Origin: Thermosynechococcaceae cyanobacterium Okahandja
Lineage (GTDB): Bacteria; Cyanobacteriota; Cyanobacteriia; Thermosynechococcales; Thermosynechococcaceae
Direction: 5' to 3'
Assembly: GCA_041530395.1 (NCBI GenBank)
Contig: CP136945.1
Coordinates: 1,240,001-1,304,000 of the forward strand
Length of the DNA stretch: 64,000 nucleotides
Part shown: one piece after another, positions 1-64,000 of the stretch
How positions within the stretch are numbered: position 1 is the first letter of the stretch
How the letters are laid out: every line of letters begins with the position of its first letter
Notes under the pieces: generated by a model
The model's input: the letters and a program-made list of their open reading frames with translations, nothing else
Told to the model about the DNA's origin: nothing
The model's database searches: none
Program-made: the position numbers and the translations under genes

Positions 1-197
1 TTAGTGAGGTGCGCTTCCATGGCGATCGCCCTCGGGCAGCCGCCGTCTATCGGGATCTGACCCCCCTCACAGCGCGGGATGTGGCGGAAGTGGTGCTCTT
101 TGCCGCGACGCGACCGGCCCATGTCAACCTCAACCAAATTGTCCTAATGCCAGTGGATCAAGCCAGTACAACCGCCATTTATCGGCACAGCCACTGA
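1..197 (+). CDS. C-terminal end of an SDR-family NAD(P)-dependent oxidoreductase (partial)
   Basis: Reading frame is open from the left edge and stops with TGA at 195-197. The first visible residues read SEVRFHGD, then a segment ending LTARDVAEVVLFAATRP and NLNQIVLMP. This matches the C-terminal part of classical short-chain dehydrogenases of the YdfG/serine dehydrogenase type (V-x-T-E-F-x-x-V-R-F-x-G-D, then the substrate-binding end with NxxxIxxMP). The Rossmann fold and catalytic Tyr-Lys lie outside the window, so the substrate cannot be named. The gene converges on menE with an 7 bp gap. Confidence 0.8.
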   Translation, partial: SEVRFHGDRPRAAAVYRDLTPLTARDVAEVVLFAATRPAHVNLNQIVLMPVDQASTTAIYRHSH

Positions 198-204
198 GGC
201 CGGC

Positions 205-1536
205 CTAGGGTTGCAGCCGATCCGCCAGTAACGCCGAGAGTTGGATTTTGCCGTGGGGGGTGCGGGGCAACGCCGAGCAGGGCACCCAGCGTTTTGGACA
301 TTTGTAGGCACTGCACTGCTGCCGTAACCATGCCGCCAATTGTTCGGGGCCAACTTCCCCTAGGGGCACATAGGCGGCCACCACCTGCTCGCCCCAAGTG
401 GGATGGGGTTCACCGTAAATGTAAATATCCTTCACCCAGCCGCTACTGAGGAGTAACGCCTCTAATTCTTCTGGGTAGATATTTTCACCGCCACTAATAA
501 TTTTGCGGCTGGATCGCCCCCAGATGTAGAGGCGATCGCCCCGCCACTCCCCCCGATCGTCGGTACACAACACTGGCGTGGGAAACAAATCTGGATAGTA
601 GCCCTGCGCCAAGGAACCGGCCTGCACCACCACCTGACCGGCGGCACGAACCTGCACGTGGGCGTGGGGTAATGGCTGACCACAGGAGCGATCGCCCCCC
701 AAGAAGTCCCCCGCTCTCTGGGCACAGACCATCCCCGCCGTTTCCGTCATCCCATAGCTAAGGCACAAGGGTAACTGCTGCGCCGCCGCCCTATCTAAAA
801 GCGCTGGCCACGTTGGCCCACCACCCATAAAAATACCGGCCAATTGCGACAACCAAGGAATGGGCGTGTCACCCACCTGCTGCAACTGGCGCGGCACCAG
901 AGACAGCCACAGGTCAAGGTTGGGAGGCGCAGCCGCACCTTCTAGGTCGCGTAAATGGCGGGCGAGGTAGAGTTGTCCCCCTGTCCACAGAGAACGCAAC
1001 ACTGGCATGAGGCCACTGACGTGGTAGAGCGGCAGAATACTAAGGCAGTGGAGTGCTCCTTGCTGCACATGCTGCTGCAATCCCTGCACTGCGGCATAGA
1101 GGGTGGCGGGGGTGTGCATCGCCCAGCGGAGTCGGCCTTGGCTACCGCCGGTGGGAATTAAGATCAGGCCTGCCCTTAGGGGATCTGGGCTGCCCTGCGC
1201 CGCCAACGGGGGGACGGCTCCCCAGCCGTGATACTCCCGCGGTACAAGAACGGCCACCTGCTGCCATTCGTGCGCCTGCCACTGGGGATTGGCCAGTAAT
1301 AGCGGTGTGCCCGTACCCAATGCCGCCAAGAGGCCACTGAGAAAGTCCAGAGGCTCGGTTTCCGCCAAGATCAATAGGGGTGGGCGGCGCTGCAATAGCC
1401 ACGTTTGCCGCTGCTCAAGTTGCCGTTGTAGGAGATCCACGGCACAGCGCCATCTTCCTGCCTGCCAACACCACAGCCAATCAGGCCGCAGCGGTACAAT
1501 ACTTGATGAATCAAATTGATGAATCAAACGGGTCAC
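205..1536 (-). CDS. menE: o-succinylbenzoate-CoA ligase MenE (AMP-forming)
   Basis: A 443-residue ANL-superfamily adenylating enzyme. The AMP-binding loop is seen as LILIPTGGSQGRLRW, the A5-type motif as SYGMTETAGMVC, and the hinge/C-terminal lid as GRSSRKIISGGENIYPEELE followed by the catalytic-Lys region PKRWV..LPRTPHGKIQ. MenE activates o-succinylbenzoate to its CoA ester in naphthoquinone (phylloquinone) synthesis, needed in cyanobacteria for photosystem I. The protein is short for the superfamily, as is usual for cyanobacterial MenE. The start is a GTG without a clear Shine-Dalgarno sequence, and a 13 bp tandem duplication lies inside the first codons, so a downstream TTG start is possible. 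Divergent from rsfS. Confidence 0.85.
   Translation of the reverse strand: MTRLIHQFDSSSIVPLRPDWLWCWQAGRWRCAVDLLQRQLEQRQTWLLQRRPPLLILAETEPLDFLSGLLAALGTGTPLLLANPQWQAHEWQQVAVLVPREYHGWGAVPPLAAQGSPDPLRAGLILIPTGGSQGRLRWAMHTPATLYAAVQGLQQHVQQGALHCLSILPLYHVSGLMPVLRSLWTGGQLYLARHLRDLEGAAAPPNLDLWLSLVPRQLQQVGDTPIPWLSQLAGIFMGGGPTWPALLDRAAAQQLPLCLSYGMTETAGMVCAQRAGDFLGGDRSCGQPLPHAHVQVRAAGQVVVQAGSLAQGYYPDLFPTPVLCTDDRGEWRGDRLYIWGRSSRKIISGGENIYPEELEALLLSSGWVKDIYIYGEPHPTWGEQVVAAYVPLGEVGPEQLAAWLRQQCSAYKCPKRWVPCSALPRTPHGKIQLSALLADRLQP
1503..1528. repeat. 13 bp tandem duplication at the menE start
   Basis: TTGATGAATCAAA occurs twice with no gap (1503-1515 and 1516-1528). Read on the minus strand it encodes residues 4 to 12 of MenE as annotated. 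It is short and may be a replication-slippage product; it leaves the frame changed by 13 nt relative to a single copy, which matters for where MenE really starts. Confidence 0.75.
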
Positions 1537-1648
1537 TTGTAATAGTTCTTAACAACGCTGCCGAATGCCGTAGAACGAAATCAGTACAATCAAAGGATAA
1601 GGCGTAACTATAGGAGAACGCAGACTGACTATTTCACAGATACAACAG

Positions 1649-2023
1649 GTGGCCGCGATCGCCGACCCTAGCCTCAAACTAGCGTGGACAGCCGCCTACG
1701 CGGCGGACGATCGCAAGGGGGTGGATATTTGCCTGTTAGATGTCACCGGGGTGTCGTACCTCACCGACTATTTTGTCATTGTGACGGGGCTATCTAAAAC
1801 CCAAGTGCGCGCCATCTATCAAGCGGTTGAGGAGGCGGCTCAGACCCACTGCCAGCGCCAGCCACAGCATACGGAAGGCCAAGGGGATTGTTCGTGGGTA
1901 CTGATGGACTACGGCGATGTCATTGTGCATATTCAGCTTCCCAAGGAACGCCAGTACTACAACCTAGAAGCCTTTTGGGGACATGCGCGGCGCATTCCCT
2001 TTGAGCCGTTGGTGACCCGCTAG
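1649..2023 (+). CDS. rsfS: Ribosome silencing factor RsfS (Iojap family)
   Basis: Family core is clear: AADDRKGVDICLLDV, YLTDYFVIVTGLSKTQV, then EGQGDCSWVLMDYGDVIVHI and YYNLEAFWG. RsfS binds ribosomal protein uL14 on the 50S subunit and blocks subunit joining under nutrient stress. The GTG at 1649 is the first conventional start, but the only good Shine-Dalgarno (AGGAGA, 1612-1617) sits 32 nt upstream of it. It is placed correctly (8 nt) for an in-frame CTG at 1625, which would add LTISQIQQ to the N terminus. A possible -10 box TACAAT lies at 1585-1590. Followed by a GTPase gene after 7 nt, so probably co-transcribed. Confidence 0.88.
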   Translation: MAAIADPSLKLAWTAAYAADDRKGVDICLLDVTGVSYLTDYFVIVTGLSKTQVRAIYQAVEEAAQTHCQRQPQHTEGQGDCSWVLMDYGDVIVHIQLPKERQYYNLEAFWGHARRIPFEPLVTR

Positions 2024-2030
2024 GAACGGT

Positions 2031-3920
2031 GTGGCCATGCCGTATCTGCCATGGTGGAAGTGGGTTCTGCTGACCCTCCCCTTAGGGGCGATCGCCCTAT
2101 GGGTGCTAACGGCGGCCTTCATCCAAATTCATGCTTGGGGACTCAGTTGGTTGTGGGCGGTGGTGGTCGTCGTTCTCCTCCTCTGGCGCTGGGGAGTGGC
2201 CCATTGGCTGGTGGCGGCCAACCCCGAATCCGAGGCCATGTCCGGATGGCAGGGGGGCGATCGCAGCCCTCAGGATCAGCAGGCGCTGCAAATTCTCCAC
2301 GACACCCTCAGCCGGAGCCGCCAAGATGTACCGCCCTGGGAGGATTGGCCCCTCTTTTGGCAGCGTGCTTACACGTTGGTGAATGAGATTGCGAAGGTTT
2401 ATTACCCCAATACCCAGCGCCCATTGCTGCAGATTTATGTGCCCCAAGCCTACCGCCTGCTGCGGGACACGGTCGAGGATGTGGATCGCTGGCTGCAAAC
2501 CCTCAACCCGGTACTATCGCGGGTGACCATTGGTCAAGCCGTGCGCGCCTACGAACTCTCGCAGCAATGGGCACCCGCTGCCCGCTGGGGGTTTCGGGCA
2601 TGGCAACTCGCCCAGTGGCTGTTGAACCCCAGTGTGGCACTCACGAACGCCGTTACCCAAGAGCAACAGCAAAAGGCCAACCAAGCTCTAATTGCCAACC
2701 TCGGCTTCACGCTGCGGGAGCAGGTGCTCAAAGCCCTAGGACTGCGGGCGATCGCCCTCTACAGCGGCAGCATTACCCTGCCGGAACTGCCCACCCCCAC
2801 CACCGATACCGGCACACTGCAAGAGATTCTTGAGCAAACGCTCCCCCTCACCCGTTCCGACGTAGAGCCGGTGAATGTCTTTTTGGTGGGGCGCACCGGA
2901 GCGGGCAAAAGTAGCCTGATCAATAGCTTGTTTGCCGCCCCGACGACGGCGGTTTCGCCTCTACCCAACACCGCAGAAATTCAACAATACCGTTGGCAAG
3001 AGGATCTGATTTTGTGGGATACACCCGGCTATGCCGATATTCGCGGTGACGATATGCCATCTCAACTGCGGCAGGTGTTGGGGCGGACGGATGTGGTGCT
3101 GCTGCTCACCCCCGCCCTTGATCCGGCACTAGCCCCAGATATCACTGCCCTAGACATTATTCGCCAGCAGGTGGCCGACCTACCGATTGTGGTGGCACTC
3201 ACCCACGTTGATCGGCTGCGCCCCTTGCGGGAGTGGTCGCCGCCCTACGATTGGCAGCAGGGAAACCGCCCCAAGGAGGTGAGTATTCGCGAGGCCGTAA
3301 CCTATCGCCGTCAGCAATTTGCCCCCTTTACCACCCATGTGGTTCCTATCGTGAATGCGGGGCCTGAGCGTCCGGCCTGGGGGCTGCTGAACTTGAGTAA
3401 CCTCCTTGTCGCACTGGTGAATCCGGCGAAACAGGTGCGGATGGCGCGCTGGCTCAGCGATCGCCACGCCCGCCTAGAAGCGGCATCGCGCCTGATCAAT
3501 ACCTACCGTGACCGGATCACCACCAGCCAAGGGGTGGCAGATTTACTGAAACGGCCGGTGCTGCAATTTCTCTCCACATGGCTGACCGGCTCCCCCGCCG
3601 CCGCATGGCTCTTGGCGGAAAAATTACCCCTAGAACAGTTGCCGGTGATTCTGTGTAAGCTGCAACTGGCCTACGAACTCTATACCCTGCTGCAAACGGC
3701 AGGCGATCGCCTCGAGGTGCCGTCCCATGCCTTTGATCTCGGTGGGATTGCCCCCCTCGTGCTACACGCTCGCACCCCCCTTGAGCAGGATACTTGGGCC
3801 ACCGGACATACCCTTGTGGAGTACTGGAGTCAGGCAACCCCCTCGCTATCGCTGATGAGTCGCTACGACCACTACTGGCAACGGTTTGCCGCCTCGTCGC
3901 CACTGCCTTCGCAAAAATAA
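2031..3920 (+). CDS. Membrane-anchored Era/YfjP-like GTPase
   Basis: 629 residues. Two N-terminal hydrophobic segments (about residues 8-30 and 35-55) are followed by a helical region and, from about residue 280, a TRAFAC-class GTPase domain: G1 GRTGAGKSSLINSLF, G3 DTPGYADI, G4 THVD. The rest is helical and unassigned. Cyanobacterial homologues are generally annotated only as GTP-binding proteins of the Era-like/YeeP-YfjP group; no role can be claimed from the sequence. The start is a GTG at 2031, with an ATG two codons later as an alternative. Lies 7 nt after rsfS and 34 nt before the P-type ATPase. Confidence 0.8.
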   Translation: MAMPYLPWWKWVLLTLPLGAIALWVLTAAFIQIHAWGLSWLWAVVVVVLLLWRWGVAHWLVAANPESEAMSGWQGGDRSPQDQQALQILHDTLSRSRQDVPPWEDWPLFWQRAYTLVNEIAKVYYPNTQRPLLQIYVPQAYRLLRDTVEDVDRWLQTLNPVLSRVTIGQAVRAYELSQQWAPAARWGFRAWQLAQWLLNPSVALTNAVTQEQQQKANQALIANLGFTLREQVLKALGLRAIALYSGSITLPELPTPTTDTGTLQEILEQTLPLTRSDVEPVNVFLVGRTGAGKSSLINSLFAAPTTAVSPLPNTAEIQQYRWQEDLILWDTPGYADIRGDDMPSQLRQVLGRTDVVLLLTPALDPALAPDITALDIIRQQVADLPIVVALTHVDRLRPLREWSPPYDWQQGNRPKEVSIREAVTYRRQQFAPFTTHVVPIVNAGPERPAWGLLNLSNLLVALVNPAKQVRMARWLSDRHARLEAASRLINTYRDRITTSQGVADLLKRPVLQFLSTWLTGSPAAAWLLAEKLPLEQLPVILCKLQLAYELYTLLQTAGDRLEVPSHAFDLGGIAPLVLHARTPLEQDTWATGHTLVEYWSQATPSLSLMSRYDHYWQRFAASSPLPSQK

Positions 3921-3954
3921 GTGAAGATGAGAAAAGTTAGCCTCCTCCTCTCCT

Positions 3955-6762
3955 ATGGAACAATCTGACGTGAGTTCTTCTCCCCTCTGGCACCACTTGA
4001 GCGTCGATGCCACCCTTGCACGCTTGGGGAGCGATCGCCACCAGGGACTAAGCCACGCAACAGTTCAACAGCGACAAGCGCAGTACGGCCCCAACGAACT
4101 CATTGAAAGCGGCCGGCGGCCAAAGTGGCAAATTTTGCTGGATCAGTTTCGCAATGTGATGCTGATCATGCTCATTGTTGTCGCCTTTATTTCTGGGGTA
4201 TTGGATATTCTCGAAGCGATCGCAGAGCAGACGATTCCCTTTCCCAAGGATGCGATCGCCATTTTGGTGGTGGTGATCCTCAACGCCATCTTGGGCTACG
4301 TCCAAGAAACCCGCGCCGAAGAGGCGCTGGCGGCCCTCAAAAGTATGGCCGCCCCCAAAGTGCGGGTCTTGCGGCAGGGCAAAATTACCGAGATTGACTC
4401 GCCAGAACTGGTGGTGGGAGACATTTTTTTCCTTGAGGCAGGGGCGAAGGTGGCCGCTGATGGTCGGCTCCTTGAGGCGGTGAATCTGCAAATTCGGGAG
4501 GCAGCGCTCACGGGCGAAGCGGAAGCCGCCACAAAAAAAGCGGAACTGGTACTGCCGGAAGATACGGAACTCGGCGATCGCGACAACTTGGTGTTTGCCG
4601 GTACCGAAGTCAGCCAAGGGCGAGGCATGGCAGTCGTCACGGCCATTGGCATGGACACGGAACTGGGGAAAATTGCCGCCGCCCTCCAAGCAGTCGAGCC
4701 GGAACCCACCCCGCTGCAAAAACGCATGACCGAACTGGGGAATCGCCTCGTCTGGATTGCCTTGGTGCTGGTGGTGCTGGTGGTGGTGGGGGGTAGCCTC
4801 TACGATGTCTCCCTGTTGGCGCACCTTATCGAAGTCTCCCTGAGTATGGCGGTGGCGGTGGTGCCCGAGGGGTTACCCGCCGTAATTACCGTGACCCTTG
4901 CTTTGGGCACCCAGCGCATGGTGAAGCGCCATGCCCTGATTCGTCGCCTACCCGCAGTGGAAACCCTAGGGAGTGTGACCACCATCTGCTCCGATAAAAC
5001 CGGTACCCTCACCCAGAACAAAATGGTGGTACAGGCGATCGCCACCCCCTCTTACCGTGCCAACGTCAGTGGCACTGGCTACGACCCCAGCGGTGCGTTT
5101 TACGAGGCCAATACCGATGCTGCCGATGCCCTTTACGAGCGGCAACTGCTACTGCTGGCGGGTGCGCTTTGTAATGATGCCCTACTCAAGCAGCACGCCA
5201 CCGAGTGGGTCATTTTAGGGGATCCCACTGAAGGGTCGCTGTTACCCTTAGCCTACAAAGGCGGGCTAGACCCCAATGCCCTGCAACAGCACGCCGAGCG
5301 GGTGGTGGAATTTCCCTTTGATGCCGATCGCAAGCGGATGAGTGTTGTTTACCGCACGGCCTCGGTACCCCACCTACCCACCGCTGCCCCCTATTGGATG
5401 GCCACCAAAGGGTCGCCGGAGCTAACCCTAGAGCGCTGCCAATGGCAACAGGTGGGACAGGCGATTGAACCCCTCACCCCTGAGCGGCGGCAGCAGATTT
5501 TGAGCACAAACAACGACCTAGCGGTCCGAGGGTTACGGGTATTAGGTATTGCCTACCGCTATTGGGCAGAGCCACCAGCGGCGGGCAGCAGTAACACTGC
5601 TGAACAGGACTTGGTCTGGCTGGGGCTTGTGGGTATCCTCGACCCACCCCGTCCCGAAGTGCTAGAGGCCGTTGCCACCTGTCGCACGGCTGGGATTCGC
5701 CCGATTATGATCACAGGCGATCATCAATTGACCGCCAAAGCCATTGCCAGCCAAATTGGCATCTGTCACCATGGCGATCGCGCCCTCACCGGTCGAGATA
5801 TTGAAAAGTTAACACCCGAGGCACTCGATGCCGCTACCCTCGAGGTGAACGTCTATGCGCGGGTCTCCCCCGAGCACAAGTTGCGGATTGTTAAATCCCT
5901 ACAGCACCACGGCGAGATTGTGGCGATGACGGGGGATGGGGTCAACGATGCCCCGGCCCTCAAGCAGGCGGATATTGGGGTGGCCATGGGCATTACGGGC
6001 ACCGATGTAACCAAAGAGGCCAGCGATATGGTGCTTTTGGACGATAACTTTGCCACCATTGTCGCCGCTACAGAAGAGGGACGGATTATCTACAGCAACA
6101 TCCGCCGCTTCATTAAGTACATTCTTGGCTCTAATATCGGCGAGGTGATTACCATTGCCTCCTCGCCCCTGTTAGGGTTAGGGGGCGTTCCCTTGACCCC
6201 CCTACAAATTCTTTGGATGAACCTTGTGACCGACGGTTTGCCCGCCCTTGCCTTGGCGGTGGAACCGGGTGACCCGGATGTTATGAAGCGGCCACCCATT
6301 GCCCCCAACGAAAGTATTTTTGGCCGTGGTTTAGGCTCCTACATGGTGCGGGTGGGACTCATTCTGGCCATGGTCAGTATTGCCCTGATGGTCTGGGCCT
6401 ACGGCTACACCAATACCCATGTTGTGGAGGGGTTAGATCCTCACCGCTGGACGACGATGGTCTTTACCACCCTCTGTTTAGCCCAGATGGGTCATGCGCT
6501 GGCGGTGCGCTCCACCAGCCGTCTCACTTTAGAAATCGATCCGTGCTCAAACCCCTACATTTGGGCGTCCGTGATCTTGACCACATTTTTGCAACTGCTG
6601 CTGATCTATGCGCCGCCCCTGCGCCGCTTCTTTGGTACGTACCTGCTATCCGGCACCGAATTAGCGGTGTGTATTGGCTTTAGCTCCCTTGTGTTTGTCT
6701 GGGTCGAGCTAGAAAAATTAATGCTACGGCTCTTGACGAAACGTCCCTCCCTTGAGTTGTAA
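3955..6762 (+). CDS. P2-type cation-transporting ATPase (Ca2+-ATPase-like)
   Basis: 935 residues, the normal length for the SERCA/PacL type. Seen in order: N-terminal cation-ATPase domain, first two membrane helices, actuator motif LTGEAEA, M4 with [20 protein letters not shown], phosphorylation motif [13 protein letters not shown] (Asp near residue 347), nucleotide-binding region with KGSPE, hinge [22 protein letters not shown], and a six-helix C-terminal domain. It should pump a cation out of the cytoplasm with ATP hydrolysis. The PEGLP motif in M4 is that of Ca2+ (or Na+/Mn2+) pumps rather than heavy-metal pumps, which have CPx. The exact ion is not determined. Confidence 0.9.
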
Positions 6763-6790
6763 TTGTGTCACTGAGCTATAGGTAACCTTA

Positions 6791-6987
6791 ATGATAGGAC
6801 AGGGGATGCACCTCGTTTGGAGATTCACAGTAGCCTTTACCCTGCTGGGATTAACGCCCCTTGCAGCGACAGCACGACCGCTAAACTGTCGTTCCCACGA
6901 AAGTACCTTTGTAGAAACGGAAACCCGTAGCTACTGGGTCAATATCTGTGGCGGTGACTTCCCTGCCTATTACATGGCATTCAAGAA
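6791..6987 (+). pseudogene. 5' part of a small secreted-protein gene, cut by the IsrB element
   Basis: Encodes a signal peptide-like N terminus (WRFTVAFTLLGLTPLAATA) and a mature start with CRSHESTFVETETRSYW and VNICGGDFPAYY, a pattern I associate with small cyanobacterial secreted proteins. At about residue 66 the frame enters the left end of the IsrB element and stops at 7036, so the last residues of the open frame are element-derived. Two ATG codons (6791, 6806) are possible; an AGGA fits the second. No recognisable 3' half is present beyond the element, although a Cys-rich frame stays open there (see findings). Confidence 0.7.
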
Positions 6988-7194
6988 CTCCCACCTGCTA
7001 AGGCGAGGTGGGAGAGTGGGGAGCCAGCCTCACTGAAACCTTGAATAGCCCATAGAGCCGAGTCCTGCCACGCACTTCCGGTTGCTTCTCTAGACCGGAT
7101 TATCTGCAAGCCTCCTGGCCTGAGGCGTTGGGAACGCCAAGACATGTTGGATTCGGTGGGCGAAGAGACTCAAACTCGAAAGAGGTTTATCACA
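6988..7194 (+). ncRNA. Putative omega-RNA (guide RNA scaffold) of IsrB
   Basis: In IscB/IsrB systems the omega-RNA is transcribed from the left end of the element just upstream of the nuclease gene, and its 5' end is a guide copied from flanking DNA. Here the 207 nt before isrB hold several hairpins: CTCCCACCT/AGGTGGGAG (6988-7014, 9 bp, perfect), GTGGGG/CCTCAC (7016-7033, one G-U), TCCGGT/ACCGGA (7077-7099) and GGCGTT/AACGCC (7124-7138). The frame of isrB is also open upstream to 7144, but this is better explained as RNA. The guide would be the roughly 16-20 nt to the left of 6988. Ends are inferred, not observed. Confidence 0.7.
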
Positions 7195-8349
7195 ATGCTA
7201 CGCGTTCCAGTTCTATCGCCTGACGGAAAACCGTTAATGCCAACCAAACCGAGCCGCGCCCGTCGCTGGATTCGAGATGGTTTGGCCGTAGGGAAGTGGT
7301 CAGATTTGGGCGTGTTCTATGTCCAACTAATTCGGGAACCATCTGGGGGAAAAAACCAACCGATTGCGGTGGGCATCGACCCCGGAAAGCGGTACTCCGG
7401 TATTGGAGTGCAATCACCCAAGGCAACTTTATTTTTGGCTCACCTAGTGTTGCCATTCCAAACGGTTAAAGACCGCATGGAACAACGCCGGATGATGCGA
7501 CGTGGGAGACGCGGGAGGAGAATCAACCGCAAGGTTGCCTACGCCAAACGCGCCCACAGACAGAAACGGTTTAATAACCGTCGGCAGAACAAACTACCGC
7601 CTAGTATTCGAGCCAATCGACAACTTGAATTCAGGGTCGTGAGTGAGATTTGCAAAATCTTTCCAGTGAGCAAGATTGTCTATGAGTACGTAAAGGCAGA
7701 GGGGTCAAAATCCTTTTCTCCTGTAATGGTGGGTCAACAAGTCATGTTAGGCTGGTTGGCAGAACTAGCTCCGGTTGAGACTCAGTTTGGGTACAACACC
7801 GCTAGCCTCAGAAAGCAGTTAGGGTTGGCCAAGTCGAACGATAAGGCAGTACAAGCACCTGAGAGCCATGCCGTGGATGGGCTAACTCTGGCGTGTTCTG
7901 AGTTCGTCAAATACAAACCGTTCCACACCGCCACTACGCACGGCCATACGTGGAGAGGAGCAGTGCAATTAACGTCTGCGGTTTTCAAGGGGATTCGCAG
8001 ACCTCCCATTTGTCGTCGGCAGTTGCATTTAATGCTTCCAGCCAAAGGTGGGGTGCGTCGTAAGTATGGGGGCACCACTACACGGCATGGTGTCCGGAAG
8101 GGGGATTTTGTTCGTGCAGAAAAGGCAGGGCGAACCTATATCGGCTGGGTGAGTGGAGATACTCAAAGGCAGATTTCTGTGAGCGATGCGAACTGGAAGA
8201 GACTAGGGCAATTTACTGCTTCTAAAGTCTCTCTTATTGTCCGTAGTACTGGGCTGGTCGTTTCGGGGGCATCGCACCCCACTCAACTACCGCTCCTATC
8301 CCTCCCCCGCCTGCGACGCGAGGATGGGGGTTTCTCGGAGGTTTTTTGA
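7195..8349 (+). CDS. isrB: IsrB: RuvC-only RNA-guided nuclease (IscB relative without HNH)
   Basis: 384 residues from the ATG at 7195. Domain order: PLMP domain (residues 1-50, with DGKPLMPT), RuvC-I with AVGIDPGKRYSGIGV (Asp62), Arg-rich bridge helix (about 94-133, MMRRGRRGRRINRK), RuvC-II IVYEYVKAEG (Glu164), RuvC-III SHAVDGLTLA (His225, Asp228), then a basic C-terminal domain with GGVRRKYGG and NWKRLGQF. Only about 60 residues separate RuvC-II and RuvC-III, so the HNH domain of IscB is absent, which defines IsrB. Known IsrB proteins are omega-RNA-guided nickases. All RuvC residues are intact, so the gene may be active. An AGAGG ribosome site is about 10 nt upstream. Not an ordinary TnpB: it has the PLMP domain and no zinc finger. 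Confidence 0.88.
   Translation: MLRVPVLSPDGKPLMPTKPSRARRWIRDGLAVGKWSDLGVFYVQLIREPSGGKNQPIAVGIDPGKRYSGIGVQSPKATLFLAHLVLPFQTVKDRMEQRRMMRRGRRGRRINRKVAYAKRAHRQKRFNNRRQNKLPPSIRANRQLEFRVVSEICKIFPVSKIVYEYVKAEGSKSFSPVMVGQQVMLGWLAELAPVETQFGYNTASLRKQLGLAKSNDKAVQAPESHAVDGLTLACSEFVKYKPFHTATTHGHTWRGAVQLTSAVFKGIRRPPICRRQLHLMLPAKGGVRRKYGGTTTRHGVRKGDFVRAEKAGRTYIGWVSGDTQRQISVSDANWKRLGQFTASKVSLIVRSTGLVVSGASHPTQLPLLSLPRLRREDGGFSEVF
8304..8330 (+). repeat. Right-end hairpin of the IsrB element
   Basis: CCCCC-G-CCT / AGG-AT-GGGGG with an 8 nt loop, followed by TTTCTCGGAGG and a run of six T at 8342-8347. It overlaps the last codons of isrB. The core CCTGCGACGCGAGG resembles the core of the left-end hairpin (CCTGCTAAGGCGAGG). 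The T-run means it could also end transcription. Confidence 0.6.
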
Positions 8350-8409
8350 TGAACTCTTGCGGGAACCTGTGCTGCGGCGTTGGTACTAGTGGCTCCGGCT
8401 GTGGTAAAT

Positions 8410-8853
8410 TCAGCCACCGTATGCTTCTTGAAGCGTAAGGCGATGACCACAGTAGCGCTCCAGCAGCACAATGGCCACAATATCATCAATGGGTCGGGGG
8501 GGGAGTCGTAAGCCTTGGGGAATTAGTCGCTGCCAGCCCTGCGGCGGAAAGATCTGCCAATAGCGATCGCGAGCCACAAGGGTACTGTTGCGCTCATCCA
8601 CGGGGTGAATGGTGACCGCTGCGGGCAAATGGGTCTGTAACTGCTGTCGCCAGTGGGTTGAGGTGGTTTGATTGCCGATAATGACGTGGTTAATGCCGTA
8701 GATACAATGCCACTGCTGCACAAGCGCCAAGGCGCGATCGCTGGGCACAACCTCATGTCGCCAAATTTTGTTGGCTCGTGCCAAAGCTAGACCACACTTG
8801 TCCCGGCCCGGATCAAACCCCAATAGGGTGGGCGCTAGATCATCCACATGCAT
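8410..8853 (-). CDS. YqgF/RuvX-like RNase H-fold nuclease
   Basis: 147 residues starting at the ATG at 8853. Motifs of the YqgF (pre-16S rRNA nuclease / putative Holliday junction resolvase) family: LLGFDPGRDKCGLALA (first Asp), VDERNSTLVARDRYW, and PIDDIVAIVLLERY with the final Asp. The open frame extends upstream to 8943, but that extension runs through the tRNA-Thr gene and is not coding. The motifs differ from standard RuvX (GIDVGTKRIGVA), and cyanobacteria often carry this second branch, so the specific substrate is left open. Its 3' end lies about 55 nt from the right end of the IsrB element. Confidence 0.72.
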   Translation of the reverse strand: MHVDDLAPTLLGFDPGRDKCGLALARANKIWRHEVVPSDRALALVQQWHCIYGINHVIIGNQTTSTHWRQQLQTHLPAAVTIHPVDERNSTLVARDRYWQIFPPQGWQRLIPQGLRLPPRPIDDIVAIVLLERYCGHRLTLQEAYGG

Positions 8854-8885
8854 CGTTAAGCCAAGCAGAGCAACGAGTGAACCCA

Positions 8886-8957
8886 AGCCCGTGACGAGGA
8901 TTGAACTCGTGACCTCACCCTTACCAAGGGTGTGCTCTACCACTGAGCTACACGGGC
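8886..8957 (-). tRNA. tRNA-Thr (anticodon GGT)
   Basis: 72 nt cloverleaf read on the minus strand. Acceptor stem GCCCGTG/CACGGGC, D arm TAGCTCAGTGGTAGAGCA, anticodon arm CACCC-TTGGTAA-GGGTG giving anticodon GGT (codons ACC/ACT), T arm with GTTCAATCC. CCA is not encoded. A -10-like TATGAT (minus strand, 8976-8981) lies about 19 nt upstream of the 5' end. Confidence 0.95.
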
Positions 8958-9009
8958 AAAAATCACCGAGATTTCATCATAACCGATGTGAGTCACACTT
9001 TGCATACCT

Positions 9010-9069
9010 CATGTCCTAATTTGCCATGTCCTGATTTGCAAGGACAGATGGGGGGTTGCCTAGCCCCCT
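9010..9069. repeat. Near-identical tandem 15-mers and hairpins upstream of the 9141 gene
   Basis: CATGTCCTAATTTGC (9010-9024) is followed directly by CATGTCCTGATTTGC (9025-9039), one mismatch. The second copy forms a hairpin with the AGGACA that follows (TGTCCT/AGGACA). Next comes GGGGG/CCCCC (9051-9055 with 9064-9068). These lie between the divergent tRNA-Thr and the 9141 gene and could be an operator or an RNA leader. A -10-like TATACT is at 9105-9110. Confidence 0.5.
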
Positions 9070-9140
9070 TGGTCAACTGGGTCAACTTCCATGGGAGACT
9101 GAGCTATACTGCCAAGGCGGTGATGACCCTGTGATTACTA

Positions 9141-10145
9141 ATGGTGTTTATGGAGCCAACTCCGGAATTTGTCTTATCGCTCCCCCCTGTGGATACCTCC
9201 CTAACGGAGGAAGAGTTTTTGCAGCAGGTGCGCCAAGCGTGGCAGGTATGTGAACGGTTTGATCTGCAAACGGAGATTTGGCGAGGACAAATTGTGCGGG
9301 CGGTGCGCGATCGCTATCGGCATCAGGGGGATGAGCAGGGTATCGGCTTTAGCCAGTGGCTGCAAGAACAGGAGATTAGTAAGCGGCGTGCCTACGACCT
9401 AATTCAGTTGGCAGACCGTGCCGATGAACTGCTAGCGGCGCAACCCCTGCCCCCTGAGGCAATTTCTCGCTTTAGCAAGCGGGCATTTTTAGCCACTGCG
9501 GCGGCAGATCCGCAGGTGCAAACCCTGATTGCGGATGCTGCTCAGCGGGGCAATCGCATCACCCAGCGGGAGGTGCGTCAACTCCAAGAGGAATGGACGG
9601 CGCTCAACTCCGACCTGCTCCCTGGCGTTGTCCGTGCCAAAGCCAGCGATCGCACCCTTGCCCCCCGCTACGTTGCCCCCTTGGTAAAGGAACTGGCCAA
9701 ACTTCCCCCCCAGCAGCAGCAGGAGCTAACCGATGAACTGGTTCGCGATCTGAGTGTGGAGACCCTAAAGCAAGTTACGGCAACAGCGCGGCAGTTGGGA
9801 CGCTACCTCGAGGCTGCACCGCAAATTCAAGCCCTAAATACAACCTCAGTCAACCTAGAGCAGGCACTTGGGGAAGCACACCGCCTTGGCCAGTTGCACA
9901 CCCTAGCGGATTTGCTCCAACAGGCCGCCCAACTGGAGAGTACCATTGCGCGCCTTTATACCACTTGGCAGCGGGTCAGCCACCTGAGCGATCGCCTTTA
10001 CAATGAATCGGGGACGAGTACCCCGCAACTGCGGGCATTATTAGAGGCACTGGATTTGCTCTCCGGCGAGATGGTGCAAATTGACCTAGGGGGGAAAGCA
10101 GTACGCCTGCACATCCTTGCAGAATCGCCGGGGGTGGGCGGCTAA
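9141..10145 (+). CDS. Conserved hypothetical protein with putative DNA-binding N-terminal region
   Basis: 334 residues, mostly helical, no signal peptide and no membrane segment. The N-terminal third contains a segment reading GFSQWLQEQEISKRRAYDLIQLAD that resembles the helix-turn-helix part of phage-type or ParB-like proteins, in which a short host-type helix precedes a recognition helix. The middle is rich in Gln and Leu and may form coiled coils. I do not recognise a named family. Start is ATG 9141; ATG 9153 is equally possible. A hairpin-rich leader precedes it, and argC follows after 48 nt. Confidence 0.65.
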   Translation: MVFMEPTPEFVLSLPPVDTSLTEEEFLQQVRQAWQVCERFDLQTEIWRGQIVRAVRDRYRHQGDEQGIGFSQWLQEQEISKRRAYDLIQLADRADELLAAQPLPPEAISRFSKRAFLATAAADPQVQTLIADAAQRGNRITQREVRQLQEEWTALNSDLLPGVVRAKASDRTLAPRYVAPLVKELAKLPPQQQQELTDELVRDLSVETLKQVTATARQLGRYLEAAPQIQALNTTSVNLEQALGEAHRLGQLHTLADLLQQAAQLESTIARLYTTWQRVSHLSDRLYNESGTSTPQLRALLEALDLLSGEMVQIDLGGKAVRLHILAESPGVGG

Positions 10146-10193
10146 TTTAGCTAGAGGAACGGTACACTAAGGGCAACAGTCAGGGAGTGGGGC

Positions 10194-11246
10194 ATGGGCA
10201 ATCCTACAGCGGTTGGCATTATTGGCGCATCGGGGTATGGGGGTATTCAACTGGTGCGCTTACTGTTGGAGCATCCCCACGTTGAAATAACCTACTTGGG
10301 CGGCGAAGGGAGTGCGGGTCGCCCCTACACCGAGTTGTACCCCCATTTGCAAGGACGGGTTAACCTAACTGTTGAGCCGGTAGATGTTGCTGCCATTAGC
10401 GATCGCGCCCAGGTGGTTTTTTTATCGCTGCCCAATGGCCTTGCCCTGAAACTGGCGCCCCAGCTCCTTGAACGGGGCTGCAAGGTACTGGATTTATCGG
10501 CAGATTACCGCTTTCAGAACTTGAAAACCTATACCCAGTGGTACGGCGGCGATCGCGATGACGCGGCCATTGCGGCAACAGCGGTTTACGGCCTGCCAGA
10601 ACTCTACCGCGATCGCATTGCCAACAGTTCTCTCATTGGCTGCCCGGGGTGCTACCCCACCGCCAGTTTGCTGGCTCTTGCCCCCCTTATGAAACAGGGA
10701 CTCATTGAACCCAATACGGCCATTATTGACGCCAAGTCGGGCACCTCCGGTGGTGGCCGTCAAGCCAAAGTAAACCTATTACTGGCGGAAGCCGATAATT
10801 CCTTAGCGGCCTATAACGTTGCCCGCCACCGCCACACCCCAGAAATTGAAGCCATCTGCAGCGATCTGGTCGGACAAACGGTGCTGGTGCAGTTTACCCC
10901 CCACCTGATCCCGATGCCGCGGGGCATCCTTGCCACAGTCTATGCCACCCTGCGGGATCCCGGCCTTGTGCGCGAGGATCTGATTACCATCTATCAGGCC
11001 TTCTATCGCCATTCACCGTGGGTCCATATCCTACCGCCGGGCATCTATCCCCAAACCAAGTGGGCTTGGGGCACCAACGCCTGCTTTATTGGCATTGAAG
11101 TGGATGAGCGCACCGGGCGCGTTATTGTGATGTCCGCCATTGACAACCTGATGAAGGGGCAAGCCGCCCAAGCCATTCAGTGCTTGAACATTATGATGGG
11201 CTGGCCGGAAACCTTGGGCTTACCCCAAGTTGCCTTTTACCCCTGA
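10194..11246 (+). CDS. argC: N-acetyl-gamma-glutamyl-phosphate reductase
   Basis: 350 residues, full length. Rossmann start [19 protein letters not shown], catalytic Cys in [13 protein letters not shown] (near residue 150), the SGTSGGGR loop, and the conserved [11 protein letters not shown] with the active-site His. It reduces N-acetyl-glutamyl phosphate to the semialdehyde with NADPH in arginine synthesis. It stands alone here, without other arg genes, as is common in cyanobacteria. Its 3' end overlaps the convergent small gene by 10 nt. Confidence 0.95.
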
Positions 11247-11419
11247 TCATCGTCTGGGTGCACCAGCGGCAGCCGATCGCCCCGCAGCAATTCACTACTG
11301 GCCGCACTTAACTCTAAGCCGAGTGTCCACAGGGCATGACCCAAGCACACCCCCAGCAACACCGGAGCCGTTCCCAAGCTCAGCAGTAACGTGGTGGAAT
11401 AATGGGGCGATCGCGGCAT
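11237..11419 (-). CDS. Small membrane protein, unknown function
   Basis: 60 residues from the ATG at 11419. One hydrophobic segment ([21 protein letters not shown]) followed by a polar tail. The start lies one nucleotide past the stop of the upstream 95-residue gene, so translation is probably coupled. I do not recognise the family; short cyanobacterial one- or two-helix proteins such as DUF3188 have a similar look but I cannot confirm that. Confidence 0.5.
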
Positions 11420-11420
11420 A

Positions 11421-11708
11421 CTAATCCCCCGCAGTTTCATCCGGCGGACTGGGTGGATAGGGAGGATTATTGAGTAACATTTCCCGAGATTTTTTTAACT
11501 GCCCCCAGAGCGCCTTAATTTCGTTATAGGCGGCTTCCGGGGACAATTTACCCCCCGTTTCCAGCCCACAGATATAACTAACCCGTTGAGCAAATTCCTG
11601 CAAATTGGCATTAAAGGCCAAATTTTGCGGTGTAAATTCGCCGTGGTAGCGACTCGTGGGGTAGAGAAATTTCTCTTTGTCAAATTCTGGCTGGGGCGGT
11701 TCAGGCAC
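11421..11708 (-). CDS. Conserved cyanobacterial small protein
   Basis: 95 residues from a GTG at 11708 with an AAAGGGG ribosome site. It contains FLYPTSRYHGEFTPQNLAFN and LQEFAQRVSYICGLETGGKL followed by SPEAAYNEIKALWGQLKKS. This pattern is strongly conserved in cyanobacteria, but no function is known to me. A short related piece occurs just upstream of mgtE (14054-14188). Forms a two-gene unit with the small membrane protein that follows. Confidence 0.75.
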   Translation of the reverse strand: MPEPPQPEFDKEKFLYPTSRYHGEFTPQNLAFNANLQEFAQRVSYICGLETGGKLSPEAAYNEIKALWGQLKKSREMLLNNPPYPPSPPDETAGD

Positions 11709-11953
11709 AGAAGTACCCCTTTAGCAGATGAAAGTACATACCATCTTATCAAACCTTTATGAATTACCCATCCCATTGTTGCCAAAAAGAGACCCCACAC
11801 CATAGCGGGCAGGGCCAAAGACGCAGTTAGGAGGTATCTTGCCTCTTTACGATAAGGGCATCTGCAACAACGGGCAGGAGTTTTCACTAATTCTTTAGAT
11901 TTTACGCGATTAACTGTTACAGAACACAGAAAACTGTTGTCTAAGCTACAATT

Positions 11954-12658
11954 CTAGCCATACTCCGCTTCAATAATCCGCCAACGCATAGAGACCACTC
12001 CCGGCTCAAGGCTGAGGCGGCTGACAATTTGCTCTAACAGTTCATCATTGCGCTCTTGGGTCGTCAGTTCCGCTTCCACCTGTACGTAATTTGGCTTGCT
12101 ATCCAAGTCTTCGCTAAACAAAGAGCGTAGGGTTAGTTTTGTATTAGCAATAGATTGCAAAAATAAGGCACGGATTAACGCCTCACTATCCACATGACAG
12201 ACGACATCACAGCGATAGCACAGTTCCAGTTCGGTACCCTTGAGCGGTTGTTGATTAATGCGGTAGCCAAGGGGGCGCAATAGTAAGTTGGCTGCTAAAA
12301 CCGCGATCGCCCCCAACGTTCCCTGATAGAGTAATCCAGCCCCAGACAAGGCGCCCACGGCAGCAGCACACCAAAGGGTGGCAGCCGTATTCAGCCCCCG
12401 CACCGATAGACCTTCCCGCAGGATCACCCCACCGCCGAGAAAGCCAATCCCAGAGACAATTTGCGCCGCAATGCGAGTGGGGCTAGTATCGCCGGGAGTG
12501 AGAGCTGAGAGCATCACAAATAGGGCTGCGCCAGTGGCCACAAGGGTATTGGTGCGCAACCCCGCCATCCGCTGTCGCCATTGGCGCTCGAGACCCAGCA
12601 CCGCCCCCAAGCAAAAGGCCACCACAAGACGAACAATAAAATCAGTAGCGCTCATCAT
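11954..12658 (-). CDS. MgtC/SapB-family membrane protein
   Basis: 234 residues. N-terminal hydrophobic domain with the family pattern AFCLGAVLGLERQWRQRMAGL, NTLVATGAALFVMLS, IVSGIGFLGGGVILREG and VRGLNTAATLWCAAAVGAL, then a soluble ACT-like C-terminal domain. MgtC proteins act in adaptation to low Mg2+, partly by inhibiting F-type ATP synthase in the pathogens where this was studied; the cyanobacterial role is unknown. Its ATG directly follows the stop codon of mgtE with no intervening base, which supports a joint function in Mg2+ handling. Confidence 0.88.
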   Translation of the reverse strand: MMSATDFIVRLVVAFCLGAVLGLERQWRQRMAGLRTNTLVATGAALFVMLSALTPGDTSPTRIAAQIVSGIGFLGGGVILREGLSVRGLNTAATLWCAAAVGALSGAGLLYQGTLGAIAVLAANLLLRPLGYRINQQPLKGTELELCYRCDVVCHVDSEALIRALFLQSIANTKLTLRSLFSEDLDSKPNYVQVEAELTTQERNDELLEQIVSRLSLEPGVVSMRWRIIEAEYG

Positions 12659-14041
12659 TTACGCCGTAATACCAAGGAACAGGCTGACAAGGTAAAAGTA
12701 CAGCAGCAGCCCTGTAAAGTCCTTGATCGTGGTAATAAACGGGTCGGACGATGGCCCGTGGTCAAAGCCCAATTTCAGTAGAAGCCACGGGATAAACGCT
12801 CCTAAAACTGCGGCAAAGGTAATAACAATAAACAACGATAGTCCAACTGCTGCCCCTAATTGAGGAATGTTGTTGGGTAGCCCCTGCCATACGTAGGCAA
12901 TGAGACCACCCGAAACCCCCAGAATGAAGCCCATGATTGCGCCAATTCGCAGCTCTCGAAACAAATAGCTGCCATAGCGACGAATATCAATCTGCTGCCA
13001 TGCGAGGCCACGGGCAAACACAGTGGTGGACTGAGTACCCACGTTGCCACCCATATCCATAACCACCGGAATAAAAATGGCCACGGCAACAACAGCTTCG
13101 AGGACTTCTTCAAAGTGCTGGATGACTCCCCCCACCACCATACCGCCAATGAGGGTAATAATTAGGCAGGCAATCCGCAACTGCACCGCGTAGCGAATAG
13201 GGCCACGAACCAACTTTTCGCTCCAAATCTGATCGCGGTTGATAAGATTCCCTACCCCTGCTTGCGCCAAAATCACATCTGTTGCTTCTTCTTCGAGCAG
13301 ATCCAGTACATCATCAAAGGTGAGATCCCCCACGAGTCGCCCTTCTTGATCCACCACCGGGATAGCCGGTAAATCGTTATCCTTGAGGAGTTTGGCCGCG
13401 GTCAGTTCCGGTGCGGTGACGGCCACGGCAATGTCTTGGCCTTGGAGCAACGCTTGGATGGGCTGCTCGGGTTCTGCCTTCAAAAGCTGAATTGGCCGCA
13501 GGAAACCACGGTAAAATCGCTGCTCATCAATCACAAAAATGATACTGAGTTCCTCAACATCGAGGTTGCTACTGCGCACGGCGGCGATCGCCTCGCCCAC
13601 GGTCATTGTGTCCCGCAGCGCTAAGTAGCGCAAGTTCATCCGCCGCCCGACGGTGCCCTCAGGATAGCCAAGGAGCAGGTTTACCGCTTCCCGTGATTCG
13701 GGGCTGAGTTGACTGAGCAGCCGTTTCGTTACCTTAGCGGGGAGTTCTTCAAATAAGCGCACCCGCTGATCCGGTTCTAGCGCCTCTAAAACATGGAGGA
13801 TTTCCGGATCCGTCATTCCTTCCGTGAGGGTGGCCTGTTCATCGGGGGTGAGGGTTTCAAACACATCAATGGCTTTATCTTTTTCCAGCAGACGGAAGGC
13901 CAACACCCGCTTGGCGGGGTCAATTTGCCGCAGGGCACGTACCAAGTCGGAAATTGTCAACTGGTTAGCGGCTCGCTTTGCCGCCCCTAAGCCTTGGGGA
14001 TAGGCCAGAAGATCATCTAGGGGATTCATCACCATAACCAA
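12659..14041 (-). CDS. mgtE: Magnesium transporter MgtE
   Basis: 460 residues. Order: N domain (superhelical, with LTPDEQATLTEGMTDPEIL and ELPAKVTKRLLSQLSPE), two CBS domains (with DLTFDDVLDLLEEEATDVI), connecting plug helix, and five membrane helices with the pore signature VVMDMGGNVGTQSTT. The cytosolic N and CBS domains sense Mg2+ and close the channel. An AAGGAG site precedes the ATG; further ATGs lie 2 and 4 codons in. It is the last but one gene of a minus-strand unit that begins with the short ORFs at 14650-14054. Confidence 0.93.
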   Translation of the reverse strand: MVMVMNPLDDLLAYPQGLGAAKRAANQLTISDLVRALRQIDPAKRVLAFRLLEKDKAIDVFETLTPDEQATLTEGMTDPEILHVLEALEPDQRVRLFEELPAKVTKRLLSQLSPESREAVNLLLGYPEGTVGRRMNLRYLALRDTMTVGEAIAAVRSSNLDVEELSIIFVIDEQRFYRGFLRPIQLLKAEPEQPIQALLQGQDIAVAVTAPELTAAKLLKDNDLPAIPVVDQEGRLVGDLTFDDVLDLLEEEATDVILAQAGVGNLINRDQIWSEKLVRGPIRYAVQLRIACLIITLIGGMVVGGVIQHFEEVLEAVVAVAIFIPVVMDMGGNVGTQSTTVFARGLAWQQIDIRRYGSYLFRELRIGAIMGFILGVSGGLIAYVWQGLPNNIPQLGAAVGLSLFIVITFAAVLGAFIPWLLLKLGFDHGPSSDPFITTIKDFTGLLLYFYLVSLFLGITA

Positions 14042-14053
14042 ACTCCTTGATCT

Positions 14054-14188
14054 CTATTCATGAATGGTTTGCGAGCGGACAAGGGGTAAATAGGCTTCTG
14101 CCAATTCCCACCAGAGGCTAGACACAGCAGCAAAGGCTTCCTCGGAAGAGATCTTGCCCCCCGTGTGCAGGAAAGAGGCAAATTTCAA
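14054..14188 (-). CDS. Short ORF or gene fragment upstream of mgtE
   Basis: 44 codons from a TTG at 14188, ending 12 nt before mgtE. The peptide reads KFASFLHTGGKISSEEAF, then AVSSLWWELAEAYLPLV. It resembles the C-terminal half of the conserved protein at 11421-11708 (GLETGGKLSPEAAYNEIKALW), so it may be a truncated paralogue, or a short member in its own right. There is no ATG, and the ribosome site (AAAGGG) is weak and rather distant. Confidence 0.45.
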   Translation of the reverse strand: MKFASFLHTGGKISSEEAFAAVSSLWWELAEAYLPLVRSQTIHE

Positions 14189-14317
14189 ACATAATCATCC
14201 CTTTATTGAGATTAGTTAGGGGATCAAAATGCAAGAGGACTTCATCACCATGACGTTACATCTGGAGGGAGTAACCATAGCGACTCTAAATTGTGAAATT
14301 ATGCAATCGCTTGCCCA

Positions 14318-14377
14318 CCATAACCTACTGTGAGCTGGTAGCAAATGACCCGATTAAAATGCAGCAGTAGGTTATGG
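14318..14377. repeat. 13 bp perfect inverted repeat in the mgtE leader
   Basis: CCATAACCTACTG (14318-14330) and CAGTAGGTTATGG (14365-14377) are perfect complements separated by 34 nt. The stop codon of the 23-residue ORF lies in one arm. It could be a regulatory RNA stem, an operator or a small mobile remnant. There is no T-run for a simple terminator. Confidence 0.65.
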
Positions 14378-14443
14378 AATGGCCTGCGCCTGAGGCATCA
14401 AGCCACGATAGAGCACTGGTTGAATAAAACGGATGGTGCGCAT
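14372..14443 (-). CDS. Putative 23-residue peptide in the mgtE leader
   Basis: ATG at 14443, TAA at 14374-14372. A textbook AAGGAG (14456-14451) sits 7 nt upstream. The peptide begins MRTIRFIQPVLYRG and ends PQAQAIP: basic, partly hydrophobic. An ATG at 14450 in another frame is too close to the ribosome site. No family is recognised. It could be a leader peptide controlling the downstream Mg2+ genes or a small functional peptide. Confidence 0.4.
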   Translation of the reverse strand: MRTIRFIQPVLYRGLMPQAQAIP

Positions 14444-14509
14444 GATTCATCTCCTTGGTGCAGTGAACCTGCTCTGGGACGGGCGAAGATGAATCTTTAG
14501 GCGACACCT

Positions 14510-14650
14510 CTAATCCCAAGGATTAAGGTTGTAGGCCGGACTCATCTGCGCGATCGTCCGTCGAAGACAACACCACCTATGGCAGGGGTCTTCACTGGCA
14601 GGAATGGGTTCCTGAGAAGTAACACTGGGGTTACTACTACTAGAATCCAT
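14510..14650 (-). CDS. Putative 46-residue Ser/Cys-containing peptide in the mgtE leader
   Basis: ATG at 14650, TAG at 14512-14510, with AGGAG (14664-14660) 9 nt upstream and a promoter-like sequence further up. The N-terminal half is polar and acidic (MDSSSSNPSVTSQEPIPASED), the second half contains CHRWCCLRRT and ends NLNPWD. A polar leader followed by a Cys/aromatic core resembles a modified-peptide precursor in outline, but no modifying enzyme is next to it. Family unknown. Confidence 0.42.
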   Translation of the reverse strand: MDSSSSNPSVTSQEPIPASEDPCHRWCCLRRTIAQMSPAYNLNPWD

Positions 14651-14714
14651 ACGTGGTTTCTCCTACGAGTTAGAATGGCAGTGTTTGGCGTTCGTTAGCC
14701 TCATGCCACCGCAT

Positions 14715-14743
14715 AGCTTAAATGCTATTGCCAATATTGTCAA
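14715..14743 (-). promoter_or_regulatory. Sigma-70-type promoter for the mgtE leader region
   Basis: On the minus strand TTGACA (14743-14738) is followed after 17 nt by TAAGCT (14720-14715). The -35 box is perfect and the -10 box is partial. Transcription would begin near 14708, about 58 nt before the first short ORF, and run into mgtE-mgtC. Confidence 0.5.
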
Positions 14744-14796
14744 TGTTACTTGCGCTACATTGATATGCAAGCTGCCACACTTTAGATCAGGACACT

Positions 14797-16014
14797 ATGG
14801 ATATTGGTGAAAGTATTCGCATGGCGATCGCCACCCTCAAGGCCAATCGGCTGCGCAGTGGCTTAACGATGCTCGGTATTATGATTGGCAACGCCGCTGT
14901 GATTGCCATGGTGGGGGTGGGGCAAGGCGCGCAGCGTTACGCGGCAGGACAGTTTGAATCCCTTGGCCCCAATACGTTGTTTATTGTGCCGGGGACACCC
15001 CAAGCCCGCAACCGCACGTTTGACGTGCCCCAAACCCTTGTGCTGGATGATGCGGCGGCGATCGCCAGCCAAATTCCCACCGTTCGCGAAGTGGCACCGC
15101 AAATTCAAGTGCAGCAGCGGGTGACCTATCGCGGGCGCAATACCAATGCCCTGATCGTGGGCACCACCCCCACGTTTCCCTCAGTGCGCAACTTTACGGT
15201 GGAGCGGGGGCGGTTTATTTCTGATCAAGACCTGGAACGACATCGCCGCGTCGTTATTTTAGGCTCTGATTTAGCCCAAAAACTCTTTATTAACGAAAAT
15301 CCTGTGGGGCAGCAGGTGCGCATTAAAAACCTTGCCTTTGAAGTGATTGGGGTCATGGCCGAAAAAGGCGCTTTCCTTGGCAACAACCAAGACGAAGCCG
15401 CCTACATTCCCATTACCACCATGGCCTCGCGCATTGTGGGTCAGCGATCGCCCTACGGGATTTCGTTGACCTTTATTTCCGTCTCAGCGCGGGATGAGCA
15501 AAGTATTGATGCCGCCAAGTTTCAGATTACCAACCTGCTGCGGCTGCGGCACCAAATTGTCGATGAAGATGACTTTACCATCCAAACCCAAAAGGAAGCC
15601 CTAGAAATTATCGGCAACATTAGCAATGCCCTTACCCTCATGCTGGCCGCCATTGCGGGCATTTCGCTGCTGGTGGGAGGCATTGGCATCATGAACATCA
15701 TGCTGGTATCCGTTACCGAGCGCACCCAAGAAATTGGCCTCCGTAAAGCCATTGGCGCTACCCAGCGGGATATTCTCACCCAGTTTATGATTGAGGCCAT
15801 CATCCTCTCGGCTTTGGGGGGCCTACTGGGCACGGGTTTAGGGGTTGGCGGTGTCCTTTTGGTGGCTACCCTCACCCCCCTCGAAGCAGGTGTTGCTCCG
15901 GTAGCCGTTACCTTAGCGGTTGGCGTGTCTGGCGCAATTGGCCTCTTTTTTGGCGTTGTACCGGCACAGCGGGCGGCACGCCTTGACCCAATTGTTGCAC
16001 TCCGAAGTGCTTAG
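14797..16014 (+). CDS. MacB-like ABC transporter permease
   Basis: 405 residues. N-terminal membrane helix (SGLTMLGIMIGNAAVIAMVGVG), a large periplasmic MacB-PCD-type domain (about residues 45-245), then three helices of the FtsX domain with LVGGIGIMNIMLVSVTERTQEIGLRKA and the C-terminal AQRAARLDPIVALRSA. MacB-type permeases work with an ATPase and an HlyD/MacA adaptor to move substrates across the envelope without spanning the inner membrane. Neither partner is adjacent; an HlyD-family adaptor is at 44035-45327. The ATPase domain is absent, so this is the split form usual in cyanobacteria. Confidence 0.85.
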   Translation: MDIGESIRMAIATLKANRLRSGLTMLGIMIGNAAVIAMVGVGQGAQRYAAGQFESLGPNTLFIVPGTPQARNRTFDVPQTLVLDDAAAIASQIPTVREVAPQIQVQQRVTYRGRNTNALIVGTTPTFPSVRNFTVERGRFISDQDLERHRRVVILGSDLAQKLFINENPVGQQVRIKNLAFEVIGVMAEKGAFLGNNQDEAAYIPITTMASRIVGQRSPYGISLTFISVSARDEQSIDAAKFQITNLLRLRHQIVDEDDFTIQTQKEALEIIGNISNALTLMLAAIAGISLLVGGIGIMNIMLVSVTERTQEIGLRKAIGATQRDILTQFMIEAIILSALGGLLGTGLGVGGVLLVATLTPLEAGVAPVAVTLAVGVSGAIGLFFGVVPAQRAARLDPIVALRSA

Positions 16015-16208
16015 TAGGCTAGGGTTTCTAGGGCTTGGCGCAAATAAGCCGTCACAGAGGCATCAAGATCAAGGGGAGCATCGCTGCTCGCGTGCTTTTC
16101 GCTGAGCCAGCGCTGAAAGCCAGAACTCTGGGCGATCGCCCGCTTTAGGGAGTCCCAAACCTCGCGGGAATCTCTGTCAGTGGCTGAGACTGGAGTGGGG
16201 ATATCCAT
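16011..16208 (-). CDS. Small hypothetical protein
   Basis: 65 residues from ATG 16208 with a good ribosome site (AGGAGT, 8 nt). Soluble, with VWDSLKRAIAQSSGFQRWL and VTAYLRQALETLAY. The family is not recognised. It overlaps the end of the convergent permease gene by 4 nt. Confidence 0.6.
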   Translation of the reverse strand: MDIPTPVSATDRDSREVWDSLKRAIAQSSGFQRWLSEKHASSDAPLDLDASVTAYLRQALETLAY

Positions 16209-16345
16209 AGAGATACTCCTAGTGAGCTTGGACTCAGAAAAAGGATTCGCCTATGGTTCTACCATACCGCAGGCGCTAGGGTCAGAGTGTATGCAATGTT
16301 ACGATTTGTTGCGAAATTGATGGCGCAATTAATTGGGGCAGTGCC

Positions 16346-16783
16346 TCAGCGGAACTCTTGGGCCATAATGTCCTGACCGTTCCAGTGTTGCATAATGCTG
16401 GTTAACTTGGCCACAAAGGGGTCGGTGTCCACGCTGGGGTGAAATTCGCTAATGGCGGGATCCGGCTGTGAAGCGGTCACCGGTTCTGGCTCTGGGGTGA
16501 GGGCAGGCAGAGGGTGGCAAATAATTGCTTCAAATTCGCTATTAAAGTGATAAATCGGCTGCTCCCGCCGCTGCCAGAGTTCTAAAATTTGCTCCACAGA
16601 AATGGCTTTGTAGCGACCTAGGTACAGGGCTTCGATGAGGGCAAGGCGAATCCAGCGGGGGGGGAAATGGCGCAGCCAGCGATCAAGGATGGCCTCGACA
16701 GAGGCACCATCAAGATCAAAGCCGTACTGACGCAGCAGGCGATCAGCAACTTGAATCGCGGCATTATTGCCAATGTGTGCCAT
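16346..16783 (-). CDS. Conserved cyanobacterial hypothetical protein
   Basis: 145 residues. The first 85 are helical and well conserved in style (ADRLLRQYGFDLDG, WLRHFPPRWIRLALIEALYL, ISVEQILELWQRREQP, HFNSEFEAII); a Pro/Glu-rich linker and a short C-terminal helix (FVAKLTSIMQHW) follow. No signal or membrane segment. I recognise it only as a cyanobacterium-restricted protein of unknown role. Confidence 0.65.
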   Translation of the reverse strand: MAHIGNNAAIQVADRLLRQYGFDLDGASVEAILDRWLRHFPPRWIRLALIEALYLGRYKAISVEQILELWQRREQPIYHFNSEFEAIICHPLPALTPEPEPVTASQPDPAISEFHPSVDTDPFVAKLTSIMQHWNGQDIMAQEFR

Positions 16784-16924
16784 TTGCTAGGGGTACTTTT
16801 TCGCGCCATGGTGTCTCTATATTGCCACAACTTTCCTGCGCTGGCAGCGGGAGACGACTCAACCCTGATATGGTAGAAAAGCGACTTCTTTGGCACTCTT
16901 TGCCCAATTTCCCAGTGTTTAGGT

Positions 16925-17758
16925 ATGGTTACCGTTCACCCTTCTGAACTTCTTCTTGAGGATCGTCCCCTCACCATTGCCGGACGTTCATTTCGCTCCC
17001 GCCTAATGACGGGGACGGGGAAGTATCGTTCGATTGCCGACCTACAAGCCAGTGTGGCTGCCAGTCAGTGCGACATTGTCACGGTGGCGGTGCGACGGGT
17101 ACAGACCAATGCTCCGGGGCATGAGGGCTTGGTGGATGCCCTCGACTGGCAAAAAATTTGGTTACTCCCCAACACGGCGGGGTGTCAAACCGCTGAAGAG
17201 GCGGTTCGGGTGGCGCGGCTGGGGCGGGAGATGGCCAAGCTCTTGGGACAAGAGGACAACAATTTCGTCAAGCTTGAGGTCATTCCTGACCCCAAGTATC
17301 TGCTGCCGGATCCCTTTGGCACCCTCGTAGCGGCGGAGCAACTGGTCAAGGAGGGCTTTGCGGTTTTGCCCTACATCAATGCAGATCCCCTCTTAGCCAA
17401 GCGCCTGGAAGAGGTGGGCTGTGCCACGGTCATGCCCCTTGCCTCGCCCATTGGTTCGGGTCAGGGCTTGCGCAATGCCGCCAATATTCAAATTATTATT
17501 GACCAAGCGCGGGTACCCGTGGTGGTGGATGCCGGGATTGGTACCCCCAGCGAAGCGGCGGCGGCGATGGAACTGGGGGCCGATGCCCTCCTCATTAACA
17601 CGGCGATCGCCCAGGCAGGCGATGCCCCCGCTATGGCACGGGCAATGGCTCTGGCAACCATGGCCGGTCGGTTAGCCTACCTAGCCGGACGCATTCCCGT
17701 TAAACCCTATGCCAGTGCTAGCTCCCCCAGCAGCGGCACGATTACTGCTGCCCCGTGA
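16925..17758 (+). CDS. thiG: Thiazole synthase ThiG
   Basis: 277 residues, TIM barrel. Motifs: [12 protein letters not shown] at the start, [10 protein letters not shown] with the Lys that forms an imine with deoxyxylulose phosphate, [13 protein letters not shown], and [20 protein letters not shown] with the phosphate-binding loop. It makes the thiazole phosphate of thiamine. In many cyanobacteria thiG is fused to thiO; here thiO is a separate gene at 51402. No TPP riboswitch consensus was seen upstream. Its stop overlaps the next start. Confidence 0.95.
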
Positions 17759-18921
17759 TGATGGCTCTCTCTGCCCTTGGGGTTATTCTTGGCCTCCTCA
17801 GCCTTGCGGGTGGGGGGTTCTACCTTGTGGCCGCCCTGCTCACCCTCCAGTTTTTTGGCCGATCACGCCCCCAACCCCTTGATCCAGCGCCGGGCATCTC
17901 GCTACTGGTGCCCGTGTGTGGCCTCGATGCCGGTGCATGGCAAAACTGGTCATCCCTGTGTCAGCAGGATTACCCCAACTACGAAGTGATTTTTGGTGTC
18001 CAAGACTTGCGGGATCCGGCCTTACCCGTCCTCAAGGAACTCTGCCAAACCTTTCCCGATCGCGCCCGCTGGTACTTCTGCGATGAGATCCGCGGCATTA
18101 ACCGCAAAATGAGCAACCTGTCGCAATTGTTCCCCCATGCCCACCACGATGTCATCGTGCTGGCAGACAGTGACGTGCGGGTGACCCCCGGCTACCTGCG
18201 CGAGATTACCGCCCCCTTGGCCGACCCGTGCATTGGTGTGGTGACCTGTGGCTACGTTGACCATGCGCCCAAACGTTTAGGGGCAGCCTTTTTGGCCATG
18301 GGCCGCTGCATTGACTTTATCCCCAGTGTCCTGATTGCCCGCTGGTTAGACAAGGGTCTGCGGTTTGCCATTGGCCCAACAGTCGTGTTGCGGCGGCAGG
18401 TGATTGAAAAGATTGGCGGCCTAGAGATTGCCCTCAACCGAATTGGCGATGACTACCGTTTGGGCTACACCGCTTGGCAAGTGGGCTATCGGGTGGAACT
18501 TTCCACCTACGTTCTGGACAATGACTGTAGCGATGAATCGTTCCTCAAGGCCGTCCAACGAGAATTGCGCTGGTGCCGCACCATTCGCTCGAATCGCGGC
18601 AATCAGTACTTTGGCATGGTATTTAGCTTTGGTGCCGTTTATAGTGCCCTGCTCTGGGGGCTGCTGCCCAATCCATGGACGTTGAGCTTCTTCTTGGGGA
18701 TCCAAGGGATCCGTTGGCTACAGGCAATCGTGAGTATGTGCCTAATGGGAGTGCCGCGCCTGCTGCTGTGGCTGTGGCTACTGCCGCTGCGGGATGCGAT
18801 GAATTTACTCATTTGGCTGCTGGGCTGTTTTGGCAACCGGATTTATTGGCGGGGACGCTGGTTGCAGGTGCATCCCCATGGTCAATTACAAGAAATTGTT
18901 AAGAACCCTCAGGGTGAGTAA
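17755..18921 (+). CDS. Ceramide glucosyltransferase-like / HpnI-type glycosyltransferase
   Basis: 388 residues. One N-terminal membrane helix, a GT-A domain with ISLLVPVCG, the DxD-type [17 protein letters not shown] and the processive-type QRELRWCRT motif, then several C-terminal membrane helices. This order is that of GT21/GT2 ceramide glucosyltransferases and of HpnI, which adds N-acetylglucosamine to hopanoid side chains. The acceptor in cyanobacteria (lipid or hopanoid) is not determined by the sequence. GTG start at 17755 overlaps the thiG stop; ATG 17758 is an alternative. Confidence 0.82.
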
Positions 18922-18973
18922 AGTTTGCTTGCTAGAATAGCTCCACTGTAACAATTGATTGAGGTTTGTTTCG

Positions 18974-19144
18974 ATGCCGTACACCACTGAGGAGGGCGGT
19001 CGCCTAAATAATTTTGCCGTTGAGCCAAAGGTGTATCAAGCTCAGCCGTGGACAGCCCAGCAGAAGGTACGCGCTGCCCTGTTAGTGGCGGGGGGGCTGG
19101 TATTAGTGGCCGGCTTGATGGCGATCGCCGTAGGAGTGAGCTAA
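18974..19144 (+). CDS. ssl1498-family light-harvesting-like protein
   Basis: 56 residues from ATG 18974. Starts MPYTTEEGGRLNNFAVEPK, followed by YQAQPW and one C-terminal membrane helix (ALLVAGGLVLVAGLMAIAVGV). This is the small cyanobacterial protein family named after ssl1498, annotated as light-harvesting-like. Such proteins lie in the thylakoid membrane; the specific role is not settled. tsaB follows closely. Confidence 0.85.
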   Translation: MPYTTEEGGRLNNFAVEPKVYQAQPWTAQQKVRAALLVAGGLVLVAGLMAIAVGVS

Positions 19145-19154
19145 GCTGCTGTGC

Positions 19155-19763
19155 TTGGGGTTTGATACCACGGATGCCACCCTCGTAGCGGGGCTGTACG
19201 ATCTGGGCGCGGCAAAGGTCATCCGTCTCAAGACGTGGAACCTAGGACGGCAACTGGCCACAGACCTGCATCCCTGTTTAGACACCCTGATGGCAGGGTA
19301 CCCATGGACGGATTTGGGGGCGATCGCCGTCGGTTGTGGCCCCGGCAGTTTTACCGGCACCCGCTTAGGGGTAGTCACGGCTCGCACCTTAGCGCAGCAG
19401 TTGGCCGTGCCCCTCTTGGGTCTCTCGAGCTTGGGGGTGATAGCGTGGCACCATCGTCACTGCTTGAGTGCCATGGATGGTGTCGTCTCCCGACCTGCCC
19501 AGCAGGGGCACCAGTATCTTGGCATTTATCGCTATCAGGAGAACCGCTTAAGAGCCGTCTGGGGCGATCGCCTCGTCAGCGACAGCGAAGCCACAGAGCA
19601 ACTGGCCACATGGTCAGAACCCTATTGCCTGTTGAGTGCCCCCCTACCGGAAGACTACGGCCTTGCCCTGCTCACATGGGCAGCCCAGCAGTGGCAAGAT
19701 ACACTAAGGTCAGGGGATACGCCTCCCCACTGGTCTAGTGTGGTGCCCCTCTATGGCAAATAA
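19155..19763 (+). CDS. tsaB: tRNA threonylcarbamoyladenosine biosynthesis protein TsaB
   Basis: 202 residues from the conventional TTG at 19155. ASKHA-fold start GFDTTDATLVAGLYD and the family signature VGCGPGSFTGTRLGVVTARTLAQ. TsaB partners TsaD and TsaE in making t6A37 of ANN-decoding tRNAs. The TTG would remove the first beta strand residues (KLLC): the frame is open back to 19140 after a TGA, and a GGAG (19133-19136) is correctly spaced for a CTG at 19146, giving LLCLGFDTTD, like the usual MLxLxxDTS start. Overlaps the next gene by 11 nt. Confidence 0.88.
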   Translation: MGFDTTDATLVAGLYDLGAAKVIRLKTWNLGRQLATDLHPCLDTLMAGYPWTDLGAIAVGCGPGSFTGTRLGVVTARTLAQQLAVPLLGLSSLGVIAWHHRHCLSAMDGVVSRPAQQGHQYLGIYRYQENRLRAVWGDRLVSDSEATEQLATWSEPYCLLSAPLPEDYGLALLTWAAQQWQDTLRSGDTPPHWSSVVPLYGK

Positions 19764-21210
19764 TTGGGAACTGAATCGCTTCCTCGACACCCTGCGGTTC
19801 TTTCAAACCCTACCCTTTGTCGGCAGTCTGGAGCCACTGCGTCCCATGCTTGCCCCCCTGCTCCCCGACCTTTTTGCCCCCCCCGCCTACCGCGGCAGTG
19901 GTTTGGTCATTGTTACCGGCGCTACCGGAAAAACCGGTCAAGCGGTTGTCAATACCCTCTTGGCTCAGGGGTATGCGGTGCGTGCCCTTGTGCGTAATGC
20001 GGCAAAAGCTGCGCAGGTCTTGGCGCCTAGCCCCCATCTCGAGCTGGTGGTAGCTGACATCACCCAGTCCCTGCCAGCAGAACTCATGCTCGGCAGTCGC
20101 GCGGTTATTCACTGCGTTGGCACCATTGTGCAGCCCAACCCCAATGCTCCACCCCCCGGTCTCGAAATTGTCGGGGATAGCCCTGAAGCCGTGGAGTTTA
20201 ACGGTATGGGTCACCTGCTGGAGCGGGCGCAGCCCTATTTTCAGCAGCAGCCCCAGACCTACCCCCTCTTTGACTATCGCTATCCCACACCACCCCTCAA
20301 GGAGGTATGGGGTGCCCTCGACGATGTGGTGATGGGGGGAGTCAGTGCCAGCCAGTTTTACCTGAAGGAGCACAGTGCCCTCTTTACTGGCACCGTTTCC
20401 ACTGCCAATTCCGGTGGCTTTGTTTCCATTCGCACCCGCAACCTTGCCCCTCCCCTCAACCTGCAGGGCTATACGGGTCTGCAACTGCGCCTGCGGGGGG
20501 ATGGCCAGCGCTATAAATGTTTTCTGCGCAGTGATCCCGCTTGGGACGGCATTGGCTATGCTATCTCCTTTGACACGGTGGCGGATCAGTGGATCACCGT
20601 GGAACTGCCCTTTAGCCACTTTATTCCGGTACTGCGGGCGCGCACGGCGAGTGATGCCCCACCCCTAAACCTAGGGCAAATCTATTCCCTGCAATTGATG
20701 CTCAGTAAGTTTGAGTACGATGGTGCCCTTAACCCCCACTTCCGGGCGGGCACCTTTAGCCTTGAGGTGGAATCCATTCAGGCCTACGGCGGCTCCCCCT
20801 TGCCCCGCATCATTATGGTTAGCTCAGCAGGGGTAACGCGGCCAGGGCGCAGCGATCTGGGGAGTCAACGGCAGCCGCTTGCGGTCGAGTATAACGAGCA
20901 ACTGGGGGGCATCCTCACTTGGAAATTGGCCGCGGAAAATATGCTGCGCCAGAGTGGCGTACCCTACACCATTGTCCGCCCCTGTGGTTTAACGGATCAG
21001 TCGGGGGGCCAACAATTACGCCTTGGCCATGGGGATACACTAACGGGGCAACTGAGTCGTGCCGATTTAGCGGCATTCTTGGCCGCACTGTTGAACCTGC
21101 CCACCGCCTGCTACCGAACGTTAGAGGTGGTCGCCACAGATCAGCGGGCACCTGACCTCCCCGCTTGGTCGGCCTCCCTTGCTCAACTCCCCAGCGATCG
21201 CCCCGGTTAA
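19753..21210 (+). CDS. SDR/CIA30 fusion protein (NAD(P)-binding with inserted CIA30 domain)
   Basis: 485 residues from ATG 19753. Rossmann start at about residues 50-70 (LVIVTGATGKTGQAVVNTLL); a CIA30-type galactose-binding-like domain in the middle (VWGALDDVVMGGVSASQFYL ... GFVSIRTRN ... GYTGLQLRLRGDGQRYK); then the NAD-binding fold resumes (RIIMVSSAGVTRPGR, SGVPYTIVRPCGLTD). CIA30/NDUFAF1 proteins assist respiratory complex I assembly in mitochondria; the cyanobacterial form may act on NDH-1 or another photosynthetic complex (inference). Overlaps tsaB. Confidence 0.8.
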   Translation: MANNWELNRFLDTLRFFQTLPFVGSLEPLRPMLAPLLPDLFAPPAYRGSGLVIVTGATGKTGQAVVNTLLAQGYAVRALVRNAAKAAQVLAPSPHLELVVADITQSLPAELMLGSRAVIHCVGTIVQPNPNAPPPGLEIVGDSPEAVEFNGMGHLLERAQPYFQQQPQTYPLFDYRYPTPPLKEVWGALDDVVMGGVSASQFYLKEHSALFTGTVSTANSGGFVSIRTRNLAPPLNLQGYTGLQLRLRGDGQRYKCFLRSDPAWDGIGYAISFDTVADQWITVELPFSHFIPVLRARTASDAPPLNLGQIYSLQLMLSKFEYDGALNPHFRAGTFSLEVESIQAYGGSPLPRIIMVSSAGVTRPGRSDLGSQRQPLAVEYNEQLGGILTWKLAAENMLRQSGVPYTIVRPCGLTDQSGGQQLRLGHGDTLTGQLSRADLAAFLAALLNLPTACYRTLEVVATDQRAPDLPAWSASLAQLPSDRPG

Positions 21211-21213
21211 GCT

Positions 21214-22473
21214 ATGATTCGCTTCCTCCATGTTGCCGATGTGCATCTTGGTTTTAACAAGTATCGTCAAGAGAATCCTAGCCGCAGTCTAGATTTTTTT
21301 AGAGCCTTTGACGATGCCATTGACCGCTATGCACTACAGGAGGCGGTGGATTTTGTTTTAATTGCGGGTGACTTGTTTGAAGAGCGGCTCATTACGCCGG
21401 GGGTGCTCAACCAAGCGGAGCACGTCCTCGAAAAGCTCAAGGCGGCGAGTATTCCGGTGCTGGCCATTGAGGGCAACCATGACAACTGCCCCTACGGCGT
21501 GAAAACTAATTGGCTGCGGTACCTCTGCGAACGGGAGTATCTTTACCTGCTGGAACCGGATGAACAGGGGCACCTGCAACCATGGGATGACACAGTCGCG
21601 CGGGGGGGCTACATGGATTTACCCTGTGGTGTGCGCGTTATTGGTTCCCAATGGTATGGTGCCAGTGCCCCGCAGGCCATTGAACACTTGGCTGAGCAAA
21701 TTCAAGCCCTGCCGCCGCCCGCCGGAACCACCATTATGCTCTTTCACCACGGTCTTGAAGGCCAGATTGCCCGCTATCAAGGGGCGCTACGTTACAGGGA
21801 TCTCCTGCCCCTGCGCCAAGCGGGGGTGGACTATTTGGCCCTCGGGCATATCCACCGGTTTTACGCCGTTGAAAATTGGATTTTTAACCCCGGCTCCGTG
21901 GAAGCAAACTCCATTGCTGAAAATCAGGCCCAAACCCCCCGCGGCGTGCTCTTGGTTACCCTAGACCATGGCCAAATCACCGCAGAATTAAAGCGAGACT
22001 ACTGGCAACGGCCTATGCACCGCTATCGCTTGCAGCTAACGCCAGCGGACACCATCCCTAAGGTGGAGGAGCGCCTCTTGACCTTAGTCGCCGAACACCC
22101 GTCCGTCTTTCCAGAGGCGATTGTGGAAGTGCGCCTAGAGGGGAATGTGGGCTTTGACCGCAGTGACTTGGGGGTGCGATCGCTCCAGCAGCAGTTGCAG
22201 GCGCAATCGGGGGCGTTTATTTTCCGGCTTGTGTTTGCCGCTGACCCGTTGAATTATCAGAGCTACCAGGGGGAGCAAGAGGACATCCCCGAGCGGGTTA
22301 CGATTGAGGAGCAGGTCTTTGCGGATCTGCTGGCCAGTGTGGCAGAGTACCGCGAGCAGGCCGAACCCCTCGCCAGGGAACTTATGCATCTCAAAGCCGC
22401 CCTGCTTGAGAACAGCCGTAGTATCGATGACCTGTACGATCGCCTCGGCAGCGTCCTTGATCCTCAACCCTAG
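21214..22473 (+). CDS. SbcD/YhaO-like DNA repair exonuclease (metallophosphoesterase)
   Basis: 419 residues. Calcineurin-like motifs: FLHVADVHLGFNKY (Asp9, His11), IAGDLFEE, AIEGNHDNC, MLFHHGLEG, ALGHIHRFY. The C-terminal half is helical. SbcD/Mre11-type enzymes cut DNA ends together with an SbcC/Rad50 ATPase; no such gene is next door here. Follows the SDR/CIA30 gene after 3 nt and overlaps the convergent gene by 4 nt. Confidence 0.85.
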   Translation: MIRFLHVADVHLGFNKYRQENPSRSLDFFRAFDDAIDRYALQEAVDFVLIAGDLFEERLITPGVLNQAEHVLEKLKAASIPVLAIEGNHDNCPYGVKTNWLRYLCEREYLYLLEPDEQGHLQPWDDTVARGGYMDLPCGVRVIGSQWYGASAPQAIEHLAEQIQALPPPAGTTIMLFHHGLEGQIARYQGALRYRDLLPLRQAGVDYLALGHIHRFYAVENWIFNPGSVEANSIAENQAQTPRGVLLVTLDHGQITAELKRDYWQRPMHRYRLQLTPADTIPKVEERLLTLVAEHPSVFPEAIVEVRLEGNVGFDRSDLGVRSLQQQLQAQSGAFIFRLVFAADPLNYQSYQGEQEDIPERVTIEEQVFADLLASVAEYREQAEPLARELMHLKAALLENSRSIDDLYDRLGSVLDPQP

Positions 22474-23201
22474 GGTTGCGGTGGCAACGTTATGACCGGT
22501 TCATTAACCAACTGGGGTAATTGCACCGCTGGGGATTGGAGTAAGGCTTGCCATTTTTGTTTCAGGGCAGCATCCTGTGGTTGGGCAAGGCGTTGCTGCA
22601 CCAGTTGATTGAGGGCATCGTACCAGTACCCCGCCGCCGCAAAGGCGGTCGCCGCATCGGTCGCTGCTGCAAGATCCCGCTGTTGCTCTGGGCTAGGTGC
22701 CACAGGACGCAGCCAGCTTGTTGTTTTCACGGCGGTGGTGCCGTTACTACAGAGCAGCGTCAGTTGCCATTGGTAGTCCACCCCGTTGTTAAGGGATACA
22801 TTCCGCAGCGGCCAGCCAATAATGCCCGCGGTTGTGGGGGCCGGACGTTGCTGGGTGTATAGTTCTGTCCCTTGAGCATCAAGAAGCGTCAGGGTTAAGA
22901 TCGCGCCGGTATTGGCGGGAACATAGCTATAGAGGGTGGGGGCGGCGGTACTACTGAGGCCATTATTATCCTTGGGCACCAGTGCCACGACGGTTTGCTG
23001 GGGGTTAACAATGCAACTGTCGGTACCACCGGTACTTTCGCGCAGCAGCATCGGTCGGGCAATGCGGGTGGCGGCTCCTTCGCGGTTACCGGGTTTGCCA
23101 ATGTTAGCCGGGGGACGGTAATTCGCCCACGAGGCTTGGGCGATCGCCCCCATGAGAAGAATCGCCACGCTCAGGGGCAAGGTAATCAGCTTTAAGGTCA
23201 T
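22470..23201 (-). CDS. DUF928-family secreted protein
   Basis: 243 residues. Signal peptide (LPLSVAILLMGAIAQASWA), then the family pattern with VVALVPKDNNG, TLYSYVP, IIGWPLRNVSLNNGVDYQW and WLRPVAPS, and a helical C-terminal part (AAAGYWYDALNQLVQQRLA). DUF928 is common in cyanobacteria, often near CHAT or adhesin-like genes; its function is not known. Followed upstream by the serine protease gene on the same strand. Confidence 0.8.
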   Translation of the reverse strand: MTLKLITLPLSVAILLMGAIAQASWANYRPPANIGKPGNREGAATRIARPMLLRESTGGTDSCIVNPQQTVVALVPKDNNGLSSTAAPTLYSYVPANTGAILTLTLLDAQGTELYTQQRPAPTTAGIIGWPLRNVSLNNGVDYQWQLTLLCSNGTTAVKTTSWLRPVAPSPEQQRDLAAATDAATAFAAAGYWYDALNQLVQQRLAQPQDAALKQKWQALLQSPAVQLPQLVNEPVITLPPQP

Positions 23202-23256
23202 AGAGACTCATCCTCAACAACAACAGCATCCACTGATTCAGTAACTAGCAGGGACA

Positions 23257-24159
23257 CTAGAAGCCAAAAATGCCGCGTATGACCCCCACGCCCGTGTTCA
23301 CCGTATTCAGAATGGAATTAATATTCTCAATCCGATCGCGGCTGTCGGGTTGACTGGGCGGCGTCACCACCACGGGGGTACTGGCATCGGCAATGGCTTG
23401 GTTATCTACCTGTAGAGATAAGAACAAGCCAGCGGCGGGGGCGCTCGTCAAAAACGTGTTGATGGGGATGGCATAGTTAAATCCCGGCTTAATCAGGCTG
23501 GCAATACTGGAGGCCGCCTCAGGGCTTAACCCTTGGCGCTCAAGGGTGCGCGGATCTTCGGTATCCCCGAGGCCGTGCACCGCCACAACCCGACCCGCAC
23601 TATCGAGGACCGGCCCACCGCTCATCCCCCGCCGCGTCACGTTGGTATAAATCATTTTGTAGCCGTCAATGGGTTCAATTAAAAAGCCGGAAATACGGCC
23701 ATCGGTAAACTGGCGGACCAGTTGACCACTACCCCCGGGCTGCGGCCAGCCTGAAATAAAGACCTGCGACCCTTCTTTGGCAAAATCAGAGTTTGTTAGG
23801 GTGGCAATCTCGTAGGTGCGATCGCTCGTAAACTCTAAAACCGCCAGATCGCTGTTGGGTAAGAACTTGATTGTTTTGAAGTCGATGGCATAGGCCTGCT
23901 GATCAACAGGAATGACCCGATAGTTATCTTTGCGACTGACCACGTGTTTGGCCGTCAGGACATAGTAGGTGGAACCGGAGCGGGAAATAATTGCACCCGA
24001 GCCGTGGGAGTCTTTGCCCACAATCAATACCGTAATGTTGCGGGCAATATCGTTAATGCGCTCTCCCGTTAAAGGTTGCGCTTGCGCCCAAGCCGGTAGG
24101 GGCGCCACTAGCACACTCACCGCCGCGATCGCACTCATGCTAACTCGTAGATACCCCAT
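23257..24159 (-). CDS. Secreted trypsin-like serine protease
   Basis: 300 residues. Signal peptide (AIAAVSVLVAPLPAWAQA). Catalytic triad in order: TAKHVV (His), NSDLAVLEF (Asp), RRGMSGGPVLD (Ser in GxSGGP). No PDZ domain, so not a full HtrA/Deg protein. It should act in the periplasm or outside. Neighbouring DUF928 protein on the same strand, 55 nt apart, may share a transcript. Confidence 0.85.
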   Translation of the reverse strand: MGYLRVSMSAIAAVSVLVAPLPAWAQAQPLTGERINDIARNITVLIVGKDSHGSGAIISRSGSTYYVLTAKHVVSRKDNYRVIPVDQQAYAIDFKTIKFLPNSDLAVLEFTSDRTYEIATLTNSDFAKEGSQVFISGWPQPGGSGQLVRQFTDGRISGFLIEPIDGYKMIYTNVTRRGMSGGPVLDSAGRVVAVHGLGDTEDPRTLERQGLSPEAASSIASLIKPGFNYAIPINTFLTSAPAAGLFLSLQVDNQAIADASTPVVVTPPSQPDSRDRIENINSILNTVNTGVGVIRGIFGF

Positions 24160-24256
24160 AACCTAACTCGCCAAACCACAACGTTAGGACGATTCTATAC
24201 GGCCAGCAGTTCCCTTGCCGTGACGGCGATCAATATCCTGTGGTTAGAGTTGGCAG

Positions 24257-24937
24257 TCAACCCAGCCGATGTCCAAAAATAGCGGTGCCAATCCGCACCA
24301 TGGTTGCACCGGCCTGAACCGCAAGGGCATAGTCTTGGGTCATGCCCATGGAGTACTCCTGCCATTGCAAATGCTGCCACGCCTTGGTACTTAAGGTGTC
24401 TCCCCACTGCCGCAACTCTTGGAAGACTCGCAGTTGCTCTGGTGGCGGTAAGCCTAGGGGTAAGATGGTCATTAACCCATGACACCGTAAGTGGGCAAGC
24501 TGATCTAATTGGGGTAGGGCCATCTCTAAGTGCGATCGCTCCCAACCGTATTTTTGGGGATCGGGGCGCAGTTTCACCTGTAGCAAACAGCGGGGCGATG
24601 CCTGTCCCGTTTCCCCTAGGAGGGTATCGATACGTTCGGCCAGCTTGAGGCGATCCACGGTATGAATCCAGTCAAAGAGGCTGAGGGCTTGACGAACTTT
24701 ATTGGTTTGCAGATGACCAATGAGGTGCCAACTAATATCCTCTAAATCTGCTAATTCTTGCCGCTTTTGCTGGGCTTCCTGAACCCGGCTTTCGCCAAAA
24801 TCGCGAATTCCAGCTTCGTAAGCAGCGCGCATCGCAGCGACGGGCACGTACTTACTGACGGCAATCAGGCGGGTGGTCGGCGGCAGACTTGCTTTGAGGC
24901 GGTGGACGCGATCGCGAATGTCGAGAGCAGATAACAC
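24257..24937 (-). CDS. YggS/PipY-family pyridoxal phosphate-binding protein
   Basis: 226 residues, GTG start. Fold-type III PLP barrel: LIAVSKYVP (PLP Lys29), FGESRVQEAQQK, WHLIGHLQTNKV, HTVDRL, GLMTI and SMGMTQDYALAVQAGATMVRIGTAIFG. These proteins regulate PLP and amino-acid homeostasis. In cyanobacteria the gene (pipY) often follows pipX; no pipX is seen here. Confidence 0.9.
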   Translation of the reverse strand: MLSALDIRDRVHRLKASLPPTTRLIAVSKYVPVAAMRAAYEAGIRDFGESRVQEAQQKRQELADLEDISWHLIGHLQTNKVRQALSLFDWIHTVDRLKLAERIDTLLGETGQASPRCLLQVKLRPDPQKYGWERSHLEMALPQLDQLAHLRCHGLMTILPLGLPPPEQLRVFQELRQWGDTLSTKAWQHLQWQEYSMGMTQDYALAVQAGATMVRIGTAIFGHRLG

Positions 24938-24955
24938 AATGCTATCTATCAGCCG

Positions 24956-25615
24956 TTAAAAAAAGGTTTTCTCGGGTTCATTAGCCGCCCGCTGTTGCAG
25001 CCATGCCTGACGGTAGGTGAGTTCCAGTTCATTGCCTGTGCGGCGAAAAATTTGCGCCTGCTGTAACAACAGTGCCTGAAACAGCCGCTGAAAGGCCAAG
25101 GCAATAATGGCCACCACCAAGCCAGAAGCCGTGCTAATGAGCGCTTCGCTGATGCCTAGACCCACCCCCATGGTGGCGGGGGTGCCAATATCCCCCAGAC
25201 GGATCGAACTCAGGGCGCTAATTAAGCCCAAGACGGTACCCAACAGCCCTAACAGCGGTGCCATGGTAATCGTTGCTTCCAGCACCTTTTCGCCCCGCCG
25301 CATGGCGCTGAGTTCTTCATCGGCGGCTGCCTCAAGGGCAAGGCGGAAAATTTCGGGATTCGTGTCAATGAGTTGCAGCGGCGTATAAAGAAAACGACCA
25401 ATGGGTTGATCGCAGGCATTGGCGGCCAGTTCTGTGGCCTCTTGCCAGTCATGCCGCGCCGCATCCAAAATCTGCTCTGCCAGTTTCGTTTCCCCCCGCA
25501 GGACAATACTCCAAAACCACAGTCGCTCGAAAATGGTGCCCAAGGTCAAGATCGAGAGAATGAGTAGTGGCCACATCGCCAAGCCACCGCGGTTAAAAAT
25601 TTCAGCAATGTTCAC
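24956..25615 (-). CDS. MotA/TolQ/ExbB proton channel family protein
   Basis: 219 residues, GTG start. Three membrane helices (AMWPLLILSILTLGTIFERLWFW; MAPLLGLLGTVLGLISAL; GLGISEALISTASGLVVAIIALAF) with the family motif around LLGTVLG. ExbB/TolQ channels couple the proton gradient to outer-membrane transport or envelope integrity through an ExbD/TolR partner. No ExbD gene is adjacent. 18 nt from the YggS-like gene on the same strand. Confidence 0.88.
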   Translation of the reverse strand: MNIAEIFNRGGLAMWPLLILSILTLGTIFERLWFWSIVLRGETKLAEQILDAARHDWQEATELAANACDQPIGRFLYTPLQLIDTNPEIFRLALEAAADEELSAMRRGEKVLEATITMAPLLGLLGTVLGLISALSSIRLGDIGTPATMGVGLGISEALISTASGLVVAIIALAFQRLFQALLLQQAQIFRRTGNELELTYRQAWLQQRAANEPEKTFF

Positions 25616-25761
25616 GATCAGTTCCCTGCCAAGTGCGTCCGAGGTTTACATTAGCAAAATATTGTTTATCAAGGGAGCAGCCCCCCACGCAACGGCTCAT
25701 CCCAGAGGTTGGACTGCGCTTGGCAAAGGACTGTTCCCTAGGGTGTACGCCACGGACTGAC

Positions 25762-26529
25762 CTAGTAAAACATGGGCAAGTGGGGGTAGATGGCATCCCA
25801 AACCGGGCGGAGGGGACTCCATGGCCCTAACCCCATCACACCACAGGCCAGAATCATCACCCCACTCGTCCATGCCCAGAACCGCGCTGAGAGCCGTGCC
25901 TGATCTTGCTGCCGGTGCAGTACCTCAAGGGCGTGTTCCAATGTGGCAATGACGGTGTTCCGCTCCTGAAGATGGGCATGGCAGGACTGAAGCTGCGTTT
26001 CCTGCTCCGTATGGACCTGTTGCAGTGTGGCAAGGGCGGCAGACTGCTGGTGATACGCCTCTTCCATCGCTGCACTTTGCTGGTAGGCGGCCTCTAGTTC
26101 CGCCCGTTGGCGATCGCAGGTGTCCCGGAGGTATTCATTTTCGGCCTGGTGGCGGGCCAATTCTGCCTGTAGGTCTTGCACCTGTTGCTGGGAACGGTCA
26201 AGGGCTGCTTCTAGGGTATTTTGGTGGGCTTGAAGGTCGGTGTAGTCGGCGCTTAAGCGTTCGAGTTCAGACCGCAGGCGCTCTAGTTCTGCCGCTTGGC
26301 GATCGCGCTCGGCCTTCGTGCGTGCCACTAAGTCCCTTAGACCGGCAAGCTGTTGCTCTTGCTGGTTGACGGTTTGACGCAGGCGATCGCACTCTTTTTT
26401 CAGTCTGCTGAGGGAGCCTTCGTACCAGCCTTCCACCCAAGTGCGTAGAAAAGATAGTCCCGTAACGGTGAAGCCAATCAGGGCATAGGTGCCCAAGAGT
26501 GTGTGACCGAATGCCGACATTTGTAGCAT
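25762..26529 (-). CDS. Coiled-coil protein with two membrane segments, unknown
   Basis: 255 residues. N-terminal hydrophobic helix (HTLLGTYALIGFTVTGLSFL), a long coiled coil from about residue 40 to 205 rich in E, Q, R and L (LKKECDRLRQTVNQQEQQL and similar), and a C-terminal hydrophobic segment (SGVMILACGVMGLGPW). The predicted topology anchors a rod at both ends to the membrane. I do not recognise the family. Located just upstream of the ExbB-like gene on the same strand, 146 nt apart. Confidence 0.65.
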   Translation of the reverse strand: MLQMSAFGHTLLGTYALIGFTVTGLSFLRTWVEGWYEGSLSRLKKECDRLRQTVNQQEQQLAGLRDLVARTKAERDRQAAELERLRSELERLSADYTDLQAHQNTLEAALDRSQQQVQDLQAELARHQAENEYLRDTCDRQRAELEAAYQQSAAMEEAYHQQSAALATLQQVHTEQETQLQSCHAHLQERNTVIATLEHALEVLHRQQDQARLSARFWAWTSGVMILACGVMGLGPWSPLRPVWDAIYPHLPMFY

Positions 26530-26701
26530 AGTGATCCCCTTAATGTCTCAGTAAAAAACGCCGCACTCAAGCATGGTACCAGTAGTTTCTGTTTCTCTAT
26601 AGACGTATCCTTGGCGGTTTATGGCTTTATGCACCAACAAACCAAGGCTGAATGCCCTGATCTTAATAAAAGCGTATGCCAAGGTATTAGGGATGGGTCG
26701 C

Positions 26702-28009
26702 TTACTTGGGCACGGCTGCGGTCAGCACTTCGCAGCCCGTCTCCGTAACAAGGACATCGTCTTCAATGCGCACGCCAATGCCGCGCCAGCGATCGCTAAT
26801 CTCGGGTTGTCCTTCGGCGGGCGTTGCCTCCGGGTGAATGTAGATGCCGGGTTCAACGGTGAGCACTTGGCCGGGTTGCAGGGTCACCCACGTCTCTTTG
26901 GTGTGCTTATACAGCCCCACATCGTGGACATCGAGACCTAGCCAGTGACCGGTGCCGTGCATAAAAAAGGTGCGGTACGCTTGGGTGTTCGTCTCCTTCC
27001 CCTCGTTAATGAGGCGGTCAATGTCCCCTTGCAGCAACCCCAGATCCACTAACCCTTCAACAATCACGCGCACTGCCGCATCGTGAATTTGGTTATAGGT
27101 GTGGCTAGGTTTAACGGCTGCGATCGCCGCCTGCTGCGCCGCCAGCACGAGGTCATAAATGGCCTTTTGCTCCCCAGTCAACGCGCCACTGACGGCAAAG
27201 GTGCGGGTAACATCGGCATTGTAGTAGTGGTAGGCACAGCCCGCATCAATGAGCAGCAGATCCCCCGCTTGCAGTTGCCGCTGGTTTTGGGTGTAGTGCA
27301 ACACACAGGCATTGGGTCCCGAGGCCACAATCGAGGGGTAGGCAGGGCCATCCCCACCGCTACGGCGAAAGATATGTTCCATCTCCGCCTGAATTTCGTA
27401 CTCCCAGCGGCCGGGGGCGGCAATCTCTTTGGCGCGTTGGTGGGCTTCAACCGTGATGGCGATCGCCCGCCGGATCAGTTCCAGTTCCCCTGCCGACTTA
27501 ATTTGTCGCATCGGTGCCAGAATCAGACTGGGGTCGGCAATGGTGCGCGGCCCCGTTCCCCGCTTGGGTAGGGTTGCCAGCAGGCGCTGATAATGCTGCA
27601 GAATGCGCTGGTTAAACGCCTCGTGATGGCCAAAGTGATAGTAGAGAGTCTCCCCGGTTTCCAAATAGCGGGGCAGGTACTGCTCTAGCTCACCGATGGG
27701 ATAGACCGCATCTGCTCCCAACTGCTCCTTGGCCGCTTCCACGCCCAAGCGTGCCCCCGTCCAAATTTCTTGGCTGAGATCCTTGGGCTGCACAAAGAGA
27801 ATATAGCGGTGCTCAGGGTGGTTGGGGGCAAAAACGGCTACGGCCTCCGGCTCGTTAAACCCCGTCAAGTAGTAAAAATTACTCTCTTGGCGAAAGTTAT
27901 AGTCCACATCGTTGTGCATGATGGCGCGGGGCGCACTGCAGAAGACAGCCACACCGGTACCCAATTTTTCCAAAAATTGCTGCTGCCGCTGCCGATACTC
28001 TGCTTCCAT
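26702..28009 (-). CDS. pepP: Xaa-Pro aminopeptidase (aminopeptidase P)
   Basis: 435 residues. N-terminal AMP-N domain with NDVDYNFRQESNFYYLTGF, C-terminal pita-bread domain with metal ligands in LLIDAGCAYHYYNADVTRTF (Asp, Asp), FFMHGTGHWLGLDVHD (His), VEPGIYI (Glu) and GVRIEDDVLVT (Glu). It removes the N-terminal residue before proline using two Mn2+. Standalone gene. Confidence 0.93.
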   Translation of the reverse strand: MEAEYRQRQQQFLEKLGTGVAVFCSAPRAIMHNDVDYNFRQESNFYYLTGFNEPEAVAVFAPNHPEHRYILFVQPKDLSQEIWTGARLGVEAAKEQLGADAVYPIGELEQYLPRYLETGETLYYHFGHHEAFNQRILQHYQRLLATLPKRGTGPRTIADPSLILAPMRQIKSAGELELIRRAIAITVEAHQRAKEIAAPGRWEYEIQAEMEHIFRRSGGDGPAYPSIVASGPNACVLHYTQNQRQLQAGDLLLIDAGCAYHYYNADVTRTFAVSGALTGEQKAIYDLVLAAQQAAIAAVKPSHTYNQIHDAAVRVIVEGLVDLGLLQGDIDRLINEGKETNTQAYRTFFMHGTGHWLGLDVHDVGLYKHTKETWVTLQPGQVLTVEPGIYIHPEATPAEGQPEISDRWRGIGVRIEDDVLVTETGCEVLTAAVPK

Positions 28010-28048
28010 CGCGCCCTAGGCCATGTGAACTAGGTAATGTGAAGGTGG

Positions 28049-28386
28049 TGGGGGCGGAGGGACTTGAACCCTCACGACTTGTTTAAGGTCAACGGATTTT
28101 CATCCTCCTGCCGCTTTCGCGACCACCCAAGGGTGTTGAGGATTGGACTCTCCCTTTACCCGCGTAGTCGAACTACGGTAGGGTAGCTCCCGTCGAGTCT
28201 CTGCACCTTCCGCATCTACCGAGATCATGGCGCGATCGCCCCCCGAGATGCGGCTTGGCTCAGGATTGCCATATCTGCCAAGGGCAAACGTAGGTTTCCC
28301 TGAGTTTGAGAGCCGTCACTTAATAGATTTCTCTACTAAGGCTCAATTACTTAAGTCCGCAGCGTCTACCATTCCGCCACGCCCCC
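28049..28386 (-). tRNA. tRNA-Leu (anticodon TAA) interrupted by a group I intron
   Basis: Minus strand. 5' exon 28386-28353 (GGGGGCG acceptor, D arm, ends GGACTT) and 3' exon 28100-28049 (starts AAAATCCG, long variable arm TGAC...GTCG, T arm GTTCAAGTCCC, acceptor CGCCCCC plus A). Splicing gives an 86 nt tRNA with anticodon loop CTTAAAA, anticodon TAA. CCA is not encoded. The interruption after the wobble T of the anticodon is the classic cyanobacterial and chloroplast position. Confidence 0.95.
28101..28352 (-). ncRNA. Self-splicing group I intron of tRNA-Leu(UAA)
   Basis: 252 nt with no ORF. It begins AAGTAATTGAGCC and ends in G. Conserved core elements read on the minus strand: AACTCAGGGAAACCTA and AATCCTGAGCCAAGCC (P4/P5 side) and GTGCAGAGACTCGACGGGA (P7/P3 side). 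This is the ancient cyanobacterial tRNA-Leu intron studied in Anabaena. One loop carries a GCGATCGC palindrome. Confidence 0.93.
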
Positions 28387-28398
28387 TTAAGTACCGTT

Positions 28399-28428
28399 AC
28401 TATACCACCTTGGTTCAGGGGGATGCAA
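28399..28428 (-). promoter_or_regulatory. Promoter of tRNA-Leu
   Basis: On the minus strand TTGCAT (28428-28423), an 18 nt spacer and TATAGT (28404-28399), with the tRNA 5' end 12 nt beyond the -10 box. A close sigma-70 match. It lies in the 49 nt between the end of the aldehyde dehydrogenase gene and the tRNA. Confidence 0.65.
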
Positions 28429-28435
28429 TTGACCC

Positions 28436-30073
28436 TTAACCCCGCAGCGCCGCCCAAAACACCCGCAACCAACTCAGGGGATTGCCGCCAGCATAAATAT
28501 CCATAACCGCCTGAGCCAGTTGCGGCAGCCGCCGGTGCCCATAGAACCACGGTGGCGTGACGGGTAACCGAAAAGGTGCGCGAATCACGGCTTTTTCCGG
28601 GTAATCGAACAAAAAGCTATTGTGAACCACCCCCACCCCGGAACCAATCGCCGCTGGCCGATGCCCCGGAAATGCCCCCCAAGGGGTGCAGCCCAAGCCA
28701 TTCCCCAAGGAGACCCAAGCATTGATGGCGATCGAGCCATAGCGCAGTTCAGCAATGGCCTGATTCAGGGCCTCACGCTCTTGGCTCTCGGTGCGCGGAT
28801 CAATCATTACCGTGCAGCCCAACGTACCCCAAAGCTGCTCATTGGCAAAGGGAACCGCCATGGCCAAAAAATCCCGCGCCGTGCGGCTGGGCAGTTGCAC
28901 CTCCGCCAATAGGCCGCAGAACACCTCCTCCTGAAAAATACGGGGGTTGGCGGTGGGGGTTAGCCCTTCAATGAACGTCCAGGGAATGGTGCCAGCCACC
29001 TTCCGAGAGAGCACCGTCGCCTGTGGATAGTCCGCAAGGAATGATTCATAGCGGGCGATCGCCCCCGGATAGTAGGCCGGTCGGGGGGGAATAGCCTGTA
29101 ACTGTTCCTTGAGTGCTTGCAAAAATGCCTGCCGCTGCGGCCACCCCTCCGCCGTCACCAGAATCTGAGCGGCAATGCAGTTAAAGCTGGCGTTATGGAC
29201 AAGGGCACTGGCCACGTGGCGCGCTTGGTACGCCAGTTCTGCGGCTGACCAAGTTCCGGGCACTATCAGCATAGGGGTTACATTTCCCAATTCTGCCGTC
29301 ACCGGCGTAGTCAAAGGAGGTTGCGCCCCATCGGTGGGCGGGGTTGATCCCCACACCAGCCGATTGTAGGTGTGGTGCGACCCGGTAATGTGGATGTGCT
29401 GCGTCAGGGGATGATGACATAAGGCCTCCCCTACTGCCGCGTCCCCGGTCACAATCTCGAAAAAGCCCGCCTCAATCAGGGGTGCACACACCCGGCGGAA
29501 ACAGTCCGTCAAGGGGTCGAGGAGCGGATTCATTTTCAGCAGCGCCACCCGATTCGCCACCACCAGTTGGTAGAGGGCATCTGCCAAGCACAACGAGGTA
29601 ATGTTTCCGGCTCCTAAAACAACTGCCACCCCCGGCGGTGGGGGATTGCGGTACGCCGCGCCTTGGCTGGCGGGTTGATTGGGCTGGAGCCACACTTGGG
29701 CACTCACCCCAAACCAGAGCAGCCGCTCCTGCCAGTTGCGGGGCAGAATGTGAGCCACTTGCTGTCCTGTTACGCTCGTTTGCCACTGGGGTACCGGCGG
29801 CACCGCCTCATGCCGCAGGGCATGGATGTAGTGATCCAGCTTGAGAATGAACCCGAGGGGGCCGGTTGTCCACTCCTCACCCGCCCACTCGCCTGTGGGG
29901 TCAATCCCCTTGATCTGACACGCTAGGGTAACCCACGCTTGGGCATGGTGACGGGTTAAGGTTTTGATGCGCTTCAGGTAGGGGATGCGGTCTTTGGGGG
30001 GCAGTTGCTGCCATGCGCTGGCCTGCTGATGTAACCGCGCCAGTTCGCTGCTGGTTGATGCCGAAAGCGTCAT
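28436..30073 (-). CDS. Aldehyde dehydrogenase superfamily protein
   Basis: 545 residues. ALDH fold features: NPPPPGVAVVLGAGNITSLC (cofactor-binding strand and turn), ALLKMNPL, HITGSHHTYNRLVWG, VTAELGNVTPMLIVPG (general-base Glu region) and SALVHNASFNCIAAQILV with the catalytic Cys. The C-terminal RIFQEEVFCGLLAEV replaces the usual EEIFGPV. It is divergent from standard ALDHs; the N-terminal 90 residues are unusual. The substrate is unknown. Divergent from sufC. Confidence 0.75.
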   Translation of the reverse strand: MTLSASTSSELARLHQQASAWQQLPPKDRIPYLKRIKTLTRHHAQAWVTLACQIKGIDPTGEWAGEEWTTGPLGFILKLDHYIHALRHEAVPPVPQWQTSVTGQQVAHILPRNWQERLLWFGVSAQVWLQPNQPASQGAAYRNPPPPGVAVVLGAGNITSLCLADALYQLVVANRVALLKMNPLLDPLTDCFRRVCAPLIEAGFFEIVTGDAAVGEALCHHPLTQHIHITGSHHTYNRLVWGSTPPTDGAQPPLTTPVTAELGNVTPMLIVPGTWSAAELAYQARHVASALVHNASFNCIAAQILVTAEGWPQRQAFLQALKEQLQAIPPRPAYYPGAIARYESFLADYPQATVLSRKVAGTIPWTFIEGLTPTANPRIFQEEVFCGLLAEVQLPSRTARDFLAMAVPFANEQLWGTLGCTVMIDPRTESQEREALNQAIAELRYGSIAINAWVSLGNGLGCTPWGAFPGHRPAAIGSGVGVVHNSFLFDYPEKAVIRAPFRLPVTPPWFYGHRRLPQLAQAVMDIYAGGNPLSWLRVFWAALRG

Positions 30074-30249
30074 AGGGGGCTGAGTGTGCCTGAGACAACT
30101 TGAGTACTACTATCGCGCTCCTAGGAGCATCCACGCAACAATCCTTAATGATTTGTGGCGCAACATCCCAATCGATTCAGGGCAACCTGCTGCGTTACAT
30201 TAGGGGAAGTAGCCACTTATCACCAGCAGCCACAGTATGGAGGTACGGC

Positions 30250-31032
30250 GTGATTCGTCCGGACAGTGAAGTCATCTTAGAGGTGCGCAACCTCACCGCG
30301 AATGTAGAGGACACACCCATTCTCAAGGGATTGAACTTAACTATTCGTGCGGGCGAAATCCATGCCATTATGGGCCCCAATGGGTCTGGCAAAAGTACCT
30401 TCTCGAAAATTTTAGCGGGGCACCCGGACTACACCGTTACCGGTGGCGAGGTTCGCTATCAGGGACGCAATCTCCTGGAGTTGCCGCCGGAGGAACGAGC
30501 CCGGGAGGGGGTGTTCCTTGCCTTTCAGTACCCCCTCGAGATTCCGGGGGTCAGTAACCTAGATTTTTTACGGGTGGCCTACAACGCCAAGCAAAAGCAC
30601 CTAGGTCGCGAAGAACTGGATGCCTTTGACTTTGATGACTTGGTGCGCCAGAAAATTGAGCTGGTGAAGTTGGGGGATAGCTTCCTGCAGCGGGGGGTGA
30701 ATGAAGGGTTCTCGGGGGGCGAGAAAAAGCGCAACGAGATTTTGCAGATGGCTTTGCTAGAGCCGACCCTTGCCATTCTGGATGAAACCGACTCTGGCTT
30801 AGATATTGACGCGCTGCGGATTGTGGCAAATGGGGTGAACCAACTCACCACCCCGAATAACTGCATTTTGCTGATTACCCACTATCAACGGCTGCTGGAC
30901 TACATTGTGCCGGACTATGTCCATGTGATGGAGGCGGGGCGGATTGTGCTCACCGGCGGGAAGGAACTGGCGCTAGAACTGGAAGCCCGTGGCTATGATT
31001 GGGTGCGCGAGGAGGAGGTGGCTACCCCATGA
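30250..31032 (+). CDS. sufC: Fe-S cluster assembly ATPase SufC
   Basis: 260 residues from a GTG at 30250, preceded by GGAGG at 7 nt; the open frame extends upstream to 30100 but without support. ABC ATPase: Walker [16 protein letters not shown], SufC-type signature [17 protein letters not shown], Walker [21 protein letters not shown]-loop ITHYQRLL. SufC drives the SufBCD scaffold. sufD follows with a 4 nt overlap. No sufB upstream and no sufS downstream, unlike the usual sufBCDS order. Confidence 0.95.
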
Positions 31033-32321
31033 CGATTACGGTTGCGGCAAACTCGGATCAGGCGGATCTGCCCCTTGTGCCCACCCAAAATGATCTAGGT
31101 CATCTGCTTTCTCTTGCGCCCGCGCTACAGGTGCCTAGCTTGGCTCCCCTGCGACAGACGGCAGTCGATCGCCTACGGCAGCAGCACCTACCCACCCCCC
31201 GAGATGAAGAGTGGCGCTTTACGGATTTATCGCGGTTGCGATCGCGATCGTTTCAGCCCCCCATTCCCCCCCTTGCGCCGGAGGTGGTGGCGGAAGTCCA
31301 ACACATCCTCTGCGAGCGTGCCTTTGCCACAGTGGCACAGGTGGTTCTTATTGATGGCTACTATTGCCGCGACCTGTCCCGCTTTAGCTCAGAGAGCGTG
31401 CAAATGGTGACGCCCAGCAAAGACGTGGGCAGCATTGTGCCCTCAGAGGTTTTCAGCGACCTAAACACGGCGCTGTTGGCGGAGGTCATGGCCTTACGCT
31501 TAGCGGGGGCTATTGCAGATCCCATTGAAATTTTCTACGTCAGCACGCGGCAGCAGCAGAGTGTGGTTACCCCCCGCCTGTGGGTTGAGGTAACGGCCAA
31601 TACCCAAGCTACCCTCATTGAGCGATACCTCTCCCTGACGGGCGATCAGCAATTCACCAATAGTGTGACTGAAATCCAGCTTGGGGCGAATGCCCGGCTT
31701 GAGCATGTGCGAATTCAACACCAGTCGCCCGCAGCGATTCATATAGGCTACACCGCCGTGCGGCAAGAGCGGGATAGCCATTATTCCGGCCATGCGGTTG
31801 ATCTGGGCAGTACCCTCAGCCGTCACCACTGGTACATTCAGGCCATCGGCACCGGCACCACGACCCGCCTAAAAAGTCTGGCCATTGGCATGGCGGATCA
31901 GATTGTGGATACCCACTCCGCAGTGCTGTTCCATGCCCCCCACGGCCAGAGTAAACAAGTCCACAAGTGCATCCTCGGCGATCGCGCCCACGGCATCTTT
32001 AACGGCAAAGTGGTTGTCCCCCAGCAGGCGCAACTCACCGATGCCAGCCAACTCAATCGGACGCTGCTCCTCTCGGCGAAGGCACGGGTAGATACCAAAC
32101 CCCAACTGGAAATTGTGGCCGATAACGTCAAGTGCTCCCATGGGGCAACGGTGAGTCAACTGGCAGCTGAAGACATTTTTTATCTGCGCAGTCGCGGTCT
32201 CGATGAAGTTCAGGCGCGGGATCTGTTGGTGAAAGCCTTTGCCCTTGAGCAGTTGGCCGACCTGAACCCTGACCCCCTGCGGCAGGAGCTAGAGGAAGCC
32301 CTACTGGCCAAATTACGCTAG
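31029..32321 (+). CDS. sufD: Fe-S cluster assembly protein SufD
   Basis: 430 residues from ATG 31029, overlapping the sufC stop as ATGA. SufB/D-type beta-helix with [70 protein letters not shown] and the C-terminal [22 protein letters not shown]-terminal [12 protein letters not shown] is typical for SufD. Partners SufB and SufC. Confidence 0.95.
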
Positions 32322-32337
32322 GGAGAGGCTCCGGAGT

Positions 32338-32937
32338 ATGGCGGCGACGACCCCACCGCTGCAAATTTTGGATTTGGGGGGTGAGATCCTTTTATTTCAG
32401 GCCTTAATTCCACCGGATCACTGCCAGCAGATTATTCAAACGGCAGAGGCGGCGGGCTTTGACGATGCCCAAATTCTCATGGGCACGGTGGATCAGGCGG
32501 TGCGGGGTGGCAGTCTGGTACGCTTTGACCCCCACCACACCCAGCAGGCCGTCAGTCGTCAATTGCTGCTGCAACACACCCAAACGATTCAAATTGTCCT
32601 GTACCAACACTACGGTATTCGCTTTCCGAACGTGGAAAACTTTTCGATTCTGCGCTATCACGAGGGAGAAGGGTACCGCCGCCATGTGGATAACCTGCTG
32701 TTGGCCAGCCGCCAAATGGAACTGCAACAGGGCATCCCCACCCGCGATGTCAGCCTTGTGGGGTATCTCAACGATGGGTTTGAGGGAGGCGAAACTTACT
32801 TTGATCGCCAAGGGGTCAAGGTAAGTCCGCGGGCGGGAGATGTGGTGGTGTTTCCCGCCTACTATACCCATCCCCACGCGGCCCTGCCGGTACGGCGCGG
32901 TACCAAGTACGCCTTTGCTACGTGGTTATTCTACTAG
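32338..32937 (+). CDS. 2OG-Fe(II) oxygenase (prolyl 4-hydroxylase-like)
   Basis: 199 residues. Double-stranded beta-helix core with iron ligands in YRRHVDN (HxD) and THPHAALPV (distal His), and GTKYAFATW with the 2-oxoglutarate-binding basic residue. YLNDGFEGGETYF and SPRAGDVVVFPA are typical for the P4H/PiuC group. The substrate is unknown. 16 nt after sufD, so possibly co-transcribed. Confidence 0.82.
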   Translation: MAATTPPLQILDLGGEILLFQALIPPDHCQQIIQTAEAAGFDDAQILMGTVDQAVRGGSLVRFDPHHTQQAVSRQLLLQHTQTIQIVLYQHYGIRFPNVENFSILRYHEGEGYRRHVDNLLLASRQMELQQGIPTRDVSLVGYLNDGFEGGETYFDRQGVKVSPRAGDVVVFPAYYTHPHAALPVRRGTKYAFATWLFY

Positions 32938-32944
32938 GACGACA

Positions 32945-33478
32945 ATGGCTGAGTTCCAATTGCGGTTGAACACCTCACCCCTCATTTCAGGAACGCTGAT
33001 GGCACTGTACGCGGCCTTGACCGTGCCCTTGCCGTTCCTTGCCCAGCAAACGGCGGCACCCCTGCCCGTGGAGCTGCTGTGGGGGGCGATCGCCCTTGGG
33101 GCGGTGCTGCTGGCGGGTGCCCTCAGCCAGCGGGTTGAACTGGATTCTCAGGGGATGCGGATTACCTATCCACGCTGGGTTCCGCCCTTCTTGCGGCGAC
33201 AGTGGTCGTTGGCTTGGTCGGAGATTCAGGCCGTCCAACCCCGTAGCACCAGTCAAGGGGGGCTGGTGTATTACCTTGTCACCCCTAGCGGTCAGGCGTA
33301 CCTATTGCCCATGCGGGTGGCCGGGTTTGCCCAAATGATGCGGTGCATTGAGCAGCAAACTGGCTTAGTCACCGCCCCGATTAAACCCCTAGCGCAGCCT
33401 TGGATGTACGGCACCCTAGCCCTCTTTACGCTGCTGTTGGCGGCGGTGGACGCTTGGGTTCTGCTGAGTATGGGATAA
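32945..33478 (+). CDS. Membrane protein with PH-like domain, unknown
   Basis: 177 residues from ATG 32945. Two N-terminal hydrophobic helices (LMALYAALTVPLPFLA; LLWGAIALGAVLLAGAL), a central beta-rich part (QRVELDSQGMRITYPRW, SLAWSEIQAVQPRS, GLVYYLVTPSGQAYLLPM) like bacterial PH domains, and a C-terminal helix. Related in layout to the protein at 52505. Follows the oxygenase gene after 7 nt. Confidence 0.65.
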   Translation: MAEFQLRLNTSPLISGTLMALYAALTVPLPFLAQQTAAPLPVELLWGAIALGAVLLAGALSQRVELDSQGMRITYPRWVPPFLRRQWSLAWSEIQAVQPRSTSQGGLVYYLVTPSGQAYLLPMRVAGFAQMMRCIEQQTGLVTAPIKPLAQPWMYGTLALFTLLLAAVDAWVLLSMG

Positions 33479-33514
33479 TGGGGGCACCGCCAATTCCTAC
33501 GCGAATGTCACCCT

Positions 33515-33967
33515 ATGGTTGAGCAAACCCTATTCCCGTGGTTGCGACGGGGTCTTGTCTGTCTTCTGTTGAGTTTGCTGTGCTGGCTGAGTCTGGCTAC
33601 GGCACCGGCGATCGCTGCGATTCAGGTGCGCCTGTTTGACCTCAGTTATCACGAGTGTCCGCCCGAGGTGGGCAGTGGGGCAGTGACCCCCGGTGGCACA
33701 ACCCTTAAAGCCAACTGCTACCTAATTACGGGCAAAGCCGAAAATAAATCCGGCAAAACGGTTGTGGATGCCGATGTGTTTGGTCGCATTTACGATGCCA
33801 ATGGCAACCCGGTGATGCAAAACCGTACCCGGGTGGGTGCCATTGAGCAAATTCCCCCGGGCATCAGTGACTTTGAAATTCGCATTAGTGTGCCCTACGA
33901 CCAACCCACCCCCCTACAACTGGAGCAGTTTAAGGCCTCTGGTTTTACGGCCAAGGTGCGGGGCTAG
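33515..33967 (+). CDS. Small secreted FxLYD-like protein
   Basis: 150 residues. Signal peptide (LVCLLLSLLCWLSLATAPAIA) then IQVRLFDLSYHECPPE, a Cys pair, and GKAENKSGKTVVDADVFGRIYDANGNPV, the pattern of FxLYD-type domains. Cyanobacterial homologues are sometimes wrongly called biotin carboxylase. Probably periplasmic. Overlaps the convergent nucleosidase gene by 23 nt. Confidence 0.7.
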   Translation: MVEQTLFPWLRRGLVCLLLSLLCWLSLATAPAIAAIQVRLFDLSYHECPPEVGSGAVTPGGTTLKANCYLITGKAENKSGKTVVDADVFGRIYDANGNPVMQNRTRVGAIEQIPPGISDFEIRISVPYDQPTPLQLEQFKASGFTAKVRG

Positions 33968-34631
33968 GATCGGCCAAACAGCGGAGCACTTGGGGCGCGA
34001 TCGCCTCCAAAACCGCCAGCGCCCGCAGACTGCCCTGTACTAAGTGAACAGCAGCGAGTGGCTGACGCAGCATTGCCGCCATTAACGACCAAGGTCGCAA
34101 ATGACCCTGCGGATCAAACGCCTGAGTTAGATCCGGCAGGTCGCGATCGCCCCCATCACTCACCACCCGCACCATGGCCACAGGAATCCCCAGCGCTTGC
34201 AAATGCTCAAGTAACGGTGCCCCCTCCATATCCACCACCTCTACCCCCCACTGTTGTGCTAAGGCCTGTTTGGCCCGAGCTTGGCAAACGGTAGCCGCCG
34301 TTGTGATGGCCGTCACTCGCCGCCAGCGATCGCCCAAGCGGGCCAGCAGCTTGGCATCTAAGGGGTAAACTGCCCCGGCCTCGTCCCGGCAGGTGTCATA
34401 AACTACCACGTCTCCCGGCACATCGTGGGGGTGTAAACCGCCACACACCCCAAGCACTACCGCCACCGTCGGGGGGTCAGCAAAGGCCGTCAATAACGCT
34501 GGTGTAGTCAGGGCGGCCTTCCCCGCCCGCAGTGGAATGACCTGCCACCCAGCCAACGGGTACTGCCGTAAGCCCCGTTGTACCGCGGCGTATTCTGGCC
34601 CTTGGGGCACCAACACTAGTTGCCGATTCAT
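33945..34631 (-). CDS. Phosphorylase-superfamily (MTA/SAH nucleosidase-like) protein
   Basis: 228 residues. PNP/UDP fold signs: VAVVLGVCGGLHPHDVPGDVVVYD and VVDMEGAPLLEHL, which matches the ME-x-x-A ribose-binding motif of MTA/SAH nucleosidases, then VRVVSDGGD. Related enzymes cleave methylthioadenosine, SAH or futalosine. In cyanobacteria a homologous gene is often found near squalene/hopanoid genes, and here squalene synthase is the divergent neighbour; this link is only suggestive. Confidence 0.7.
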   Translation of the reverse strand: MNRQLVLVPQGPEYAAVQRGLRQYPLAGWQVIPLRAGKAALTTPALLTAFADPPTVAVVLGVCGGLHPHDVPGDVVVYDTCRDEAGAVYPLDAKLLARLGDRWRRVTAITTAATVCQARAKQALAQQWGVEVVDMEGAPLLEHLQALGIPVAMVRVVSDGGDRDLPDLTQAFDPQGHLRPWSLMAAMLRQPLAAVHLVQGSLRALAVLEAIAPQVLRCLADPSPAPWP

Positions 34632-34871
34632 AAACTGACCAGTCGAAAGAGTGGCACAATCGATCGTCCGCTAAGGTGAATGGGAGGCAATTTCCGCCAA
34701 ATCTGATACCGTTATTTGTTGAGCGTATGCTATTGTTCTGGCAATCAGTGGCAATTTCAATTCGCAGGTGAAAAAACTTGCTCAACTGTCACAGGCCACC
34801 TAGACAAAGAGTAATGAGTATGATAACTATAGATTCTGCTCAATCCTAATGGCCTAGGCTGTGCGTTATCA

Positions 34872-35951
34872 ATGCGTGTAGGAGTGAACCCCCTTATGAT
34901 TCAAATGGTGCTGGAAAACCCAGTTTCCGTCAAGGATGCCGAGCGGTTTTGTCAAGACATATTGCCTCAAGTATCGCGGACGTTTGCCTTAAGCATTCGC
35001 TTCCTGCCGGGGCATTTAGGACGGGCGGTTCTCGTGGCCTACCTCATCTGTCGCATTGCCGACACGGTCGAAGACGATCCGGTGGCCAGTATTCCCGCCA
35101 AAACAGCACTGTTGGATCATCTGCTGGACTGTTTTGATAGCCCCACCCTTGCCAATAGCTACGGCGAGACGGCTCGTGGGGTGGAGGGGGATGCGGCCCA
35201 TGTGCAGTTAGTGAAAAACACCGGGTTAGTGTTTACCCTGTATCGCACGCTGCCGCTCACCTCCCAGCAACACGTCCAACGCTGGGTGAGCGAAATGGTG
35301 CACGGCATGAAAAAATTCGTCAACCTGCACCCCAATGGTATCCGCATTCAAACCCTTGAGGAGTATAAAGAATACTGCTACTACGTGGCCGGCACCGTGG
35401 GCTATCTGCTCACCGATCTGTGGCATGAGCATTCCCCCAGTATTGGCTTTGAAGAGTACCAAGTGCTACTGAAGCGCTGCGGTGCCTTTGGCGAAGCCCT
35501 GCAAACCGTCAACATTCTCAAGGATATTGCCTGGGATGCGGAGCACGAAAACTCCATCTACATTCCCAACGATGCCCTTGTGTTGCAAGGGAGCAGTCAC
35601 CAGTTAATTTTAAGCGCGGCTCACCTCGAGCAAAACCACACCGCCATTAAAGACCTGATTGCCTTAGCTTGGCACGATCTCGACGAAGCCCAAGCCTACC
35701 TGCTCTCGGTACCCAAGGCGGCAGTGCCTATTCGCATGTTCTGTGTGCTGCCATTGCTGTTTGCCTACGCCACGCTACGGGACCTCACCCACTCAACCGA
35801 TATGCTCAAGCCCGGGGGTGTGGTGAAAATTAGCCGTGCCGAGGTGAAGTCTCTGATGGTGATGGGGCCCATTTCCATCTTTAGCAACCATGCCCTGCGC
35901 TGGCTGATTAGCCAAGTGCGCCAAAAACCCTTCATCCTGACGGGAATTTAG
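34872..35951 (+). CDS. Squalene synthase (farnesyl-diphosphate farnesyltransferase)
   Basis: 359 residues. Squalene/phytoene synthase fold with SRTFALSIRFLPGHLG, first Asp-rich motif AYLICRIADTVEDDP, EEYKEYCYYVAGTVGYLLTDLW and second Asp motif QTVNILKDIAWDAE, plus a C-terminal hydrophobic helix region. The YCYYVAGTVG pattern matches eukaryote-type squalene synthases rather than phytoene synthase CrtB or HpnC/HpnD. A squalene synthase from T. elongatus has been biochemically characterised. ATG 34872 is used; ATG 34896, behind TAGGAG, may be the real start. Confidence 0.87.
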   Translation: MRVGVNPLMIQMVLENPVSVKDAERFCQDILPQVSRTFALSIRFLPGHLGRAVLVAYLICRIADTVEDDPVASIPAKTALLDHLLDCFDSPTLANSYGETARGVEGDAAHVQLVKNTGLVFTLYRTLPLTSQQHVQRWVSEMVHGMKKFVNLHPNGIRIQTLEEYKEYCYYVAGTVGYLLTDLWHEHSPSIGFEEYQVLLKRCGAFGEALQTVNILKDIAWDAEHENSIYIPNDALVLQGSSHQLILSAAHLEQNHTAIKDLIALAWHDLDEAQAYLLSVPKAAVPIRMFCVLPLLFAYATLRDLTHSTDMLKPGGVVKISRAEVKSLMVMGPISIFSNHALRWLISQVRQKPFILTGI

Positions 35952-36048
35952 GGAACACCTTGAAAAATACCAATGGTGCGGGGTCTCAGAATAGGCTAGG
36001 ATATGGAAGGGTTGCCGCTTTGTTGCAAATCTTCATAAAGTAGCCGTA

Positions 36049-36921
36049 ATGGTTTGTATTATTCACCGCCGCGCCGAGTTTGCCGCTAGTCATCGTTACT
36101 GGTTACCGGAGTGGTCTGAGGCTGAAAATGTGGCACACTTTGGAGCCTCCAGTCGGTTTCCGGGGCATGGCCACAACTACGAACTCTTTGTTTCCATGGT
36201 GGGGGAGCTAGACACGTTTGGCATGGTGCTCAACCTCTCGGAGGTGAAGCATGTCATTCGGCAGGAAGTCATTGAGCCGCTCAACTTCTCCTATCTCAAT
36301 GACGTGTGGCCGGAATTCCGGGCAACCCTCCCCACCACTGAGCATATTGCCCGGACGATTTGGGATCGGCTGGCACCCCATTTACCCCTCGTGCGGATTC
36401 AGTTATTTGAGCACCCCCGCCTGTGGGCGGACTATACTGGAGACCCTATGAACGCCTATCTTTCCGTTGGTCGTCACTTTAGTGCGGCGCATCGCCTTGC
36501 CCTTGAGGAGCTCAGCTATGAGGAAAACTGCCGTATTTACGGTAAGTGTGCGCGTCCCCACGGTCATGGCCATAACTACCATGTGGAAATTACGGTCAAG
36601 GGGGAAATTCATCCCCGTACCGGCATGATTGTGGATTTGGTCAAACTCGAAGAGATCCTGAACCAGTGGGTTATTGAACCATTGGATCACACCTTTTTGA
36701 ACAAGGATATTCCTTACTTTGCGACGGTGGTGCCCACTGCCGAAAATATTGCCATTTATATTGCCCAGGTGTTGCGGCAGCCCATTCGCGAGTTGGGGGC
36801 ACTGCTGCATAAGGTGAAGCTCATTGAAAGCCCAAATAATTCCTGCGAGATCCTGTGCGAGGAGCTTGCCGATGGTTTGTTGCCGCAACAAGCAGTCGTG
36901 CCGGTGTTGGAGCGTGTCTAA
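36049..36921 (+). CDS. Tandem 6-pyruvoyl-tetrahydropterin synthase/QueD-like protein
   Basis: 290 residues made of two PTPS domains. First (about 1-130): zinc ligands in ASHRYW and FPGHGHNYE. Second (about 137-270): AAHRLALEE, YGKCARPHGHGHNYHVEI, DLVKLEEILN, LDHTFLN, PTAENIAIY. The catalytic Cys of the family is present in the second copy (YGKC) but replaced by Ser in the first (FGASS), while the zinc His remain. The product could be a pterin or 7-deazaguanine precursor. MAPEG gene follows after 3 nt. Confidence 0.85.
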   Translation: MVCIIHRRAEFAASHRYWLPEWSEAENVAHFGASSRFPGHGHNYELFVSMVGELDTFGMVLNLSEVKHVIRQEVIEPLNFSYLNDVWPEFRATLPTTEHIARTIWDRLAPHLPLVRIQLFEHPRLWADYTGDPMNAYLSVGRHFSAAHRLALEELSYEENCRIYGKCARPHGHGHNYHVEITVKGEIHPRTGMIVDLVKLEEILNQWVIEPLDHTFLNKDIPYFATVVPTAENIAIYIAQVLRQPIRELGALLHKVKLIESPNNSCEILCEELADGLLPQQAVVPVLERV

Positions 36922-36924
36922 CCG

Positions 36925-37332
36925 ATGTTCAGCAATATTCCGTGGGTGTTGGCGGCCAGCCTCTTTGCGGCGACGGTGCTGATTTATTTTCCCTACATTT
37001 TTGTGGTGGTTGGCCGGGTGCAGGCGGGGTTTGATATGTCGGCTCCGCGGGCACTGTTTCCTAAGTTGCCGCCCTTTGCCCAACGAGCGGTGTGGGCGCA
37101 CGAGAATTCCTTTGAAACCTTTATGCCCTTCGCGGCAGCAGTGCTGTTGACGTTAATCACCCACGTTGAGACCCCCACGGTGGCGATCGCCAGTCTTAGC
37201 TTTGTGATGGCCCGCTTGCTTTACTCGGTTTTTTATATCGTGAATGTTCCCATTGGCCGTTCGTTGATGTTTGGGGTGGGCACGGCTGCCACTATTACCC
37301 TCTTTCTTCAAAGTCTGGCGTCTCTCTCCTGA
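36925..37332 (+). CDS. MAPEG-family membrane protein
   Basis: 135 residues, four predicted helices. Family pattern PRALFPKLPPFAQRAVWAHENSFETFMPFAAAVLL and ARLLYSVFYIVNVPIGRSLMF. MAPEG proteins include glutathione transferases and eicosanoid enzymes; bacterial members act on glutathione and lipophilic compounds or are uncharacterised. Confidence 0.85.
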   Translation: MFSNIPWVLAASLFAATVLIYFPYIFVVVGRVQAGFDMSAPRALFPKLPPFAQRAVWAHENSFETFMPFAAAVLLTLITHVETPTVAIASLSFVMARLLYSVFYIVNVPIGRSLMFGVGTAATITLFLQSLASLS

Positions 37333-37397
37333 CTAAAATAGAGTCAGCACCCCCAAGTAATGCTTTGAGGACATGCTTCCAGCATAGAGTATATTCA

Positions 37398-37883
37398 ATG
37401 TCTCTTGATAATCTACGCACCCTGTACCAGCAAGTCATTTTAGAGCACTATAAAAAGCCGCGGAATCGCGGGCAAACCAACCCAGTGGATCGCCAGCAGC
37501 GGGGGCATAACCCCTCCTGTGGTGACACGATTAATTTGACCTTAGCCTTAGATACTAACGACACCGGTGAAGTGTTTATTAAAGACATTAAGTTTGAAGG
37601 GGAGGGCTGCGCGATCGCCATGGCTTCGGCAGATTTGATGGCCGATGCCCTACGCGGCCAGTCCGTCAGTCGTGCCCTCGAGATGGTGGAGCACTTCCAA
37701 GCCATGATGAAAGGGCAGTTTGAATTCCCGAAAGAGTTTCGCAAACTCAATGTGATGCAGGGGGTGGCTCAGTTTCCGGTGCGGATTAAGTGTGCCACCC
37801 TCACGTGGCATACCCTGCGCGCCGCCTTGCAGCAGGAGCACGCCAGTGTCAACGGCTTTGTCAGTAACGAGGAGGAATCGTAG
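37398..37883 (+). CDS. sufU: SUF-system Fe-S assembly protein SufU
   Basis: 161 residues from ATG 37398. Starts LRTLYQQVILEHYKKPRNRG; conserved Cys in HNPSCGDTI, EGEGCAIAMASADLM and VRIKCATLTW. SufU (in Gram-positive bacteria) receives sulfur from SufS through a zinc site. It stands apart from sufC-sufD, about 5 kb away. The 1 nt overlap with the next gene suggests coupling. Confidence 0.9.
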   Translation: MSLDNLRTLYQQVILEHYKKPRNRGQTNPVDRQQRGHNPSCGDTINLTLALDTNDTGEVFIKDIKFEGEGCAIAMASADLMADALRGQSVSRALEMVEHFQAMMKGQFEFPKEFRKLNVMQGVAQFPVRIKCATLTWHTLRAALQQEHASVNGFVSNEEES

Positions 37884-38401
37884 TGCTATCCCCAACCGAT
37901 TTTGCCACCTATAGCCGCTGGGTGGGTATCGCAACCGTGGTGATGGCGGGCCTGACGATCCTCACGTTCGTTTTCCGTTGGGGGGTGCGCTTTCGCTTTG
38001 TGGGCATTACGGGCTTTTTGGGGGTGGTGACGGTAGGGCTGTTTGCCCTGAGCATTGTGCCCATTGTCCACTCACCGGTGCCCGGGGCGGGCAAATATAC
38101 GCTGGTTTACGATAACGGCGCCACTCAGGTCGTGATTACGGTGCCGCGGGATACGGATTCAGATACCCTCAAAGCTACCTTAGTGCAAGCGGCAAATGAC
38201 TTATTTTCCCTCGGGCGCTTAGGGCGGGGGGGCGATCGCTTGGTGGTCATCGCCCGTACCATTCGCCATCCTGAACCAAATGTTTCAGAGCCGGTCATAT
38301 TGGGGGTCGCAACTCGCTCCCTCAGCGATCGCACAGATACTCATGTTGAGGTGGAACTCTTCCCTGCTTCTGTTTATGGGACAATAAAGCAATCCGTTTA
38401 A
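37883..38401 (+). CDS. ycf51: Ycf51-family protein (DUF2518)
   Basis: 172 residues, GTG start overlapping the sufU TAG. Two N-terminal membrane helices (ATVVMAGLTILTFVFRWGV; FLGVVTVGLFALSIVPIV) and a soluble C-terminal domain with YTLVYDNGATQVVITVPRD and VIARTIRHPEP. Conserved in cyanobacteria and some red-algal plastids; role unknown. Confidence 0.82.
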   Translation: MLSPTDFATYSRWVGIATVVMAGLTILTFVFRWGVRFRFVGITGFLGVVTVGLFALSIVPIVHSPVPGAGKYTLVYDNGATQVVITVPRDTDSDTLKATLVQAANDLFSLGRLGRGGDRLVVIARTIRHPEPNVSEPVILGVATRSLSDRTDTHVEVELFPASVYGTIKQSV

Positions 38402-38481
38402 ACGCATGAACCGTTCGTCCCAAGCTGCCATTCTTACTGACAAGGTGCGGTTGTCAACCAAGGGGTCTCCCGGAGGCATTG

Positions 38482-39444
38482 ATGAAAGAGCCGCAGATTC
38501 TAAAAATTACCCGTAAGGCAGCTAGCCTCAAAGAAAAACAAAAACAGCAGCAGGCAACACCGCCCGAGGTGGCTGAGCCAGCCCCTGTTGCCCCAGCACC
38601 GGAGAGTGCCACCGCTCCCGTGGGCGATCGCCAACGCTGGTGGAGTGAGCGTTGGATCAGTGTGCTGGAGTCCTTTGGCTGGCGACGGCGCATGGAGCGC
38701 GCCCGTATTTACGTGCGGGAAGGCCGCGTGCTCAAGTTAGCGTTCAAGGGTAATCATGTCCATGCCCAAGTTCAAGGCACCGCCCCTGACCCCTACCGGG
38801 TTAAGCTGCACCTCGATGCCTTTAGCGATGAACAGTGGCAATACGTCATTGATACGATGGCGCAGCGCGCCTTCTACGGTGCCAAACTTTTAGCAGGAGA
38901 AATGCCCGCCAACATCGAAGAGGTCTTTACCCAAGCGGGGTTAAGTTTGTTTCCCTTCACAAAGTTTGATATTCATAGCCACTGTAATTGCCCGGATCCG
39001 GTGAATCCATGTAAGCATATTGGCGCAGTTTATTATCTGCTGGGGCAATACTTTAACGAAGACCCGTTTTTACTGTTTCAGTTACGGGGTAAAACCAAAG
39101 ACGATATTTTGCAGCAGTTACGCCAGTACCGCGCTATTCCTGAGTCGCCGCCGCTACCGGCTCCCCCACCGCTGACTTATACGCCGCCCCAGACGGATCC
39201 TCGCTTTTGGCAGTACACCACCCCGCTGCCCCCCGAACTAGTGGTACTGGTGCCCACGGGACAACCGGATGCGGTACTCTCGGTGCTGCCACCCTTTCCC
39301 CATGAGAATGCTACTGAGGTGGCCCTCCTCATGGACTGTTTGCAGCAAATGTACAAAACGGCCAGTTTAGCTGCCTGCCAGCTTGCCATGAGTGAGCCGG
39401 TTGAGCCTGAGTTTATACTCTCAAAGAGAGCGCGATGCCCCTAG
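38482..39444 (+). CDS. SWIM zinc finger protein
   Basis: 320 residues. N-terminal basic/Pro-rich linker, RWWSERWISVLESFGW, ARIYVREGRVLKLAFKGNHV, then the SWIM finger near residue 170: HSHCNCPDPVNPCKHIGAVYY. The finger binds zinc by CxC...CxH. The C-terminal half is proline-rich, then helical. Probably DNA/RNA or protein binding; in some bacteria such proteins accompany SWI/SNF helicases. Overlaps the convergent glycosyltransferase by 24 nt. TTG 38479 is an alternative start. Confidence 0.8.
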   Translation: MKEPQILKITRKAASLKEKQKQQQATPPEVAEPAPVAPAPESATAPVGDRQRWWSERWISVLESFGWRRRMERARIYVREGRVLKLAFKGNHVHAQVQGTAPDPYRVKLHLDAFSDEQWQYVIDTMAQRAFYGAKLLAGEMPANIEEVFTQAGLSLFPFTKFDIHSHCNCPDPVNPCKHIGAVYYLLGQYFNEDPFLLFQLRGKTKDDILQQLRQYRAIPESPPLPAPPPLTYTPPQTDPRFWQYTTPLPPELVVLVPTGQPDAVLSVLPPFPHENATEVALLMDCLQQMYKTASLAACQLAMSEPVEPEFILSKRARCP

Positions 39445-40581
39445 GCGATCGCCACAGGAGCGCATCACGTCTTGGTAGCACGCCTCAAGGCGATCCAAAT
39501 TGTGGCTGAGGCTATAGGAGTCAAGGACACGCCGCCGCGCTTTGTCTCCCAACAACCGGATCATCTCTGGATGCTGGTAAAACATTGGCAGCAGGGTTTG
39601 CAGTTGCGTCTTAACGTACTGGGGATTCAAGACAATGCCTGCTCCGGTGAGCACTTCGCCATCCGCACCCACATCCGTTGCCAAGCAGGCCAAACCACAG
39701 GCCATGGCCTCCAGAAGCGATAGGGATAACCCCTCAATATGGGAAGGCAAAATAAAGACATCACAGCCCCGCAAAATCTCTAGCCGCCGCTGCTCATCCA
39801 CCACTGACCCTAGCCAGAAAATATTTTGTTCAGGGCCATAATTGGCCATTAAGGATGGCATGAGGGCACCCCCCCCCACCATCAGCAGCTTGCAATCCTC
39901 GGGCATCTCAGCGGCACACCACGACCGTAGGAGCGCCTCAACATTTTTTTCAATGGCCATTCTGCCTTGGTAGATGTACAAATAGCGCGCCTTAAACTCC
40001 TGTTTGGCGCTAGAACTACCGGGGGCGTACTTGCGAGTATCCACACCATTGGGAATGACGAGTAACCGCTCGGCAGCAACCCCAAGCCGCATTAATAGCT
40101 CCTTTTGCGCTTGGGAGAAAATGATCACCCGGTCGTAACTGGCCAGAAACGGGGCATAGAGTTGATAGGTCATTAAGGCCGTTCCTGCCGAGAGGGTGCG
40201 ATACTTTTCGCTATAGGCCGGATGAAACGTGGCCACGAGAGGGATGTTTAACTCGGCGCAAATATCCGGCAGAAAAAAATCAAGGGGCGAGAGGGTCAGA
40301 GACGCATGAACCACATCGGGCTTCAGCTTTTTCAGGGAAGCCACTAGAACCTTATTGGCCCGCAGGGAGGGTAAGGTATAGACTTGGGACTTGTAGAGGC
40401 AGGGCAGAGGTACATCGGGGCACTCTCCCGCTTGCTCCGCTTCACTTTTATCCTCTTGGGCAAAGTGCAAGAAGCTCACCTGATAGCCACGGTCTAAAAG
40501 ACCATTGGTAATTTCCCGGCTATAGGTGACGTTGCCACAGGGGGGGGATTTTTTGCCTAGCCATGCAATATGAAGACTCAC
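39421..40581 (-). CDS. Family 4 glycosyltransferase
   Basis: 386 residues from a GTG at 40581 (AAAGGAA upstream); the frame stays open to 40776 but without homology. GT-B fold: SLHIAWLGKKSPPCGNVTYSR, LVIPNGVDTRKY, YIYQGRMAIEKNVE, MVGGGALMP, IFWLGSV and the family-4 pattern VFILPSHIEGLSLSLLEAMA. Donor and acceptor are unknown. Preceded by a 353 bp region with several hairpins. Confidence 0.85.
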   Translation of the reverse strand: MSLHIAWLGKKSPPCGNVTYSREITNGLLDRGYQVSFLHFAQEDKSEAEQAGECPDVPLPCLYKSQVYTLPSLRANKVLVASLKKLKPDVVHASLTLSPLDFFLPDICAELNIPLVATFHPAYSEKYRTLSAGTALMTYQLYAPFLASYDRVIIFSQAQKELLMRLGVAAERLLVIPNGVDTRKYAPGSSSAKQEFKARYLYIYQGRMAIEKNVEALLRSWCAAEMPEDCKLLMVGGGALMPSLMANYGPEQNIFWLGSVVDEQRRLEILRGCDVFILPSHIEGLSLSLLEAMACGLACLATDVGADGEVLTGAGIVLNPQYVKTQLQTLLPMFYQHPEMIRLLGDKARRRVLDSYSLSHNLDRLEACYQDVMRSCGDRLGASRSL

Positions 40582-40934
40582 ACCGTGTTCCTTTTGGCGT
40601 GAACGCGAGTAGCGATTCAATGACAAAGCATTGAATCGTGATTTCCCAATTCTGTCACCAGAAAGGGAGTTCGCGCCGACTGCTAGAAATTTCTGAGGTT
40701 GCAACACCCCATAGCATTGCTGTAGTGGGGGTTGTTCAGCGGGTCGTGCGGCACAATTGAAATGCCGTACCCACACACACTATACACCGTTCACTGGCGA
40801 TTCGCCTAGCGGCAGCAATGCAGGATGGTCAACCAAGGCGGGACTCTTGGTTGTAGTGCTTTCTACTCTGATGTAGAGCAGAGGGCAGTCGGTCTGCGAA
40901 AATAGTCCTTGGTATCGCAACAGATGAGGTCGGC
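40582..40934. other. 353 bp intergenic region with multiple inverted repeats
   Basis: Between the divergent glycosyltransferase (40581, minus) and the 40935 gene. It holds CGATTCAATG/CATTGAATCG (40613-40638, perfect 10 bp, 6 nt loop), CAACCAAG/CTTGGTTG (40830-40853, perfect 8 bp), TCTAC/GTAGA (within 40862-40877) and a CAAC-CCC/GGG-GTTG stem near 40697-40730. No gene or tRNA is visible. Likely two promoters with leader RNA structures. Confidence 0.5.
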
Positions 40935-42098
40935 ATGAACGGTTGGCAACGGTTGGTGCAGCACACTGTAGTCTTTTTCCTGTGCCTGACGCTGTTTTCG
41001 CTAACAGGGGGCATGGCGTGGGCAAAAAACGTCGGTGGATTGGCCGAAGTAGCCGCGCCGGTGGCCATAGAGGACCTCAAGGGTTGGTTTGACCGCTACG
41101 AACCGCGCCTACAAATCCTCAGTCCCCAGCCCGACCAAACCCTAGAAACCACTACGGTAGCTGTTGAACTCAATGTAACGGGGCTAAACATTTTTCAAGA
41201 CCCTCGCACTGGCTTAGGCCCCCATGTTGAGGTGGTGCTCGACGATCGCCCCAGTCGTTCGGTGTTTGACCTTAAGGCGCCCATTGAGTTCACCGACCTG
41301 CAACCCGGCACCCATCTTGTGCGTGCCTTTGTTGTCTATCCTTGGGGGGAAAGTATCAAAAGTCCCTTAGCCTACGCTGAGCGCATGTTTCATCTCTATA
41401 CGAGCACGGCAGATCCCGCCGCAGCCACAACGCCGCTGCTGACCTATAACCAACCCCAAGGGGTCTATGGCGCTGAGCCAGTACTGCTCGATTTTTATCT
41501 GAGCCATTTGCCCGATCGCCCCACTTGGCAGGTGCGCTGCACCATTAATGGCCAGTCCTTTACCGTGAATCGTTGGCAGGCCTACTATCTCACGGGACTG
41601 CAAAGTGGTGAAAACTGGGTTCGCCTCGATCTGCTCGACAGTAATGGCCAGCCCCTTGCCGACACCACCATCACCCGCCTTGTTACCTATCACCCGGGCG
41701 GCAATGATCCACTGTCACGCCTGCTGCGCGGTGAACTGGCGGCTAAAAACCTCCAGAGCAGCCTTAGCCCCAGCCTACCCGAGCAATTACCCCCACCGCC
41801 AGAACCGGAACCTAGTCCAACCCCGGAACCTGCGGCTGCGGAAGTGGAAGCCAGCCCTCCACCAGAGCCGGTAGTGGTCAGCCCTGAACCTAGCGCTCCC
41901 GAACCGGTTATCTCCCCTGCGCCTGAACCCACTCCTGTACCCCCGCAACCCTTCTGGCAACGCTTTGGTTTAGGAAAGCCAGCTAAAAAAGAGAGCGGTT
42001 CTGTTCTTGTGGCACCCCGCCCCGCCACCCCAGAACCCGAAGCCGCCGCAACTGACGACCTCGCCGAGCCTTCCCCAGAGCCAAATAGCGAGAGTTAA
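40935..42098 (+). CDS. Secreted protein with C-terminal proline/glutamate repeats
   Basis: 387 residues. Signal peptide (TVVFFLCLTLFSLTGGMAWA); two beta-rich segments (RLQILSPQPDQTLETTTVAV, HVEVVLDDRP, GTHLVRAFVVYPWGE and a similar second segment with VRCTINGQSF); then about 120 residues of PEP-type low complexity (PEPEPSPTPEP and variants), interrupted by FWQRFGLGKPAKK. Cyanobacterial conserved protein of unknown function, probably in the periplasm. Confidence 0.65.
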   Translation: MNGWQRLVQHTVVFFLCLTLFSLTGGMAWAKNVGGLAEVAAPVAIEDLKGWFDRYEPRLQILSPQPDQTLETTTVAVELNVTGLNIFQDPRTGLGPHVEVVLDDRPSRSVFDLKAPIEFTDLQPGTHLVRAFVVYPWGESIKSPLAYAERMFHLYTSTADPAAATTPLLTYNQPQGVYGAEPVLLDFYLSHLPDRPTWQVRCTINGQSFTVNRWQAYYLTGLQSGENWVRLDLLDSNGQPLADTTITRLVTYHPGGNDPLSRLLRGELAAKNLQSSLSPSLPEQLPPPPEPEPSPTPEPAAAEVEASPPPEPVVVSPEPSAPEPVISPAPEPTPVPPQPFWQRFGLGKPAKKESGSVLVAPRPATPEPEAAATDDLAEPSPEPNSES

Positions 42099-42373
42099 TT
42101 CTCCTCCGCGGCGGACAGTGGCTCAGATGCGCTGTGCATGGGTTCCCCCTGATAGCGCCAGCAGCGCTCAAGCCACTCCACTAAGGTATGCCGCGAGGCG
42201 GTCATCTGTCGCACAACCGCCCAAATATGCAGGGCAGCCGTGGGGGAGTTGGCCTCTACCACAAGGGGTTGATGCGGTTGATAGTGGCAGGGAATATCCA
42301 AAAGGGTCAGTCGCTGATAGATGACCCAACGCAATTGCCAATTTACTGCAATAACCATGGGGTTTATAGACAT
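42095..42373 (-). CDS. Asr1405/Asl0597-family small protein
   Basis: 92 residues. NWQLRWVIYQRLTLLDIPCHYQPHQPLVVE, AALHIWAVVRQMTASRHTLVEWLERCW. This matches a short cyanobacterial family named after Anabaena Asr1405 and Asl0597. Function unknown. Overlaps the end of the convergent gene by 4 nt; ATG 42358 is an alternative start. Confidence 0.72.
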   Translation of the reverse strand: MSINPMVIAVNWQLRWVIYQRLTLLDIPCHYQPHQPLVVEANSPTAALHIWAVVRQMTASRHTLVEWLERCWRYQGEPMHSASEPLSAAEEN

Positions 42374-42461
42374 TCAATAAGCACTCCGTTGTTGAAAATA
42401 GGGATGGGGTCGTTTAGGATGGGTGTGTAGCCATTGTCCTTGCAGTAAGGAGCCTATCCCA

Positions 42462-42992
42462 ATGACCACGACCACACTGCCGCGCCAACCCTTTGGCGAG
42501 ATGGCGGACACTGTTGTACTTCTCGATCGCACCACGACAACCCCTGTGTGCGAAGGGATGAACCGGCTGTTGGCCAGTTTTCAAGCCCTGTACCTGCAGT
42601 ATCAAAAGCATCATTTTGTGGTGGAAGGGGCGGAGTTTTATCAACTTCATCAGTTTTTCCAAGATTGCTATGAGCAAGTTCAGGGGCATGTCCATGACCT
42701 AGGGGAACGCCTCAATGGCTTGGGCGCTGTTCCTGTGGCTGGCTTTCAACAGTTGGCGGCACTGTGCTGCTTCAGCCCAGAACCGGAGGGGGCGTTTAGC
42801 TGCCGTAATATGCTCAGCCATGATTTGGCCGCCGAGCAGGCAGTCATTCAAGTTCTGCGACAGCAGGCGACACAGGCGGAATCCTTGGGCGATCGCGCCA
42901 CGGCCTACCTCTACGATCAAATCCTCCTGAAAACTGAAGAGCGTGCCTACCATATTGCCCACTTCCTTGCCAACGATAGCCTGAAGGTATAA
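42462..42992 (+). CDS. dpsA: DpsA: Dps-family mini-ferritin with three-His ferroxidase site
   Basis: 176 residues from ATG 42462. Dps fold with [20 protein letters not shown] and [12 protein letters not shown]. Against E. coli Dps the ferroxidase ligands read His51, His63, Gln67 (usually Asp), His78 (usually Asp) and Glu82. The Asp-to-His change at 78 is that reported for T. elongatus DpsA, which binds zinc and uses O2 efficiently. It protects DNA by oxidising and storing iron. A strong terminator follows. Confidence 0.92.
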
Positions 42993-43037
42993 ACACTCCG
43001 AAAACTGTCTGAACACAATCCGCAAACGACATTGCAC

Positions 43038-43062
43038 TCCCCCAATTTGGGGGATTTTTTTT
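43038..43062 (+). terminator. Rho-independent terminator of dpsA
   Basis: TCCCCC-AATTT-GGGGGA followed by eight T (43055-43062), 45 nt after the dpsA stop. A clear intrinsic terminator. Confidence 0.92.
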
Positions 43063-43163
43063 GCATCAACTGCTCACTGTAGAGCATAACCTAGTTGAAA
43101 TAAATTTGCAATACGTTGTCTGGCTAATCTTGAGTATTTTTGCTGAGTGCCACTGCAGCAGGC

Positions 43164-43571
43164 TTAGGGTAACCGTTGCAGGACGGGGCAAATGGTGGAT
43201 TGGGGGGGAGTGGGCATTGCTGGCCAGCCCCGGAGCAGACCTTGCAACTCCTGCTTGAGAAGGTGCAGTTGTTCAATTTGCTGCTCAATTTCGGTGACTT
43301 TTTGGCTGAGCTTTTCCTTGACGCGATCGCAGGGCATTTTACCGCCGTCGTAAATATCCAGCAGTTCCTTAATATCGGTCAGGGTCAACCCCAAGCGTTG
43401 GGCGCGCTTAATAAAGTGCAAACGGACAAAGACATCCTCACCAAATAGACGATAGCCACCGGCGGTTCTCCCCTGAGTCTTGAGTAACCCCAACTCAGCG
43501 TAATAGCGGATGGTTTGGATGGATAAGCCGCTTTGCCTAGAGACTGCACCAATGAACTGTGGTGTTGCCAT
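43164..43571 (-). CDS. MerR-family transcriptional regulator (metal-sensing type)
   Basis: 135 residues from ATG 43571. N-terminal winged HTH with LSIQTIRYYAELGLLKTQGR and GYRLFGEDVFVRLHFIKRAQRLGLTLTDI, a coiled-coil dimer helix, and two Cys (MPCDRV and TICPVL near the C terminus). Cys in these places is usual in metal-sensing members. The metal and the target promoter are not shown by the sequence. Confidence 0.85.
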   Translation of the reverse strand: MATPQFIGAVSRQSGLSIQTIRYYAELGLLKTQGRTAGGYRLFGEDVFVRLHFIKRAQRLGLTLTDIKELLDIYDGGKMPCDRVKEKLSQKVTEIEQQIEQLHLLKQELQGLLRGWPAMPTPPQSTICPVLQRLP

Positions 43572-43612
43572 CAACCGCCCTGCCTATCTTCGATCAAGAC
43601 TCAATTACCCTT

Positions 43613-44038
43613 TTAGCAGAAACCGAGGTGCTGTAAAAATTCAAGGGGTAGGCCATCGCAATCGCGCATGAAGGCAATGTGGTACAGGGAGTTGCCAATC
43701 ATCTGCTGTGTGGGTTTGAGTAACAGGTGAAAGGGGAGTTGGCGTGCGCTGAGGGTTGCCTTTACCTGATCGAGCCACTGGTCTAGGGACTGGGGTTGAT
43801 TGCTGAGATCAAAGGAAAGGTGATAGTAGCCGACGTAGTGCTCATCTGCAAAGGCATCGGCGGCGGGTTGGGGCTGGGGTACCTGCAACAGTTCGAGCCG
43901 CGTGCCCCAGCCCGTTAGCCAGCAGGCTAGGGTGTATCCCGTAGTAAAGCGGGTTTCTGTTATAAAGCCCAAGCACTCATAGAAGGCGATCGCGCGGTGA
44001 ATATCTGCTGTACGAATTGAGACGTGGTGCAGGGTCAT
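43613..44038 (-). CDS. VOC-family protein (glyoxalase/bleomycin-resistance fold)
   Basis: 141 residues. HHVSIRTADIHRAIAFYECLGF, TRLELLQVP, YHLSFDL and a C-terminal YHIAFMRDCDGLPLEFLQ: the paired beta-alpha-beta-beta-beta modules of the VOC superfamily, with the metal Glu in PLEFLQ. Substrate unknown. Its start overlaps the stop of the HlyD gene (ATGA), so it is translated after it. Confidence 0.85.
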   Translation of the reverse strand: MTLHHVSIRTADIHRAIAFYECLGFITETRFTTGYTLACWLTGWGTRLELLQVPQPQPAADAFADEHYVGYYHLSFDLSNQPQSLDQWLDQVKATLSARQLPFHLLLKPTQQMIGNSLYHIAFMRDCDGLPLEFLQHLGFC

Positions 44039-45327
44039 TGGGTCTCCTGTTTCGGTCGCAGTTGGTCGGGGAAATCAATAAATACCCGCTCGCCCGCCGT
44101 AACACCGTCAACAATTTGGGTTTGATCTTGCCAGCTTGTGCCAATGGTAACGGGGCGAAACTCCGGCTTGTTATCGGCACCCACCACGTAAACGCCCGTT
44201 TGTCCCTTTTCAACCGCGATCGCCACCGTTGGTACGAGGAGGGCATTGGCCACTTTTTGACCCAAGAAATCCAGATCCACGTTCATGCCGGAGCGCAGTT
44301 CTGCTAGCCCTGTTAACAACGATACCCGCACCTGAAAGAAGGTCACGTTTTGCTCCACCACGGCCTCTGGGGCAATCAAGCGCACCTGTCCCTGAAACGT
44401 TTGCCCCGGGTAAGCATCGGCGCGAATCTCAACCGGCTGCCCCAGTTGTATCTGACCAATATCTACCTCTGGTACTTCGGCAAGTACTTCTAGCCCCTCG
44501 GCAATGGCCACAATTGAGGTGGAGGTGGCAGATGTCGTGGTTGAGGCGGAAGTGGTTGGGGTCACAAATGCGCCCGGAATGGCATATTTTTGGGTAATGA
44601 TGCCATCAAAGGGCGCTCGAATAACCGTATCATCGAGGGCAACTTGGGCGGCCTGTACTTGGGCTTGGGCGGCGGCTACGGCTGCTTGGGCTTGGCGGAT
44701 ATCTTCGCTGCGGGAGCCTTGCTGCAACAGTTGTAGTCGCTTCTGGGCTTCGTTGAGGGTGGCGATCGCATTGTCGCGGTTGGCAATCAACTCATCAAGG
44801 GTATCGCGGGGAATCACTCCCTCAGCCGCTAAGGTTTCATTGCGCTTCAGGCGCTCTTGGGCTAACTGGGCGCGGGCGGCGGCAGCTCGGACTTGGGCGG
44901 CGGCTTGGGCAATGTCTTCGGCACGGTTTCCGGCAACGGTGCGATCGCGCCGGGCAATAGCATCGGCTAAATTGGCTTGGGCTTGGGCAAGCTGTGCCCG
45001 CTCATCGCGGTTGTCCATGCGGGCAATAATTTGGCCTGCTTTGACGCTATCTCCCTGCTCCACGTAAAGCTCCGCCAGTAACCCTGCCCGCTTGGGACTA
45101 ATGTTCACCGTTTGCACAGGCACCACCTTACCCGTCGCAGCCACCCGTGCAACCAAGTCACGACTGTCCATCACTGCTACGGTGTAACGGTCAAGGTCAA
45201 CACTGCTCTGGCGCGATCGCCACAGGATCAGACTGCTACCGGCAATTAACCCGGCCACAACGGCACCAATCAGGAGCGATCGCCACCGTTGAGAAGGCTT
45301 ACCAACAAAGGGAATAAAAGCTGCCAT
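44035..45327 (-). CDS. HlyD/MacA-family periplasmic adaptor
   Basis: 430 residues. N-terminal membrane anchor (IGAVVAGLIAGSSLILW), lipoyl halves VARVAATGKVVPVQTVNISPK and VIRAPFDGIITQKYAIPGAF, a long alpha-hairpin coiled coil rich in Ala/Gln (about residues 105-235) and a barrel domain with GQPVEIRADAYPGQTFQG. It bridges inner-membrane transporter and outer-membrane exit duct. A MacB-like permease is at 14797, but nothing links the two directly. Confidence 0.9.
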   Translation of the reverse strand: MAAFIPFVGKPSQRWRSLLIGAVVAGLIAGSSLILWRSRQSSVDLDRYTVAVMDSRDLVARVAATGKVVPVQTVNISPKRAGLLAELYVEQGDSVKAGQIIARMDNRDERAQLAQAQANLADAIARRDRTVAGNRAEDIAQAAAQVRAAAARAQLAQERLKRNETLAAEGVIPRDTLDELIANRDNAIATLNEAQKRLQLLQQGSRSEDIRQAQAAVAAAQAQVQAAQVALDDTVIRAPFDGIITQKYAIPGAFVTPTTSASTTTSATSTSIVAIAEGLEVLAEVPEVDIGQIQLGQPVEIRADAYPGQTFQGQVRLIAPEAVVEQNVTFFQVRVSLLTGLAELRSGMNVDLDFLGQKVANALLVPTVAIAVEKGQTGVYVVGADNKPEFRPVTIGTSWQDQTQIVDGVTAGERVFIDFPDQLRPKQETQ

Positions 45328-45466
45328 GAAGCGTTTTGCAATGCTTTACCCATTCTAACGTTATGTTACAGATTTCCACAGTTCCCCTGCCCCAGAACCT
45401 CCTAGTGACCGCAAATTCGCTTCTCTTCCTAAGTATGGGACACTCGTGTTATAGTTATTAATCCGA

Positions 45467-45540
45467 GGACGCATAGCTCAGTTGGTTAGAGCACCACGTT
45501 GACATCGTGGGGGTCACTGGTTCGAGTCCAGTTGTGTCCA
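45467..45540 (+). tRNA. tRNA-Val (anticodon GAC)
   Basis: 74 nt. Acceptor stem GGACGCA/TGTGTCC (one G-T pair), D arm TAGCTCAGTTGGTTAGAGC, anticodon arm CCACG-TTGACAT-CGTGG giving GAC, T arm GGTTCGAGTCC, discriminator A. CCA not encoded. Confidence 0.95.
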
Positions 45541-45566
45541 TGCCCAGTCTGTTTCTTGGAGCATAG

Positions 45567-46190
45567 GTGGAGCCGCAAACCGAGCCACCCCTCCCCCTCA
45601 GAATGCTCGACTATTGGGTACGACTGCATCGCGAAGAAGACCCCCAGCAATTTTTCAGTCATCCGGCACTGTTACCCTTTGCCGTGCTAGCGCAGACCCG
45701 CAATAGCGAAGCGCTACTGCGAGCCGTGGCAGAACGGGTGAATCAAATTCAACCAGACAGCGAGCGGCGAGAGTTGAGTACCGTCGTACAACTAATGGCT
45801 GGGTTACAGTACAAAGAAGAGCTAATCGAGTCCATTTTTCGGGAGGGAATGATGCGGGAATCGGTGATGTATCAAAAAATCCTCAGAGAAAGGAAACAAG
45901 AAGGGGAGCGGATTGGGGAGCAGCGGGGGTGACAGGAAGAAGCTTGTTCCCTCATCCTGCGTCAATTGCATCCACGACTGGGGCATCTGCCGGATGAGGT
46001 TGTTTCTCAAATTCGTGACCTATCCCTTGAACAACTCGAAACCTTAGGAGAAGCACTCTTAGACTTTCAAACGCTGCCGGACCTAGAGGCATGGGCTGAG
46101 AATTCGCCCCCATTAAATAGGGCAACCTTACCCCATGGCACTGCTGTAACATTAAGCTTTTTAACCGTTTCTCAGACAGGACATACTTGA
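45567..46190 (+). pseudogene. Broken Rpn/PD-(D/E)XK transposase-like gene with DUF4351 tail
   Basis: One frame encodes, from a GTG at 45567, the central/C-terminal part of this family (RMLDYWVRLHREEDP, LAQTRNSEALLRAVAERV, KEELIESIFREGMMRESVMY), an in-frame TGA at 45930-45932 in the G/E/Q-rich linker, and then the DUF4351-type tail (LILRQLHPRLGHLP, LSLEQLETLGEALLDF). The nuclease domain that should precede is absent, replaced by the tRNA-Val gene 27 nt upstream. So the gene is truncated and has a nonsense codon. Confidence 0.75.
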
Positions 46191-46288
46191 CCATGTGTGC
46201 CTGCCGTTCGGGAAAGAGCTGAAAATTTTCCTCCTTAATTAGGTCAACTCAGCTATAGCCCAGTACCTTGACAGCAGGAGGAACCGGC

Positions 46289-47026
46289 TCAGCTAAGAAG
46301 CCAGCCACTATCCCACGCAATAAGGATGCCCACGCCAAGGATCACCAGACTTGTCAATGCCCAACTCCAAGGAGCGGTGTCGGGGAAGGTGGGTCGTTGC
46401 TGCTTCGCTAGCCCATAGCCCCGCAGCCGCATGGCTAAATAAATCTGTTGTGCTCGCTCTTCGGTGCGAATGAGGAAGGTGCCAATGAGTTGCGCCCAAG
46501 GTCGGAGTCGTCGCCAATGCAAGCGAAAGCCACGCAAAAAGAGCGCTTGCTGCATTTGAGCCAGCAAAAACTTTAGTTCAAACAAATAGCGATAGGTTAA
46601 CGCTAGGGTATCGGTCAGCAGGGGCGGTAAATAGCACCAGCGACAGACGGCCAACCATTGGCTAAAGGTCAGGGTCTCCAGTAGTATGACTGCTAGGACT
46701 AAACAAAGGATAAACCGCCATGAAAGAAGGCACGCCGTCTGCACTCCTGTGGCCGATAGCCATCCGAGGGGGGGAGTGCCATTGCCACCAAACGGTAGAA
46801 ACAGCCACAAACCAATCAGGACAAGGCGGGCATGGCGCAAGCGATCGCCAACCCGTCGCCACGACACTTGGCTAGCAATGCCGCACATTAAAACGCTAAT
46901 GGAGGCTACCCCTAGGCCACCCATGGTTTGCAGACCACTAATGCCCAGCATCAGGGTCAGGAGTGCTACCACCCGCGCTGGCGGTGACCAACGATAAAAG
47001 GGGGAGGAAGGAACCGAGGAGATCAA
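46289..47026 (-). CDS. EcfT/CbiQ-family transporter membrane protein
   Basis: 245 residues from a TTG that overlaps the ktrA stop. Five or more membrane helices and the coupling motif ERAQQIYLAMRLRGYG (the A-R-G type motif). EcfT proteins transmit ATP-driven movements to a vitamin- or metal-binding S component. No ATPase or S component is next to it. Substrate not determined. Confidence 0.82.
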   Translation of the reverse strand: MISSVPSSPFYRWSPPARVVALLTLMLGISGLQTMGGLGVASISVLMCGIASQVSWRRVGDRLRHARLVLIGLWLFLPFGGNGTPPLGWLSATGVQTACLLSWRFILCLVLAVILLETLTFSQWLAVCRWCYLPPLLTDTLALTYRYLFELKFLLAQMQQALFLRGFRLHWRRLRPWAQLIGTFLIRTEERAQQIYLAMRLRGYGLAKQQRPTFPDTAPWSWALTSLVILGVGILIAWDSGWLLS

Positions 47027-47733
47027 CTAACGTGGTGACTCCGCAAAAAGCGATCAATATCACTGTTGGCACCAATGACAACCATGATGTCCCCCTGTTT
47101 AAGCTTTTGATTGGGATCGGGAATAATTTCAAATTTTTGATCACAGCGCAGGGCAATCAGGTTCAGGCCATAGCGGCTGCGCAGTCCGACTTCCATAATT
47201 GTTTGGTCATGGAACGCTGGCGGTACCTTGACCTCGATGATGCTTTTTTCTGGATCTAGCGCTAAGGAATCAAGAATCCCCGGACGGGTGAGCGATCGCG
47301 CCAGTTCACAGCCTGCTTCATACTCGGGAAAGACCACGAGGTCGGCCCCCACCCGCTCAAGCAGCTTCTTATGGATTTCGGAGGAGGCCTTGGCAATGAC
47401 CTTGGGCACCCCTGCTTCCTTCAGGTTAAGAGTCGTAATAATACTGGCATCGAGGTGGTTACCAATGGCAACAATCACCGTTTCAAACTCAAACAACCCC
47501 GCTTCCTTCAGGGATTGCGGATCCGTTGAATCTAACTGAATGGCGTGGTTCACAAGGCGATCTTGCAAGGCTTGGTTGACTAGCCGCTCTTGGTTATCAC
47601 TACCCAACACTTCATAACCCGAGTTGTGTAGGGTGCTGCACACACCCCGACCAAAGCGCCCTAGGCCAATCACGGCAAACTGCTGGGGCACCTTGAGGTC
47701 GCGCCCACGAAATAGCATGGCTCCTAGGTTCAT
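47023..47733 (-). CDS. ktrA: TrkA/KtrA-family potassium channel regulatory subunit
   Basis: 236 residues from ATG 47733 (GAGGA upstream; a TTG five codons earlier is less likely). RCK N domain with FAVIGLGRFGRGVCSTLHNSGYEVLGSD and AIQLDSTDPQSL, then a TrkA-C domain with IIEVKVPPAFHDQTI and GDIMVVIGANSDIDRFL. It binds NAD(H)/ATP and gates a KtrB-type channel. KtrB is not adjacent. The stop overlaps the TTG of the EcfT gene. Confidence 0.9.
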   Translation of the reverse strand: MNLGAMLFRGRDLKVPQQFAVIGLGRFGRGVCSTLHNSGYEVLGSDNQERLVNQALQDRLVNHAIQLDSTDPQSLKEAGLFEFETVIVAIGNHLDASIITTLNLKEAGVPKVIAKASSEIHKKLLERVGADLVVFPEYEAGCELARSLTRPGILDSLALDPEKSIIEVKVPPAFHDQTIMEVGLRSRYGLNLIALRCDQKFEIIPDPNQKLKQGDIMVVIGANSDIDRFLRSHHVS

Positions 47734-47778
47734 TCTTGGAGTCCTCAATGGGTTAGCATCACTATGCCGATTATCCCC

Positions 47779-48066
47779 TTAATGACCGACCTCTAGCGCA
47801 AATTGCTGCAGGCGTTGCTCAATTTGAGTGCTGCTCATACGGGGAGGAAAGCGGGGCACCTCAAGGAGTGTGTCCCCCATAACCATATGCAAGACCGGTA
47901 CCTCGTAGGCATAGGCGTGCCACCACTCCGGTCGCTCAGTAATATCCCGCACCTCTAATGTAAATCCCTTGGCCAGCAGCGGCTCTAGTTTTTCCTGTAG
48001 CCCTTCGCACAGATGGCAGCCGGGCTTACTGTAAAGGATGAGGTGAATCACCTTAGGTGGCCTCAA
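47779..48066 (-). CDS. Glutaredoxin-like thioredoxin-fold protein
   Basis: 95 residues. Starts ILYSKPGCHLCEGLQEKLEPLL with a CxxC motif, then YEVPVLHM with the cis-Pro. Short glutaredoxin/DUF836-type reductant. TTG start at 48066 overlaps the stop of the VOC gene; GTG 48051 is an alternative. Confidence 0.82.
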   Translation of the reverse strand: MRPPKVIHLILYSKPGCHLCEGLQEKLEPLLAKGFTLEVRDITERPEWWHAYAYEVPVLHMVMGDTLLEVPRFPPRMSSTQIEQRLQQFALEVGH

Positions 48067-48524
48067 GGGGCGGAAGTCACCGGCGTGTCCCCCACCGCCT
48101 GCTGATCACGACTGCCAAAAATGGCCTCGACGTGACGATAGAACTTAATCTCAATTAAGTTGTGGAAGGGGTCGGCAAGGAAAAATGTTTTGTGCTCTAG
48201 GGGCGTGTTGGCAAAGCGGGTTCGCGGTGGTTGATAGAATCCCAATTCTTTGGCAACAACCCGATCGCGCAGGTTTTGCCAGTCCACTTCCGCTAAAAAA
48301 ATGAGGCCAAAATGCCGTGGATAGATGCTACTTGGCGGCGCTAACGGTTCTGATGTGACGTGGGCTACGAGTTGGTGGCCGTAGAGCTTCATGATCAAAC
48401 AATGGGGGTTCTCACGCCCCGGCTCGCAGCCAAGACCGTCAACGTAGTAAGCTTTGGTCTCGGTAAGGTTACTCACCGGAAAGGCGAGGTGAAATAGAAC
48501 CGGAGCGATCGCCAACTGATTCAT
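48063..48524 (-). CDS. VOC-family protein
   Basis: 153 residues from ATG 48524. FHLAFPVSNLTETKAYYVDGLGC, RHFGLIFL, FFLADPFHNLIEIKFYRHV: a glyoxalase/dioxygenase-like fold with metal ligands His and Glu. Substrate unknown. Overlaps the glutaredoxin-like gene by 4 nt, so the two form an operon. Confidence 0.85.
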   Translation of the reverse strand: MNQLAIAPVLFHLAFPVSNLTETKAYYVDGLGCEPGRENPHCLIMKLYGHQLVAHVTSEPLAPPSSIYPRHFGLIFLAEVDWQNLRDRVVAKELGFYQPPRTRFANTPLEHKTFFLADPFHNLIEIKFYRHVEAIFGSRDQQAVGDTPVTSAP

Positions 48525-48634
48525 GAACTCCCTCAAAGAATTGCTGAGAATTGTTTAGGGACTGAAATAATAAGCAATTCTAGCAGGCCAGCTTTCTGTT
48601 GAGCAGAACCGTGGCACAAAATTTTATTATTGCG

Positions 48635-49840
<1,206 letters not shown>

Positions 49841-49979
49841 TTACCAGCTTATGGGGACATCAGCGATCGCCCATCTATGAATTCCCCGCAAGTTCCGTTG
49901 CCGAGGCGATCGCTACGGCAGCAACAACTTGTTAAGATCGAAATGCACCACGTTGCCTACCGCAGCGAAGGAGTTTGCT

Positions 49980-50711
49980 GTGTTCAGTGCCCTAAAAACT
50001 GATTTTCAGATTATTTTTGAGCGGGATCCCGCCGCGCGCAACTGGCTGGAAGTACTGTTTTGCTATCCGGGGTTACAGGCGGTTGTTTTGCACCGCTTTA
50101 GCCATTGGCTATGGCGGATGGGGCTGCCCTTTGTGCCGCGGTTTATTTCCCACGTAGCGCGGTGGCTAACGGGCATTGAAATTCATCCCGGTGCAACCTT
50201 GGGCAAAGGGGTGTTTATTGACCATGGCATGGGGGTTGTTATTGGGGAAACCGCCATTGTTGGCAATTACTGCCTCATCTACCAAGGGGTGACCCTCGGG
50301 GGCACGGGCAAGGAAACCGGTAAACGCCACCCCACCCTTGGGGAAAATGTGGTCGTCGGTGCTGGCGCAAAGGTTTTAGGCAACCTCACCATTGGCGATA
50401 ATGTGCGCATTGGGGCAGGCTCGGTGGTGTTACGGGATGTGCCCTCTGACTGCACCGTGGTCGGGATCCCGGGGCGAGTGGTCTATCGCGCTGGCGCAAA
50501 AATCGCGCCTCTTGAGCACGGCCAACTGCCGGACTCAGAAGCAGAAGCCATTCGCTACTTGCTGGATCGTATTGAGCTGCTAGAGCAGCAAGTGCAGGCG
50601 CTGCAACATCGGCAGCAGGACAACGATAAGGTGCCGGTACTGGCTCAGGGTCGCAATTGCCGCCTGAGCGATCGCCCCATTGAAGAGTTTTTGAACGGAT
50701 CGGGCATCTAG
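49980..50711 (+). CDS. cysE: Serine O-acetyltransferase
   Basis: 243 residues from GTG 49980 (AAGGAG upstream); the open frame begins earlier but has no homology. Left-handed beta helix with hexapeptide repeats and IEIHPGATLGKGVFIDHGMG, VTLGGTGKETGKRHPTL and GIPGRVV. It makes O-acetylserine for cysteine synthesis. The C-terminal 60 residues (LDRIELLEQQVQALQHRQQ) are a coiled-coil extension. Overlaps the convergent gene by 4 nt. Confidence 0.93.
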   Translation: MFSALKTDFQIIFERDPAARNWLEVLFCYPGLQAVVLHRFSHWLWRMGLPFVPRFISHVARWLTGIEIHPGATLGKGVFIDHGMGVVIGETAIVGNYCLIYQGVTLGGTGKETGKRHPTLGENVVVGAGAKVLGNLTIGDNVRIGAGSVVLRDVPSDCTVVGIPGRVVYRAGAKIAPLEHGQLPDSEAEAIRYLLDRIELLEQQVQALQHRQQDNDKVPVLAQGRNCRLSDRPIEEFLNGSGI

Positions 50712-51238
50712 ACTGACGGTTGGCGCACATGGCATAGACCACACACCCGCCAACGATGCAGTTCTACGGCGGGGGTAGGGCACTGGCACAGTGGACACCG
50801 CCCTAGGCCGCGGGAGCGCTCCTGAACCTGCTGCTGCCAGCGCTTAAAGGCCTCTTGGGGGGTTTTAGCCGGACTGGGTAGGGGGGGTAATGCGACGGCC
50901 CGGGGAAGAGAAGACTCTCCTTTGGCGGCTGTCGATCGCGGCGCTGACCAATAACGATGGGAAAAGTGAATGTCTTTTAGGGGAATGCCAAGGGTCTGCT
51001 GAATTTTGGTTAAGAGTTGCGATCGCGAAAACGTGAGGTGGTGCGCCCACGTACTACTGGCGACCGCCACCGTGAGAACCCCTTCTGCGTTAAGGTCAAC
51101 CGGAAAGGACTGCTGGGCCATGAGGGCACCGGCAAGCTGAGGCCAGTGCTCAAGGAGTTGTAAAAACTGCTGGGGACGCTGCCATTCCCTTGTTTGGCCA
51201 AGGTCATTCAGGACAGTTGCTAGGGAGGTGTAAGCCAT
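50708..51238 (-). CDS. DUF721/DciA-like protein with C-terminal zinc ribbon
   Basis: 176 residues. N-terminal DUF721 fold (FLQLLEHWPQLAGALMAQQS, GVLTVAVASSTWAHHLTF, RSQLLTKIQQTLG). DUF721 includes DciA, the bacterial replicative helicase loader. The C-terminal end has CPLC and CGLC 19 residues apart, a zinc ribbon not present in standard DciA. In cyanobacteria the family is a candidate for helicase loading (inference). Confidence 0.75.
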   Translation of the reverse strand: MAYTSLATVLNDLGQTREWQRPQQFLQLLEHWPQLAGALMAQQSFPVDLNAEGVLTVAVASSTWAHHLTFSRSQLLTKIQQTLGIPLKDIHFSHRYWSAPRSTAAKGESSLPRAVALPPLPSPAKTPQEAFKRWQQQVQERSRGLGRCPLCQCPTPAVELHRWRVCGLCHVRQPSV

Positions 51239-51401
51239 CGAGGCGCGATAAGGCTTGAGGAATAGGTGGCCACGCAGCCGTTCACTGCCTTGAATTATAG
51301 GTAATTTTGGCCTTCGCTACCCGTCGGAGGGTTCACCGTGGGTGCCGCCAAAACAGGCGGTATCATAGGGAAGCGAGCGTCCGAAAGCATTGAGCGGCAG
51401 T

Positions 51402-52499
51402 ATGATCCTAGGGGATGAACAGCGGGATATTGTCATTATTGGTGGCGGTACCATGGGCTTGGCGATCGCCATTGAGTTAGCGCTGCGCGGTGTCCGTCCC
51501 ACGGTTCTCAGTCGTCAGTTTCGCGAAGCAGCTCTCCACGCTGCCGCCGGAATGCTTGCCCCCCAAGCGGAAGGGTTGCCTGCGGGTCCCCTGCGGAACC
51601 TTTGTACCGCCAGTCGCCAACTGTATCCCGCTTGGATTGATAAGCTCGAGCAACTCACGGGCATGGATGCGGGCTATTGGCCCTGTGGCATCTTGGCACC
51701 AGTGACTGATTTACAGAAGCGGGATCGCCACCATCCAATGGAACCCGATAGCCGTTGGCTAGAGGCCGCGGAATTAACCCAGCAGCAACCGGGCTTTGCT
51801 GAGAGTGTGATTGGGGCATGGTGGTTCCCCCAAGATGGCCAAGTCAACACCCGTAACTTGGCCAAGGTGCTGTTGAGCGCCGCCCGCATCCTCGGCGTTG
51901 AAATTATTGAAGGGGTGCAGGTGCAACGCTGGCAGCAAAATGCCCAAGGGGATATTACCGCCCTTGAAAGCGATCGCGGTCGTTGGTTAGCCGGTGCCTA
52001 TATTTTGGCCACAGGTGCATGGACTCAGGCGCTCTTACCCATTCCAGTCACGCCGCGCAAGGGGCAAATGCTGGCGCTACACCCCACTACCCCACCATTT
52101 CTGAACCATGTGATTTTTGGCGATCAGTTATACTTGGTGCCCCGCCGCTCCGGCAAAATTGTGGTGGGTGCCACCAGCGAAAATGTTGGCTTTCAGGGCG
52201 GTAACACCGTCGCCGGGTTGCAGGCGCTCCTGAACCGGACAACGGCCATGATGCCGGCCCTCGTTGACTACGAAGTCATTGATACTTGGTGGGGCTACCG
52301 TCCGGCCACCCCCGACGACTTGCCCATTTTGGGGCAAGGCCCTGCTGCAAACCTATACCTTGCCACCGGCCACTACCGCAACGGCGTTCTCCTGGCACCC
52401 ATTACCGCCAAGCTGCTGGCTAACGTAGTGCTACACCAAACGGGCGATCGCCACCTGAAAGCCTTTTCATGGCAGCGGTTTACCCTAGACCCGCCGTGA
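51402..52499 (+). CDS. thiO: Glycine oxidase ThiO
   Basis: 365 residues from ATG 51402. FAD-dependent DAO family: DIVIIGGGTMGLAIAIELALRG, AAAGMLAPQAEGL, VTPRKGQMLAL, LYLATGHYRNGVLLAPITAKLLA. It oxidises glycine to the iminoglycine used by ThiG for thiazole synthesis. It lies 34 kb from thiG. A CCGCC/GGCGG hairpin (51345-51360) is upstream; a TPP motif was not found. Confidence 0.9.
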   Translation: MILGDEQRDIVIIGGGTMGLAIAIELALRGVRPTVLSRQFREAALHAAAGMLAPQAEGLPAGPLRNLCTASRQLYPAWIDKLEQLTGMDAGYWPCGILAPVTDLQKRDRHHPMEPDSRWLEAAELTQQQPGFAESVIGAWWFPQDGQVNTRNLAKVLLSAARILGVEIIEGVQVQRWQQNAQGDITALESDRGRWLAGAYILATGAWTQALLPIPVTPRKGQMLALHPTTPPFLNHVIFGDQLYLVPRRSGKIVVGATSENVGFQGGNTVAGLQALLNRTTAMMPALVDYEVIDTWWGYRPATPDDLPILGQGPAANLYLATGHYRNGVLLAPITAKLLANVVLHQTGDRHLKAFSWQRFTLDPP

Positions 52500-52504
52500 T
52501 ACCG

Positions 52505-53284
52505 ATGGAAATTCTTGAGCGATCGGCCCAGCGTCTCATTTTGCGCAGTCGCCCTTGGGACCTATGGCTGACGGGCATCTTGGTGCTGATTGTCGGGTCC
52601 GTGCCAATCTGGCTCACCGCCAAATACGAACTGGTGTGCCGTCACGATCCACGCCCCCAAGACAGTCGCTGCCGTCTCGCCCGTATCGGAGTCAGCGGCG
52701 TGAAGGTCACCCACATCCCCCTAACCGCCATTCAAAGCGTCCATCTTGGCCAAGAGTGGCGCTCAAGCCGTGGCCGCCGCCACCGCGTCTATCAGGTGCA
52801 ACTGCAAACCCGCGGCAGAATACTGCCCTTTGGCGACTTTGACCGCGATGAAGCCCAACAGCGACGGATGGCCACTCAACTCTCCAATTTCCTGCAAAAC
52901 CCACAGCAGCCCCCCCTCACCTTGGTGCGGGACAATCGCTGGCTGGGGTGGCTGGCCTTGGCGGGCGGCTGGATGGGTGGGCTGTACGTCCTATTAGTGG
53001 GTGCCAAGGTGGTGGTGCTGATCCTAGATAAAGAAGCAGGAGTCATTTCGCTACAGCACAGCAGTTTGCTCACCAGCACCCAGCAAACCTTTTACTGGCG
53101 AGACTTCGCCGATGTGAGTGTGCAACTCTCCCGCAGCAGACGAGGCACCACAGCCCGTCTTGCCCTAGAACTGCGGGATGGCCGGGTGGTGCCCCTGCGC
53201 TCCTATTACACCTCTGACCTGAAAAGCTCTACCGCCACCCAAGGGCTAATTCGTGCTTTTCGGGATAATACCCACAGCTACTAG
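52505..53284 (+). CDS. Membrane protein, unknown
   Basis: 259 residues from ATG 52505. N-terminal helix (LWLTGILVLIVGSVPIWLTA), a polar beta-rich segment (VKVTHIPLTAIQSVHLGQEW, YQVQLQTRGRILPFGDF), a second helix pair (WLALAGGWMGGLYVLLVGAK) and a second beta-rich part (VVVLILDKEAGVISL, ALELRDGRVVPLRSYYTSD). The two soluble halves are similar in outline and PH-like, as in the protein at 32945. Function unknown. Confidence 0.65.
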   Translation: MEILERSAQRLILRSRPWDLWLTGILVLIVGSVPIWLTAKYELVCRHDPRPQDSRCRLARIGVSGVKVTHIPLTAIQSVHLGQEWRSSRGRRHRVYQVQLQTRGRILPFGDFDRDEAQQRRMATQLSNFLQNPQQPPLTLVRDNRWLGWLALAGGWMGGLYVLLVGAKVVVLILDKEAGVISLQHSSLLTSTQQTFYWRDFADVSVQLSRSRRGTTARLALELRDGRVVPLRSYYTSDLKSSTATQGLIRAFRDNTHSY

Positions 53285-53760
53285 CCCAACGTTCCCAAAA
53301 ATTCGCTAGGCTGGGGGCAAGCAGAAACCCCTCAAAATGGTCGGGAATTTTATCTGAAAACGACAAAAGCAAGATTGTTAGTACTTGCTGACGTTGATTG
53401 TTGCTTCAGGCACATTTCTCAAAAAAATATTCCATGATCCGTGGGCGATTTCTGTTAGAAAGGCTACAATCAATGAGGTTTTAGTTAAAATTGGTCAAAA
53501 GATTCCTGCAACGTGCCAACCGACCACCTGCGCCTGCTCCCTGACTGCTTGTGTCATACAGGATGTCTGTCAACTTAATTGCGGTTGTCAGCACGACCAA
53601 CTGTGGGGTCAACACCTATAACCACACCCCCAACTTCGTTGCTCAGCCTCATCGCGCGATCGCGTGTTGATGTGGCGGTTCATCTTAGCTTGCTGAGGGG
53701 CAACGCTGGGGGACTGCTCTGAACCATGCACTATTAGGGAGATTTTAAGAGGACAACGGC
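53285..53760. other. 476 bp upstream region of sigA
   Basis: No convincing gene. Short frames are present (for example an ATG at about 53561 with 35 codons and no proper ribosome site). AT-rich stretch 53380-53500 contains TACAAT (53465-53470), a possible -10 box with no clear -35. Probably holds the promoters and a long leader of sigA. Confidence 0.45.
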
Positions 53761-54927
53761 ATGACCCAAGCGAATGTACTTGACGTTTACGAGCCTGCAA
53801 CGAGCCCACTTGAAGATGAGGTTGCCCTTCTGAGCGACTACGGCCTTGATGCTGTGGATACGGATGACGAGGAGGGGGAAGACTTTGAGGAGGTAAGTGA
53901 CGATCTTGACGGCAAGCCCAGCAAAGGTCGTGCCAGTCGGCGGCGCACCCAAGTCAAGAAAAAGCACTACACCGAGGACTCGATTCGCCTGTACCTGCAA
54001 GAAATTGGTCGGATTCGCCTACTCCGGGCAGACGAAGAAATTGAACTGGCGCGCAAAATTGCCGACTTACTGGAAATGGAGCGGGTGCGCGATCGCCTGT
54101 GTGAAGAGCTTGGCTGCTCCCCCGAATCCTTAGAGCGGAATCCGGCTCCGTGGGCAGAGGCCTTGGGCATGTCCCTGCGGGATTTTCGCCATCGGTTGTT
54201 TGTGGGGCGCAAAGCCAAGGAAAAAATGGTGCAATCGAACCTACGGCTGGTGGTGTCGATCGCCAAAAAGTATATGAACCGGGGGTTATCCTTTCAGGAT
54301 CTGATTCAGGAGGGCAGCCTCGGGCTAATTCGGGCCGCCGAGAAATTTGATCACGAAAAGGGCTACAAGTTTTCCACCTACGCCACCTGGTGGATTCGTC
54401 AAGCCATTACCCGCGCCATTGCCGATCAGTCCCGCACGATTCGCTTGCCGGTGCACCTGTACGAAACCATTTCCCGCATTAAGAAAACCACAAAACTCCT
54501 CTCCCAAGAAATGGGGCGCAAACCCACCGAAGAGGAAATTGCCGATCGCATGGAAATGACGATCGAAAAGCTACGGTTCATTGCCAAATCGGCCCAGTTA
54601 CCAATTTCCTTGGAAACCCCGATCGGCAAAGAGGAAGACTCCCGTTTAGGGGACTTTATTGAATCCGATGGTGAAACCCCCGAAGACCAAGTCTCGAAGC
54701 ACCTGTTGCGGGAAGATTTAGAGACGGTATTGTGTACCCTTAGCCCCCGCGAGCGAGATGTGTTAAAACTGCGGTATGGTTTGGACGATGGCCGCATGAA
54801 AACCCTAGAGGAAATTGGTCAACTCTTTAACGTGACGCGGGAACGCATCCGGCAAATTGAGGCCAAAGCTCTGCGGAAGCTGCGCCATCCCAACCGCAAC
54901 AGCGTTCTGAAGGAATACATTCGCTAA
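53761..54927 (+). CDS. sigA: Primary RNA polymerase sigma factor SigA (RpoD)
   Basis: 388 residues. Acidic N terminus, region 1.2 ([16 protein letters not shown]), region 2 with [31 protein letters not shown] and [20 protein letters not shown], region 3, and region 4.2 [20 protein letters not shown]. The group 1 features and complete promoter-recognition helices favour the principal sigma factor over group 2 sigmas; a group 2 member cannot be fully excluded. Confidence 0.92.
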
Positions 54928-54937
54928 GGAGTCCCTT

Positions 54938-55267
54938 ATGTTGCGTCCCCTCATGACTTTCACCTTGGGTGTGGCTGTGGCAACGTTGGCTACCACTCTG
55001 CCAAGTTATGGCCAAGCCTGTGCTTACCTCAAGGGATTGAGCCAAAACGCTACGAGCACCTCCTTTTTTGAGGGGGGTAAGCTGCCCCTTATCCTCGGTT
55101 TAGGGGCGGGTACGGCAGCGGCCACAGCGGTGGGGGTCACCCTCTGGCAGCGGCGCGCCCAAGCCAGCGCCAACACCTCCGCCGCTGCGTTGGAACTTGA
55201 CGTGGTGCTTCCGGAGTCCGAAGTGGCGGAGAGTTCAAACGCGGAAGACGCAACGCCCATTGCTTAA
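54938..55267 (+). CDS. Small membrane protein, unknown
   Basis: 109 residues. Hydrophobic N terminus (PLMTFTLGVAVATLATTLPS), a short polar stretch with one Cys, a second hydrophobic segment (LPLILGLGAGTAAATAVGVTL) followed by QRRAQAS, and an acidic tail. I do not recognise it. 10 nt after sigA; overlaps the next start by 8 nt. Confidence 0.6.
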   Translation: MLRPLMTFTLGVAVATLATTLPSYGQACAYLKGLSQNATSTSFFEGGKLPLILGLGAGTAAATAVGVTLWQRRAQASANTSAAALELDVVLPESEVAESSNAEDATPIA

Positions 55268-56453
55268 AACATCGGTTCAATCCGGATCATTGCTGGGGGC
55301 GATCGCCTTCAGTGTCGGGGTATTCGTTGGTTGCAGTGACATTGCCCAGTCGGATACCCCTTTACCTTTACTCGAAGCAACGCCACCGCCCGCCTTAGAT
55401 GTTGCTATTGAAACCGTAGTGGAGGGGCTAGAGCACCCTTGGGCTGTTGCTTGGCTACCCGATGGCAGTGCCCTGATTAGCGAGCGTCCGGGTCGCCTGC
55501 GCCATCTGCGTAACGGTCGCCTCGAAGCCATTACGGGCGTGCCGCCAGTACTGGCTCAGGGTCAAGGGGGGCTACTGGATGTGGCGGTTCATCCCCGCTT
55601 TGCCGAAAATGGCTGGATTTATCTGACCTATGCCCATGGCTCACCCCTTGAGAACCGCACCCGTTTGGCGCGTGGTCGCCTAGTTGAAAATCGCCTCGAA
55701 GCGGTCACAGTTTTATTTGATGTCTCCCAAGCCAAATCGGGCACCCAGCACTTTGGCTCGCGCTTGGCGTGGCTGCCGGACGGCACGCTGCTGATGGCCA
55801 TTGGCGATGGCGGCAACCCGCCTGTCGAACTCGAGGGAGCACTGATTCGCGAGCAGGCACAAAACCGGCGCAGCCACCTTGGTAAAATTATCCGCCTGAA
55901 CGAGGATGGCACCATCCCTCAGGATAATCCTTTTCGCGGTGATGCTGCCGCGGTGCCTGAACTCTGGAGCTATGGCCACCGCAATATTCAGGGGCTAGCT
56001 TATGATGCCGCAAGGGACACCCTATGGGCAACGGAGCATGGTTCCCTAGGGGGCGATGAACTGAATCGAATTGAACGCGGTGCCAACTACGGCTGGCCGG
56101 TGGTGACCTACAGCCGCGAGTACTGGGGTGCCGAAATTACCCAAGAGCGTCGCCGCGATGGCATGGTGGATCCCTTGGTGGTGTGGACACCGGCCATTGC
56201 TCCCTCTGGTTTGGCGGTGTACCACGGCGATCGCGTCCGCCAATGGCAAGGTGCTCTCTTTGCGGGTGGGTTAGTGTCACGGGATGTGCGTAAGCTACAG
56301 GTTGCCCCCGACCAGCAGTTGACCAGTGTGGGTCGCATTCCCATTGGGCAGCGCGTGCGGGATGTGCGGCAAGGGCCGGACGGTTATTTGTACGTTCTCA
56401 CCGATGATCCGGTCAATGGTCGGCTGCTGCGCCTGCGCCCGGCCAGTCCCTAG
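55260..56453 (+). CDS. PQQ-type aldose sugar dehydrogenase (lipoprotein)
   Basis: 397 residues from a TTG at 55260. Lipobox at LLGAIAFSVGVFVGC. Six-bladed propeller: VEGLEHPWAVAWLPDGSALIS, GLLDVAVHPRFAENGWIYLTYA, GSRLAWLPDGTLLMAIGDGG, ELWSYGHRNIQGLAYD and LWATEHGSLGGDELNRI. These are the YliI/soluble PQQ glucose dehydrogenase motifs, with the catalytic-type His in QHFGSRL. Whether PQQ is available in cyanobacteria is unclear. The frame is open further upstream (55197), inside the previous gene. Confidence 0.82.
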   Translation: MLKTSVQSGSLLGAIAFSVGVFVGCSDIAQSDTPLPLLEATPPPALDVAIETVVEGLEHPWAVAWLPDGSALISERPGRLRHLRNGRLEAITGVPPVLAQGQGGLLDVAVHPRFAENGWIYLTYAHGSPLENRTRLARGRLVENRLEAVTVLFDVSQAKSGTQHFGSRLAWLPDGTLLMAIGDGGNPPVELEGALIREQAQNRRSHLGKIIRLNEDGTIPQDNPFRGDAAAVPELWSYGHRNIQGLAYDAARDTLWATEHGSLGGDELNRIERGANYGWPVVTYSREYWGAEITQERRRDGMVDPLVVWTPAIAPSGLAVYHGDRVRQWQGALFAGGLVSRDVRKLQVAPDQQLTSVGRIPIGQRVRDVRQGPDGYLYVLTDDPVNGRLLRLRPASP

Positions 56454-56462
56454 GTTGGTACA

Positions 56463-57143
56463 TTAGCTGCGAGCAACAACAGTCCAATGGCGATCCGAGG
56501 TGGCCTGAACCCGCAGCTTTCGGGGCGGTTGGGGCAGGGTGGTGATCATTGTCTGAATCTCGTCCACCGTCAAGGCGGCATGGAGCGAGTCGGCAAAAAG
56601 TCCGCGTTGCTCCTCATTCGCGTCTTGGGCGTAGGTTTGCACAAGGGTATGGAGGTGTGCAAGGGTGGCCGGGCGTGCTAAATCCCGCAGAAAGAGTAGC
56701 CCCCCGGGTTGCAGCACCCGCAGCATTTCCACCAGAGCGGGGCGCGGATCCGCGAGGTGGTGGATGAGGCTGTTACTGATGACAACGGCAAACGAACCAT
56801 CGGCAAAGGGTAGGGCTTTGGCATCGCACTGGCAGAGGGTGATGTTAGGGAGCGTCAAGGTCTGAACGTGGCTGTGGGCGATCGCCAGCATTGCCGCACT
56901 CAGATCCGTCGCGGTAATCTGCCATTGAGGGTAGCGTTGACTCAGTTGTTGGGGGATGCGTGCTGTCCCCGTTCCCACATCCAAGAGGGTCAGGGGCTGG
57001 TGAGGGTCAGGGAGTTCAGCCAGCAAGTCCTCGCAAAAGGCGGTATTGACGGCACGAAAATCCATGGCATCGTAGGCGGCTGCGGTGGCGGGGGTCTCCA
57101 TGACCTCTGGCTCTAGCACCCGCGGTAAGTGTCCACTCATCAT
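56463..57143 (-). CDS. Class I SAM-dependent methyltransferase
   Basis: 226 residues. SAM-binding motif LLDVGTGTARIPQQL, ITATDLSAAMLAIA, LPFADGSFAVVISNSLIHHLADP, and LRVLQPGGLLFLRDLARP. Substrate unknown. Faces the gatA gene divergently; a 10 nt gap separates it from the convergent dehydrogenase gene. Confidence 0.87.
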   Translation of the reverse strand: MMSGHLPRVLEPEVMETPATAAAYDAMDFRAVNTAFCEDLLAELPDPHQPLTLLDVGTGTARIPQQLSQRYPQWQITATDLSAAMLAIAHSHVQTLTLPNITLCQCDAKALPFADGSFAVVISNSLIHHLADPRPALVEMLRVLQPGGLLFLRDLARPATLAHLHTLVQTYAQDANEEQRGLFADSLHAALTVDEIQTMITTLPQPPRKLRVQATSDRHWTVVARS

Positions 57144-57294
57144 GCCAACTCTATAGCTCCTGCTCCTGTGGGCATTCTAGCGAATTCAGAACCATGGCAC
57201 CGCCGCTAAAGCCCATCAGCGAGTACACTGAGAACTGGTGCTTGTAGGGTTTCGCCCATACCGCCAGTGTTGCGTCAGTTAGGAAAACCACGTT

Positions 57295-58746
57295 ATGTCA
57301 GTGATTCAGGAGCTTCATCGGCAATTGGTTCAAAAAGAACGATCCGCGACTGAAATCACCCAAGCCTACTTAGATCGGATTCAGGCTTTAGAGCCAACCC
57401 TGCACAGTTTTTTAACGGTTACGAGCGATCGCGCCCTTGCCCAAGCAGCAGCAGTCGATGCCCAAATTGCGGCTGGGGCAGAGATTGGCCTGCTCAGCGG
57501 CATTCCCTTGGCCATCAAAGACAACCTCTGTACCAATGGCATCCGCACCACCTGCGCCTCCAAAATGCTAGAGCACTTTGTGCCCCCCTACGAGTCCACC
57601 GTGACCGCCAAACTACAGGCGGCTGGGGCTATCTGCCTCGGCAAAACTAACTTAGACGAGTTTGCCATGGGCAGTTCTACTGAAAACTCGGCCTTTGGCT
57701 TGACGGCTAATCCTTGGAATCCTGAGTGTGTTCCGGGCGGTTCCTCGGGTGGTTCGGCTGCGGCAGTGGCCGCCGGTGAATGTGCGGCAGCCCTTGGTTC
57801 TGATACCGGTGGCTCCATTCGCCAACCTGCGGCGTTTTGCGGCGTTGTGGGGCTAAAGCCCACCTATGGCTTGGTGTCGCGCTATGGTTTGGTGGCCTAC
57901 GCCTCCTCCCTCGATCAAGTGGGCCCCCTCGCTCCAACGGTGACCGATGCTGCCATTTTGTTGGGGGCGATCGCGGGTCACGATCCGCGGGATGCCACCA
58001 GCCTCAAGGTCGCTATCCCCGACTATACCCAAGCCCTCCAGCCTGATCTCAAAGGGCTACGGGTGGGTGTCATTGCAGAAACCATTGGCGAAGGACTACA
58101 ACCCGAAGTTAAAACAGCCCTAGAGGCTGCCCTACAAACCTTCAAGGAGCTTGGGGCAACCGTTAGCGAACTCTCCTGCCCCCGTTTTGCCTACGGTCTG
58201 CCCACCTACTACATCATTGCGCCGTCGGAAGCTTCAGCCAACTTAGCCCGTTACGATGGTGTGAACTTCGGCTTCCGGGTTGAAAATGCCGCCGACCTGT
58301 TGGAAATGTACACCCAAAGCCGCGCCCAAGGCTTTGGTGCCGAGGTTAAACGGCGGATTATGATCGGCACTTACGCCCTTTCGGCAGGCTATTACGATGC
58401 CTATTACCTGCGCGCCCAAAAAGTACGCACTCTGATCAAAGAGGATTTTGCCCAAGCCTTTGAGCAGGTGGATATTCTGGTTTGCCCAACTGCCCCCACC
58501 ACCGCCTTCAAAGCAGGCGAAAAAACCGCTGACCCCCTAAGTATGTACCTGTCAGACTTGATGACCATCCCGGTTAACCTCGCAGGGCTACCGGGGCTGA
58601 GCCTCCCCTGCGGCTTTGATGACGCAGGGTTACCCATTGGTCTGCAACTGATTGGCAACGCCCTACAGGAACCCACCCTCTTCCGGGCTGCCTACGCCTA
58701 CGAGCAGGCAACCCCATGGCACCAGCGGCAACCCAGCCTAGAATGA
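57295..58746 (+). CDS. gatA: Glutamyl-tRNA(Gln) amidotransferase subunit A
   Basis: 483 residues, full length. Amidase signature family: catalytic Lys in [14 protein letters not shown], and [15 protein letters not shown] with the Ser residues; [24 protein letters not shown]. It releases ammonia from glutamine for GatB to make Gln-tRNA(Gln) from Glu-tRNA(Gln). The C-terminal [15 protein letters not shown] is close to the normal family end. The TGA at 58744-58746 coincides with the tip of the TnpB element. Confidence 0.95.
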
Positions 58747-58900
58747 ACTACCCCACCGCACAGGCGGATAGGGTTTCTAAGACCCCAGATTCCACCGTAG
58801 CAGAGGATTTCCGTCTCTTCTTCTGCCCTAGTTGCTTCATCGAACCCGTATGCTTACGAGTCTCCGAAGTAGAGCTAAGACATCCAAGACTAACGAGGGT
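58744..58900 (-). ncRNA. Putative reRNA (omega-RNA) region at the right end of the TnpB element
   Basis: In TnpB systems the guide RNA comes from the 3' end of tnpB through the right end and continues into flanking DNA, which is the guide. Here the scaffold would be minus-strand 58900-58744, including the hairpin at 58773-58751; the guide would be the last 16-20 nt of gatA read in reverse. The 5' limit is arbitrary. Confidence 0.5.
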
Positions 58901-60103
58901 CGTTCCAACCCCCGGTTGCTGATTCGTTGCAACCTTGTACATCACCATCGCAGCTCCCTTGTCTCTGGAAATCTCAAAACCACAGTCAGAACAAACGTGG
59001 TAACGATTCCCCAGTTCAGCCCATTCTTGGTGAACGGCTCCACACTTAGGACAACGCTGCGATGGTTTGATTTCGCGTGTTGGAAGCTGCAACACCAACC
59101 CACCTTTCTCCTCAATCTTGTACGAGAGCATCCTGTTGAGAGTCCCAAAACCGACCGAGAGAATCGATTTGTTGAGTCCTGCTTTTTGCTTCTTACGCTG
59201 ACTTCCTTTCTTTGCAGCACGGGTCATCCCTTTTGTATTCAGCTTTTCAGTCACTCCGATGTCATAACGACGTGCAATCTCTGAAGTAACTTTGTGTTGC
59301 CAGTCTCTACGCTGACGTGCAACCTTAGCTTTTAGATTAGATTCCCGTTTGTTGATTTTCCGCCAACGACGGGAAGCCTTGACCCCTTTCTTTGGAGCGC
59401 GTTTCCGTCGTTTTTGTTTGGCAACTTTGCGAACTTGCTCTTCATTTTTATGGGTGAAACGAGGATTTTCGATTTCCTCAAAGTTAGACCCATCAAACAA
59501 CGTCAGAGCCGTTTCAGTCCCCAAGTCATAGGCCACAATCGACTGATACGACAGTTCAGACTCAGAGCCAAACTTCGGTGCGGGGGTGACAACCTCAACA
59601 GTGAATGATGCAAACCACTGGTGCTTGGACGGCTTGTAGACAATGGTTAGGGTCGTTGGAGTCCCCCAATGTTTTGCCTTTCCGCGCATCTTGACGGTGA
59701 TACCCAAATCATTCAGCTTCACCGTTCCATGCTTGCCAGTGCTGTCAACTTTCCATCCAGACTTTGCAGGATACCCCCATCCTGAGTATTTGCGAATCGA
59801 TTTGAATTTCGGCTTACCGTGCAATCCCTTGAAGAATGACTGGTATGCCAAATCAACTCGTTTCACCGTTGATTGCAGTGCTTGCGAGTGCAGCATTGCA
59901 AATTCTTCCCATTCCGCCTTGAATTCGGGCAGGAGATTTTGCTGGTCAAAGTAGGTAATCAACTTGCGATGATGCTTATACTCGAATTGACGATGCGAGA
60001 TACAAGCATTGTAGAGATAACAGTGCAAACGACGTGCCGCAAACAAGGCTTTTTCTTGCGCCTTGTTTGGATACAGTCGAAATGTCTGTTTTCTCGTTAC
60101 CAC
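58748..60103 (-). CDS. tnpB: RNA-guided endonuclease TnpB
   Basis: 451 residues, GTG start. Helical N-terminal OrfB domain (FRLYPNKAQEKALFAARRLH), RuvC-I IVAYDLGTETALTLF (Asp193), RuvC-II GVTEKLNTKGM (Glu286), zinc finger CPKC...CSDC (351/354/371/374) and RuvC-III ISRDKGAAMVMY (Asp381). All catalytic residues are present, so the nuclease could be active although its transposase is dead. TnpB cuts DNA at sites matching its reRNA guide and helps the element persist. Confidence 0.9.
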   Translation of the reverse strand: MVTRKQTFRLYPNKAQEKALFAARRLHCYLYNACISHRQFEYKHHRKLITYFDQQNLLPEFKAEWEEFAMLHSQALQSTVKRVDLAYQSFFKGLHGKPKFKSIRKYSGWGYPAKSGWKVDSTGKHGTVKLNDLGITVKMRGKAKHWGTPTTLTIVYKPSKHQWFASFTVEVVTPAPKFGSESELSYQSIVAYDLGTETALTLFDGSNFEEIENPRFTHKNEEQVRKVAKQKRRKRAPKKGVKASRRWRKINKRESNLKAKVARQRRDWQHKVTSEIARRYDIGVTEKLNTKGMTRAAKKGSQRKKQKAGLNKSILSVGFGTLNRMLSYKIEEKGGLVLQLPTREIKPSQRCPKCGAVHQEWAELGNRYHVCSDCGFEISRDKGAAMVMYKVATNQQPGVGTTLVSLGCLSSTSETRKHTGSMKQLGQKKRRKSSATVESGVLETLSACAVG

Positions 60104-60186
60104 AGGACGATTTCCTTGACCTAGTGCTGACTCGATATTTGCAACTACAATGAGTATAGCCCATTTTTTGGGACTGACTAGAAATC

Positions 60187-60355
60187 GATATGACTCAGCT
60201 TATCCACATCTAGTCGAATTCTCAGGCAACAGTTCAAGGAAGAAATCGATAAAGTCTATTGGGGAAAAGCAAAACTCTAGCATGATTCTAAGTGCATCAT
60301 TTCTTGTGGAGGTGCGCCGCTAGAGACTGTCAAAGAGTATATTCAAAGTCAATCC
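60187..60355 (+). pseudogene. Remnant of IS200/IS605 Y1 transposase tnpA (C-terminal end)
   Basis: Translation gives DMTQLIHI in one frame (60187-60210), then after a frameshift RILRQQFKEEIDKVYWGKAKL (60215-60277), a TAG, and CIISCGGAPLETVKEYIQSQ up to 60352. This follows the C-terminal part of TnpA (SxLVNxLKGxSSRxLRxxFP, WG...W, SCGG...KxYIxxQ). The catalytic Tyr and HUH regions should lie upstream and are missing or unrecognisable, so it cannot move the element. Confidence 0.75.
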
Positions 60356-60387
60356 GGTGGGAGAGCTTGCGCCCTGTCGCTATCCAT

Positions 60388-60410
60388 CCCCACCGTTTAG
60401 ACGGATGGGG
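60388..60410 (+). repeat. Left-end hairpin of the TnpB element
   Basis: CCCCA-CCG, loop TTTAGA, CGG-A-TGGGG, with a one-base bulge. Same as the right-end hairpin (58751-58773) except the loop and one base. Followed by GAATTCCGCGAGAAG, 40 nt from pstB. Confidence 0.75.
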
Positions 60411-60452
60411 AATTCCGCGAGAAGAGTTAAGACGATAGGATGATAAGGTACC

Positions 60453-61256
60453 TTAGCCAAAGCGACCGCTAACGTAGTCCATCGTGGCTTGTTCCTTAGG
60501 ACTGTTAAAGATCACGCTTGTGTTATCACACTCCACCAGATAGCCAACGCGATTGCCCTTAGCCGTTGCCTCGGCATTAAAAAACGCGGTGCGATCGCTC
60601 ACACGGGTGGCCTGCTGCATATTGTGGGTCACAATCACAATCGTGTAGTCCTGCTTTAACTCATGGATTAACTCCTCCACCTTAAGGGTAGAGATAGGAT
60701 CCAAGGCAGAGCAGGGTTCATCCATCAAAATCACGTCCGGTCGCGTGGCGATTGTCCGGGCAATACACAGCCGCTGTTGCTGCCCCCCCGACAAAGACAA
60801 GCCACTTTCTTTGAGCTTATCCTTCACTTCATCCCAGAGAGCCGCTTGACGGAGAGAGGTTTCCACCAGTTCGTCAAGGTCACCCTTGTACTTGTTGACT
60901 CGCGCCCCAAAAACCACATTGTCGTAGATTGACTTTGGAAAGGGATTGGGTTTTTGAAAGACCATCCCAATCCGTCGCCGCACCTCAACCGGATCCACCG
61001 TTTTATCGTAGAGATCTTTGTCATGGTAGGTGATTTTGCCTTCAACACGAGCGCCCGGAACTAAATCATTCATCCGGTTAAAACAGCGCAACAGCGTACT
61101 CTTGCCGCAACCCGAAGGGCCAATGAGAGCCGTGACTTGGTTGGCATAGATATCGAGGGTGATATCCCGCACCGCCTTGAAGGAGCCATAGAAAATCGAG
61201 GCATTCCTAACTGCAAACACCGTCTTGGGCTGAGGACTCGTGGAATTACTTTCCAT
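60453..61256 (-). CDS. pstB: Phosphate ABC transporter ATPase PstB
   Basis: 267 residues from ATG 61256; the frame is open ten codons further but the AAGG ribosome site supports this ATG. Walker [16 protein letters not shown], PstB-type [14 protein letters not shown], signature [18 protein letters not shown], Walker [15 protein letters not shown]-loop IVTHNMQQA. It powers high-affinity phosphate uptake. Last gene of pstSCAB. Confidence 0.95.
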
Positions 61257-61308
61257 GGAAAAACTACCTTGGTTACTGATTAACAAACAACATCACCAAC
61301 ACCAACCC

Positions 61309-62202
61309 CTAATAGACCCGCTTGCGGGTAAGAAAACGTGAGGTAACGCTGACCAACAGGATGATAGCCAAAAGTACTAAGGCTCCTGCCCATGCCAGTT
61401 CTTGCTGGGGCCTGTAGGGGATAATGGCAAAGAAATAGACCTGCACCGACAGGGTGGCAATAGGGCGAAATAAGTCCGTTGACCAAAAGTTATTATTCAA
61501 TGCCGTAAAGAGCAAAGGAGCCGCTTCGCCACCGGCACGGGCAACCGCTAAGGTGACGGCGGTAGCAATCGAGGGCAACGCCGCCGGCAACACCACACGA
61601 CTGACCGTTTCAAAGCGGGTGGCTCCCAAGCCAAAGGCCGCTAAGCGAACCTCCTCTGGCACCAAAACCAGACCTTCCTCGGTGGTGCGCATCACAATCG
61701 GCAGCATGACGACCGATAGCGCCACCCCACCCGCAAAGGCACTAAAACTGCCCATCGTCATCACCACAATCGTGTAGGCAAATAGCCCGGCAATGATTGC
61801 TGGCACCCCACTCAAGACGTTGGCCGAAAACCGTACCCAGTAAGCAATTTTGCTGCCGCGACCAAATTCCGAGAGCCACACGGCCCCTAGTACCCCAATC
61901 GGGACACTAATGGCAACGGCAACTGCCAGCACAATCAGCGTTCCCACGATGGCATTCCCGAGGCCGCCACCACTAAGTCCGGGCGGGGGGGGCAGTTTCG
62001 TAAAAAGATCGAGGTTAATGAGGGGCAACCCCTTTTCTGCCACATTGATGACAATCGCCGCAAGGGGAATCACTGCAATGACTGCAAACAGACCCGTCAG
62101 GCCGGTCATGAATATGCCAAAGAGGTTGCGCATCGATGTCCAGACTTTTTCAAGTTGAACGCTGCTTGGCTCCGGCATCTTTGGCTGGCTTAAACCCGTC
62201 AT
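61309..62202 (-). CDS. pstA: Phosphate ABC transporter permease PstA
   Basis: 297 residues. Six membrane helices and the BPD-transp motif EEVRLAAFGLGATRFETVSRVVLP (EAA loop). PstA-type features include GLSGGGLGNAIVGTL and GEAAPLLFTALNNNFW. 10 nt after pstC. Confidence 0.95.
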   Translation of the reverse strand: MTGLSQPKMPEPSSVQLEKVWTSMRNLFGIFMTGLTGLFAVIAVIPLAAIVINVAEKGLPLINLDLFTKLPPPPGLSGGGLGNAIVGTLIVLAVAVAISVPIGVLGAVWLSEFGRGSKIAYWVRFSANVLSGVPAIIAGLFAYTIVVMTMGSFSAFAGGVALSVVMLPIVMRTTEEGLVLVPEEVRLAAFGLGATRFETVSRVVLPAALPSIATAVTLAVARAGGEAAPLLFTALNNNFWSTDLFRPIATLSVQVYFFAIIPYRPQQELAWAGALVLLAIILLVSVTSRFLTRKRVY

Positions 62203-62212
62203 TTTTGGCTAC

Positions 62213-63175
62213 CTATCGCTCAACATTCTGGAATTTTTTAATGATGATTTCTGCCAAGATATTGACGATGAGCGTCAATATCATCAGCACCAAGCCTGCG
62301 TAGAGGAGCGCCGCCACCTGTTCCCGCCCTGCTTCGCCAAATTGAGAGGCAATCAGGGATGCAATGGTGGATCCCGGCTCTAGGATGGAAATGTTAATGC
62401 GGTTGGCATTGCCCACCAGCATAGCTGCGGCCATGGTTTCCCCCATCGCTCGGCCAAGTGCCAGCATAATGGACCCAACAATACCGGAGAACCCAGCGGG
62501 AATTAGCACCCGCAAAATGGTTTCCCAGCGGGTGGCTCCCAAAGCCATCGCCCCTTGACGCAGATGGGGGGGCAGCGAGACCAAGGTGCCACGGGAAATA
62601 GAGGTAATCAGGGGCAAAATCATAAAAGCCAGCACCAGCCCCAAGGTTAGGATACTGTTGCCCCGAGGACTGGAGCTAAAGAGGGGGATCCACCCCAAGT
62701 AATTGCTCAGAAATCTATAAAATGGCGCTAAAAAAGGGATCAGCACAAAGATCCCCCACAGACCAATCACAACGCTGGGAATAGCCGCGAGCAATTCAAT
62801 GGCAAAGGCAATGGGGGTACTGACAAACGTGGGTAAAAAGTCTTCACTCAGGAAAACCGCAATCCCTAACCCAAGGGGCACCGCCACTAACAGGGCAATG
62901 ATGGCACTGACAAGGGTGCCGTAAATTTGCGGCAGTACCCCATAAATATTTCGCACCGGATCCCATGTGGTGCTGGCTAAAAAGCCGAGGCCAAATTTTT
63001 GTATTGCGGGCAGTGCGGTTATGCCAATCTGAATAACAATCCAGCCTAAGGCCACTGCGATCGCAAGGGCAAAGGCCATAGTGATGTAATAGAACGCTTG
63101 ATCGAGGTAGTAGCGTGTATTTTTCTTCGCTTCGATCGCGGTTGAATCGGTAGCCGTAGTGTCCGAGAGAGTCAT
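62213..63175 (-). CDS. pstC: Phosphate ABC transporter permease PstC
   Basis: 320 residues. Six or seven membrane helices. FGLGFLASTTWDPVRNIYGVLPQIYGTL, AIELLAAIPSVVIGLWGIFVL and EAA loop HLRQGAMALGATRWETILRVLIP. Upstream on the same strand is pstS, separated by a region with a strong hairpin. Confidence 0.95.
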   Translation of the reverse strand: MTLSDTTATDSTAIEAKKNTRYYLDQAFYYITMAFALAIAVALGWIVIQIGITALPAIQKFGLGFLASTTWDPVRNIYGVLPQIYGTLVSAIIALLVAVPLGLGIAVFLSEDFLPTFVSTPIAFAIELLAAIPSVVIGLWGIFVLIPFLAPFYRFLSNYLGWIPLFSSSPRGNSILTLGLVLAFMILPLITSISRGTLVSLPPHLRQGAMALGATRWETILRVLIPAGFSGIVGSIMLALGRAMGETMAAAMLVGNANRINISILEPGSTIASLIASQFGEAGREQVAALLYAGLVLMILTLIVNILAEIIIKKFQNVER

Positions 63176-63265
63176 AACTCTATCCTAGGGTAGGCGGTTC
63201 GCAATAGAAAGGATTGACATCGTGACATGGTTTAATCCTAGGCTGTTCACTACCTAGATAAGCAT

Positions 63266-63288
63266 GGGGGGAACACAAGATTCCCCCC
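63266..63288 (-). terminator. Hairpin between pstS and pstC
   Basis: GGGGGGAA/TTCCCCCC perfect 8 bp stem with a 7 nt loop, 11 nt after the pstS stop. No T-run follows on the minus strand, so it is more likely a partial terminator or an mRNA-stabilising stem that raises pstS expression over the membrane genes. Confidence 0.7.
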
Positions 63289-63299
63289 ACTCTTAAGAA

Positions 63300-64000
63300 T
63301 TACTTGGTTTTGACACCCTCAAGAACGGTTTTGACCCGGGCTACGATGTCTTCCGGCATGGCCACATAGTCCAGTTCCTCGGCAATAGTCTTGCCATCGG
63401 TTAGCGCCCAAAGGAGCACTCCCTTCAGGGCTTCCCACTTCTTGGCATCGCTGTACTCGGGATAGACCATAATCCATGTCAAGCCCGCAATCGGGTAGGC
63501 ATCCGGATTTTCAGGGTCGGGTACCAGCAGGCCAAAGTCTTCGGGAATTTCGGTACCTTCAAAGGCTTTGGAGGCTGCTTCAGGAGAGGGATAGATGAAG
63601 TTGCCAGACTTATTTTCCAGCAAAACGCGGGGAATATTGTTCAGTTTGGCGTAGGCGTATTCAACGTAGCCAATGGTGCCTTCGTTTTGTTGGATCTGGG
63701 CGGCTACCCCTTCGTTCCCTTGACCGCCAACCCCTGTGGGCCAATCAACGGAGGTACCCACACCGGCTGGCCAATCGGGACAGGCGGCATTGATGTGGTT
63801 GACAAAGATGAAAGTGGTACCACTGCCATCGGAGCGGTGCGCCCAAGTAATTTCTTTATCAGGAAGTGTTTTGCCCGGGTTGGCGGCAACAATTTTAGGA
63901 TCGTTCCAGCGGGTAATTTTACCCTCGACGATACCGCAAAGGACTTCCCGGGAGATTCGCAACTCGTCAACTCCCGGTAAGTTGTAGGCAAGGACAACGG
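63300..64000 (-). CDS. pstS: Phosphate-binding protein PstS (partial, N terminus outside)
   Basis: The frame is open to the right edge. Visible: LAYNLPGVDELRISREVLCGI, FEGKIT-type VEGKITRWNDPKI, ITWAHRSDGSGTTFIFVNHI (phosphate-binding RxDGSGT), GNEGVAAQIQQNEGTIGYVEYAYA and the C-terminal YVAMPEDIVARVKTVLEGV. Periplasmic ligand-binding subunit of the Pst system. The signal peptide is beyond the window. Confidence 0.93.
   Translation of the reverse strand, partial: VVLAYNLPGVDELRISREVLCGIVEGKITRWNDPKIVAANPGKTLPDKEITWAHRSDGSGTTFIFVNHINAACPDWPAGVGTSVDWPTGVGGQGNEGVAAQIQQNEGTIGYVEYAYAKLNNIPRVLLENKSGNFIYPSPEAASKAFEGTEIPEDFGLLVPDPENPDAYPIAGLTWIMVYPEYSDAKKWEALKGVLLWALTDGKTIAEELDYVAMPEDIVARVKTVLEGVKTK

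Follow-up and report, generated by a model that had tools for sequence, protein, structure and literature searches.

Features of the interrupted locus and its IsrB protein

We analyzed a stretch of 64,000 nucleotides (hereafter, the window) from the 2.82-Mb genome of the Thermosynechococcaceae cyanobacterium Okahandja, in which an element carrying an isrB gene and an omega-RNA interrupts a gene for a small secreted protein. The features of this locus, in window coordinates, are as follows.

6791-6979 (+): 5' part of the interrupted small secreted-protein gene, of which relatives have an intact orthologue
6960-6979 (+): predicted guide, 20 nt, in the host flank directly 5' of the left end; placed by analogy with DtIsrB and different among copies
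6980-8348 (+): whole IsrB element, 1369 bp, with left end TTCAAG... and right end ...GGAGGTTTTTTG
6980-7194 (+): omega-RNA scaffold, with covariation in 32 relatives and a core (7041-7180) found by a covariance model
6980-7045 (+): guide-adaptor region, comprising S1 (6980-6984 with 7041-7045), SL1 (6988-7014) and SL2 (7016-7033)
7023-7119 (+): adaptor pseudoknot, SL2 loop 7023-7027 with SL5 loop 7115-7119
7087-7168 (+): nexus pseudoknot, SL4 loop 7087-7091 with 7164-7168
7195-8349 (+): isrB coding sequence, 384 aa plus stop; domain order PLMP, RuvC-I with D62, bridge helix, RuvC-II with E164, RuvC-III with H225/D228, C-terminal WED/TI with R336/Q339
8284-8348 (+): right end, with a subterminal hairpin (~8302-8328), GGAGG (~8337-8341) and then TTTTTTG
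8349-8353 (+): target-site flank ATGAA, an NTGA-type TAM, found at all four copies and three empty sites
8349-8391 (+): 3' part of the interrupted gene, ELLREPVLRRWY and stop in the host gene's frame, matching HELLREPVLEPW and stop of relatives

Judged by its sequence, the reading frame at 7195-8349 is a genuine, intact-looking IsrB. IsrB proteins are compact RNA-guided DNA nickases akin to the ancestor of Cas9. A phmmer search against solved structures placed DtIsrB of Desulfovirgula thermocuniculi (8DMB, PMC9581776) at the top, aligned over residues 2-355 with an E value of 8.8e-56, whereas matches to IscB were much weaker (8e-11 or weaker). The NCBIfam IscB model covered residues 6-169 only and scored under its cut-off, and the Pfam match was RRXRR, which spans PLMP, RuvC-I and the bridge helix. 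An AlphaFold2 model of the protein (pTM 0.75) also found 8DMB as its best structural match in Foldseek (E 7e-31), with 305 residues aligned at Z 27.9 and 37% identity. Sequence and fold thus both bear out the identity proposed in the initial annotation, ahead of IscB and not TnpB. The catalytic residues D62, E164, H225 and D228 lie exactly where that annotation had placed them and are invariant in 21 of 21 cyanobacterial proteins aligned. Its estimate of about 60 residues between RuvC-II and RuvC-III was also accurate, as E164 and H225 have 60 residues between them, and an HNH domain sought in this interval by Pfam, alignment and the AlphaFold2 model was absent. An alternative in-frame ATG at 7144 would give a protein of 401 aa; we took 7195 as the start because relatives and a Shine-Dalgarno sequence favour it. 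The final base of the isrB stop codon, TGA, is the first A of the right host flank.

DtIsrB reads an NTGA TAM through R323 and Q326 (PMC9581776), which align with R336 and Q339 of the 384-aa protein in the phmmer alignment. We infer that the Okahandja protein itself recognizes the TAM, and RNA-guided nicking of the non-target strand is its predicted activity. The two proteins share the PLMP-RuvC-BH-TI layout without HNH, the NTGA motif at the target flank, and an omega-RNA with S1-S4 and two pseudoknots (SL2-SL5 and SL4-nexus). They differ in that protein identity is only ~34-37%, the scaffold measures 262 nt in DtIsrB and ~215 nt in the Okahandja element, and residues R124 and N265 of DtIsrB have no conserved counterparts. 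Closer counterparts are CwIsrB from Crocosphaera watsonii and DsIsrB from Dolichospermum, which are active in vitro with NTG TAMs and have omega-RNAs of group B2 (PMC9581776). These belong to the same cyanobacterial clade as the Okahandja protein and share its group-B pseudoknot pattern and predicted NTG TAM; their hosts are different, and their activity is biochemical, whereas that of the Okahandja protein is predicted from sequence. The homologue in C. watsonii WH 8501 (L020), which we infer to be CwIsrB, is 65% identical to the Okahandja IsrB. IscB/HEARO elements have in common with the Okahandja element the PLMP and RuvC parts, a guide 5' of the scaffold and an IS200/IS605-like setting, but IscB has an HNH domain. 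The Okahandja element therefore belongs to the already known IsrB family.

A conserved omega-RNA scaffold upstream of isrB

The hairpins that the initial annotation described upstream of isrB are real. The fold of 6980-7194 was unusually stable (z = -2.9, with equal stability in 1 of 200 shuffles), and strong compensatory change was seen in 32 relatives. When 32 upstream regions were aligned, a structure of 53 pairs patterned on that of DtIsrB (S1, SL1, SL2, S2, S3, S4, SL4, SL5, SL7 and both pseudoknots) was paired in 85.9% of cells, and its covariation score was 0.543 versus at most 0.19 in slid-partner controls. All five pairs of the adaptor pseudoknot showed two-sided changes (81% of cells paired), as did four of the five pairs of the nexus pseudoknot (98%), and the end pair of S1 switched jointly from U-A to G-C in 11 relatives. 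SL2, SL5 and SL7 were weakly supported, with 53-62% of cells paired in this alignment. The SL2-SL5 pseudoknot is the group B pattern seen in CwIsrB and DsIsrB.

A covariance model of the omega-RNA core was built from 24 sequences, drawn from other genomes and one phage, with no copy from the Okahandja genome. Its single match in the 64-kb window, at 7041-7180 (E 1.2e-33), agrees with the omega-RNA that had been proposed for this region. Across the genome the model matched four places, every one at an IsrB copy; therefore, there are no stand-alone omega-RNAs above threshold. The Rfam HEARO/omega-RNA model did not match the Okahandja element at its gathering score, nor did a permissive local scan yield a hit. 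A consensus sigma-70 promoter was looked for in the vicinity and not found. As read from the sequence, both the protein and the scaffold of the window copy appear functional.

In DtIsrB, a 20-nt guide precedes the scaffold (PMC9581776), and the corresponding position here is host sequence. Repeated units were observed in Microcystis phages. Upstream of the IsrB gene of Ma-LMM01 (NC_008562; L181:1682-1801, and at the same place in L186-L189) lie three to five copies of TGTCACTAACCCCGCC, the left-end/guide-adaptor sequence, at a spacing of mostly 38 nt that leaves ~20 nt between neighbours. The five phages vary in how many units they have and in what order, and the whole looks like either a small CRISPR-like array of guides and repeats or a stack of mini-elements.

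Element ends, target sites and the altered guide of the window copy

The genome contains four near-full IsrB copies, the window copy and three others (L002, L003 and L004). Alignment of these copies, which have unrelated flanks, placed the left end of the element at 6980 (TTCAAGAA) and its right end at 8348/8349 (TTTTTTG/ATGAA; the slash marks the junction). Together with three empty sites, the alignment moved the element from the 6987-8355 given in the initial annotation to 6980-8348. An empty site for L002 was found in a relative (G003), where the joint reads GATTTTGAGATC/ATGAAACCC; the left flank of L002 ends in ...GGATTTTAAGCCC. Empty sites for two copies in Arthrospira sp. PCC 9108 (L011 and L051) were both found in genome G040, with joints TAATTA/ATGAAACC and TCGATTAC/ATGAAAG. 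At all three sites the insertion was exact, directly 5' of ATGAA and without target duplication, and in each the left-flank sequence, that is, the predicted guide, is followed by ATGA. An ATGA beside the guide source is consistent with the TAMs of DtIsrB (NTGA) and of cyanobacterial IsrB proteins (NTG). An empty site for L003 was sought in relatives and none was found; its left flank (a tRNA) and right flank (a response regulator) are not neighbours there.

The features of the right end are common to the four copies and to a fifth, 53-bp mini-element (L148, G000:C1:2167031-2167083), which consists of the two element ends only and sits directly 5' of the ATG of a long ORF. Subterminal hairpins and insertion beside a fixed short motif without target duplication are traits of the IS200/IS605 group, and the element has both. 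No TnpA (Y1 transposase) is encoded within it, and none was found near the other IsrB loci searched with two probes from the Okahandja genome. Therefore, the element is non-autonomous at most. Y1 transposase genes are present elsewhere in the genome; when the ends of these loci were compared with the IsrB ends as those of a possible partner TnpA, no significant similarity was detected. Several IS200/IS605 copies in the genome are degraded, and one of them left a Y1 fragment with a stop in the window (~60203-60352, +). Separately, a right-end-like remnant, CGGAGGTTTTG/ATGAGC, abuts an apparent start codon at G000:C1:1879509 (L157), apparently with no left end nearby.

Copies L003 and L004 are damaged (R336K, a 9-aa insert, a 3-aa deletion in the bridge helix and a C-terminal frameshift) and, judging from DtIsrB mutants, are expected to lack activity. 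The two intact ones are the window copy and L002, with complete frames, all catalytic and TAM-reading residues and an intact omega-RNA. Two further observations concern the damaged copies. A 27-bp insert with an inverted repeat (GTACCCCCGCATGCGGGGGC) lies in the IsrB frame near codon 307 at L003:2395-2440 and at the same place in L004. The left flank of L003 (L003:1240-1285, CCCCCAAAAGAGGGGGTCTCTCGCAGG) looks like a former right end, which would fit the arrival of a second element at the same ATGAA; a similar sequence occurs twice in genome G006.

The window copy still sits 5' of ATGAA, as other copies do, but its left flank has changed. In relatives the interrupted gene reads ...YYMA-RHKQDP...NRGTH-ELLREPVLEPW, whereas here the element comes after YYMA and is itself followed by ELLREPVLRRWY. 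Between the two gene halves 151 bp of host sequence are missing, flush with the left end of the element. The present guide ends in ...CTATTACATGGCA, and in relatives CGAC comes next, not NTGA. Because this flush deletion replaced the guide, the TAM-flanked target of the window copy has probably been lost, and its own guide is probably orphaned. A chromosomal rearrangement was considered, since the outer right flank maps elsewhere in relatives, and was ruled out on reading the gene through, as the 43 bp beside the element proved to be the interrupted gene's genuine 3' end. We found no earlier description of a guide altered by a flush deletion.

One scan yielded 67 IsrB loci, nearly all of them cyanobacterial, so that "rare", as the initial annotation had it, was too strong; further loci lie on plasmids and in Microcystis phages. 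Among 11 genomes of the genus, intact copies are present only in the Okahandja genome, and one other holds a fragment and an omega-RNA. The nearest relatives are the Arthrospira elements, with 82% protein identity. This patchy distribution points to horizontal spread. The two Arthrospira sp. PCC 9108 copies also share the element ends with the Okahandja element, and they differ from the window copy in occupying other genes and in having undamaged left flanks.

Start-codon placement and the probable way of life of the element

Both Arthrospira copies lie at apparent start codons. We examined 44 right ends and kept the 37 with a clear junction before ATGA, this motif being a requirement for counting. 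In 21 of the 37, an ORF of ≥60 aa begins at the junction ATG, compared with background rates for ATGA sites of 17% in flanks (P 8e-8) and 23% in the window (P 1e-5), P values that are indicative only because the junction sequences are related and ATGA-selected. For 8 of 10 downstream proteins checked, the domain match starts within ~25 residues of the junction methionine, and several of the eight align from profile position 1 or 2. For Microcystis phage Ma-LMM01 (gp170) and a Dolichospermum plasmid, the gene start annotated by third parties coincides with the junction. A Shine-Dalgarno-like purine run is present in 19 of the 37 right ends, and those with the run face an ORF more often (15/19 versus 6/18 without it; Fisher P 0.008, read with the same caution). 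Stop and start overlap as TG/ATGAA in four copies (the window copy, L002 and the two from Arthrospira), where the IsrB stop borrows its last base from the target ATG. Because the ATGA at the junction is in many cases a start codon, and many right ends contain a Shine-Dalgarno sequence, a large share of insertions would leave the downstream gene translatable; the right-end sequence may serve that gene as a ribosome-binding site. Both tendencies look new. A search limited to the open-access literature, and hence weak, found no paper on placement of IsrB or IscB at start codons. The preference may be due in part or entirely to survivor bias, in which insertions at neutral sites are those that last.

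Together, these results favor, with a probability of roughly 0.87, a non-autonomous IS200/IS605-like element that carries an IsrB nickase and its omega-RNA and is retained or spread by guided nicking, the window copy being one whose guide has been orphaned. The host sequence at the left occupies the place that encodes the 5' extension of the omega-RNA, that is, the guide. A Y1 transposase acting in trans would move the element as single-stranded DNA, and the IsrB-omega-RNA complex would then find the restored or still-empty site by a guide match followed by ATGA. A nick on the non-target strand ~8-11 nt from the TAM, as with DtIsrB, could be repaired from a chromosome copy still holding the element, and retention or spread would be favored. 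More tentatively, and in our judgement with the odds somewhat against it, cyanobacterial IsrB elements would home to start codons as such. Here the motif they need (TTCAT for the transposase, and ATGA on the opposite strand as the TAM of IsrB) would coincide with ATG starts, and the right-end Shine-Dalgarno sequence, with the TGATG overlap in one subclade, would keep the interrupted gene translated. The guide would be the displaced 5' region, and the nickase would attack the start region of empty alleles on other chromosome copies.

Damage in two of the four genomic copies, the 151-bp deletion at the left flank of the window copy, and the restriction of intact copies to one species of the genus, with a fragment in one other, could instead mean that a once active element is decaying in this lineage and that IsrB is an inactive copy becoming a pseudogene. 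We consider this unlikely, as the window copy and L002 keep full frames, catalytic and TAM-reading residues and the omega-RNA. It is more doubtful still that IsrB serves the host as an RNA-guided regulator, as TldR does for TnpB, binding gene start regions to control genes and not to promote the element. Guides that are displaced 5' untranslated regions, a TAM that is often a start codon, and an IsrB fixed at one site in five Microcystis phages would suit such a role, but nuclease residues are kept in all 21 proteins, the sites are scattered across unrelated genes, and both ends and target are typical of a mobile element. That the nuclease is a TnpB, or an IscB with a cryptic HNH domain, is scarcely credible: structure searches find RuvC folds common to the IsrB, IscB and TnpB families, but the best matches by sequence and fold are IsrB and next IscB, the RuvC-II to RuvC-III gap is only 60 residues, the guide lies 5' here and 3' in TnpB, and the sequence holds neither an HNH domain nor a TnpB zinc finger.

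Genomes with more than one copy, close relatives in which the site is empty and a simple junction motif make this clade suited to dissecting the natural role of IsrB, whose biochemistry is settled. A link between TAM, start codon and an element-borne ribosome-binding site would account for the survival of such elements in gene-dense genomes and predicts an effect on expression of the downstream gene. As a compact predicted nickase with a scaffold of 215 nt and a probably thermophilic host, this IsrB may be useful as a tool too. Elsewhere in the window, positions 28125-28362 (-) match a group I intron in Rfam at 64 bits, above the gathering score.
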